Of a stretch of 39,297 bases of DNA, positions 1 to 39,297 are shown in pieces; positions within the stretch are counted from its first letter, which is position 1; each line of letters begins with the position of its first letter. A program made the translations under genes and the position numbers. The stretch comes from Saprospiraceae bacterium (lineage in GTDB: Bacteria > Bacteroidota > Bacteroidia > Chitinophagales > Saprospiraceae). A model generated the notes under the pieces. The model saw only the letters and a program-made list of their open reading frames with translations, did no database searches and had not been told where the DNA came from. The DNA is taken from assembly GCA_007121335.1 (NCBI GenBank), contig SKLY01000194.1, forward strand, positions 1-39,297, given 5' to 3'.

Positions 1-154
1 CCTGCTTCCTTTTGCTCAATCGCTTTTCCGCAATACGTGCAATAAACCAGCCCAGGAAGACAAAGATGGAGAAAATTACCAATGCCCAGGTAAATGCGGG
101 CAGGGCCGCAACCAAATCGCCGTAGTAGTCCAAAAACATTTCTCTCAGTCCCAT
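1..154 (-). CDS. N-terminus of a membrane protein, possibly an MscS-type mechanosensitive channel (partial)
   Basis: The ATG lies at 154-152 on the minus strand, and the frame stays open for 51 codons to the left edge, so only the N-terminus is present. The peptide starts MGLREMFLDYYGDLVAALP, runs into one clear membrane helix (about residues 19-40, rich in W, L, V, I and F), and then a basic stretch (RIAEKRLSKRKQ). A short amphipathic lead, one helix and a basic loop resemble the start of small MscS channels in Bacteroidota. That family call is inferred from general shape only, because the diagnostic pore helix and beta domain lie outside the window. It is transcribed divergently from the CDF transporter gene, with a 148-bp gap. 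A weak -7-like sequence (TATCTTGC, minus strand, 167-174) lies just upstream. Confidence 0.45.
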   Translation of the reverse strand, partial: MGLREMFLDYYGDLVAALPAFTWALVIFSIFVFLGWFIARIAEKRLSKRKQ

Positions 155-281
155 ATTTTTTTGCAAGCAAGATATAAATTTTTGAGCATTATGGCGGATA
201 ATTCTTTCAGTTTCAGCCGACACCCATTCAGAAAAAGAGTGAACTTTTTGACCCTGTTTTCTACTAAATGACAATAGGTAT

Positions 282-289
282 TACCTTTA
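282..289 (+). promoter_or_regulatory. Probable -7 box (TACCTTTA) of the CDF transporter gene
   Basis: TACCTTTA matches seven of eight positions of the Bacteroidota -7 consensus TAnnTTTG. It ends 13 nt before the ATG at 303, implying a very short leader. I see no convincing -33 TTTG at the usual spacing. Confidence 0.45.
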
Positions 290-302
290 TGAAAAATTCA
301 GG

Positions 303-1322
303 ATGAGTTCCGCAGCCGACTACCAGACTCACAGGAAATATCTCAAGGTTATTTTGGGGGTGGGCATTCTGTTGATGTTTGTGAAGTTCTTCACCTGGTG
401 GATCACCAACTCCAATGCAGTTCTCGCTGATGCCCTTGAGAGCATACTCAATATTGGCACCGGATTTTTTGCTCTTTACAGCCTTTACATTTCCAATACT
501 CCCAAAGACAAGAATCACCCCTATGGCCATGGAAAAATAGAGTTTCTTCTCGCGGGCATTGAGGGTGCTTTAATTAGTTTAACTGGCGCATTTATTATCG
601 TAAAATCGGGCTACAATCTGGTTGTCCCCATTGAAGTGACTCAATTGGAAGCGGGAATCGCCCTGACCGTATTTTCCGGGGGAATAAATCTATTGATGGG
701 GTTCGTGTTGTTAAAGCGGGGTAAAATCTTCAACAACCTGGTATTAGAGTCTGAGGCCAGGCACTTGATCTCAGATGGAATGACCTCAGTGGGGTTAATC
801 ATTGGATTGGCACTTATACTTTTGACAGGTCAGGTTTGGCTGGATCAGCTAATTGCAATAGCTATTGGAATATTGATACTTCGATCTGGCTACAAATTAC
901 TCCGCACGGCAATCGCCGGAATTATGGATGAGGCAGACCTCAAATTGGTTACAGAAATTGTCGAAAAGGTCAATAAAACCAGAAAGCCGGAGTGGATAGA
1001 CCTCCACAACTTCAGGGTGATAAAATACGGTTCCAAACTCCACATTGACTGCCATGTGACCATACCCTGGTACTTCAATCAAGTAGAGGCACACGACCTC
1101 ATTGAGGAATTTGAAAGGGAGGTGGATCGCCATTGTGGCGACAGCGTGGAGCTTTTCGTGCACACCGATCCCTGTGAACCTCCGGAGATGTGCAAGATGT
1201 GCGCTGTCAAAAACTGCCCCCATCGAAAGCATCCGCACAAAGTCGTGGTGGAATGGACCGTTGACAATGTCACCCCCAATAAAAAAATATACCTGCAAAA
1301 CGAAGGCTCCGAAGGTGATTAA
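303..1322 (+). CDS. Cation diffusion facilitator (CDF) family transporter with Cys/His-rich C-terminal tail
   Basis: CDF proteins are inner-membrane metal/proton antiporters that export divalent metals such as Zn, Fe or Mn. The 339-residue product has six predicted helices between about residues 14 and 205, the HPYGHGKIE loop (72-80) after helix 2, and a cytoplasmic CDF C-terminal domain (about 210-290). Helix 5 carries the usual H154-x3-D158. Helix 2, in LADALESILN (41-50), has E46 and N50 where the classical D/H-x3-D pair is expected. After the C-terminal domain a tail of about 50 residues adds C291, C297, C300, C305, H307, H310 and H312, which looks like an extra metal site. The ATG at 303 is used because the ATG at 289 in another frame stops at once. 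The next gene is convergent, 40 bp away. Metal specificity cannot be told. Confidence 0.9.
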   Translation: MSSAADYQTHRKYLKVILGVGILLMFVKFFTWWITNSNAVLADALESILNIGTGFFALYSLYISNTPKDKNHPYGHGKIEFLLAGIEGALISLTGAFIIVKSGYNLVVPIEVTQLEAGIALTVFSGGINLLMGFVLLKRGKIFNNLVLESEARHLISDGMTSVGLIIGLALILLTGQVWLDQLIAIAIGILILRSGYKLLRTAIAGIMDEADLKLVTEIVEKVNKTRKPEWIDLHNFRVIKYGSKLHIDCHVTIPWYFNQVEAHDLIEEFEREVDRHCGDSVELFVHTDPCEPPEMCKMCAVKNCPHRKHPHKVVVEWTVDNVTPNKKIYLQNEGSEGD

Positions 1323-1362
1323 CGGGCATTAAAAAAGTCTATCTCTTCTTAATCCTGATGCA

Positions 1363-2796
1363 TCATCGATTTACCGATAGGGTTTTTGAATAAGTTGTCC
1401 CATCCGCTGTGATTCGCAAAGCATAAATCCCGGGTATTAGGTCAGAAATATCAATAGATTGATGATTTGTGGCTGACAGAACGACCTGTCCAGACATGTT
1501 GTAAATATTGACTCTTTCGAAAACACCATCTCCCAGGCCGGAAATAGATAAGTGGTCTGTAGCCGGGTTTGGAAAAACCGATGGAGCGGAGTCAAAGGCA
1601 ATCTCTTCCTCAGTAGATGTTTGGGTAAAAGAATCAAAAAAGGCGATGGTTTCAATAAGAGCCGGTCTGGCACACTGGCCGTGGTCAAAGTTGGGATTCA
1701 GGTCAATCGTCTCCAGGTCAGCAGCCCCATTGGCCCTCATCACAGAATCCGCCAAAATGCTGTTTTCAAAAGGCACCTGATCATCGGCCATGCAATACAT
1801 TATGCGCAAGGGTGCTTCCGGCGCCCAATCATAGGTGTCATTCTCTCTGAGAATTTGATTGATGTGGTAATCGGGATTGTTCCGCATGCTGTCCACAAAA
1901 GCAGGTTGAAAGAGATTTACCGGGTGAAGATTGAAAAAGGAAGTACCCATAGAAATGACCATCCTTATGTTCAGTGCAACCAGATCAATTTCGCCATTGT
2001 AAAAATCCATGGCATCACCGACAAATTGAGGTCTCAATATTTCCGATAAATCGTCATATAAATCACCATAAACTTCCTGATAGCCTAGTAACACATAGGG
2101 GATGTATCCGACAAAAAGGTAATCCTCTTCGGCAAACATATTGTCCAACATCACTTGCGAAATACTGTATGGTCCGGAAAGATGGGTGGCTGCAGTGACT
2201 TCGAATTCTGCTCCCAAATTGGCTTCGAGTTCCCAATGGGTTGCCATCGAAGAATGTCCTCCCTGAGAATAGCCGGTCAAAAACAACTGCCCATTCCACT
2301 CCAACTGCTGGGTTTCAATCCACTGCCGAAATGCGCGAAGCAAATCGATTGAAGCCGAGGCTTGCGTTTCCCGGTGTACATAGGGGTGAAAACCACGGCT
2401 GGTGCCCATGCCCAAAAAGTCGGGAGCGATGGTCATGTAACCTGACGCTCCAATACCCGCATAGGCGTCAAAATCAGTATTTAGATTGGATGGAACAATA
2501 TTCGGAGCTGAGGTCGTACCCCGGTGATATACAACTGCAGGGTAAGCCTCCAAATCCGAATCGGGAATTACAAATAATCCGGAAGCGGTATCAGGCTGGC
2601 CATCAGAGCCCAAAGTCAGGTAGGTAACTCGATAGAAATCGACCCCGTTTCGGATATCAATATCCAGTTGGGCTTCCAACTCTGTTTGAGAACGGGATTC
2701 AAGATACTCAACGGTGAGCAATTCCTGCCCTTGCAAAAAGCTGGAAAAACAAATAAAAATGGCTGCAGTAAGTAAAGAATTTCTAATCATATCCAT
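1363..2796 (-). CDS. Secreted alpha/beta-hydrolase (lipase/esterase-like) with T9SS type A sorting domain
   Basis: A 477-residue exported hydrolase. From the ATG at 2796 (residue 1) it starts with a signal peptide (hydrophobic core in NSLLTAAIFICFSSF, cut near LQGQ). The catalytic region has the nucleophile elbow GYSQGGHSS (Ser177), acid candidates Asp338/Asp339 in CMADDQVPFENS, and His372 in NFDHGQC. This layout resembles the secretory lipase family. The last about 75 residues (VFPNPATDHLSI, then VNIYNMSGQVV, then GIYALRI) form a typical type A T9SS C-terminal domain, so the enzyme should be exported across the outer membrane and anchored or released there. The frame stays open to a TTG at 2856, but that would put 20 polar residues before the signal peptide, so ATG 2796 (or 2790) is preferred. 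A perfect -7 box lies about 110 nt upstream. The substrate is unknown. Confidence 0.88.
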   Translation of the reverse strand: MDMIRNSLLTAAIFICFSSFLQGQELLTVEYLESRSQTELEAQLDIDIRNGVDFYRVTYLTLGSDGQPDTASGLFVIPDSDLEAYPAVVYHRGTTSAPNIVPSNLNTDFDAYAGIGASGYMTIAPDFLGMGTSRGFHPYVHRETQASASIDLLRAFRQWIETQQLEWNGQLFLTGYSQGGHSSMATHWELEANLGAEFEVTAATHLSGPYSISQVMLDNMFAEEDYLFVGYIPYVLLGYQEVYGDLYDDLSEILRPQFVGDAMDFYNGEIDLVALNIRMVISMGTSFFNLHPVNLFQPAFVDSMRNNPDYHINQILRENDTYDWAPEAPLRIMYCMADDQVPFENSILADSVMRANGAADLETIDLNPNFDHGQCARPALIETIAFFDSFTQTSTEEEIAFDSAPSVFPNPATDHLSISGLGDGVFERVNIYNMSGQVVLSATNHQSIDISDLIPGIYALRITADGTTYSKTLSVNR

Positions 2797-2905
2797 TAAC
2801 TTTGAACTATTAAAAAAAGTAAGCTGTCTAAAAATATTATATCTGTAAACGGACAAATACCGTATCCAATCCCATTGACTTCCGGGAAAGGAGTTACAAA
2901 TAGAC

Positions 2906-2913
2906 CAAAGATA
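2906..2913 (-). promoter_or_regulatory. Perfect TAnnTTTG -7 box (TATCTTTG) upstream of the secreted hydrolase gene
   Basis: TATCTTTG read on the minus strand. Transcription would start near 2899, giving a leader of roughly 100 nt to the ATG at 2796. No matching -33 TTTG is obvious. Confidence 0.5.
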
Positions 2914-2951
2914 AGTCCAAAAAGACCTACAGAGTCAGTCATCACTGTTTT

Positions 2952-4031
2952 TTACAAAAAATCAAAGGCTGAGTGAAAGACAGGGCGCGACTTCAACTCT
3001 TTCACTTCCTCTTCAGGAATTCCATCGGCCTTAACCATCATAAAGCTGTCACCTTCGTCGGTAAAGCGATTTAGAATACCCAATTTTCCGGTTGCGTGCA
3101 ATTGTTTGTACACCGGGGCTTTTTGATCCGCCCAATAAATGGCAGAATTAGTATCGTGTTCCTTCATCAGGTGGCTGACCAATTTGAGAAACTCCCACTC
3201 GCAGCCCGGCCTGTAATAAATTCCGTCCAGGCCGAGGAATACAAAATTCTTTGGATTGAAAATCTTTTTGAAAACGGGAATATATGGGACAAGTTTAAGG
3301 AGTAATTTAAGCCACTTGCCACCCACATTTTTTATTACCCATCGGGCTTTTTGGACCTGGACTCCGGCAACTGGTTCCCCATTTTTCATATAGACGTAAT
3401 AGGGTTCTTTGAAGATGGAGTCAAAGTGCACAAAGCTGTAATCGCGATAAAACTCCTCCAATTCCCGGCGTACCATTTTCTTGAGGTCAGGACTTTCTAC
3501 TCGCTGAACGTTTTTATTCCTGCGGGGAAAAAACCGACTCATACCCACAGTTTTTATTCGGCAAAAAGGCTCGTAACCGAGGCTGTTGACCAGGCGATAG
3601 GATTGCCTGTTTCTGTGCTCGACCACTCCGACAAAGAGGGTGGGCATTTTTTCACGCTCCTGCATGATACGCATGGTTTCTATGGAGTACCTGGCAGTCA
3701 ATTTTTTATCCCTGTATTCTGGTACCGCAAAAAGGTATCTTACCGCAAAGTAATTGTGGTCCAAATCACCTGTTTTCACCTTTCGATTGATAAACAGGCA
3801 CATGGCAGCTCTTTTATCGTCGTAAAGAAGCTCCACAAAATTCGGCTTGTCCAGTAATTCAAGCCGCTGTCTGGAGTCTTTGTGCTGATATTGGTTATCA
3901 CCGGTTCCCCATAAGACATCGTCAAATAGCTGTACCACCTCATCGCTTATTTCTTTGGAAAGCACCAGTTTTTTATTGCCGGCCTCAAAGAGTATCTCTT
4001 TGTCAATCAGTTGCTTATCGGTTTCAGACAT
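2952..4031 (-). CDS. GNAT-like acetyltransferase fold protein
   Basis: A 359-residue cytoplasmic protein. Residues about 60-160 look like a GNAT domain: a strand containing YFAVRYLFAVPEYRDKKL (about 94-111), where GNATs carry their beta4 and acetyl-CoA loop, then a helix, and NRQSYRLVNSLGYEP (141-155), the typical alpha4/beta7 ending. The C-terminal half (about 165-359) may be a second diverged GNAT-like half, with LGLDGIYYRPGCEWEFLKL in it, but I cannot assign it firmly. No canonical Q/RxxGxG/A signature is visible, so acetyl-CoA binding is not certain. The frame extends to a GTG at 4067. The ATG at 4031 is preferred because a near-match -7 box (TTTATTTG, minus strand, about 4067-4074) would start transcription downstream of that GTG. 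The substrate is unknown. Confidence 0.6.
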   Translation of the reverse strand: MSETDKQLIDKEILFEAGNKKLVLSKEISDEVVQLFDDVLWGTGDNQYQHKDSRQRLELLDKPNFVELLYDDKRAAMCLFINRKVKTGDLDHNYFAVRYLFAVPEYRDKKLTARYSIETMRIMQEREKMPTLFVGVVEHRNRQSYRLVNSLGYEPFCRIKTVGMSRFFPRRNKNVQRVESPDLKKMVRRELEEFYRDYSFVHFDSIFKEPYYVYMKNGEPVAGVQVQKARWVIKNVGGKWLKLLLKLVPYIPVFKKIFNPKNFVFLGLDGIYYRPGCEWEFLKLVSHLMKEHDTNSAIYWADQKAPVYKQLHATGKLGILNRFTDEGDSFMMVKADGIPEEEVKELKSRPVFHSAFDFL

Positions 4032-4208
4032 ATTTCCGGAAAAACTGTTAAGAATGTATTCAACCACAAATAAACCTTAAAATTAGGAATATTTTCCCAA
4101 TCATGAAGAATCTGTAGGGCTCAATATTGCAGCTATTGTTAATTTGGCGGCGTCAATCTGACCGGATTTAGTTGAGCTTAGTGGATAAGTGAAGCACCGG
4201 AAAGGATG

Positions 4209-4216
4209 TAACTTTG
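4209..4216 (+). promoter_or_regulatory. Perfect TAnnTTTG -7 box (TAACTTTG) of the polyprenyl synthetase gene
   Basis: TAACTTTG lies 35 nt before the ATG at 4252, giving a leader of about 30 nt. A clear -33 TTTG at the normal spacing is not seen. Confidence 0.6.
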
Positions 4217-4251
4217 GAAAAAGACCGTAACAGGCAAAAAAACATAAGCCC

Positions 4252-5232
4252 ATGGAAATCCTCAATCAATTCAAACGAGATTTTGACGAATACCTAAAGG
4301 ACTATTTGGATGAACTGCCGGAAAAACCTGAGCAGCTATACGGAGCGGTGAGATATGCTATGGAGGCGCCGGCCAAGCGGCTGCGACCCATGGCCGTCTT
4401 GCTGGGATATTATTTATTCAAGGATGATTACGAGCAAGCACTTCCCATGGCCCTTTCCGTTGAGATTTTTCACAATTTCACCCTGGTTCACGACGACATC
4501 ATGGACGATGCCCACATACGGAGAGGGCAGCCATCAATCCACCAAAAGTATGGAACCAATACGGCTATTTTGGTAGGCGATGTGATGATGATTCACGCCT
4601 TCAGAGTTCTATTGGCGTTGGACGAGGAGGTCAATTTGGACCTGATTATGGATTACTACACTGAAATGGGCGGAGGCGTTTGTGAAGGGCAGATTTACGA
4701 CATGGCATTTGAAAGCATGGAGGAAATCACCAGTGATGACTACATGGAAATGGTGGGACTCAAAACAGCCGTTCTGCTTGGATTGGCATTAAACTCAGGC
4801 GCGCTCATTGCCGGAGTAGAGGAAAAAAAAGCAGCCAGTTTGTTCGAATACGGCTACGCGGTGGGAGTCGCATTCCAAATTATGGACGATTGGCTGGATG
4901 CGTTTGGAGATGAGAAACTCACCGGAAAAAGAAAGGGTGGCGATATCAGGCAAGGTAAAAAAACATGGCTGTGGATAATGGCTATTGAGGCAGCTGAGGA
5001 GGAAGACCGGGAATTCCTGAAAAAGGTAATAAGGACCAGGCCGGTGAGTGAAAAAGATGTAGATCGGGTGCTCGAGTTGTACAAACTTTACAATGTCGAT
5101 GAATTGATACTTGAATTCTCCTCTAAGCTACTGGACGATGTGTCTGAGAAGGTCTCTGATCTCAATCTGCCCGAAGACAAGACAAGGCTTTTGAAGGGAT
5201 TTGGTGAGCAGCTGGTAAACAGGGAAATGTAG
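4252..5232 (+). CDS. Short-chain polyprenyl diphosphate synthase (farnesyl/geranylgeranyl type)
   Basis: This trans-prenyltransferase condenses isopentenyl diphosphate with allylic diphosphates in the cytoplasm to supply C15-C20 precursors for quinones, carotenoids or other isoprenoids. In the 326-residue protein the first Asp-rich motif is D81-D82-x-x-D85 in LVHDDIMDDAHIRRGQPS. The second is D212-D213-x-x-D216 in QIMDDWLDAFGD. KRLRP (42-46) is the usual IPP-binding stretch. F76 sits five residues before the first motif, and the motif lacks the two-residue insertion of typical bacterial farnesyl synthases, which leans toward a geranylgeranyl-type product. This is an inference and product length needs assay. 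The gene has its own -7 box and is convergent with parC. Confidence 0.93.
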   Translation: MEILNQFKRDFDEYLKDYLDELPEKPEQLYGAVRYAMEAPAKRLRPMAVLLGYYLFKDDYEQALPMALSVEIFHNFTLVHDDIMDDAHIRRGQPSIHQKYGTNTAILVGDVMMIHAFRVLLALDEEVNLDLIMDYYTEMGGGVCEGQIYDMAFESMEEITSDDYMEMVGLKTAVLLGLALNSGALIAGVEEKKAASLFEYGYAVGVAFQIMDDWLDAFGDEKLTGKRKGGDIRQGKKTWLWIMAIEAAEEEDREFLKKVIRTRPVSEKDVDRVLELYKLYNVDELILEFSSKLLDDVSEKVSDLNLPEDKTRLLKGFGEQLVNREM

Positions 5233-5294
5233 TATGCTGGTTGGGGTCGTGGTTCTGCCCGAATCAGGCTCCTGATCACTTCCTTCAACAGCAA

Positions 5295-7937
5295 TCACTC
5301 GTCAAAAAGACTACCCTGCTTGCCATCATTGACATCCAGGTCAACGGAATCACCCGGTTTTAGATTTTCAGACCCCGAATCATCGTCGTTCTTCTTTTCA
5401 TCTTTTGGCTCAGATCCCTCACTAATCATCTTGATCGAACTGATTTTGTCATCGTGCAACCTGTTGCCGAGTGCCTTCCATCCTTTCACATCAATGAAAT
5501 CTGCAAGTGCCACCTTGTCGACCTCTTTATTTTTACCCTTACCATGTGAAAAGGACACCAGAGGATTCGGAGCAAAACTCGCGAAGTACAATTTGCTGGA
5601 CCTGTGGTCGGAAATAAAGGAGAATTCCTGGTCCAGGGAGGAGGTTTCTATATTGAACCGCTTAACAAGGGTCCACTTTTTCTCCCCTTCGTAATAAACA
5701 GCACTGACAACCTGATTAGGCACGAATTTTTTCACTTCAATGAGCCGGTCCAGATCAAAACGGGTATTTTCATCTGGAGCAGTAACCAGGTAAGTTCCTG
5801 CTTTGTATAGAGCAATGATGTGATCACCGGTATCAAATTCACCGAGGAATTTACCCCTTTCATCCGTATTTATGCGACCGCTCACTTCGTCCATCCAGTA
5901 TTTGATTGCACCGAGAGTAGATTTGCCCACCTCCTTAAGCGAGACTTTTCTCACCGGGTATTTTGTCACAGTATTTCCCTTACTGCCACGACCTTTGATG
6001 CTCAGCTCTCCGAAATCAAATTCAAAGACTTTGTTGCGTGCCCTGCAGGCAGGACTCAGGTATATGGTCAGCACTTCAGCTTCTCCATTGGGATTTTCGC
6101 TGAGGTAGAGAACTTTCGAGCCCTTTTCGCCCGTTATCATTTGGTAATCCTTATCGCGCGTAATGGATTTCACATGAAAACGCTTGGCGTAAGTATTTCC
6201 GGTTTTTCCATCCCGGTAGAGCATGTTGTAGGTAGTGCGGTCGTCCCCTCTCTTCCATACATTGGCCAGCATAATATCCTTACCCACGAAGGACTTATCC
6301 TCAATTCTCGTCACGCGCATCTTCCCATCCCGCTTAAACACGATGATGTCATCAATATCGGAACAATCGCAGACGTATTCGTCTTTTTTAAGCCCGGAGC
6401 CGATAAATCCGTCTTTGTAGTTGACGTATAATTTGGCATTGTTGGCGACCACCTGAGTGGCTTCAATGTTCTCAAAACTGGTGATCTCGGTTTTCCGTTC
6501 TCGCTCCTTACCGTATTTTTTCAGTAAGTCTTTAAAGTAGGCAATGGTGTAATCAGTGAGATTTTCAATGTGGTGTTCAGTCTCGGCAATTTGGTCCTCC
6601 AGATCACTGATAAACTGATCCGCCTTAAATTCATTGTATTTAGAAATACGCCTGATCTTAATTTCCGTTAATTTATGTACATCCTCATCGGAAATATTGC
6701 GGTTCAGGATCAGCATCTTTTCTTCCGCGGGATTCGGGTTCTCTGGACATTTCACGTATTTGTACATGCCCTTCCTGACCACATCGATAACCTCCTCCCA
6801 GCTTTCGCACTCTTCGATGTCCCGGTAAATCCTCTGTGAGATGAATATTTTTTCCAGACTGGCGTGGAACCATCTGGCTTCAAGTTCCCCCAATTTTATT
6901 TCCAGTTCCCAACCCAGCAGGTGCCTGGTTCGCTCTGCATCCATTCTAAGGATCTCATCCACTCCAAGGAATTGGGGAACCCCATCTACAATAATGCAGG
7001 CATTGGGCGAGACAGAAACTTCGCAATTAGAAAAAGCATACAGCGCATCCATGGTAACCTCCGGAGAGACATTGGGGGCGAGTTCGATCAGTATTTCCAC
7101 ATCCTTCGCCGTGTTGTCGATGATGCGTTTTATCTTGATCAATCCCTTGTCCCCTGCTTTTACAATACTGTCGATGAGAGAAGTAGTGGTGGTGCCGTAT
7201 GGGATTTCCTTTATTGCAATGTGTTTTTTATCCACCTGTTCGATTCTGGCGCGCACCTTAATCCTGCCTCCTCGCTTTCCCTGGTTGTAATCACTTGCAT
7301 CCATCAAACCACCTGTCAGGAAATCCGGGAATATCTCAACTTTTTTGCCTTTGAGAACATCAAAACAGGCCGCTATCAGCTCCTTAAAATTATGTGGCAA
7401 GACTCGAGTTGAGAGACCCACTGCGATTCCTTCAGTTCCCATTGCAAGAAGTAGTGGGAATTTTGCGGGAAGAGCAACCGGTTCCTGATTCCTGCCATCG
7501 TAAGTCAATTGCCACTCAGTGGTGTCCTTGTTGAAGAGCACCTCCCTGGCAAAAGGCGTTAGCCGCGCTTCGATATACCTCGCGGCAGCAGCACTGTCTC
7601 CAGTCCGCATATCTCCCCAGTTTCCCTGGCAATCGATCAAAAGTTCTTTTTGTCCGAGTGTCACCAGTGCATCGCCAATGGCTGCATCACCGTGCGGGTG
7701 GTACTGCATACAGTGCCCGATGAGATTGGCAACTTTGTGGTACCTGCCATCGTCCTTTTGAAACATGCTGTGCAAAATCCTGCGCTGAACCGGTTTGAGA
7801 CCATCCCTGGCCTCGGGAACCGCCCTCTCTAAAATCACATAGCTGGCATAATCAATGAAATACTTTTTAAACATCCCCTTGAGCGAGCCACCCTCATTAA
7901 GGTCTATATCTTTATGCACGGCATTCTTGTCCGACAT
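5295..7937 (-). CDS. parC: DNA topoisomerase IV subunit A
   Basis: The cutting and rejoining subunit of topoisomerase IV, which decatenates daughter chromosomes. From the ATG at 7937 the protein has 880 residues. The breakage-reunion domain has RDGLKPVQRRILH (about 44-56), YHPHGDAAIGDA and the active-site Tyr121 in AAARYIEARLTPF. The C-terminal third carries GyrA-type propeller repeats, then an acidic tail (DEKKNDDDSGSENLKPGDS). At the quinolone-contact position equivalent to GyrA Ser83 there is Ala85, and the Asp87 equivalent is Asp89. The frame runs to a TTG at 7946, but ATG 7937 (MSDKNAV) is the natural start. No parE lies beside it. A perfect -7 box is about 80 nt upstream, and the gene is divergent from the sigma factor. 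GyrA is less likely because of the long Bacteroidota ParC-type tail and the HPHGDAAIGDA form. Confidence 0.93.
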   Translation of the reverse strand: MSDKNAVHKDIDLNEGGSLKGMFKKYFIDYASYVILERAVPEARDGLKPVQRRILHSMFQKDDGRYHKVANLIGHCMQYHPHGDAAIGDALVTLGQKELLIDCQGNWGDMRTGDSAAAARYIEARLTPFAREVLFNKDTTEWQLTYDGRNQEPVALPAKFPLLLAMGTEGIAVGLSTRVLPHNFKELIAACFDVLKGKKVEIFPDFLTGGLMDASDYNQGKRGGRIKVRARIEQVDKKHIAIKEIPYGTTTTSLIDSIVKAGDKGLIKIKRIIDNTAKDVEILIELAPNVSPEVTMDALYAFSNCEVSVSPNACIIVDGVPQFLGVDEILRMDAERTRHLLGWELEIKLGELEARWFHASLEKIFISQRIYRDIEECESWEEVIDVVRKGMYKYVKCPENPNPAEEKMLILNRNISDEDVHKLTEIKIRRISKYNEFKADQFISDLEDQIAETEHHIENLTDYTIAYFKDLLKKYGKERERKTEITSFENIEATQVVANNAKLYVNYKDGFIGSGLKKDEYVCDCSDIDDIIVFKRDGKMRVTRIEDKSFVGKDIMLANVWKRGDDRTTYNMLYRDGKTGNTYAKRFHVKSITRDKDYQMITGEKGSKVLYLSENPNGEAEVLTIYLSPACRARNKVFEFDFGELSIKGRGSKGNTVTKYPVRKVSLKEVGKSTLGAIKYWMDEVSGRINTDERGKFLGEFDTGDHIIALYKAGTYLVTAPDENTRFDLDRLIEVKKFVPNQVVSAVYYEGEKKWTLVKRFNIETSSLDQEFSFISDHRSSKLYFASFAPNPLVSFSHGKGKNKEVDKVALADFIDVKGWKALGNRLHDDKISSIKMISEGSEPKDEKKNDDDSGSENLKPGDSVDLDVNDGKQGSLFDE

Positions 7938-8015
7938 CAGTCTCAAATTTGATTAATGTTCAATAACCCCGGAAGCGGTCTGAATATTTTGCATCCAATC
8001 ACCGGTAATAGAAGA

Positions 8016-8023
8016 CAAAGGTA
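8016..8023 (-). promoter_or_regulatory. Perfect TAnnTTTG -7 box (TACCTTTG) of parC
   Basis: TACCTTTG on the minus strand gives a start near 8009 and a leader of about 70 nt before the parC ATG at 7937. Confidence 0.6.
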
Positions 8024-8252
8024 GTATATAAAATTTTATAATCTGTCATGCTATTGTGCCATATTACCTGAAGTTTAGGGAAGTATTCTTCTGTATGGAA
8101 TTGATTTCCGGACAAATATTGTAAGAAATTTGTGGCTACTTTCCCCTAATGAATTGAGAAATAGAACTTTTCAATAGAAATTAAGGACCCGGATCATTTT
8201 CACGATGACGAGAAAAAAGGAAGCAAATTCAGCCAATTATCCGTTTCATTAG

Positions 8253-8260
8253 TATCTTTA
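8253..8260 (+). promoter_or_regulatory. -7-like box (TATCTTTA) at the ECF sigma gene
   Basis: TATCTTTA matches seven of eight consensus positions and overlaps the first possible ATG (8260). If used, transcription starts near 8267 and the sigma protein must begin at the next in-frame ATG, 8287. Confidence 0.4.
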
Positions 8261-8286
8261 TGGAAACAATCCATAAAAACAGCGTT

Positions 8287-8844
8287 ATGGGCATTTCTAT
8301 TCAACTGGGACTGAGTGAAGAGGAGTTTATCACTGCCCTGATAAACCGTGAAAAGTGGGCACAAAAGGCAGTTTATGAAGAGATGTACTCCGATTTGTTG
8401 TTGGTTTGCCTCAGGTATGCCAGTAACAACCAGGATGCACTCGACATTCTCCACGATGGCTTCATCAAGGTATTCAGGAATATATCAAAGTACAAGGTTG
8501 GCACATCCTTTGAATCCTGGATGAGGAGGATAATGATAAATACTTCCATCGATTATTACCGAAGGGAAAAGCGAAGATGGACCGAGGATATTGAGAATGC
8601 ACACCATTTAAGTGGCCCATCAGATGGAGCCCTGGAGCAAATGGGTGAAAAGGAAATCCTTCAGGCCATTCAAAGCCTCAGTCCGGCTTACAGAATGGTA
8701 TTTAACCTCTATGTGATCGAGGGATATTCGCATCGTGAAATAGCAGATGTATTGAATATCAATGAGAGCACATCTCGCTCCAATCTGGTAAAAGCCAGGT
8801 CAAAATTGAGGAATATTGTAGAGTTGAAAAAAGATATGAAATAA
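8287..8844 (+). CDS. RNA polymerase ECF-type sigma-70 factor
   Basis: A 185-residue group 4 (ECF) sigma factor that would redirect RNA polymerase to a special promoter set. Region 2 covers about residues 25-95, with ALDILHDGFIKVFRNISKY for core binding and SFESWMRRIMINTSIDYYRR for -10 recognition. Region 4 covers about 125-178, with the helix-turn-helix YSHREIADVLNINESTSRSN. There is no C-terminal extension. The upstream ATG at 8260 would add nine residues. ATG 8287 is preferred because the -7-like box overlaps 8260 and the family normally starts close to LSEEEF. The TAA at 8842-8844 directly abuts the ATG of the next gene, which suggests translational coupling and a sigma/regulator pair. No separate FecR- or RseA-type anti-sigma gene is present. 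Confidence 0.9.
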   Translation: MGISIQLGLSEEEFITALINREKWAQKAVYEEMYSDLLLVCLRYASNNQDALDILHDGFIKVFRNISKYKVGTSFESWMRRIMINTSIDYYRREKRRWTEDIENAHHLSGPSDGALEQMGEKEILQAIQSLSPAYRMVFNLYVIEGYSHREIADVLNINESTSRSNLVKARSKLRNIVELKKDMK

Positions 8845-10332
8845 ATGGAGAATCGGGACTTTGACAAGTGGATCAGAGAATCTGTCGAAAAGATGGAAGG
8901 CCACAGCCATGTCCCCCCTCAAGATTGGGCAAGTTTTGAGGACAAATTGGTTGAAACTGAAATTGCAGATGAGCAATTTGACCAAATCATCAAAGAGAAA
9001 TTAACCAATCAGAAACCGGCATACAATCCGGCGCACTGGATGGAGTATTTGTACAAGTCCAGTCTGTTTAAATTGCTCAAGGTAGATTTTTTGTACAACA
9101 AAATTTCGGAAGCTTTTATACTCACGCTCGCTCTTGCCCTTATTCTGCCGGCCAACAACTGGCAACTCCTGCGAGATTTTGATCATACCTCAGCTACTGC
9201 TGTTCGCTATTTAGATGGGGATAATCCTGAGCCACAAAGTGATAGATTTGTGACGGTGACTATGTCTCAGGCGTCTAATGGGAAAAGCGACATCCGGTCT
9301 TCAACCGAATCATCCGTTAAAGCCGGTAACATTGCGTTTGAGAGAACCAGTAGCAATTTAGAATCACCGACTAATCTACAGCGGTCTGATGCGGTTGCTC
9401 TTCTGGAGGTGAGATTTATTGAGCAATTACACCATAGAAGTTGGGACTATTCCTTGGCTCAATCATTTAACACATCGAAAATGCCTGCCGGAGAAGTTCA
9501 GCCCTTCACTTTAGATAAACTCCCACCTCCTGTAATTCCTTTAGCCGCTATTCAACCATCACTTGCGGTGGAAGATAGAACTTTCGAAGATTTGCGTAGT
9601 CACCCAATCGGTGACAATAATTTTTCCAATAGAAGTGGAGAGGGACTCAATTGGTTGTTGAGCACTTTTCTGGTAGCTGATATCAACACTATCCATACCC
9701 CTTATGATGAGATTTATCAAAAAGCCGGTTACGAACAAACCAAATTTGGAATGGGAGGAGGTTTGGGAGTTGGTCTGATGCGAAATGGTTGGGCAATTGA
9801 ATTGGGTTTGGTTTACTCCATGAAACAATACAACCCCAGAGAAATCCTCGAGGTTTTTCGCATTGGAAACGATATGGCCAACGCGGTGAGCTTGAAGAGT
9901 ATCGAATTGAATACCCTGAGCATCCCCCTAACCCTCAGATACGATCTATCGACAAAGGGTCGGTGGATTCCCTATATGAAAATGGGTATTGGTCTAAATC
10001 TGGCCACGCATGCGAATTATCACCGCGAAGAGTACATCCTGTCCCTTTCGGCTCCCATTCCTTCTGACGCCAACCTCAATTATTCGCAAGAGGCCAAGTT
10101 GGATAAGAAAAGGTTTACAGATGGGTTGTTTGAGGGTGGAAAATTTAGCGAAAACAGCTACCTGAGTGCCAATGGAGGTCTGGGGGTAGATTTTAGATTA
10201 AGCCCGGATTGGAGAATTTTTGCCCAGGGAAGCTACCAGTATAACTTTTTAGAGCAAAAACTGGGGCCCAATAACGATCACATCAATACCATAACCCTGC
10301 AAATGGGCGTGAGGCATCAGATCCGACATTGA
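8845..10332 (+). CDS. Putative trans-envelope sigma regulator: N-terminal cytoplasmic region, one membrane helix, C-terminal outer-membrane beta-barrel
   Basis: A 495-residue protein coupled to the sigma gene. Residues 1-87 are charged and lack a signal peptide. They contain two similar units, VPPQDWASFEDKL (23-35) and YNPAHWMEYLYKS (60-72), sharing P-x-x-W. A hydrophobic segment (about 89-104, FILTLALALILPA) fits one inner-membrane helix. Residues 105-270 are Ser/Thr/Pro-rich and low in order, as for a periplasmic linker. Residues about 298-495 look like an outer-membrane beta-barrel of the PorT-like / OMP_b-brl type, with GMGGGLGVGLMRNGWAIELGL, SIPLTLRYDL, YMKMGIGLNLA and NGGLGVDFRLSPDWRIFAQG. 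The order suggests an anti-sigma-like protein that reads the outer membrane directly. That function is inferred from gene order and topology. No described anti-sigma domain is recognised with certainty. Confidence 0.72.
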   Translation: MENRDFDKWIRESVEKMEGHSHVPPQDWASFEDKLVETEIADEQFDQIIKEKLTNQKPAYNPAHWMEYLYKSSLFKLLKVDFLYNKISEAFILTLALALILPANNWQLLRDFDHTSATAVRYLDGDNPEPQSDRFVTVTMSQASNGKSDIRSSTESSVKAGNIAFERTSSNLESPTNLQRSDAVALLEVRFIEQLHHRSWDYSLAQSFNTSKMPAGEVQPFTLDKLPPPVIPLAAIQPSLAVEDRTFEDLRSHPIGDNNFSNRSGEGLNWLLSTFLVADINTIHTPYDEIYQKAGYEQTKFGMGGGLGVGLMRNGWAIELGLVYSMKQYNPREILEVFRIGNDMANAVSLKSIELNTLSIPLTLRYDLSTKGRWIPYMKMGIGLNLATHANYHREEYILSLSAPIPSDANLNYSQEAKLDKKRFTDGLFEGGKFSENSYLSANGGLGVDFRLSPDWRIFAQGSYQYNFLEQKLGPNNDHINTITLQMGVRHQIRH

Positions 10333-10464
10333 GCCGATTCTGAAAAATTGAAAGGCAGCTGTTTTCCATAGGATTTTTTAAATCTGGTCCTGGATTTGTT
10401 TTGCTGGAACTATGAGGGTATTTGATTAAAAGATATTAGTTCCCTATCAGGACAGCAGAAATCA

Positions 10465-10860
10465 TTACTTTAACGCTGCGGCTACATCATCAGCCAACTT
10501 TCGCATTTGAGGTTCTGAGAGGGTGACAGGCCCCCTGGCAAAGTTCATGTCATTTACTTCATTGATTGGGATCAGGTGGATGTGTACATGAGGCACTTCC
10601 AGGCCAACGACAGAAATACCAATGCGCTCACAATCCACAACAGACTCAATTGCCCGCGCTACCCTTTTAGAAAACAACATCAATTCGCTGAGTTCTTTAT
10701 CTGTTAAATCCAGGATATAATCTGTTTCCTTCTTTGGAATTACGAGAGTATGTCCGGGGGCCAGCGGCCTGATATCGAGGAAAGCGAGGTGTTTATCATC
10801 TTCAGCAATTTTGTAGGCCGGGATATCACCTTCTATGATTTTTGTGAAAATGGTAGCCAT
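10465..10860 (-). CDS. HIT-family (histidine triad) nucleotide-binding hydrolase, Hint-like
   Basis: A 131-residue cytoplasmic enzyme. HIT proteins of the Hint branch cleave purine nucleoside phosphoramidates and acyl-AMP. The signature H91-V-H93-I-H95 in VPHVHIHLIP is complete, and the N-terminus ATIFTKIIEGDIPAYKI with FLDIRPLAPGHTLVIPK is typical of the family. It lies 21 bp after greA on the same strand, so the two are probably co-transcribed, a common Bacteroidota pairing. The 132-bp gap to the convergent beta-barrel gene holds no clear terminator. Confidence 0.93.
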   Translation of the reverse strand: MATIFTKIIEGDIPAYKIAEDDKHLAFLDIRPLAPGHTLVIPKKETDYILDLTDKELSELMLFSKRVARAIESVVDCERIGISVVGLEVPHVHIHLIPINEVNDMNFARGPVTLSEPQMRKLADDVAAALK

Positions 10861-10881
10861 AGTACGAAAGGTTTATAATGA

Positions 10882-11355
10882 TTAGTCGATAGAGATGTCT
10901 AATATTTCAAACTCAATCACGCCGGCGGGAGTTTTCACTTCAGCAACTTCCCCTTTTTTCTTCCCCAGTATGCCTTCACCGATTGGGGAGGTAACGGAGA
11001 TTTTACCTGCTTTGAGGTCAGCTTCAGATTCCGAGACTAACTTGTAGGTGACTACTTTACCGGATTTACGGTTTTTCATCTTGACATTGGTGAGCAGGAC
11101 TACTTTAGATGTATCGATTTGGGTCTCATCCAGGATTTTGGCATTCATGAGAATTTTCTCCATTTCATTGATCTTCATCTCGAGCATACCCTGCGCATCT
11201 TTTGCTGCATCGTATTCAGCATTTTCAGAAAGATCACCTTTCTCCCTGGCCTCAGCAATTGCTTTGGCGATTTTACCCCTTTCGGTGGTTTTCAATTCGT
11301 CAAGTTCACTGCGTAGTTTATCATATCCTTCCTGGGTGAGATAAGTACTTTTCAT
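10882..11355 (-). CDS. greA: Transcription elongation factor GreA
   Basis: GreA rescues backtracked RNA polymerase by stimulating transcript cleavage in the secondary channel. The 157-residue length is standard. The N-terminal coiled coil (about residues 1-75) contains the acidic tip in REKGDLSENAEYDAAKD, whose Asp and Glu residues hold the catalytic Mg. The C-terminal FKBP-like domain ends with SPIGEGILGKKKGEVAEV and VIEFEILDI. It is the first gene of the greA-HIT unit. About 65-130 bp upstream is a pair of hairpins and a perfect -7 box, so expression may depend on a structured leader or on readthrough from the PorV-like gene. Confidence 0.96.
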   Translation of the reverse strand: MKSTYLTQEGYDKLRSELDELKTTERGKIAKAIAEAREKGDLSENAEYDAAKDAQGMLEMKINEMEKILMNAKILDETQIDTSKVVLLTNVKMKNRKSGKVVTYKLVSESEADLKAGKISVTSPIGEGILGKKKGEVAEVKTPAGVIEFEILDISID

Positions 11356-11420
11356 TTCGAGAAAACTTTTTGTTAGTAACTAAAATCTATGACAACAGGT
11401 AACTACCCTATATACGAAAA

Positions 11421-11455
11421 GTTGAGAACCCGAGGCAGAACCTCGAACTCTCAAC
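11421..11455 (-). terminator. Long hairpin followed by UUUU between the PorV-like gene and greA
   Basis: On the minus-strand RNA the arms GUUGAGA/UCUCAAC and UUCGAGG/CCUCGGG form a stem of about 15 pairs with loop UUCUG, followed by UUUUCG. Three positions are G-U pairs in the minus-strand RNA but A-C mismatches on the plus strand, so the structure belongs to the minus-strand transcript. It can terminate the receptor/cargo/PorV-like unit. Because a -7 box lies just before it, it could instead cap the greA mRNA. Confidence 0.65.
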
Positions 11456-11460
11456 CGGCG

Positions 11461-11482
11461 CCCAAAGATACAAAACTTTGGG
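11461..11482 (-). repeat. Short inverted repeat containing a perfect -7 box
   Basis: CCCAAAG and CTTTGGG form a 7-bp perfect stem with an 8-nt loop. The right half in the minus direction also forms TATCTTTG (11463-11470), a perfect -7 box. It lies between the stop of the PorV-like gene and the longer hairpin. Confidence 0.5.
11463..11470 (-). promoter_or_regulatory. greA: Perfect TAnnTTTG -7 box (TATCTTTG), candidate greA promoter
   Basis: A start near 11456 would put the 35-nt hairpin at the extreme 5' end of the greA mRNA, about 100 nt before the ATG at 11355. The match may be partly incidental, since it shares bases with a 7-bp stem. Confidence 0.4.
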
Positions 11483-11508
11483 AATCTATGATTTACAAGT
11501 ATTTTGTG

Positions 11509-12573
11509 TTAGAAGTTGAAACCTACACTTATATTGTGCGTACCATTAAAGGGATTGGAATCCCTAAAAGCGTAGTCAATGACCAGTCCGGTGTTTTCAT
11601 CCTCACCCCAATTGAGCAAAAACGAGACACCTGCTGCAATACCGGTGTAAACACCTTTATCCTCAAGCGCAGACCCGGCACCCATTTCATACTTATAACC
11701 TCCTCTGATCATAATCATTTCTGCAAAAGAATATTCAATTCCTGCACCAAGATCATCTCTTGAGAACGAGTGTGCCGTAAAGTTGGCTACAGGCGTAATG
11801 CGATGTCGATCTCCAAAACCCAAAAGCAGGTCGTAACTCACTCCAATGTGAAGCAAGGAGGGAAGTTCATAAGTCGCAGAGCGCTGGTTGAATCTAAGCT
11901 CAAACCTAAAATCGTCTTCGGGGTTGGGGGCACGAAAACTAAGTCCCTCTCCCCTAAACTGCATAGGAGATCCCACATTCCTAAGCGCAATGCCAAACTT
12001 AAAGTTATCCTGAGGTCCGGTTACATATTGAATACCGGCGTCAAATGCTATACCAAAGGCTGAAACATCTGTGATAGACTGGTTAACCCCTCTGACAAGA
12101 AATCCAACTGAAATATTATTATCAAACATGTGAGAGTAACCCAGTCCAAGATTGAAGTAAGTAGGTGAGAAAGTCGCACCGGTACCTTCCGGTTGGTTGG
12201 TTGTCGTCACATCGAGATCACCGAAATCCACCGTCATAAGGGATATTCCAAGTGCTCCATGGTCCCCCATTTGGAGAGACAATCCCAGTGCATTCATGTT
12301 AATATCCGCAGGATGTAAATAGCTGGCGTGACCAAACATAGCCTGCGAGCCTGGAATACGTCCAATCCCAGCAGGATTAATTCTCATCGCCTCTACACCA
12401 CCAACCATGGAGGCAGTCATACTGTGAAGCCCGGCAGAACGAGCCCAGGGATTCATTAGCAATTCAGTTGCACCTGCCTCACCCTGTCGATCCGGATTAC
12501 CTGCAAACAAGGTGACTCCACCAAACATTAGAATGATAGAGGTATAAAATAAAGATTGTACAAGTTTTTTCAT
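11509..12573 (-). CDS. PorV/PorQ-family outer-membrane beta-barrel protein
   Basis: A 354-residue outer-membrane protein. The signal peptide is MKKLVQSLFYTSIILMFGG with cleavage near LFA-GNPD. The N-terminal part has LLMNPWARSAGLHSM and AMRINPAGIGRIPGSQ, the layout by which PorV/PorQ (UPF0164-like) proteins are recognised: a Gly/Ala-rich segment, then a conserved NPAG. Amphipathic strands follow and it ends in NISVGFNF with the C-terminal Phe of outer-membrane barrels. In T9SS, PorV collects cargo at the SprA translocon and shuttles it to the PorU sortase. This gene is 77 bp downstream of a giant T9SS-type cargo gene, so a dedicated shuttle is a plausible job, by inference. It is probably a paralogue rather than the core PorV. 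Confidence 0.8.
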   Translation of the reverse strand: MKKLVQSLFYTSIILMFGGVTLFAGNPDRQGEAGATELLMNPWARSAGLHSMTASMVGGVEAMRINPAGIGRIPGSQAMFGHASYLHPADINMNALGLSLQMGDHGALGISLMTVDFGDLDVTTTNQPEGTGATFSPTYFNLGLGYSHMFDNNISVGFLVRGVNQSITDVSAFGIAFDAGIQYVTGPQDNFKFGIALRNVGSPMQFRGEGLSFRAPNPEDDFRFELRFNQRSATYELPSLLHIGVSYDLLLGFGDRHRITPVANFTAHSFSRDDLGAGIEYSFAEMIMIRGGYKYEMGAGSALEDKGVYTGIAAGVSFLLNWGEDENTGLVIDYAFRDSNPFNGTHNISVGFNF

Positions 12574-12602
12574 TCAATTTGAGTATTAAAAGTTTGGAAA
12601 TG

Positions 12603-12630
12603 TCCGGCCGACCCGATCAAGTCGGCCGGA
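12603..12630 (-). terminator. 10-bp perfect GC-rich hairpin between the giant cargo gene and the PorV-like gene
   Basis: TCCGGCCGAC pairs with GTCGGCCGGA around an 8-nt loop. It lies 20 nt after the stop of the cargo gene and 29 nt before the PorV-like ATG. No strong U-run follows on the minus strand (ACATTTCC), so partial termination or mRNA 3'-end stabilisation is more likely than full termination. Confidence 0.6.
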
Positions 12631-12650
12631 ATTATTTCTTTCCGCATTTT

Positions 12651-15600
12651 TTACAAGCCGGACGGGTCAAATTGTCTGGCAACACCAAACCACTTGAGTA
12701 CCCTTTCACCCAATCCGGGTGCTTCGACGTGTATCAAATAAACCCCACTCGCAATGGGAACACCTCTGTGATTCCTCAAGTCCCAATCTAAACCGGAACT
12801 CGGAAGTCTCCCCTTGGTGGGAGGTTGGCTGTTCAGTACAGGATCACCTCCCCTGCTGACATTTCGCTCGTATCTTCTAATAAATTTACCGTCAAGGGTA
12901 TAAATCGTCACGGTAGCCCTGTCAGGCAGATTTGTGATTTTAACCCTGTTGTCAAACTGGGTCTCTTCGTATGCAGAGAAGGCGTAGTACGGATTTGGAA
13001 CGACTTTAATTTGATCCAATGCGTTATCAAACTCCTCTTCCAACAGGTTGTCGGCTTGCATTCCTTCAATTTCAAAGAAGTACCTATTGTAGGCCTTATC
13101 GCCACCTTCTTCGCGCTCACCAACCTCATAGGGTTTGGTTACCCTAAGTTGAACGATTGCATCATTTGGGATCAAACCCTCTTCATAAGACAGCAATCCG
13201 GACGCAAGGGGCATACCTGCCCAGGTTACTCTCTGTAATACCTGAGGCTTTTTAATAGCATTGGGCAGAGGACCTGCAAGTATGTCCCTCAATTCCTGGC
13301 AACCGTCATACTCCTGATTGGTAATGTAAACAAAATGCTGGCCACCCACTATCAAATCAGCAAAACCGGGCAAATTACCGATAGTAAAGTCAATAGATGG
13401 ATTCCAGATGCGATCATCACCTATCAGAAAGCTCGGGTCGAGATCCGATACAACTCCATTCGGGTTATCAGGGCTATAAATTGTGTTTTCTGCAAAAAAC
13501 AGGTTGAGTCTTGTACCGGTTTCCACATCAACGACGTAACCGGGGAACCACGCTAAACCGGGATCTGCATCGGGATCATTCATTGGGAGTCCATCGGGAC
13601 CTGCTTCAATGGAGGCTGCCGGTCTGTCAAGCAGATCAAACATAGAACGACCTCTCCAATTAAGTCCGGTTGCATCGTATTCGGGGCTGGCAGCTTCAAC
13701 CACCATAACGCGACTCCACTTACTTCTATCTGAAGTAAATACAATATCCACATTGTTAACTCTGCTGATTCCACCGGTTGCACCTACACATGCACCAACA
13801 TTTTGACTATTAACCCATGCGGCGGTTATCATTGGCAGGTTGCCAGGCCTGTAATCAAACATGCAGTAAGGGTAAAACCCGGACTCATTGTTATTAACAA
13901 AGGATCTATTCGGGTCCAATTCAGTATCATCTGAATCTGGACCTGTCTTTAGATAATCAAGAATATCAGGCGTACCATCCGGCGGAGAAACAGCATCGGG
14001 CACAAAGCCCAACCATTGAGCGCCAAATGGATCATCATAGACAATTTGGCCACCCAGGAAACCATTGTCGGGCACACCAAACGGATCCTGCCCCGGGAGT
14101 AGTTCCTGACCAATGGTAACTGAGAAACCAAATTTACCGACCAGGTTTTCATTCAGTATATCGATTGAAGACTCGGAGCGTGCCCTTTCGCCGGTACCCA
14201 GGTGTACAACTTCCCATCTTGCACCGGCTGCAAGCTCATCGGTGTCGGGTTCATCGTCAAAGAATCTCAATTCGTATTGGCCATCTACCACATCAAGTGG
14301 ATTGTAAATGGCAATATCAATTGGTCCGCCACCGGGAGCATATCGCAACTCTCCATCAAATGTCCCTTCAACAATAGACTCACGAATGCCCTCTTCCAAC
14401 TGAAGGAAGTTTCGACCTGTTCCACTACCCTCAAGTCTCGTAATCGGCACTCCATCACCGTAATCAGCATTCAGGTTTTTGTAAACCGTAGGTCTGGGAG
14501 TTACCGTATAGACCCGGACATTTCCACTACCTTCCAGGTATGTTTGCTCCTGGCCAACTCCCGTAGTGAAATCAAGGGAGTCGTAGTTATTAAATCCGTA
14601 GGCAACGGCAGCAAAATAGTACTTTTTGTGATTAATTAAATCCCGGTCGCCATCCGCAAATAAATCTTCAGTTACTCTAAAGCTATGCCGAATACCCTCA
14701 TTGCTTCCCCTCACCATTTGCTTTGGAACCAAAATCGATTGGCCGCTATTGGGGTCATCAACAGGCTCCCAATTGTAAAGCGTCGAAACCTCATTTCTCA
14801 CATCGGCCTGAAAAACCAATCTGGCTCTGGACGGGTCTTCAAAACTTTCGCGAATGGCTTCTACTGTTCCATCGCGCAATTGAAACACCTGGTAGCCTTC
14901 AAAAACATACATGGAATCCGGTTCACCATCGGGAATTCTAAGACCTTTTTCTTCGTACTGCAAAAATGCATTGTTGGAAGTCAGGGTGTCATTTGAAAGT
15001 GCAAAAATAATCTCCCTGTCCAACTCAATTGGAAACATATCCGGTGCATCAGGACCATCCGGAAAGTCAAAGCAATTGTCAAACAGTGCCTGTGCTGTTC
15101 TATCGGCATTGAAAAGACGCGTAAGATCAGGACATGGATGTGGGATGTCTGGAACCCAAACAACCCCAATTATCAACTCATTGATCGCACCGGGAATGAG
15201 GCGGAAGGGACCGGAAGCCTGAAGTGTCCTTCTATCACCCTGCTGAAGCCCGGCAGTACACATTGACCATCCCATTTCATCATCCGGTGGATCAGGGAAT
15301 GCGTATTTTATTGGAGTACCACCAGTCCCTCTATAACCAGAACCCCCGGCGGTAAATGGCCTACCATCCCTCCACGAGCCGGTTAGGTAATTGTAAAACT
15401 CAGGTCCTGATTGAGGATCTGTCATTGCAGAAGGACCATCAAAACCACCTGGGTTGTTATAATAAACGAAGGAAGACAAGCCAATTTCTTCCCCAAACTC
15501 ATCAAGTGGTCCGCGGAAATAATCAGCACCAAGTGCGGGGATATTTCTGCAATAGGTTGGGATTGGTCCACCTCCTGATGGGCACTCGCAAGAATTGGGT

Positions 15601-16631
15601 ACACTTCCATCTATGGCATCTTCATTGTACACATACATCAAATCAAGCGCTGTATCAGATCCGATAAAATCATCAAAGGGACACCCTAAATCAGGGTCAA
15701 TCCACATCGCAAAGAACATACTGTCAATTACAACTCTTGAGCGGTTGATCAATTTATGCCTGTAGAAGGTCATGTTGTTGATTTCATCCTGGGTGGAGTA
15801 TGCAAATGCCTGTACCTGGACTTCCATACGAACAGGATCCGTATTTGTTCTGGTTTTGGTACCACCTGCATCGTTATAAATCCAGAAGAACATCTCGTCC
15901 GGGTCACGGGTATCGAAGCCCGGTTCACAACCTCTAATGTCAATTCTCGGATAATCTCCCTGACTAGGATCGTAAACAAAATTACCTTCATAATCGAAGT
16001 AATTTCCAAGTCCCTGATCATTGAATGGGAGTTCAAAATCATAGCGCTCATTGAAAAATGGATTTCCTAGAGCCGGCCAGTATTTTATATTATCCGGAAT
16101 CAAGTCCGGAGGAATATTCTCGCCCTGTTGTTCTATAAAAATCTCAATATTGCGCTTATGTTCATCAATATCTTCTCTGGTAACTTTAAAAAATCGGTCC
16201 CAATCCCGGCACCTCTCGGCACTGGTAGTACCATCTTCCGGTCTAAGAGGACCGGGCCACCAGTCATTATTCTGGGAGCTACGGTAACTTTGAGCTGCGA
16301 CTTTAAGGTTGCCCTCTTCATCGATACCTCCTACCCATACTGCACCCGCAAAGATGGAATTCACCTCAGGCTGTGGAGGGAGGACATTGGGTACCACATA
16401 GCGAGCCTCAGACAGGTTCCACCACATATCACCACCCGTCATCAACCGGGCTCTTACATTGTTTATGTTGAGGTCCACCTGAGCGGTCGCCTGTGCACAG
16501 TCGCCGCGGAGTTCAGCAGCTTGTTGCATTTGCCTCTGTCGCTCGCCTTCCAGTTCCGGTGGTATATAAGCCTCAAGGGATGTTATCGATCCCAAACTCA
16601 ATACAACTAGGGTCAATAATATTTTCTTCAT
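12651..16631 (-). CDS. Giant exported protein with T9SS-type C-terminal domain (1326 aa)
   Basis: Not a protein of known function. It has a signal peptide (MKKILLTLVVLSLGSITSLEA). Close behind comes a striking segment, NNVRARLMTGGDMWWNLSEA (about 58-76), followed by SIFAGAVWVGGIDEEGNLKV and DWWPGPL. The long middle is rich in Asp, Gly, Pro and aromatics, has several Cys, and contains YNWEPVDDP and YYFAAVAYGFNNYD, suggesting beta-rich extracellular modules. No catalytic motif is recognised. The last about 120 residues (VVPNPYYAF, ATVTIYTLDGKFIRRY, WDLRNHRGVPIASGVYLIHV) match the type A T9SS sorting domain, but with an extra tail ARQFDPSGL. It sits 28 bp after the TonB-dependent receptor gene and before the PorV-like gene, so a surface or secreted protein made with its own outer-membrane partners is the best inference. 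Confidence 0.8.
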   Translation of the reverse strand: MKKILLTLVVLSLGSITSLEAYIPPELEGERQRQMQQAAELRGDCAQATAQVDLNINNVRARLMTGGDMWWNLSEARYVVPNVLPPQPEVNSIFAGAVWVGGIDEEGNLKVAAQSYRSSQNNDWWPGPLRPEDGTTSAERCRDWDRFFKVTREDIDEHKRNIEIFIEQQGENIPPDLIPDNIKYWPALGNPFFNERYDFELPFNDQGLGNYFDYEGNFVYDPSQGDYPRIDIRGCEPGFDTRDPDEMFFWIYNDAGGTKTRTNTDPVRMEVQVQAFAYSTQDEINNMTFYRHKLINRSRVVIDSMFFAMWIDPDLGCPFDDFIGSDTALDLMYVYNEDAIDGSVPNSCECPSGGGPIPTYCRNIPALGADYFRGPLDEFGEEIGLSSFVYYNNPGGFDGPSAMTDPQSGPEFYNYLTGSWRDGRPFTAGGSGYRGTGGTPIKYAFPDPPDDEMGWSMCTAGLQQGDRRTLQASGPFRLIPGAINELIIGVVWVPDIPHPCPDLTRLFNADRTAQALFDNCFDFPDGPDAPDMFPIELDREIIFALSNDTLTSNNAFLQYEEKGLRIPDGEPDSMYVFEGYQVFQLRDGTVEAIRESFEDPSRARLVFQADVRNEVSTLYNWEPVDDPNSGQSILVPKQMVRGSNEGIRHSFRVTEDLFADGDRDLINHKKYYFAAVAYGFNNYDSLDFTTGVGQEQTYLEGSGNVRVYTVTPRPTVYKNLNADYGDGVPITRLEGSGTGRNFLQLEEGIRESIVEGTFDGELRYAPGGGPIDIAIYNPLDVVDGQYELRFFDDEPDTDELAAGARWEVVHLGTGERARSESSIDILNENLVGKFGFSVTIGQELLPGQDPFGVPDNGFLGGQIVYDDPFGAQWLGFVPDAVSPPDGTPDILDYLKTGPDSDDTELDPNRSFVNNNESGFYPYCMFDYRPGNLPMITAAWVNSQNVGACVGATGGISRVNNVDIVFTSDRSKWSRVMVVEAASPEYDATGLNWRGRSMFDLLDRPAASIEAGPDGLPMNDPDADPGLAWFPGYVVDVETGTRLNLFFAENTIYSPDNPNGVVSDLDPSFLIGDDRIWNPSIDFTIGNLPGFADLIVGGQHFVYITNQEYDGCQELRDILAGPLPNAIKKPQVLQRVTWAGMPLASGLLSYEEGLIPNDAIVQLRVTKPYEVGEREEGGDKAYNRYFFEIEGMQADNLLEEEFDNALDQIKVVPNPYYAFSAYEETQFDNRVKITNLPDRATVTIYTLDGKFIRRYERNVSRGGDPVLNSQPPTKGRLPSSGLDWDLRNHRGVPIASGVYLIHVEAPGLGERVLKWFGVARQFDPSGL

Positions 16632-16659
16632 GGTAAATGTATTGTAAATAATGGTTCAA

Positions 16660-19600
16660 TTAAAATTCGATAACTGCTCCGAGATATACTCTTCTCGGCA
16701 GTGCAAAAAATCCGGGTGCCAATAAACTTGCTCTGTATTGATCGATGAATGCCAGTTCCTCTTCGCCTGCGGGAACCAGACCTTCACGACTATCCTTTAA
16801 GTTTCTAATGTTGTCTCTACCAAAACTGGAATTAAGCCATCCAGAATCCTCTGCAGAACCTGTGAATGAATATACACCCAAAATGTTTCTGGTATTGAGT
16901 ACATTCTCGGATCTGAGATAAATATTCAACACAATTGGTCTTGTGGCTGCTTCTCCTTCACCACCCAGATTAAGGGTAAAGCTCCTGTCAATTCGAGCAT
17001 CCAGGTAAAAGCTCCAGGGAAGCCTTGCTCCGTTAATAGTTCCGGCAAAACCACTTCCACCAAAGCGCGTAGGTTGCAAGGTTCTCGTATAAGGCCTTCC
17101 TGAAACTGCAGTAGCCTGAACATTCAATCCTGTATTTTCAAAGATGTCAATTCCGGCTATTCTCGGACCCGTATATCTCCTACCTGATCCATATCTGTAA
17201 TCCATGTTCACTACAAAGCGGTGTCTCTCATCAAAACTAAGTGGAGAAAGGGCTCTGAGATTTCCTCTGGAGGTCAGTCCTCGCTGTGAAGTTGGGCTGG
17301 AACCGGTACCATCTGCAAATTGAAGCGTGTAACTTGCTACCATTCTCAGATTGTTTGTTCTCCTCAGGTCATATTGGAAAGAGAATCCCTTCACTGTTCC
17401 AAAGTCTAAATTCCCGAATGTTTCATACTGACCCACAGGGGATGCCACAAATAACAGATTTCTAACCTGTATTTGATCTCTAATTTCTTTGTAATAGGCA
17501 GAAACTTTAATGGCTGAAGAATTGGTCAATCGCTGCTGGAAACCAACTTCGTAATCAATGGTCTTCTCAGGTCTCAAATTTGGGTTAGAACTGGGCGTCC
17601 TTCCCGCATCTTCAAAATAGTAATATTGAAGTGGAGATACAAAGTTGTTTGAAGTTGGACGTTGGACCAGAATATCGTAGTGCGCAAAGAAGTTTGCGTC
17701 ATCCGAAATGGGGAATGAAAACGCCATTCTAGGCATCCAATTTATTTGTGGCTTGTAATCTTCAAATGACTGATTTACATCGAAATCAGGTGATCTAATA
17801 TCCTGATCGAAATCAGTTCGGAAGGGTGTTACCACGCCTCCACCAAACAGTACATTTCCGTCATTCACCGGATTACCTGTTTCATCATACCACTGCTCAC
17901 CTTCGCGGAAACCAACTACCGATTCACTTTCCTCCCCTGCTGTGTACACCTTAAAATTGTCCTGTACACCACCAGGACGTTCCAAATCAGTAAAAATGTC
18001 ATAAAAGTCATTGGCAGTCATAACTTCATACAATGAAAATGGATCTCTCATCACCTTGGTATTGGCATCATAGCGATCCATTCTCAAACCCAATCTAAAG
18101 ATGATATCCCTGAAAGTAAAGCGGTCCTGAATATAAAATGCCAGGTAATTGGGGCGGAATGGTGCCACATCATAGGTTAGATTGCCATCTTCATCACGGC
18201 TCCAAAAGTCCTCAAATGATACATTGGACCCGACCCTTTCCCCCGTAAATGTATGTCCGTGATAGCCCACCAGGCCCTGGTCGGTCAACTCAAACGGCTC
18301 AAACATGTCGATATCCAGTTCATCCGGATGCATTTCATCCACATTAAAATAATCATTGAGAGAAACTCCCCGCAATTCTCTGACAGCGCGATAGAATCTA
18401 CCTCGTTGATCGACAATCTCATTTCCAAACTCATCGAAAAGAAACAGAGAATCTGGAATATTGGGATCCTCTAATCCGGGTATGGTGAACTGTCCGATTA
18501 CATTATTGGTATCTACATCAATAATATGGTTATTGGTTCTCAATCTGGCAATATCCCAGAGTCTGTTTGGACTGATCGCCCAACTCCTGCTGACCCGCTG
18601 TTCATAATATAACCCTATTTCTATATTGTGCCGGCCCCTTTCGGACCCGCCCGGCAGGAACTCAAAGGATGTCCGTAAATCTACAGAATATCGATCAGCC
18701 TCCTGTTCCCTGTAAGTATTGTAAACAGTACCCACATTGGTATGCAGATCATAAGACGACCCCAAAAAGCCCACACGGTTTCCGTTATATGCATTGAAAC
18801 TGGTAATAGAAGTGGGTTCATTAATTTCAAGAAATTGTTTATTGTAGTTGGCAAGAGTGGGATTGATCTCCATATTGGGAAAATAATCCCCATTGAATCG
18901 GATGTTATAACCTGAGTGCTGAAGCGTATCGCCAAATTCGGTTGGCAATCCTCTGCTATAAGCTCTTTGGCCTTCTATCGGTGTATTCACAACTGGATCG
19001 AAATTTACGCCAAACTCACCGACGTATCCATACCTCCAGAAATTATCTCCGTGAATCTGATCTTCATCCAATATGGTCCTTCTTTGAAAAGAGGCCTGGA
19101 TAGTATAAACCGCATTTCGAATTAACTGATCCCGGCGCTCCTGTCCATTGTCATCCTGACCTCTGGTTTGAACACCCAACCTGTGGCGAAACCTGAAGGT
19201 TCCACGCATCACATCAGAATACTGAAATGGATTGCGGAAGTAATTGAACATTCCCCATCCGCCGGGAGTAAACTGGTTTTTACGATTGTTGTAAGTACCG
19301 GTAAAAGACACATCGATATTATCGCTCAGTCTGGCGTCCAGTCGGGCGGTAATGTCAATATCTCTAAGCATATTGTTTCTGCGAATGTCTCTGAATTCGA
19401 TGTCACCGCCATTTTCTTCCAATCGCGCATCTTGTGCCCTTGGAAAAGCAGTTGTCCCCACATAACGCACAGGGTCATCCATCAAATCTTTAACAGCTTC
19501 AGGCCTCATTTGGTAGTGTCCTGTAAAGCTGGGGCGGTTGTCCCTTTGGTAATTTACCTGTCCGGATATTCTGAAACCAACCATTGTTTGGGTGGTATCT

Positions 19601-20382
19601 CTAGGATTTCTGAGTAGTGGCCCAGACACATTTCCACTAATCAGGCTGTAACCAAATGCATCCAAAAACTCGGAAGTCTCCAATTCCAATCCACCCGACA
19701 ACTGAGACGAAGGCCCTCTGGTTGTAAGGCTGATTACACCACCCGACACATCCCCAAAGTTGGCGGGAATACCACCGGTGAGTACCTGGAGCTGGTCGAT
19801 TTCCGACTGTGGAATAAGTCGGCCGGAAACTCGCATACCATCGATATAGTAATCAGTTGCATCAGAACGAGACCCTCGTATGTTTATGGCATCACTTCCA
19901 TCTTGTCTGGCAAGGCCGGCGGTAGTAGCAGCAAGTGCGGAAATATCCTTCACAGGGAGATTTCTGATCTCCTCCCCGGTCAGAGTTCCTCCCGATGTGG
20001 TGTTATCCTGTTCAATCAAAGGGACTATGTATTCAACCACTTCAATTTCATCAATCATTACACCACTGGTCAATTCGATATCCAACCGATTTGCCCTTCC
20101 TGCGGTGATCAACACACCGGTTTGTCGCTGCGGTGTATATCCCACATAACTGGCTTCCACATCGTAAGTACCTGGATCGATGTTTGTAAAACTGTAATTA
20201 CCGTCAAAGTCAGTTTGAGTTCCGGTAACCAGATTGCCCCCTCTGTACAGGGCGACATTACCAAAAAGGATAGGTTCCCCTGTTTCTGCATCTGTCACCT
20301 TCCCCTCCAGGGTGGTTTGAGCATCGGCTGAAACCACCGCAAAAGTCATTATCAAAGCAAATAGCAAGTAGAGTTTATTCAT
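16660..20382 (-). CDS. TonB-dependent receptor with N-terminal carboxypeptidase-regulatory domain (SusC/CirA-like)
   Basis: A 1240-residue outer-membrane receptor, first gene of the trio. The signal peptide is MNKLYLLFALIMTFAVVSADA. Residues about 22-110 are a CarboxypepD_reg-like beta-sandwich (LEGKVTDAETGEPILFGNV, GNYSFTNIDPGTYDVEASYVG). A TonB-box-like EIEVVEY follows near 117-123. The plug domain has LPVKDISALAATTAGLARQD, INIRGSRSDATDYYIDGMRV and GGIPANFGDVSGGVISLTTR. The remaining about 950 residues are a 22-strand-type barrel with long Asp/Asn/aromatic loops, ending YLGAVIEF with the terminal Phe. No SusD-like lipoprotein follows, so this is not a classical glycan locus. The partner is instead the 1326-residue T9SS cargo 28 bp downstream. 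The ligand is unknown. Confidence 0.92.
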   Translation of the reverse strand: MNKLYLLFALIMTFAVVSADAQTTLEGKVTDAETGEPILFGNVALYRGGNLVTGTQTDFDGNYSFTNIDPGTYDVEASYVGYTPQRQTGVLITAGRANRLDIELTSGVMIDEIEVVEYIVPLIEQDNTTSGGTLTGEEIRNLPVKDISALAATTAGLARQDGSDAINIRGSRSDATDYYIDGMRVSGRLIPQSEIDQLQVLTGGIPANFGDVSGGVISLTTRGPSSQLSGGLELETSEFLDAFGYSLISGNVSGPLLRNPRDTTQTMVGFRISGQVNYQRDNRPSFTGHYQMRPEAVKDLMDDPVRYVGTTAFPRAQDARLEENGGDIEFRDIRRNNMLRDIDITARLDARLSDNIDVSFTGTYNNRKNQFTPGGWGMFNYFRNPFQYSDVMRGTFRFRHRLGVQTRGQDDNGQERRDQLIRNAVYTIQASFQRRTILDEDQIHGDNFWRYGYVGEFGVNFDPVVNTPIEGQRAYSRGLPTEFGDTLQHSGYNIRFNGDYFPNMEINPTLANYNKQFLEINEPTSITSFNAYNGNRVGFLGSSYDLHTNVGTVYNTYREQEADRYSVDLRTSFEFLPGGSERGRHNIEIGLYYEQRVSRSWAISPNRLWDIARLRTNNHIIDVDTNNVIGQFTIPGLEDPNIPDSLFLFDEFGNEIVDQRGRFYRAVRELRGVSLNDYFNVDEMHPDELDIDMFEPFELTDQGLVGYHGHTFTGERVGSNVSFEDFWSRDEDGNLTYDVAPFRPNYLAFYIQDRFTFRDIIFRLGLRMDRYDANTKVMRDPFSLYEVMTANDFYDIFTDLERPGGVQDNFKVYTAGEESESVVGFREGEQWYDETGNPVNDGNVLFGGGVVTPFRTDFDQDIRSPDFDVNQSFEDYKPQINWMPRMAFSFPISDDANFFAHYDILVQRPTSNNFVSPLQYYYFEDAGRTPSSNPNLRPEKTIDYEVGFQQRLTNSSAIKVSAYYKEIRDQIQVRNLLFVASPVGQYETFGNLDFGTVKGFSFQYDLRRTNNLRMVASYTLQFADGTGSSPTSQRGLTSRGNLRALSPLSFDERHRFVVNMDYRYGSGRRYTGPRIAGIDIFENTGLNVQATAVSGRPYTRTLQPTRFGGSGFAGTINGARLPWSFYLDARIDRSFTLNLGGEGEAATRPIVLNIYLRSENVLNTRNILGVYSFTGSAEDSGWLNSSFGRDNIRNLKDSREGLVPAGEEELAFIDQYRASLLAPGFFALPRRVYLGAVIEF

Positions 20383-20555
20383 AAGGCTTATTTAATGATT
20401 TAACCATTACATAAAAGTTTGAAAGGGCAATTTTAACAATAAAATAAATCATCCCCAAAGAATTATCAAACCTTAACATTTCATAACACTAGCTGGAGCG
20501 CTTAATAAAATGTCGAAAATTAACCGATCAAAGAATATTTCATACAACAAACAGC

Positions 20556-21497
20556 TCAAATAATTTCATCCAACTTTTTCAAGACTGTTTTGGCAATTTT
20601 AATTTTGGACTCTTTTGTCCAACCCGCAATATGTGGAGTCAACACAACATTCTCCATTTTTGACAGAGAGGAAAAATTTTCAGCTTCCTCCAGATTCCAG
20701 GATTTGGGTTTTTCATTCTCAAACACATCCAAACAAGCTCCCTTTAAATACCCACTATTCAAAAACCCGGTCAGAGAGGCAGTATTTACAATCCCTCCAC
20801 GGGAAGTATTGCAAAACACCACCCCTTTTTTGCAGCAGCTAAAAAATTGATCGTCAGCCATCTGGCGTGTTTCATTTGTCAGTGGCAAGTGCAAACTCAC
20901 CACATCAGCATGCCTCAGTACATCCTCAACGGAGTCCAATTCTTCCACAAAACGATAGCCTTCCGAATAATGCTGTTTGTATTTGTCAAAAGCCAAAATT
21001 CTGCAATTGAATCCTTCGAGCACACTGGCAAAAGCACTTCCGGTGTTTCCAAAACCAATAATCCCAACGGTTTTTTCGCTCAATTCCCAACCCCTGTTTT
21101 TCTCTCTATGCCATTCCAAACTGCGCATTTCGCGATTGGCCCTACAGATATTATTAGACAGGCTGAGCAACATTCCAAGCAGATGCTCTGCCACTGCATT
21201 GGAGTTGCCCTCCGGAGTGTTAAAAACCACAATTCCCTTTTTGCCGGCCTCTGGCAGGTCTATTATATCCAGACCGGAACCAAGTCGGGCAATCCATTGA
21301 AGATTGGGGGATGCTTCCATCATTTTTTTGTCAACAGGAGTTCTGGTATTGATCACAATCCCGGTCAGTCCCCCTGCAAGTCCCCTGACTTCCGGCAGAG
21401 AAATCCGAGGTTCGTACAACACTTCAAAACTTCTCTCTTCCAATCCTTTGATCAGAAGGGTATCTACAAAATCAGCAATCAGTATTCTTTTTTTCAA
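20556..21497 (-). CDS. D-isomer-specific 2-hydroxyacid dehydrogenase (phosphoglycerate dehydrogenase-like), TTG start
   Basis: An NAD-dependent oxidoreductase of 313 residues. The Rossmann motif GIIGFGNTGSA (145-155) has G148, G150 and G153. The catalytic residues of the family are visible as Arg233 (TSRGG), Glu262 (DVFENEKP) and His289 (LTPHIAGW). The substrate-side loop ARLGSGLDIID is typical of phosphoglycerate dehydrogenases. The short form lacks the ACT domain, so serine feedback is not expected. The start codon appears to be TTG: the conserved N-terminus KKRILIADFVD begins right there and no in-frame ATG is near. A perfect -7 box 29 nt upstream supports this. Divergent from carB. Serine synthesis is the likeliest role, but related 2-hydroxyacid enzymes cannot be excluded. 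Confidence 0.88.
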   Translation of the reverse strand: MKKRILIADFVDTLLIKGLEERSFEVLYEPRISLPEVRGLAGGLTGIVINTRTPVDKKMMEASPNLQWIARLGSGLDIIDLPEAGKKGIVVFNTPEGNSNAVAEHLLGMLLSLSNNICRANREMRSLEWHREKNRGWELSEKTVGIIGFGNTGSAFASVLEGFNCRILAFDKYKQHYSEGYRFVEELDSVEDVLRHADVVSLHLPLTNETRQMADDQFFSCCKKGVVFCNTSRGGIVNTASLTGFLNSGYLKGACLDVFENEKPKSWNLEEAENFSSLSKMENVVLTPHIAGWTKESKIKIAKTVLKKLDEII

Positions 21498-21525
21498 ACT
21501 TTGCAGAATTAGTTCATCAACCCTA

Positions 21526-21533
21526 CAAAGATA
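21526..21533 (-). promoter_or_regulatory. Perfect TAnnTTTG -7 box (TATCTTTG) of the hydroxyacid dehydrogenase gene
   Basis: Transcription would start near 21519, about 20 nt before the TTG start codon. This supports that start rather than a distant upstream one. Confidence 0.6.
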
Positions 21534-21681
21534 GTAAACGTGGCAGATGACTAAAAAAAATTACATAAAATATCACCAATCTTTGATTGTAGCCGTGTTT
21601 TGAGCTGACTAAAACCGACTTTTTCTACCACAATCTACTGGAATAAAGCCATTCAGTTCCAAATAAATACCACTAAGTGAA

Positions 21682-21689
21682 TATCTTTG
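21682..21689 (+). promoter_or_regulatory. carB: Perfect TAnnTTTG -7 box (TATCTTTG) of carB
   Basis: It lies 18 nt before the ATG at 21708. The TTG at 21687-21689, which could pass for an upstream start, is part of this box, so ATG 21708 is the true start and the leader is only about 13 nt. Confidence 0.65.
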
Positions 21690-21707
21690 CGGGCAAAATT
21701 TCTTACC

Positions 21708-24542
21708 ATGCCCAGGGATCATTCAATTAAGTCTATTCTCATCATAGGTAGCGGCCCCATCATTATAGGACAGGCCTGCGAATTTGATTATTCAGGAAGT
21801 CAGGCCTCCCGCTCACTCAGAGAGGAGGGGATTGAGGTTATACTGATAAATTCCAATCCGGCTACCATTATGACGGACCCGGTAACTGCAGATCACATTT
21901 ACCTGAAACCTCTGACCATTGAAAGCCTGAAGGAAATCCTGGAGATTCACGATATTGATGCAGTACTTCCAACCATGGGAGGGCAAACAGCCCTGAACCT
22001 GGCCATTGACGCCTGGAAACTGGGTATTTGGGACAAGTACAGGGTGCGCATGATTGGAGTTGATCCCGCTGCGATAGAACTCACTGAAAACCGTGAGCTG
22101 TTTAGAAAGCACATGGTCAAACTCGGAAAGGGCGTAGCTCCATCCTTTATTGCCAATTCTTTTCTCGAGGGAAAGGAGGCCGCTCAAAAAATCGGATTCC
22201 CCCTGGTTATAAGACCCTCCTTCACGCTCGGTGGTACAGGGGGTGGCTTTGTCCACAAACAAGAGGAATTTGACAGCGCGCTCAGGAGGGGCCTCGATGC
22301 TTCTCCCACCCACGAGGTACTGGTAGAAAAAGCGGTACTTGGCTGGAAGGAATTTGAGCTGGAATTACTCAGAGATAAAAATGACAACGTAGTTATAATA
22401 TGTTCGGTGGAAAATTTGGACCCGATGGGCGTCCACACCGGTGACAGTATAACGGTAGCTCCTGCCATGACCCTGTCCGACCGCACCTTTCAAAAAATGC
22501 GAGACGACGCCATAGAAATGATGCGGTCGCTGGGTAATTTCTCCGGTGGTTGCAATGTCCAGTTTGCCGTAGAACCGGAAACCGAACAAATAATTGCCAT
22601 TGAAATCAATCCCAGGGTATCCCGGTCCTCTGCGCTAGCGAGTAAAGCAACTGGCTATCCCATTGCTAAAATTGCGGCCAAACTCGCCATTGGGTACACC
22701 CTGGATGAACTGAAAAATCAGATCACAGGACACACTTCGGCCTTTTTTGAACCGACCCTCGACTACGTAATTGTAAAGTTTCCACGATGGAATTTCGACA
22801 AATTTCACGGCTCCGATCCCACACTGGGACTGCAGATGAAATCGGTGGGTGAGGTCATGGCCATTGGCCGTTCCTTCAACGAGGCACTTCAAAAAGCCTG
22901 TCAATCCCTGGAAAACAACAGAATGGGACTGGGTGCGGACAAAAAAGAGTGGATTCGCACGGAAGATATTCTCCATCGATTAAAGTATCCGAGTGACGAT
23001 CGCATTTTCAGACTTAAAGATGCCGTCAGGATTGGGGTGCCGGAGCGCTCTCTTCGCAACCTCACGAATATTGACCCGTGGTTTATCCGGCAAATCAAAG
23101 ACCTCGTGGCTCTGGAGCGAAGCATTCACAAATACAATGTGGCTGAGGACATGCCCGCAGAGGTTATGATGGAGTTCAAAAGAAACGGCTACTCGGATGC
23201 GCAGATCGCCTGGCTGTTGCGAATCAGGGAGTTGGAGGTGAAGGCCTACCGAAAGAAACTCGGGATAAAGCGGGTTTATAAAATGGTGGACACCTGCGCC
23301 GCTGAATTTGAAGCCCGCACACCTTATTACTATTCCACTTTTGAGGGAGAAAATGAAAGCGTGGTCACCGATAAGAAAAAAATCGTGGTGCTGGGTAGCG
23401 GACCCAACAGAATTGGACAGGGAATTGAATTCGATTACTGTTGTGTACACGGACTGCTCGCCATCAAAGAAGCGGGTTATGAATCCATCATGATCAACTG
23501 CAACCCGGAAACGGTATCCACGGATTTTGACATGGCTGACAAGCTCTACTTTGAACCAGTTTTCTGGGAGCACATTGAAGAAATTATAGACCATGAAAAA
23601 CCCGAGGGTGTCATCGTGCAACTCGGGGGTCAGACAGCCCTCAAGCTGGCAGAAAAGCTGCGCGATAAGGGCATTAAAATTATAGGAACTGATTTTGAAA
23701 ACATGGACCTGGCTGAGGACCGGGGTCAATTTTCGGATCTACTCAAGGAGCTCAATATCCCCTATCCAAAATACGGTGTGGCTCACGATGCAGACGAGGC
23801 CCTCAAGGTGGCCAACAAAGTGACCTACCCTGTTTTGGTCCGCCCCTCCTATGTGTTGGGTGGCCAGCGGATGAAAATCGTGATCAACGACCGCGAACTG
23901 GAGGAACAGGTTCTCAGCATTTTCAAGCACCTGCCCGACAACAAGGTCCTCATCGACCAGTTTCTCGAACGTTCAAAAGAAGCAGAAATCGACGCTATCT
24001 GCGACGGAGATGAGGTACATGTTATGGGAATCATGGAGCACATTGAGCCGGCCGGCATCCACTCGGGTGACAGTGCTGCAGTACTCCCCACTTACAGCCT
24101 GGGGGAAGATGCAATAAAAACCATGGTAGATTACACCGAAAAACTAGCCAAAGCTCTTAACATCAGGGGACTGATCAATATCCAGTTTGCCATTCACACC
24201 GATCGAGAAACCGGAAAAGAGACGGTTTATGTGATCGAAGCCAATCCAAGGGCATCCCGAACCACGCCTTTTATCGCAAAAGCCTACCAAATACCCTATT
24301 TGAATATCGCGACAAAAGTGATGCTGGGCGCTAATAAAATTAAGGATTTTGAATTCGACAAAAAGCTGAAAGGCTACGCCATCAAGGTTCCGGTGTTCTC
24401 TTTCGACAAATTTGTCAATGTGGACAAGTCGCTTGGGCCTGAAATGAAGTCAACAGGAGAGGCCATTCAATTCATAGACGATCTCACCGATCCGTTTTTC
24501 AGGGAAATGGACAAAAGGCGATCGATGTACCTGTCGCAATAA
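21708..24542 (+). CDS. carB: Carbamoyl-phosphate synthase large subunit lacking the C-terminal allosteric domain
   Basis: The synthetase subunit makes carbamoyl phosphate from bicarbonate, ammonia supplied by CarA, and two ATP, for pyrimidines and arginine. The 944-residue protein has the first ATP-grasp half (IIIGQACEFDYSGSQA near the start, then RPSFTLGGTGGGFVH), a central oligomerisation region, and the second half (GSGPNRIGQGIEFDY, then RPSYVLGGQRMKIV), ending at KSTGEAIQFIDDLTDPFF. The E. coli enzyme has about 1073 residues, the last about 135 forming the MGS-like domain that binds UMP and ornithine. That domain is absent here and the stop is clean with no frameshifted remainder downstream. 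Direct UMP/ornithine control by that domain should therefore be lost. carA is not adjacent. Confidence 0.96.
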   Translation: MPRDHSIKSILIIGSGPIIIGQACEFDYSGSQASRSLREEGIEVILINSNPATIMTDPVTADHIYLKPLTIESLKEILEIHDIDAVLPTMGGQTALNLAIDAWKLGIWDKYRVRMIGVDPAAIELTENRELFRKHMVKLGKGVAPSFIANSFLEGKEAAQKIGFPLVIRPSFTLGGTGGGFVHKQEEFDSALRRGLDASPTHEVLVEKAVLGWKEFELELLRDKNDNVVIICSVENLDPMGVHTGDSITVAPAMTLSDRTFQKMRDDAIEMMRSLGNFSGGCNVQFAVEPETEQIIAIEINPRVSRSSALASKATGYPIAKIAAKLAIGYTLDELKNQITGHTSAFFEPTLDYVIVKFPRWNFDKFHGSDPTLGLQMKSVGEVMAIGRSFNEALQKACQSLENNRMGLGADKKEWIRTEDILHRLKYPSDDRIFRLKDAVRIGVPERSLRNLTNIDPWFIRQIKDLVALERSIHKYNVAEDMPAEVMMEFKRNGYSDAQIAWLLRIRELEVKAYRKKLGIKRVYKMVDTCAAEFEARTPYYYSTFEGENESVVTDKKKIVVLGSGPNRIGQGIEFDYCCVHGLLAIKEAGYESIMINCNPETVSTDFDMADKLYFEPVFWEHIEEIIDHEKPEGVIVQLGGQTALKLAEKLRDKGIKIIGTDFENMDLAEDRGQFSDLLKELNIPYPKYGVAHDADEALKVANKVTYPVLVRPSYVLGGQRMKIVINDRELEEQVLSIFKHLPDNKVLIDQFLERSKEAEIDAICDGDEVHVMGIMEHIEPAGIHSGDSAAVLPTYSLGEDAIKTMVDYTEKLAKALNIRGLINIQFAIHTDRETGKETVYVIEANPRASRTTPFIAKAYQIPYLNIATKVMLGANKIKDFEFDKKLKGYAIKVPVFSFDKFVNVDKSLGPEMKSTGEAIQFIDDLTDPFFREMDKRRSMYLSQ

Positions 24543-24625
24543 GAATTGAGCACGAAATTGGGTATGGATTCTCGAAAATGAAATGAGGTTGGGTAAAAAA
24601 ATACCTTAGAAGACTATCTGTCCAT

Positions 24626-25111
24626 TTACTCTCTCGGCAGCACCTTGAACTCCATTCTATTGATGCCCGCCAGGTCTTCCCGTCTGGTAAACTGTTCAAA
24701 AACCACTCTGTATTTTCCGGCCTCTCTGAACTTGATGTTTTGCTGCAAAAACACCCTGAGGTTACAATGGTCCCCTCTGCAGTTGCCGTGCCATGCACCT
24801 GCGCGATCTGCAAAATCAATAGAGAGCAAATCAGTCACCACAGTATCATCGGGAAAATAGGTATGGATATTCACATAAACATTTTGAAAAGGATATTCGC
24901 GGCTGTGAATGATGTCGAGAACCAAATTGAACCGACCACTGGTATCGGGAACCTCAAACACATTTTCAAACTTATCTTCGTAGTTCCAAATTCCCTCGGG
25001 AAATTCTACTGAATTGCTAAACTTTGCGCGTTCGCCACAGGATGACAGAAGAACGGCAGCCAGTAGAAAAGCCAGGAGCGGATAAATTACATTGAGTTGA
25101 TTGCCTGTCAT
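24626..25111 (-). CDS. gldH: Gliding motility lipoprotein GldH
   Basis: A 161-residue lipoprotein. The N-terminus has a hydrophobic stretch and lipobox LLSSC with the acylated Cys25. The body is GldH-like: EFPEGIWNYEDKFENVFEV, then DIIHSREYPFQNVYVNI and GKYRVVFEQFTRREDLAGI. GldH is required for gliding and for T9SS-dependent functions in gliding Bacteroidota, though its exact biochemical role is unclear. Its ATG overlaps the dnaJ stop (TAATG), so it is translationally coupled to the chaperone operon. That coupling suggests co-regulation with protein folding, by inference. Confidence 0.82.
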   Translation of the reverse strand: MTGNQLNVIYPLLAFLLAAVLLSSCGERAKFSNSVEFPEGIWNYEDKFENVFEVPDTSGRFNLVLDIIHSREYPFQNVYVNIHTYFPDDTVVTDLLSIDFADRAGAWHGNCRGDHCNLRVFLQQNIKFREAGKYRVVFEQFTRREDLAGINRMEFKVLPRE

Positions 25112-26286
25112 TAGGAGAACATGTCTTTCATCTTTTCAAAAAATCCCTTCTCGGACTTGCCCGGATTGGGTGAAAAATTGGGCATATCTTTGAGCTTCTC
25201 CAGTATTTTCCGCTCCTCATCAGTAAGTTTTTTTGGCGTCCAAATATTCACGTAGATGAGTTGGTCCCCGGTACCGTAGTTTTGGACTGAAGGCAGCCCC
25301 TTGCCTTTTAGACGAAAAACTTTACCCGCTTGAGTTCCGGCGGGTATTTTCACTTTGACCCTGCCGTCCAGCGTCGGTACTTCCACAGAGGTGCCCAATG
25401 CAGCGTCGGCAAAGTTAAGATAGAGATCATAGAGCAGGTTCTTTCCATCCCGCTTGAAGAAATCGTGTGGTTTTTCTTCGATGTGGATGAGCAGGTCACC
25501 GGCTGGTCCACCATTCATACCTGCATTTCCCTTCCCTCTCATATTGAGTTGCATGTCTTGTTCTACACCGGCTGGAATCTCTATGGAAATGGTTTCCTGA
25601 CCGAACACCCGGCCTTCACCCCGGCATTTAGAACACTTGGCTGTAGTTACTTCCCCACGACCATTACAAGCCGGGCAAACTGCCGTGGTGGCCATTTGAC
25701 CTAAAAAAGTATTTCGGACCTGTCGCACATAGCCAGAACCACCGCAAGTGGTACAGCCCTTTTTGGAGCTGCTATCCTTGGCACCACTTCCATTGCATTG
25801 GTCACAGGTCAGTTGCTTTTTGACCCTTATTTTTTTTGTAACGCCCTTTGCTACTTCCTCCAGTGAAAGGGATACTTTAACACGGAGGTTACTACCCCGT
25901 TTGCCACCGGCTCTCTGGCCCCTTCCGCCTCTTCCTCCGCGGAAAAAAGATTCAAATGGACTTCCACCCTCTCCGAACACATCGCCGAATTGCTCAAAGA
26001 TATCCTCCATCGTCATCCCTCCGTGACCTCTGGCTCCACCCCTGCCAAAGTTGGCATTGGGATCCACACCGGCGTGTCCATAGCGGTCGTATCTGGCTTT
26101 TTTCTGGGGGTCGCGCAGTACCTCGTAAGCTTCAGCAGCTTCCTTAAATTTTTCCTCCGCTTCTTTATTGTCCGGGTTTTTATCGGGATGGTATTTAATG
26201 GCTACTTTACGGTAGGCCTTTTTTATCGCATCCGCATCTGCATCCTTACTCACACCCAGTATATCGTAATAGTCTCTTTTAGCCAT
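25111..26286 (-). CDS. dnaJ: Chaperone protein DnaJ
   Basis: Type I Hsp40 co-chaperone of DnaK, 391 residues. The J-domain has the HPD triad (33-35, in [10 protein letters not shown]). A Gly/Phe-rich linker follows ([21 protein letters not shown]). Four zinc-finger CxxCxGxG repeats are complete: [24 protein letters not shown] and CSKCRGEG. The C-terminal substrate domain ends in a short charged tail. It follows grpE by 20 bp and overlaps gldH by 1 nt. No CIRCE element is seen upstream of the cluster. Confidence 0.97.
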
Positions 26287-26306
26287 GAATCATTTTTCTG
26301 TGGTCA

Positions 26307-26912
26307 TTATTTACCTACAACCACTTTCGCAAATCTGATTATCTTGTCGTTCAACATATATCCCTTCTCAATGGTATCCACGATTTTCCCTTTCATCTTT
26401 TTATCGAGGGCTGGCACTTCTGTAAGAGCTTCGTGATAATCCGGGTTAAACTCCGCATTCTCAGTGTCCATTTCGGCCAATCCCCGGGCCTTTAGTGTTT
26501 TGATCAACTTGGAATGCACCAATTTGACACCCTCAGCCACAGAGTCATCTTTCCCTTTTTCATCAATCACTTTGAGGGCCCTGTCAAAATCATCCAAAAC
26601 CGGCAGTAGGTCTGCCAAAATGTCCTCCGAAGCTGTTTTTCTCAATTCGAGGTTTTCCCTACTACTTCGACGGCGATAATTGTCAAACTCGGCCAACAGT
26701 CGAAGGTATTTATCGTCTTTTTCTTCTAAATCCTGTTTCAGCTGCGCCACTTCCTCTTTTAGCTGCTCGACATCGGCTTTAATATTTTCTCCGGAAGCGC
26801 CTGACCCGCTTTCCTTAGTCTCACCACTTTTTTCGGCACCATTGCCATTTTGAATGTTCTCTGCCTGGTGATTTTTTTCGGGTTGATCTTGTTCCCTCTT
26901 CTTTTTTGCCAT
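26307..26912 (-). CDS. grpE: Nucleotide exchange factor GrpE
   Basis: GrpE releases ADP from DnaK. From the ATG at 26912 it has 201 residues: a charged N-terminal tail (about 1-45, rich in E, K, Q and N), a long coiled coil with LKEEVAQLKQDLEEKDDKYLR, the core DNYRRRSSRENLELRKTASE and LLPVLDDFDRAL, and the beta-domain with NAEFNPDYHEALTEVP and VDTIEKGYMLNDKIIRFAKVVV. The frame stays open to a GTG at 26954, but MAKKKREQ is the more natural start. It lies between the TlpA-like gene (63 bp upstream) and dnaJ. Confidence 0.95.
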   Translation of the reverse strand: MAKKKREQDQPEKNHQAENIQNGNGAEKSGETKESGSGASGENIKADVEQLKEEVAQLKQDLEEKDDKYLRLLAEFDNYRRRSSRENLELRKTASEDILADLLPVLDDFDRALKVIDEKGKDDSVAEGVKLVHSKLIKTLKARGLAEMDTENAEFNPDYHEALTEVPALDKKMKGKIVDTIEKGYMLNDKIIRFAKVVVGK

Positions 26913-26975
26913 ACAAATACTTTTTGACCGGTTATTCATCAATTTCTTTGCCACACCGCAAAAGTGGTCATATTG

Positions 26976-27497
26976 TCAGTTATTTTCCAGTCGCTCAATC
27001 ATTCGGGGTATATTACGCAGACTAGGATTGGCGCCAACAATCATTCCTTCCCTGTTGATCAAAAAAGAAGTTGGGATACTATTGACCCCAAATCCGTAGT
27101 AGGCTGGGTGATTGCCAAATCTGGGCTCTACGAATTGGTAGGGCCAGGAGAAACCCGCTTGCTCTCCAATCCTTATCCATGCCTCACCCGTGGTCTCCAG
27201 TGCTATGGAAATCACTTCAAAATCATCCGCCCAGGGGTATTCTGAGTCGGATTTTATATCGTTGTAAAATTCCGCGAGTTTGGGGTTCTTTTGTCTGCAA
27301 GGTCCGCACCAGCTGCCCCAAAAGTAAACCAGGAGATAGTTGCCCTTGAGATCGATCAAATCTAATTCGTAACCCTGTCCACTCAAAGTCACATCGGGCA
27401 TTTCATCGCCAAAAACCAGTTCGGTCCTGCCGTACCAGTACCAAACCATGACCCCCAACAGAAGGATTACAGCAACGGATACTATATTTTTTACCAT
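26976..27497 (-). CDS. TlpA/ResA-like thiol-disulfide oxidoreductase, membrane-anchored
   Basis: A 173-residue protein from the ATG at 27497 (the frame runs to a TTG at 27533). One N-terminal membrane helix (about residues 4-20, NIVSVAVILLLGVMVWYW) anchors a periplasmic thioredoxin-fold domain with the redox pair Cys64/Cys67 in FWGSWCGPCR. Near the end, GVNSIPTSFLINREGMIVG carries the conserved cis-Pro. TlpA-type proteins reduce or exchange disulfides outside the cytoplasm, for example in cytochrome c maturation. The partner here is unknown. It precedes grpE-dnaJ-gldH on the same strand. Confidence 0.9.
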   Translation of the reverse strand: MVKNIVSVAVILLLGVMVWYWYGRTELVFGDEMPDVTLSGQGYELDLIDLKGNYLLVYFWGSWCGPCRQKNPKLAEFYNDIKSDSEYPWADDFEVISIALETTGEAWIRIGEQAGFSWPYQFVEPRFGNHPAYYGFGVNSIPTSFLINREGMIVGANPSLRNIPRMIERLENN

Positions 27498-27782
27498 GGT
27501 ATATTCAATTAAATTTTTAACCAATTTTTTCAACTCCCGGGATTGAAATTTTCACCTATTTTAAAGGCTTTCAACACTTTATTCAAAAGTGGACAAAGCC
27601 CGGAATTCAATCGCAATAACTAACCATTAATTCAAGCGTCCAATTGCACTCATTTACACACAATTTCATCAAGAGTCCGGGAAACAGAGAGAGGTTCATT
27701 TTTTTCACCGTTTTTCTATTGCCGGGAGACGCGATATGAATTGTTTCAAATGAACTAAACCGCCCGTTTTACCAAATGTTTG

Positions 27783-27790
27783 CAAAGGTA
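27783..27790 (-). promoter_or_regulatory. Perfect TAnnTTTG -7 box (TACCTTTG), leftward
   Basis: A candidate promoter for the tlpA-like/grpE/dnaJ/gldH run, with a long leader of about 280 nt. Confidence 0.45.
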
Positions 27791-27828
27791 AGTGTTTTGC
27801 CGGGTCCTTAGATAATAAACTTTTTGGA

Positions 27829-27836
27829 TACATTTG
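27829..27836 (+). promoter_or_regulatory. Perfect TAnnTTTG -7 box (TACATTTG) of the flavin reductase-like gene
   Basis: It lies 18 nt before the ATG at 27855. The TTG at 27834 belongs to the box and is not the start codon. Confidence 0.6.
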
Positions 27837-27854
27837 CAGATAAAACAATTACAG

Positions 27855-28733
27855 ATGATAACAATCAATCCCGAAGAGACGAAAACCAAAGACTTGCACC
27901 AATTTTTACTGGGCATAGTAGCCCCCAGACCTATTGCTTTTGTGAGTACGGTGGATGAAAATGGGGTTCCCAACCTGGCGCCATATAGCTTTTTCAACGC
28001 CTTCAGTTCCAATCCTCCCATTGTTGTTTTTTCATCTAACAGGAGGGTGCTTGACAACACCACCAAGGACACACTGCACAACATTGAAAAAACCGGAGAG
28101 GCAGTGATCAATGCCGTTTCGCACTCCATAGTCCGACAAATGGCGGTTAGTTCCATACAGTTTCCGAGAGGGGTCAATGAGTTTGAAAAATCGGGTCTGA
28201 CGCCAATTCCCTCCGACCTGGTTGCACCCCCAAGAGTTAAGGAATCCCCCGCACACATGGAGTGTCGGATGGAGGAGATAAAGACGCTTGGAAAACACGG
28301 GGGCGCGGGGCATTTGATAATTTGCAGGGTTCTGAGAGTTCACCTGGATGAAAATGTGGTGGACGACAACAGAATCAATCCGCACAAGATAGATCTAATG
28401 GGGAGAATGGGTCGGGCTTATTACACAAGGGCCAGTGGCGATGCAATTCAAACCATTGTTCAACCCGTCACACGTCTCTCTATCGGATTTGACCAACTTC
28501 CCGACCACGTAAAACACAGCCCGAATCTGACTGGAAATGAACTGGGTTTGCTGGCGGGCCTTGAAAAATGGCCGGATAAATTAGAAGCGAGAGAGAAATT
28601 AAGCGATGAGTTGTTGAAGAGAATTGATGCTGCAAAAGGGCCTTTCAGAATCCAAAGTATCCATTTGCTGGCCAAGAGGTCCCTGGGTGAGGGCAATCGA
28701 GAGGAGGCCGCTCGCATTCTGGCCAATATTTAG
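27855..28733 (+). CDS. Flavin reductase-like / FMN-binding split-barrel protein
   Basis: A 292-residue cytoplasmic flavoprotein. The N-terminal two thirds match the flavin reductase-like split barrel: LGIVAPRPIAFVSTVDENG, then NLAPYSFFNAFSSNPPIVVF and PAHMECRMEEI. It probably binds FMN and uses NAD(P)H, or serves as the reductase partner of a monooxygenase. The substrate cannot be read from sequence. The C-terminal about 80 residues (LPDHVKHSPNLTGNELGLLA onward) are a helical extension not present in minimal members. ATG 27855 is chosen over the TTG at 27834, which lies in the promoter box. Followed at 32 bp by the GlsB-type gene. Confidence 0.88.
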   Translation: MITINPEETKTKDLHQFLLGIVAPRPIAFVSTVDENGVPNLAPYSFFNAFSSNPPIVVFSSNRRVLDNTTKDTLHNIEKTGEAVINAVSHSIVRQMAVSSIQFPRGVNEFEKSGLTPIPSDLVAPPRVKESPAHMECRMEEIKTLGKHGGAGHLIICRVLRVHLDENVVDDNRINPHKIDLMGRMGRAYYTRASGDAIQTIVQPVTRLSIGFDQLPDHVKHSPNLTGNELGLLAGLEKWPDKLEAREKLSDELLKRIDAAKGPFRIQSIHLLAKRSLGEGNREEAARILANI

Positions 28734-28741
28734 TACCTTTA
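28734..28741 (+). promoter_or_regulatory. -7-like box (TACCTTTA) before the GlsB/YeaQ-type gene
   Basis: Seven of eight consensus positions match. It starts right after the upstream stop codon (TAG 28731-28733) and ends 24 nt before the ATG at 28766, so the small membrane protein may have its own promoter. Confidence 0.4.
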
Positions 28742-28765
28742 CCTGTGTAAATAAAATATATCGAT

Positions 28766-29008
28766 ATGGGTTTTTTGTATTTCATTCTCATCGGAGCACT
28801 TGCAGGCTGGATTGCCTCTCTATTGTACAAAGGCCGCGGATCAGGTTTACTGATTAATATTCTTATCGGAATCATCGGCGGTGTTATAGGCGGCTGGGTC
28901 ATTTCCCTGTTGGGATTCCAGGCGGGAGATGGATTTGTCCCTTCCCTTATAACTGCAGCTTTTGGGGCCATAATCTTACTCTGGATTGCGAGCCTGGTGT
29001 CAAAATAA
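28766..29008 (+). CDS. GlsB/YeaQ/YmgE-family small membrane protein (transglycosylase-associated family)
   Basis: An 80-residue inner-membrane protein with three hydrophobic segments (about 2-20, 27-48 and 57-78) and the family pattern GALAGWIASLLYKGRGSGLL, then NILIGIIGGVIGGWV. Members are general-stress membrane proteins without a known activity, and the transglycosylase label is historical. It lies between the flavin reductase-like gene and the VWA gene, and the latter follows by 12 bp. Confidence 0.9.
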   Translation: MGFLYFILIGALAGWIASLLYKGRGSGLLINILIGIIGGVIGGWVISLLGFQAGDGFVPSLITAAFGAIILLWIASLVSK

Positions 29009-29020
29009 TCAGTGCCTCAC

Positions 29021-30166
29021 ATGACCGAACCTGACCACAATCACCCGGCTAACAGGTGGAGACTGATTCTAGGACAGGACTCAGATCCCGGTAATTCGGT
29101 GGACCTCGACAAGCGCGAGAAAAAAGTGGACCAGGCGCTTGAGGGCGTTTACGGAGGAAAAAGTCGAAGAACAGCAGGATTGGGAACAGCTTACCCCAGG
29201 GTCCACACCTGGTTAGAGGATGTGAGGCGCTACTTTCCAACAAGAGTCGTCAGTATGATACAGTTGGATGCCATCGAACGACTGGGATTGGTCGAATTAC
29301 TAACCGAAAAAGAGATCGCTGATCAGATAGAGCCCAACATCAAATTGGTGACCAGCATTCTCGCATTAAAGGGGTCTTTGCCCGAAAAAACCAAAGATGC
29401 AGCCCGTGAATTGATCGAGCGCATAGTCCGGAAAATCGAAGAAAAACTGAAACCCAAAGCAGAGAAAACCATTCTGGGTTACCTCACCCACCGCTCCAGC
29501 CGTAAATCACCCAGAGCTTCGGACCTGGACTGGCGAAAGACACTGCTGATGAACCTAAAACACTACAATCCGGAAACCGGAAAGATCATCCCTGAAAAAA
29601 TTTACTCATTTGAGAGAAACCGCAAGCGTTTCAAACAAATCACCATTTTGGTGGATTCCAGTGCCTCAATGTGCGACTCGCTGGTCTATGCGGGAATTTA
29701 TGCGGGGATTCTCGCCCGGCTACCGAGTTTGAAAACCCATTTGGTGCTGTTTGATACCAGGATTGCTGACCTCACAGAGGAGCTTGATGACCCGGTTGAA
29801 CTGATTTTTGGATTGGAGTTGGGTGGCGGAACAGATATTCCGATGGCACTGAAATACGCCAGGGGCACAATTGATAATCCCGCGGAGTCCCTGCTTTTTC
29901 TCATCAGTGACCTCTATGACCTTTACGCTCCATCAAGAGTGGTTTCAGAATTGGAATATCATAAAAATAGAGGAACCAGCTGTATTTGCCTGACGGCTCT
30001 CGACGACGATGGGCAGCCCGATTACAACCGTGAGTTGGCGGGTCTTATAACAGGACTTGACATTCCGGTCTTTGGATGCAGTCCCGAAAACTTTCCTCAA
30101 CTTATCACAGAGAGTCTTGAGGGGCGAAACCCATCCCGGGATGCGGGCATGTTTAAACCATCCTGA
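29021..30166 (+). CDS. VWA domain protein (CoxE-like), no MoxR partner nearby
   Basis: A 381-residue cytoplasmic protein. The N-terminal half is charged and helical (KKVDQALEGVYGG, VRRYFPTRVVSMIQLDAIERLG). The C-terminal half is a von Willebrand factor A domain with a complete MIDAS: D212, S214 and S216 in ILVDSSASM, T271 in GGGTDIP, plus D245 in LVLFDTR. The helix with SELEYHKNRGTS and the strand ICLTALDDDG also fit. Such VWA-CoxE proteins usually work with a MoxR-type AAA+ ATPase in metal insertion or conflict-like multi-gene modules. None is in this window. The frame allows a GTG at 29012, and ATG 29021 is preferred. The gene is convergent with rfbA, 9 bp apart. Confidence 0.85.
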   Translation: MTEPDHNHPANRWRLILGQDSDPGNSVDLDKREKKVDQALEGVYGGKSRRTAGLGTAYPRVHTWLEDVRRYFPTRVVSMIQLDAIERLGLVELLTEKEIADQIEPNIKLVTSILALKGSLPEKTKDAARELIERIVRKIEEKLKPKAEKTILGYLTHRSSRKSPRASDLDWRKTLLMNLKHYNPETGKIIPEKIYSFERNRKRFKQITILVDSSASMCDSLVYAGIYAGILARLPSLKTHLVLFDTRIADLTEELDDPVELIFGLELGGGTDIPMALKYARGTIDNPAESLLFLISDLYDLYAPSRVVSELEYHKNRGTSCICLTALDDDGQPDYNRELAGLITGLDIPVFGCSPENFPQLITESLEGRNPSRDAGMFKPS

Positions 30167-30175
30167 GACAGAAAA

Positions 30176-31045
30176 TCACTCCCAGTTCTTTAACAGTGAC
30201 ATGAGGTAAACCCCATAGCCGCTTTTCTCGTACTTTTTTCCAAGCCTTGCGAGTTGTGCATCATCGATAAACTTCATTTCCCAGGCAGCTTCTTCGATGC
30301 AACCGATTTTTAACCCCTGTCTCTTTTCGATGACCTGAATAAACTGCCCGGCCTGCATAAGGGATTCGTGGGTTCCGGTATCTAACCAGGCAACTCCCCT
30401 GCCCAGCACACCAACTTTAAGGCGTTCATTTTTCAGATAGTGTTTATTGACATCCGTAATTTCGTATTCTCCTCGCTTACTGGGTTCCAGATTTTTGGCT
30501 ATATTGATGACCTCGTTATCGTAGAAGTACAATCCGGGCACGGCGAAATCAGACTTGGGCTTTTCGGGCTTCTCCTCTATTGAAATGGCTTTGAATTGAT
30601 CATCAAATTCAACCACACCGTATCGCTCCGGATCGGAAACACGGTAGGCAAAAACATAACCTCCTTCCGGATTGGCGCACTCACGCAACAACTCGGGCAC
30701 TCCGTTTCCATAAAAAATATTGTCCCCCAAAATGAGTGCTACAGAATCGTCTCCAATAAACTCCTCTCCGATTACAAAAGCCTGGGCAAGTCCTTTGGGT
30801 TCGGCTTGTTCTTCATAGGAAAAGCTGCAACCAATCTCAGATCCGTCTCCCAAAAGCCTTTGAAAATGTGGCAAATCGTGCGGAGTGGAGATTATCAAAA
30901 TCTCTCTGATTCCGGCGTACATGAGCGTAGAGAGCGGGTAGTAGATCATCGGTTTGTCGTAAACAGGCATCATTTGCTTGCTCACTGCGAGCGTCAACGG
31001 ATAGAGCCTGGTTCCAAGTCCACCTGCCAAAATAATTCCTTTCAT
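30176..31045 (-). CDS. rfbA: Glucose-1-phosphate thymidylyltransferase
   Basis: The first step of dTDP-L-rhamnose and related dTDP-sugar synthesis: dTTP + glucose-1-phosphate gives dTDP-glucose + PPi. The 289-residue protein opens with the nucleotide loop [17 protein letters not shown], then [18 protein letters not shown], the metal/product site [32 protein letters not shown] and [18 protein letters not shown]. The length is typical of RmlA. It is not next to rmlB, rmlC or rmlD here. Confidence 0.97.
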
Positions 31046-31078
31046 TGCTGCTGTTTTTTAGTGTCGGAAATAGTTGTT

Positions 31079-31471
31079 TTAGTCTTGCAACTTCCGGGGA
31101 ATGAAAATAAACTGTGCACCGAGCTCACTCAGCACAAACAAACAGAGGTAAGTGCGCGGATCTTTGTAAGTGGATATGAATTCTGGCGCATTTTCCTCGA
31201 GTATGAGTTTGCGGCCCACAAATTCCTCCAGCATACTGGCATTGACATTCCAGGGTCCTGAGCGGCCACCCCTCACTACCAACTTAACCCCAAATGGTAT
31301 GTACTCTTTGGAAAGTGCAAAAATCGGATATTTGGACACTTCGCTTTTGATGATCTCATCTGAGGCTTTGCTCAAAAGAGGAATATAGGGTTTCACTTCC
31401 TCCCTTAGTGCCATGAACAATTCGACATTGGAGGGTTGTTCACCATTGGTTGATTTGTCGGACCTCTTCAT
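31079..31471 (-). CDS. Conserved-looking hypothetical protein (130 aa)
   Basis: Not recognised. A soluble mixed alpha/beta protein without signal peptide or membrane helix. Notable stretches are VVRGGRSGPWNVNASMLEEF and YLCLFVLSELGAQFIFIP near the C-terminus, the latter a hydrophobic strand pair or short amphipathic helix. It lies between rlmD and rfbA on the same strand, 46 bp after rlmD and 33 bp before rfbA, and has its own perfect -7 box at 31492-31499. Coding is supported by length, the box and the absence of a better frame. Confidence 0.65.
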   Translation of the reverse strand: MKRSDKSTNGEQPSNVELFMALREEVKPYIPLLSKASDEIIKSEVSKYPIFALSKEYIPFGVKLVVRGGRSGPWNVNASMLEEFVGRKLILEENAPEFISTYKDPRTYLCLFVLSELGAQFIFIPRKLQD

Positions 31472-31491
31472 CTGGGAAATTGCATTTGTTG

Positions 31492-31499
31492 CAAATGTA
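31492..31499 (-). promoter_or_regulatory. Perfect TAnnTTTG -7 box (TACATTTG) of the 130-aa hypothetical gene
   Basis: The box overlaps a small inverted repeat (CATTTG 31483-31488, CAAATG 31492-31497, loop TTG), which could be an operator or chance. The implied leader is about 14 nt. Confidence 0.5.
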
Positions 31500-31517
31500 G
31501 GTAAAAAGGTGCACTTT

Positions 31518-32933
31518 CTATGATTGTGTGGGGCGCTTCTTCAACAGAGCCACTGTTTCAATATGACTCGTGTGGGGAAACATATCCACGGTCCGGAGAT
31601 TGATCAGTTCGTACTTTTCTTTCAAAAGCCCGATGTCGCGGGCCTGTGTTGCCGGATTGCAACTGACGTAAACCATTTTCTCCACTGATGTTTGCAATAT
31701 GGCATCTACCACCGCGGGGTGTAAGCCAGCCCTCGGAGGGTCCACAATTATCACATCGGGCTGTCCCTCTTTTTCAAAAAAGGTGGGGTCAAGTAGTTTT
31801 TCCACCTCCCCGGTAAAAAATGATACGTTATCTATGCCGTTGAGTTCGGCATTGATACGGGCGTCTTCGATGGCCTCCGGCACAGATTCTATTCCAACTA
31901 CTTTTTTTGCCCTGCGAGCGACTGGCAAGCTGATACTTCCAATACCGCAATAGAGGTCGTAAACCAGTGATTTGTTATCAATACCAGCGAAATCAAGCGC
32001 AATTTCAAAGAGCTTTTCAGCCTGGGCCGGATTGGTCTGAAAAAAGGATTTCGGACCCAGTCTGAATTTCACATCCAGAAGCTGCTCTTCGAGAAATTCA
32101 GAGCCGTGGTAAAGTTGCATCGGCAAGTCCAGCAAGCTGTCGTTGGCCTTTTCATTGATGACGTAATAAAGGGAAGTGATATCCGGAAATTCTCCAACAA
32201 TGGCCTCCAGCACCTGTTTAATCTGCTCTTCATTCCTCTGCGCAAAAGCCACAATGACCATCAATTGTCCGGCAGCTCCGGTTCTGACTACCAGGGTTCT
32301 CAGCAATCCCGTTTTTTCCTTTATGTCAAAAAACTCCAGATTGTTTTTTATCGCAAAATCCCTGACAAAATTTCTGACTTGATTGGAGGGGTCCGGTTGC
32401 AGATGGCATTTTTCGACATCCACTATTTTGTCAAAAGAACCTGGTCTGTGAAACCCCAGAGCATTCCCCCGCTCAATTTTACGATCCTCCTTGACTTCTT
32501 CCAGACTCAGCCAGCGCTTGTTGGAAAAGGAGAACTCCAGTTTGTTTCGGAAAAAAGTGGTGGCGGGTGCGGGAATGGGTTCTCCAATGGTCTCAGGGCG
32601 ACACTTGGCGATTCGCTCGATGGCATTTATGACCGTCTTATTTTTGAGAAAAAGCTGCTTTTCGTAGGTCAGATTTTGCCACTTGCAACCCCCGCAGTCA
32701 AAAAAGTGGTCACAGACCGGCTCCACTCGATCAGGTGACGGCTCCAATAACTCAGTGACAAAACCCAATGCCACGCCTTTTTTCTTGCGCTTACTCAGCA
32801 CCTTTACCCTGTCTCCGGGCACTGCCCCCTGTACCAACACCACCTCTCCGGAATCAGCCCTTCCAAGTGCAAGTCCCTTATCAGCAATGTCGGTAATCAG
32901 TACCGACGGGAATATTTTCTTTCTCTTACCCAA
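31518..32933 (-). CDS. rlmD: 23S rRNA (uracil-5-)-methyltransferase RlmD/RumA type, TTG start
   Basis: A SAM-dependent RNA m5U methyltransferase of 471 residues. The TRAM domain (about 1-65) is followed by the [4Fe-4S] Cys set C74, C80, C83 (CDHFFDCGGC) and C176 (VEKCHLQ), then the methyltransferase domain with VYDLYCGIGSISLPVA (SAM loop), VDPPRAGLHP and the nucleophile Cys425 in VYVSCNPATQ. The start codon appears to be TTG at 32931-32933. No in-frame ATG lies close by, the TRAM domain begins within ten residues, and a perfect -7 box lies 17 nt upstream. Related TrmA-family enzymes act on U747 or U1939, and which one cannot be settled here. Confidence 0.93.
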   Translation of the reverse strand: MGKRKKIFPSVLITDIADKGLALGRADSGEVVLVQGAVPGDRVKVLSKRKKKGVALGFVTELLEPSPDRVEPVCDHFFDCGGCKWQNLTYEKQLFLKNKTVINAIERIAKCRPETIGEPIPAPATTFFRNKLEFSFSNKRWLSLEEVKEDRKIERGNALGFHRPGSFDKIVDVEKCHLQPDPSNQVRNFVRDFAIKNNLEFFDIKEKTGLLRTLVVRTGAAGQLMVIVAFAQRNEEQIKQVLEAIVGEFPDITSLYYVINEKANDSLLDLPMQLYHGSEFLEEQLLDVKFRLGPKSFFQTNPAQAEKLFEIALDFAGIDNKSLVYDLYCGIGSISLPVARRAKKVVGIESVPEAIEDARINAELNGIDNVSFFTGEVEKLLDPTFFEKEGQPDVIIVDPPRAGLHPAVVDAILQTSVEKMVYVSCNPATQARDIGLLKEKYELINLRTVDMFPHTSHIETVALLKKRPTQS

Positions 32934-32949
32934 TTTGAAATATTTTTTG

Positions 32950-32957
32950 CAAAGCTA
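32950..32957 (-). promoter_or_regulatory. rlmD: Perfect TAnnTTTG -7 box (TAGCTTTG) of rlmD
   Basis: The start would be near 32943, only about 10 nt before the TTG start codon, so the mRNA is nearly leaderless. Confidence 0.6.
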
Positions 32958-33074
32958 ATAGAAGTTGGGTCAATTGGGAGATATTAAAAGTCCAAAGTGA
33001 CGAAAGTTGTGAAAATGCCTGTTTTGGCCAACGACACGCAAATTGCAGCTTTGTTTGGCTGAAAAAGAATCAGC

Positions 33075-35021
33075 TCAATTCTCCTTATTGTCCCTGACCA
33101 CAACCATTTCAGTCCTTCGATTGAGTGCCCTGCCCTCTTCAGTTTCGTTGTCGGCAATTGGTTTCGACTCACCAAATCCCCGGGAAGATATGCGCTCCGG
33201 ATCTATTCCTTTTTCAATAAGATACTCCACTACAGACGCCGCCCTTTTTTCGGATAATATGAGATTGTCACCGGGGTCTCCAATATTGTCTGTGTGTCCG
33301 TGGATTTCTACCTTTACTTCTTCCTGAGCATCCAGATACTCCACCAACCTGTCCAGTTCAGAAAAGGATGAAGTATCCAATCGATGCGATCCAAATTCGA
33401 AGAGGACATTTTCCAACACGATGGAAGTTTCAACTGTGTCGTGCTCCTCCGGAAGGGGCTTCAGGGGGATATTAATCACAAAGGGATTATCTGCAGTGGC
33501 TTTGCCCTCCACGGAAATCCTGCGCGACACAAATTCATATCCTTTTTTGTGCACATTAAGTGAGTAGTCGGCCTCGGTGGTAAGCACGGCGAACATGGTC
33601 CCTGCAGAGCCGAGGATGTGGTTGTAAACCGTCTCATCTTTTGTGAGATTCACAATTCGAGCATTTGCCTTGAGGGGCTTACCGGTCAGCGCATCAAAAA
33701 CTTTTGCCTGAATGTAGGTGACCGGGCTGGCCTGTGCGTAATCAGGGAGGCTAAAGCTGAATATGCGGTAAATGCCCCGCTTTTCAGGTGGTTGAAACCG
33801 GTCGCTGGCCATGTAGGCTGTCAGTCCATCGGAATCGACAAAAATGGCTCCATCGTGGGCCATGGTATTAATGGGATAGCCAAGGTTGACAGGGTTTTCC
33901 CATTTTCCGTCATCGTCTTTGCGGGCCACAAAAATATCGTAATCACCCATGCCGGGATGCCCATTGGACTTGAAAAACAGGGTCCTGCCGTCCTTGTGAA
34001 GAAAAGGGGAAGCCTCATTGCCAGGGCTGTTAATTTCCGGTCCTGCGTTCACAGGTGTCGCAAAATTACCACCGGACAATATCCGGCTGTACCAGATATC
34101 TCTTCCACCCTCTCCTCCGGGCCGGTCGCTGGCAAAGTAAAAAGTGCGGCCGTCCGGTCCAAAAGCCGGTTGACTGTCCCATCCCCTGCTATTGACCTGT
34201 TCGCCGAGATTGTACGGCCCTCGCCACTGGCCGGTGCTCTCACTTCTGACCGCCAAATAAAGATCGCAACCACCGATATTATCGCGGTGATTACATATGG
34301 TGAGCAACATCATATTGCCGTCCGGCGAAATACTGGGAGCGGCATTGTGTGGGTACTGCTCCAGAAAAGAATATCGTATCGGAGTACTCCAGCCATCTTC
34401 TGTTTTTGCAGAAGAAACGATGTACTCCGTGCCCCGTTCCCTCACTGTGTAAACCAACCGCTCCCCATCCAGAGATTTCACCGGTAAATAGATGGATTGG
34501 TGATCTTCCACTGGCAGTTCGACCTGCCTGGGTTCAAATTCCACTGGTTCGTGGATGGCTTGATTAATAAAACGCGCATTGGACAGCCACTCTTTGGCTG
34601 TGGACTCCCATCTGCTACCCTCTGCTATCTTCTGAAATTTTTCAAGGGGTTCGATGGCCTTTTCAGGTTTTCCGAGATGCAAAAAACATCTACCCTTCAA
34701 GAGCCAGGAGTCATTGAACAGGGGGTCGAATTCCTCCTGGTCCGTGATTGCTGTGAAAGCCTCCAGAGCCTCTTCGTATCGGGCCAGTTCAAAGTTGGAA
34801 ACACCGTAAAAGTAAAGGGAAGGCACGTGATCCGGGTTTCTGTTGAGAACGCGCTCCATCTGTTCAATGGCCCTTTCAAACATGCCATGGGCGAAATAGT
34901 CTCTGCCCTCATTAAATGCTCTCTCTGCTCGTCTGTTGAGTTCGGGATCATCCTGAGCGACTATTAAGGTTGGAACCGCAATGAGAAATGCGGCAAAGAA
35001 AATTTTAATGGTATTAAGCAT
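33075..35021 (-). CDS. PorE-like TPR / PD40 propeller / CarboxypepD_reg / OmpA-C outer-membrane protein
   Basis: A 648-residue exported protein with a signal peptide (MLNTIKIFFAAFLIAVPTLIVA). The order is: TPR repeats (about 25-155), PD40/WD40-type propeller blades (about 175-425, with APSISPDGNMMLL, QPAFGPDGRTFYFASDRPGG and FLHKDGRTLFFKSNG), a carboxypeptidase-regulatory-like sandwich (about 436-522), and the OmpA C-terminal domain (about 535-645) with the peptidoglycan-binding signature IHGHTDNIGD and ILSEKRAASVVEYL. This order matches PorE, which ties the T9SS PorK/PorN ring to peptidoglycan. Bacteroidota also have many paralogues with the same order, so PorE itself is possible but unproved. 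It lies 142 bp upstream of rlmD on the same strand. Confidence 0.88.
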   Translation of the reverse strand: MLNTIKIFFAAFLIAVPTLIVAQDDPELNRRAERAFNEGRDYFAHGMFERAIEQMERVLNRNPDHVPSLYFYGVSNFELARYEEALEAFTAITDQEEFDPLFNDSWLLKGRCFLHLGKPEKAIEPLEKFQKIAEGSRWESTAKEWLSNARFINQAIHEPVEFEPRQVELPVEDHQSIYLPVKSLDGERLVYTVRERGTEYIVSSAKTEDGWSTPIRYSFLEQYPHNAAPSISPDGNMMLLTICNHRDNIGGCDLYLAVRSESTGQWRGPYNLGEQVNSRGWDSQPAFGPDGRTFYFASDRPGGEGGRDIWYSRILSGGNFATPVNAGPEINSPGNEASPFLHKDGRTLFFKSNGHPGMGDYDIFVARKDDDGKWENPVNLGYPINTMAHDGAIFVDSDGLTAYMASDRFQPPEKRGIYRIFSFSLPDYAQASPVTYIQAKVFDALTGKPLKANARIVNLTKDETVYNHILGSAGTMFAVLTTEADYSLNVHKKGYEFVSRRISVEGKATADNPFVINIPLKPLPEEHDTVETSIVLENVLFEFGSHRLDTSSFSELDRLVEYLDAQEEVKVEIHGHTDNIGDPGDNLILSEKRAASVVEYLIEKGIDPERISSRGFGESKPIADNETEEGRALNRRTEMVVVRDNKEN

Positions 35022-35094
35022 ACAAGATAAAACAGTTGCCGGGACTGCCGTATTTTTAGCAAGGTGGGTTATTTTTGGTGTAATTGCGGGAGGA

Positions 35095-35178
35095 AGCGGA
35101 CGAAAGGCATTGCGTCCCTACATCTGAATTGATTCAAACCCTATCCGACATTATTAACTGTCTGAACTTTGTACTTTC
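35095..35178 (+). repeat. REP-like direct repeat, copy 1 (84 nt, degenerate hairpin)
   Basis: It starts AGCGGACGAAAGGCATTGCG and ends CTGAACTTTGTACTTTC. It matches copy 2 at about 88 percent of positions by eye. Its hairpin is weakened by the change of C to A in GGACGAAA. Confidence 0.8.
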
Positions 35179-35213
35179 AAAAATATGTCTTGTGCGACAA
35201 AATAGGACCATGT

Positions 35214-35297
35214 AGCGGACGCAAGGCATTGCGTCCCTACATCCGAATTTATTCATATCCTATCCGCCAATATCAACTTTCTGAACTTTGTACTTTC
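35214..35297 (+). repeat. REP-like direct repeat, copy 2 (84 nt, intact hairpin)
   Basis: It contains a near-perfect hairpin at 35211-35241: TGTAG(C)GGACGCAA, loop GGCA, TTGCGTCCCTACA, with 13 pairs and a single bulged C. A further partial copy of its end (TGAACTTTGTGCT) follows at about 35298-35310. Hairpins of this GGACGCAA-GGCA-TTGCGTCC kind resemble dispersed REP elements mobilised by RAYT transposases. No transposase gene is nearby. Confidence 0.8.
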
Positions 35298-35323
35298 TGA
35301 ACTTTGTGCTTAAACCTGTGAAA

Positions 35324-36343
35324 CTAGTTTTTTTGCAGGAGTTCCTCTGCACCGGTAGAGCCGAGTTCAGCGGCCTCCTTCCAATCGGACAAATACCCGC
35401 TCGAGCCGCTTTTTTGCTTCGCAATACCGCGTTTCAGCAATTGATCTGCTTTTGGCACAGTGCCATGTCCTTCCTTTAATTTGAGGGATTCGTTGATTGC
35501 ATCGATCGCTTTTTCATACTCGCCCAACTCCATCAAAACCTGGCCATACTGGAACAGACAGTGCTTTCTCCACAAAAAGTTGATGTCTTTTTCATCTAAC
35601 TTTCTCCTGGTGAAAAGGCGGAGATCAAACTCCGCTTCTTTGTACTGTTTTAAGTTGATATGACAGGTCGCTTTAAGGCGTCTGGCTATCCAGTAAACCT
35701 CCTGAAGAGCGAGGGATTTTTTGGTAGCCTGATCCAGATCTGCGATGGCTTTTTCCCACTCTTTTCTCATCATATAAAGGCGTCCCCTCCCCACGAGTGC
35801 ATCGGCATTTTCGGGGTCGAGTCTAATGGCTTTGCTGTAGTCGTAATCGGCGTCTTCGTAGTGTCGGAGCATCATATTCACATGGCCTCTGCGCTCGTAG
35901 GCCTGTGAGTGCTTATCGTATTTATTGATTACCTTGTTGAGCATTTTCATGGCATCTTTTTCCTTGCCTTCGAGTGTGCTCAATTTTTTCCCTTTCTGAA
36001 AACTCTGAACCACCACTTTATCGCTCTCGGGCTCAACTATATGGCAATCCAGCACAACGTTGTTTTCCACCATCCAACATCCCAGCTTTCCGGAAACTGC
36101 GAACTGGGCCAAATACTGCACCAAATCCACAGAATTGCGGTAAAATTTTTCAGATAACTGGGTGACTGTCCGGGGTACTTCGATAGAAAAATTCTCTTCA
36201 TTGAAGTGTTCCTCGGTTAGGAATGTCTCGTTTTTATAGTATGTTTCGAGGCGGTGAATCGCCATTTTAAACACCTTGTCATAGGTGGCCCGAGAACCAA
36301 AATCCAGTCTGCCCTGGAAGATAGTTTTATAAAATTTGATCAT
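35324..36343 (-). CDS. TPR-repeat protein
   Basis: A 339-residue protein without signal peptide or membrane helix, so probably cytoplasmic. The first about 125 residues form an unrecognised N-terminal domain (FSIEVPRTVTQLSEKFYRNS, GKLGCWMVENNVVLDCHIVE). From about 130 on come at least four TPR units, for example YERRGHVNMMLRHYEDADYDYS, ALVGRGRLYMMRKEWEKAIADL and LFQYGQVLMELGEYEKAIDAI. TPRs mediate protein contacts, and the partner is unknown. Its promoter region carries a perfect -7 box inside an inverted repeat, so specific regulation is possible. Confidence 0.82.
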   Translation of the reverse strand: MIKFYKTIFQGRLDFGSRATYDKVFKMAIHRLETYYKNETFLTEEHFNEENFSIEVPRTVTQLSEKFYRNSVDLVQYLAQFAVSGKLGCWMVENNVVLDCHIVEPESDKVVVQSFQKGKKLSTLEGKEKDAMKMLNKVINKYDKHSQAYERRGHVNMMLRHYEDADYDYSKAIRLDPENADALVGRGRLYMMRKEWEKAIADLDQATKKSLALQEVYWIARRLKATCHINLKQYKEAEFDLRLFTRRKLDEKDINFLWRKHCLFQYGQVLMELGEYEKAIDAINESLKLKEGHGTVPKADQLLKRGIAKQKSGSSGYLSDWKEAAELGSTGAEELLQKN

Positions 36344-36435
36344 ATGCTAATTACCGTAACTTATCCCTGTTGAAAAAAACCTACAAATTCACTGCAAAAA
36401 GGGTTCCACAATTTCACACTGCAAGCAACATTTCC

Positions 36436-36464
36436 CTTTGATAAGCAAATTCGCTTATGCAAAG
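36436..36464. repeat. Inverted repeat next to the TPR gene promoter
   Basis: CTTTG-ATAAGC, 6-nt centre AAATTC, GCTTAT-(G)-CAAAG: 11 pairs with a single extra G. It overlaps the -7 box and the expected transcription start of the TPR gene, and lies about 110 bp downstream of the DinB-family gene stop, so operator or terminator roles are both possible. No U-run follows on the minus strand. Confidence 0.6.
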
Positions 36465-36467
36465 TTA
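36460..36467 (-). promoter_or_regulatory. Perfect TAnnTTTG -7 box (TAACTTTG) of the TPR gene
   Basis: The start would fall near 36453, inside the inverted repeat, with a leader of about 110 nt before the ATG at 36343. Confidence 0.5.
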
Positions 36468-36575
36468 TTGAATTGCTATAAAATACTTCCTGAAGACCAA
36501 CAAAAAGAGGTCCAATGAAAATGGACACCTAATTTTATACCGCCTTAAATTGATTTCCCAGTTTTTGAACGCAGC

Positions 36576-37106
36576 TCAGGGAAGATACTTATTTTGGATG
36601 GTGACAAAATGTGTTCTGACATGCCCGGTTATTATGTAAAGAATCGCTCTGGCGGATAATTTTTTTCCATCGATTGTGCAAAATCGTCTCCACTGATCTT
36701 CGTCTAAAGTTTCAGCAAATGCAACAACGACCTTTCTCACCGACTTCCACTCTCCTCGCAATTCCACCCACTCCCTCGCATCATCGATGGTATTTTTGGC
36801 ATACCATTCGTAGTCGTAACCGGGATAGGAGTTGGGGTCGTTTCGCGCTGCTGCCAGCAACCTCCACGACATAACCCGCTCGCAATCAATCAAGTGAAGA
36901 ATCAATTGACGTAGGGTCCATTTCCCGTGGTCGTAAGCATAATCTAAATCAAGTCCAGGGCTGTGATCCAAAAGTTCGATTTGCTCATAAAAATCACTCT
37001 TCAGACACTTTAAGGGGTTGCTATCTCCCATTCGATCAATGTAATTTTTGTAATACGCATCGTACTCGTCCGGACCAGGCTTAGCCGGAAAAACCAATTT
37101 CCCCAT
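36576..37106 (-). CDS. DinB-family metal-dependent protein (DfsB/YfiT-like)
   Basis: A 176-residue four-helix-bundle protein. The family's metal-binding His triad is visible as His71 (LILHLIDCERV), His162 and His166 (ITGHVRTHFVTI). Family members bind Zn or Ni and some act as thiol (bacillithiol or mycothiol) transferases; the true substrate here is unknown. The frame stays open to 37409, but that would cover the divergent pth gene's first 50 codons, and the N-terminus MGKLVFPAKPGPDEY is natural for the family, so the ATG at 37106 is used. Confidence 0.87.
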   Translation of the reverse strand: MGKLVFPAKPGPDEYDAYYKNYIDRMGDSNPLKCLKSDFYEQIELLDHSPGLDLDYAYDHGKWTLRQLILHLIDCERVMSWRLLAAARNDPNSYPGYDYEWYAKNTIDDAREWVELRGEWKSVRKVVVAFAETLDEDQWRRFCTIDGKKLSARAILYIITGHVRTHFVTIQNKYLP

Positions 37107-37211
37107 TGTAATGACTTTAGAAGTGGAACACCGTATCGGGTAAATTGATTCAGGCAGCAATAATATTGCAGGATGATTGAGATTCATTAGATGGCAAACT
37201 ACAGAAAAAAC

Positions 37212-37219
37212 TAACTTTG
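37212..37219 (+). promoter_or_regulatory. pth: Perfect TAnnTTTG -7 box (TAACTTTG) of pth
   Basis: It lies 37 nt before the ATG at 37257, which fits a leader of about 30 nt. Confidence 0.6.
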
Positions 37220-37256
37220 CGCCCATCGAGGCATAAAACAGCGAAAATTCCATTTG

Positions 37257-37820
37257 ATGAAATACCTGATAACCGGTTTGGGGAATATGGGACCTGACTA
37301 CGATGGGACCAGGCACAATATAGGTTTTGATGTGATCGACCACCTCTGTGAGGAATTTGGTGTGGAAATGAAGGACAGTTCGCTGGGGTTCCTCGGTGAA
37401 ATGAAACACAAGGGTCGTTCCATCTACCTGCTAAAGCCCACCACCTTCATGAATCGGAGTGGAAAGGCAATCCGCCACTGGATGACCAAGCTCAAAATCC
37501 CTGTTGAGCGCACTCTTGTCATTCTCGATGATGTCAATTTAGAACCCGGTATAATCAAATTGAAACCCAAGGGGTCAGACGGAGGTCACAATGGGCTGAA
37601 AAGCATTCAGCAAATGCTGGGCACCTCCTCCTATCCGCGACTGCGTATCGGAATTGGTAGAAACTTTCACTCAGGAGAGCAAGTGAGATACGTTTTGGGC
37701 AGATGGACGTCAGAGGAACTGGAGCAAATAAATCCGGCTATAAAAAAAGCAGCCGATGGTTGTCTGCAATTTGCCACCATTGGAATCCAGCATGCTATGA
37801 ATTCAGTGAACAGCAAATAG
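37257..37820 (+). CDS. pth: Peptidyl-tRNA hydrolase
   Basis: Releases tRNA from peptidyl-tRNAs that drop off the ribosome. In the 187-residue protein the catalytic residues of bacterial Pth are all in place: Asn10 and His20 (GLGNMGPDYDGTRHNIGFD), Asn66 (PTTFMNRSGKA), Asp91 (VILDDVNLEPG) and Asn112 (GSDGGHNGLKSI). ATG 37257 is preceded directly by an in-frame TTG (37254) that is not needed. It is convergent with the RNase G gene, whose stop is only 5 bp away, with no visible terminator between them. Confidence 0.97.
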   Translation: MKYLITGLGNMGPDYDGTRHNIGFDVIDHLCEEFGVEMKDSSLGFLGEMKHKGRSIYLLKPTTFMNRSGKAIRHWMTKLKIPVERTLVILDDVNLEPGIIKLKPKGSDGGHNGLKSIQQMLGTSSYPRLRIGIGRNFHSGEQVRYVLGRWTSEELEQINPAIKKAADGCLQFATIGIQHAMNSVNSK

Positions 37821-37825
37821 CGGAA

Positions 37826-39297
37826 TTAACTCAATCTAATCTCATCTTCCGAGGCGTCGAAAAAGCGATAGTCCATCAGTTGCAGATCTGTATCGTGTTT
37901 TACCCTAATCCACTTTTTGTACTTGAGGTACCACCTGTGCTGCTGATTGGGGAAACCCTTTTTCAAGTAAGCTGCAATAAATGGATGTACTACAAGAGTG
38001 ATTGATTTATGAGACTTGGATTTGATAATAAACTCCAGGTCGCGTTCGATTTCTACCAGGATTTCAACTGAGGAGTTGATATTTCCGCTACCATTGCAGG
38101 AGGGGCACTTTTCCGAGGTGTCGATTTTTACTGCAGGGCGCACGCGCTCACGTGTTATTTGCATCAGGCCGAATTTACTCAGCGGCAGCACTGTGTGTTG
38201 AGCGGAATCATTCTTCATGTGGTTCCGCATGGCTTTGTACAACTTGTGCTTATTCTCATTGTTCCGCATATCGATATAATCCACAATGATGAGTCCTCCG
38301 AGATCTCTCAATCTGAGTTGCCGTGCTATTTCTTCTGCGGATTCCATATTTACCGAAAAGGCAGCCTCTTCCTGGTCTCGCTTTACAGATTTTGGTCCGC
38401 TATTGACGTCGATCACATGCATGGCCTCGGTGTGCTCGATCACGAGATAAGCCCCACTTCCCATAGTAGAGGTCTTTCCAAAAGAAGTTTTAATCTGACG
38501 GGTTACGCCGTATTTATCAAAAATAGGTGTTCTGCCCCGGTAGCAGGAGAGAATATTTGCCTTGCCGGGAGCCACCGAATTGAGATACCCCTTGACATTA
38601 CTGTAAAGGTCCTTATCGTCGATAACGATCCGGTTGAAATCATCCGTGAGCATGTCCCTTAAAATACTGGTGGTTTTATCCAATTCGCTCAAAATTTTGA
38701 CCGGTGGTTTGGAATTGACCAATTGAGAGCGGACACTACCCCACTTTTCAGTCAATTGGTTGAGTTCTTCGTGCAGGTCGCTCACTTTTTTCCCCTCGGC
38801 CGCAGTTCTGACAATAACCCCGAAATTCTTGGGTTTGATACTCTCCACCAGCAACTGTAATCGCTTCTTTTCATCCGAATTGGATATCTTTTTAGAAATG
38901 GCAATTACGTCATTAAACGGGCTTAGTACAAGATTTCTACCGGGTATGGTAATTTCACAACTCAGTCTCGGTCCCTTGGTAGAGATAGGTTCTTTAAGCA
39001 CCTGGACGAGAACCGGTTGTTTTTTATTGAATACCTGATTGATCTTTCCCGACTTGTGGATGGGGTCCTGCATCTCAAAATTGTCCAGCATTTGAGTGTG
39101 CTGTTTGTTTGCGATTGAATCCTTTGTGAATTTGATCAAAGAGCGCACATTGGGACCGAGATCCGTGTAGTGCAGGAAAGCATCCTTTTTATGCCCGATC
39201 TCAACAAAAGCTGCATTGAGTCCCGGCATCAATTTTTTAATGTAACCGAGATATATATCACCAACTATAAACCGCTGGTTGGTTTTTTCTTTATGCA
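37826..39297 (-). CDS. rng: Ribonuclease G / E family endoribonuclease (5' end beyond window)
   Basis: The frame stays open to the right edge: upstream of an apparent TTG start at 39232 the sequence continues in frame as KEKTNQRFIVGDIYLGYIKK, the normal S1-domain start of RNase G, so only a short N-terminus is missing. RNase G/E matures rRNA and degrades mRNA. The catalytic Mg-binding Asp residues are seen in MHVIDVNSGPKS and GLIIVDYIDMRN, and the zinc-link motif in CPSCNGSG. The C-terminal domain (VHPFIAAYLKKGFPNQQHRW) is of the short RNase G type, with no long RNase E-like degradosome tail. Confidence 0.95.
   Translation of the reverse strand, partial: HKEKTNQRFIVGDIYLGYIKKLMPGLNAAFVEIGHKKDAFLHYTDLGPNVRSLIKFTKDSIANKQHTQMLDNFEMQDPIHKSGKINQVFNKKQPVLVQVLKEPISTKGPRLSCEITIPGRNLVLSPFNDVIAISKKISNSDEKKRLQLLVESIKPKNFGVIVRTAAEGKKVSDLHEELNQLTEKWGSVRSQLVNSKPPVKILSELDKTTSILRDMLTDDFNRIVIDDKDLYSNVKGYLNSVAPGKANILSCYRGRTPIFDKYGVTRQIKTSFGKTSTMGSGAYLVIEHTEAMHVIDVNSGPKSVKRDQEEAAFSVNMESAEEIARQLRLRDLGGLIIVDYIDMRNNENKHKLYKAMRNHMKNDSAQHTVLPLSKFGLMQITRERVRPAVKIDTSEKCPSCNGSGNINSSVEILVEIERDLEFIIKSKSHKSITLVVHPFIAAYLKKGFPNQQHRWYLKYKKWIRVKHDTDLQLMDYRFFDASEDEIRLS

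Follow-up and report, generated by a model that had tools for sequence, protein, structure and literature searches.

A putative envelope-spanning anti-sigma factor with tandem cytoplasmic units, encoded next to an ECF sigma factor gene in a Saprospiraceae bacterium

Introduction

In FecR-type cell-surface signalling, an event at the outer membrane is linked to an ECF sigma factor through separate anti-sigma and outer-membrane receptor proteins. Systems that combine both roles in one chain are also known; the Dma proteins were reportedly named in a 2024 PNAS paper, and the paper on EcfO is said to date from 2013. In the available excerpts of the Dma study, the Dma family of B. thetaiotaomicron is described as a one-protein anti-sigma factor reaching from the cytoplasm to the outer membrane, composed of an anti-sigma domain, a transmembrane helix, a disordered tether and a C-terminal barrel, with an ECF21 sigma factor encoded next to it (PMC13088901). 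In Dma3, according to the same excerpts, the sigma domain lies within the same polypeptide (PMC13088901). A one-protein anti-sigma factor spanning cytoplasm to outer membrane is likewise described for P. vulgatus (PMC9308784, PMC13114119), where Reo is said to span all five compartments (PMC13114119). Loss of the anti-sigma factor in systems of this layout activates the regulon of the sigma factor or a sigma-dependent phenotype, as far as the excerpts of two reports go (PMC9308784, PMC13088901).

Here, a gene pair at positions 8287–10332 (forward strand) of contig SKLY01000194.1 from a Saprospiraceae bacterium is analyzed; the whole stretch of DNA considered, 39,297 nucleotides in length, is referred to as the window. 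It is highly probable that this locus encodes a sigma factor with an anti-sigma partner of the Dma/Reo kind, working as the envelope-spanning sensor proposed below. The initial annotation of this DNA treated a one-protein envelope sensor as a departure from the usual anti-sigma types. That design had already been published, for P. vulgatus and for Dma, in the excerpts available (PMC9308784, PMC13114119, PMC13088901), and the element for which no earlier description was found in these excerpts is the tandem copying of the putative sigma-gripping part.

Results

The gene pair and its surroundings

The first gene (8287–8844, forward strand) encodes an ECF sigma factor of 185 amino acids. Its product matches Pfam Sigma70_r2 (56.8 bits) and r4_2 (61 bits), both above cut-off, and the NCBIfam model sigma70-ECF (TIGR02937; 99.9 bits, cut-off 42.9); NCBIfam Sig70_bacteroi1 scores 89.2 bits, under its cut-off of 126.4. 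The longest open frame begins at 8260 and would give 194 amino acids. The start at 8287, chosen in the initial annotation, is likelier because more distant homologous sigma factors begin at the matching point and because 8246 is the last position of a conserved promoter-like site.

The stop codon of the sigma gene (TAA, 8842–8844) directly abuts the ATG at 8845 with a gap of 0 and in the same frame (junction 8842–8847, forward strand, compared with the junctions of homologues), just as first annotated. The second frame (8845–10332) encodes 495 residues. The description of the two proteins as fused in translation was wrong as worded, since a stop abuts a start and the genes are two; translational coupling of them is possible. 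A single-chain sigma-barrel fusion, as in Dma3, was considered and is ruled out by the TAA codon and by the separate open frames found in 42 of 42 homologue pairs. Dma3, described in the available excerpts as a single chain with the sigma factor inside it, therefore provides a known precedent for the fusion idea, though not in the window pair, where the sigma factor has a gene of its own.

The two genes are the only ones in their orientation locally. Upstream, on the opposite strand, lies a topoisomerase IV/gyrase A gene (5295–7946); downstream, also on the opposite strand, are a HIT-like gene, whose match is under the curated cut-off, and a GreA gene.

Components related to type IX secretion are encoded in the window as well. 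The product of 11509–12573 is a PorV/PorQ-family protein (134.8 bits, cut-off 90), and beside this gene a protein of 1326 residues (12651–16631) gave no NCBIfam match at 1e-8. The product of 1363–2856 carries a sorting tail for type IX secretion (TIGR04183; 46.7 bits, cut-off 23). A link of the pair to its PorV/PorQ neighbour was considered and is not supported: among 14 stretches compared, that gene neighbours the pair in L032, L033 and L004 only, all from near relatives, and some of the other stretches end close to the pair.

Conservation of the pairing

Homologues of the 495-residue protein were sought in 80 related genomes, own genome included, at single-sequence sensitivity. They were found in 44 genomes, comprising 8/8 of the genus, 36/41 from other genera of the family and 0/31 from other families of the order. 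In all 42 assessable genomes the homologue gene is immediately preceded by an ECF sigma gene on its own strand; at the remaining two loci (L007 and L013) the gene is truncated by the contig start. The distance between the two genes varies from −68 to +48 nucleotides, the most negative values being sensitive to which start codon is assumed.

A family-profile search of the phylum matched 88 of 296 genomes, with many partial matches that may include unrelated barrels. Among the 29 best-scoring loci besides that of the window, the sigma gene is directly upstream in 28 (two of the 29, L098 and L101, are genes already present in the 42-genome count). For the 24 of these loci that come from other families of the phylum, the figure is 23; both figures are counts over the best matches and not unbiased rates. 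The exception (L126) lacks the N-terminal motif described below, too. Sigma pairing is thus near-universal among the homologues examined, and what the initial annotation had offered as an inference for Bacteroidota is confirmed by the homologue check (42/42 and 23/24).

Divergent orientation of the pair and the topoisomerase gene recurs in L032 and L033 (loci 92% and 80% identical, respectively) and in 4 of 11 longer stretches (L208, L209, L210 and L212). Retention of this arrangement across loci points to vertical inheritance. In the 11 longer stretches, conservation is much stronger in the sigma factors (55–75% identity over the aligned parts) than in their partners (22–69%).

Anatomy of the 495-residue protein

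Residues 1–86 are polar and, judged by eye and by hydropathy, carry no hydrophobic start resembling a signal peptide. A single putative transmembrane segment follows at residues 87–103 (9103–9153, forward strand; hydropathy 2.11 over 17 residues), the most hydrophobic 17-mer in the first 200 residues. K86 and E89, flanking and within this helix, are at least 90% conserved in the 42-row family alignment. The 20 residues before the helix contain 4 K/R and 2 D/E, and the 20 residues after it 2 and 2, so the charge distribution favours an N-in orientation only mildly.

The presumed periplasmic tether comprises residues 104–267 (9154–9645). It is the least conserved region of the protein (mean pairwise column identity 0.12 versus 0.25–0.32 elsewhere), and its minimum length is kept: across 42 aligned family proteins, the window protein included, it measures 118–223 residues with a median of 167. 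An extended chain covers about 0.34 nm per residue, so even the shortest of these tethers could reach about 40 nm, which exceeds the width of the periplasm.

The remainder of the protein, residues ~268–495 (9646–10329), is presumed to form an outer-membrane beta-barrel, with a match of residues 293–489 to PF13505 (OMP_b-brl) that scores 32.4 bits (cut-off 28.7). Among the 42 homologues, PF13568 (OMP_b-brl_2) is matched by 28 and PF13505 by 18 at E ≤ 0.01; some homologues have no match to a given barrel model at this threshold. A search of PDB sequences with the family profile returned a single match, to a designed protein (E 0.12), which was taken as chance. AlphaFold2 gave a mean pLDDT of 26.8 for all 495 residues and of 36.3 for the sigma factor plus N-terminus read through the TAA codon, each with only 3 closely related alignment rows; values this low carry no information on the barrel or on a complex.

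Could this C-terminal region be the periplasmic, beta-rich sensor of an inner-membrane anti-sigma factor that never reaches the outer membrane? The barrel match exceeds its Pfam cut-off by just 3.7 bits, the matching models are generic, and AlphaFold2 with 3 rows produced no fold, all of which would suit such a protein. Recurrence of the two barrel models in 28/42 and 18/42 homologues (E ≤ 0.01) argues for the barrel instead, and a purely periplasmic sensor would have no need of the tether of 118 residues or more that is kept in 42/42 rows, which makes this possibility very unlikely.

A barrel in the outer membrane joined by the tether to a helix in the inner membrane is therefore the reading retained here. 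The inner-membrane-plus-barrel anatomy proposed in the initial annotation is borne out in its main lines, namely the cytoplasmic-looking N-terminus without a signal peptide, the long linker (at least 118 residues in 42/42 rows) and the C-terminal barrel pattern, for which the above-cut-off match and its recurrence in homologues speak. The one hydrophobic segment also stands, its position shifting from about 89–104 to 87–103.

A tandem unit in the cytoplasmic part

An unusual feature, absent from the initial annotation, is a tandem repeat in the cytoplasmic part. It consists of copies of a unit of ~29 residues with the consensus FDQIIREKLENLEAPYDPSHWDLLEEKLD, two of which are present in the window protein. 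Unit 1 corresponds to residues 6–35 (8860–8949, forward strand; repeat HMM 27.2 bits) and the membrane-proximal unit 2 to residues 45–72 (8977–9060; 36.9 bits), which contains W65; both are candidate anti-sigma units.

In 41 family proteins (a near-duplicate, L003, was omitted), copies above 5 bits number 0 in 1 protein (L039), 1 in 4, 2 in 22, 3 in 13 and 4 in 1; only 7 of 820 composition-shuffled N-termini had such a match. A later-found member (L099) has five units, so that 0–5 units are detected within the family. For less circularity, an HMM of membrane-proximal units only was scanned on the region upstream of them. With this HMM, 35 of 36 upstream regions score at least 5 bits versus 11 of 1800 composition shuffles, and the region upstream of unit 2 in the window protein scores 16.2 bits.

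From one unit to the next the spacing is 32–47 residues (n = 51). In the 40 proteins that have any unit, 8–19 residues separate the end of the last one from the hydrophobic segment. The membrane-proximal tryptophan (W65) is invariant in 42/42 rows. The dipeptide 'HW' occurs in 23/40 proximal units versus 7/51 upstream units, and the copies have therefore diverged.

Because nearly all family members share one membrane-proximal copy, the repeated unit is most simply seen as the sigma-gripping element, as far as the sequences indicate. The extra copies may bind further sigma factors, clasp the two sigma domains or serve as a spacer. A refinement compatible with the main reading is that each unit binds its own sigma factor, copy number setting how many are held per tether. 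The homology of the units (35/36 upstream regions at 5 bits or more versus 11/1800 shuffles) would allow this, and the N-termini of only 43–56 residues in 20/23 homologues from outside the family suggest that one unit may suffice. The units are not interchangeable, to judge from the 'HW' counts above, only the proximal W is invariant, and one binding unit with accessory units fits equally well; one sigma factor per unit is thus a tentative idea, on the unlikely side. It is rather doubtful that the variable-copy array (0–5 units) acts as a multivalent sigma holder in which the number of units tunes how much sigma factor a stretched tether releases, for an outer-membrane response that is graded and not on/off.

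Searches of the Pfam and NCBIfam anti-sigma families gave no match up to E = 1, a threshold that a very diverged domain could escape. In the literature searched, restricted to excerpts of open-licence PMC papers, no mention of tandem anti-sigma units was found.

Homologues outside the family and paralogous pairs

Of the 23 out-of-family homologues that have a sigma gene, 20 carry an N-terminus of 43–56 residues before the hydrophobic segment; the exceptions are L112, with a probably mis-called start, L120 and L121. In these 23 proteins the repeat HMM finds a unit above 5 bits in 16. With a residue pattern, 13 proteins show one unit and L121 shows two; the remaining 9 show none, and all of these have a unit above 5 bits by the repeat HMM. 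The unit thus appears to be common to the out-of-family homologues, in a diverged form. The N-termini encoded by L120 (1123–2232) and L121 (1252–2190), of 93 and 112 residues, appear to have room for two units, which suggests that duplication may have occurred more than once.

The genome of the window contains 16 sigma-70-family matches above cut-off; two of them fall in frames as long as 298 and 312 residues and may be primary-type sigma factors. It also encodes at least three further pairs of a sigma factor and a transmembrane, barrel-like protein on contigs C191, C66 and C281 (L082 3040–5166, L083 1475–3566 and L089 3246–5338). Their best barrel scores are under cut-off (E 4.6e-5, 1.2e-5 and 0.01). 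In these pairs the N-terminus before the hydrophobic segment has 43–48 residues, too short for two units, and the repeat model found no unit in any of the three. The window protein is therefore the duplicated one of the four.

Another arrangement is seen at L079 (G000:C168, 2044–4554), where a sigma gene is followed by genes for a protein of 329 residues, which has one hydrophobic segment, and for a separate barrel protein of 299 residues. The last has a PF13568 match and a signal-peptide-like start. This locus is possibly a split version of the same sigma/transmembrane/barrel system.

A promoter-like site upstream of the sigma gene

Ahead of the sigma gene lies a candidate ECF promoter recognized by motif conservation, GAAGC (8220–8224), 17 nucleotides and CGTTT (8242–8246), on the forward strand. 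The motif GAAGC-N17-CGTTT is common to the upstream regions of same-genus sigma genes and has a single exact match in its own genome (3.14 Mb), the one ahead of the sigma gene. The exact site stands directly before the sigma gene in five of the seven assessable same-genus genomes (G000, G001, G003, G004 and G006); near-matches with one and two changes occupy the same place in G002 and G007, and in G005 the site is cut by the contig. G000, G002 and G004 are close relatives, as are G001 and G006, so that these genomes amount to about four independent lineages, three with the exact site. The single genomic site before the sigma gene suggests autoregulation, and the sigma factor is probably autoregulated from positions 8220–8246, which would act as its promoter.

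A wider regulon was not found with this motif in the eight same-genus genomes. The exact motif has 26 matches there versus 26 for a reversed control pattern; with one mismatch, the genome of the window gives 151 versus 213 and G004 145 versus 216. Of the 26 exact places, 20 fall within open frames and five directly precede this sigma gene; the last one (L149) is not in a frame and has no start in its vicinity. A place shared by L133, L146 and L147 was considered as a common promoter and rejected, being conserved coding sequence at an open-frame start (MKHLFTLNRF...). In 33 of the 42 upstream regions, searched with a looser motif, nothing consistent emerged beyond the genus, and 311 of 3300 shuffles matched as well.

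Discussion

Proposed mechanism

The 495-residue protein would be inserted N-in across the inner membrane, its flexible tether crossing the periplasm and its C-terminal barrel folded into the outer membrane. In the cytoplasm, the two tandem units, predicted to be helix-loop-helix-like, would hold the ECF sigma factor inactive, while the barrel could relay the condition of the outer membrane along the tether. The trigger would be some perturbation of the barrel or the tether, such as outer-membrane stress or failed barrel assembly. The molecule would then be loosened or cut, with release by pulling, misassembly or proteolysis, and the freed sigma factor could transcribe at least its own operon from the 8220–8246 site.

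Alternatively, the barrel protein could be a positive co-factor or a target of the sigma factor, co-transcribed with it for autoregulation and not an inhibitor. The anti-sigma function assigned to it is drawn from analogy, and in E. coli an N-terminal stretch of FecR is essential for ECF activity, according to the excerpt consulted (PMC7406223). The systems with the same layout point the other way. In P. vulgatus, transposon insertions in the anti-sigma gene turn on genes of the sigma regulon (PMC9308784), and the phenotype of a dma2 deletion requires das2 (PMC13088901), as given in the excerpts of both papers. A co-factor or target role is hence highly improbable, and an anti-sigma role, by analogy with these systems, is likely for the 495-residue protein.

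Comparison with known systems

The likeness to Dma lies in an N-terminal anti-sigma part, one transmembrane helix, a long tether, a C-terminal barrel and a neighbouring ECF sigma gene; it is drawn from the excerpted description of Dma, by layout rather than by sequence. The Dma sigma factor is described as ECF21, and that of the window is known as ECF by general Pfam and NCBIfam models. The cytoplasmic part of the window protein differs in consisting of two tandem units, and its gene pair is flanked by the topoisomerase and HIT-like genes.

The EcfO/Reo system of Bacteroides fragilis and Phocaeicola vulgatus also combines an ECF sigma gene with a following gene for an envelope-spanning barrel anti-sigma factor (PMC9308784, PMC13114119). 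It belongs to other bacteria, the likeness is by description only, and tandem units are absent from the excerpted descriptions of Reo.

Class I anti-sigma factors (RseA, RskA, ChrR and RsiW) share a cytoplasmic anti-sigma part, often ahead of a transmembrane helix. In the excerpt consulted, their fold is a three-helix bundle with a fourth helix (PMC7406223), whereas the unit of the window protein is a short W-containing motif with no Pfam or NCBIfam anti-sigma match. FecR-type systems link an outer-membrane event to an ECF sigma factor in the same way, and the window system differs in placing both roles in one chain.

Significance

The presence of this pair suggests that the Dma/Reo layout, described in gut Bacteroides, is a widespread outer-membrane-to-transcription wiring in Bacteroidota, Saprospirales included. 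The tandem unit provides a short sequence signature for an otherwise unnamed anti-sigma part. With natural variants carrying from 1 to 5 detectable copies, the questions of which unit binds the sigma factor and what effect copy number has become testable.
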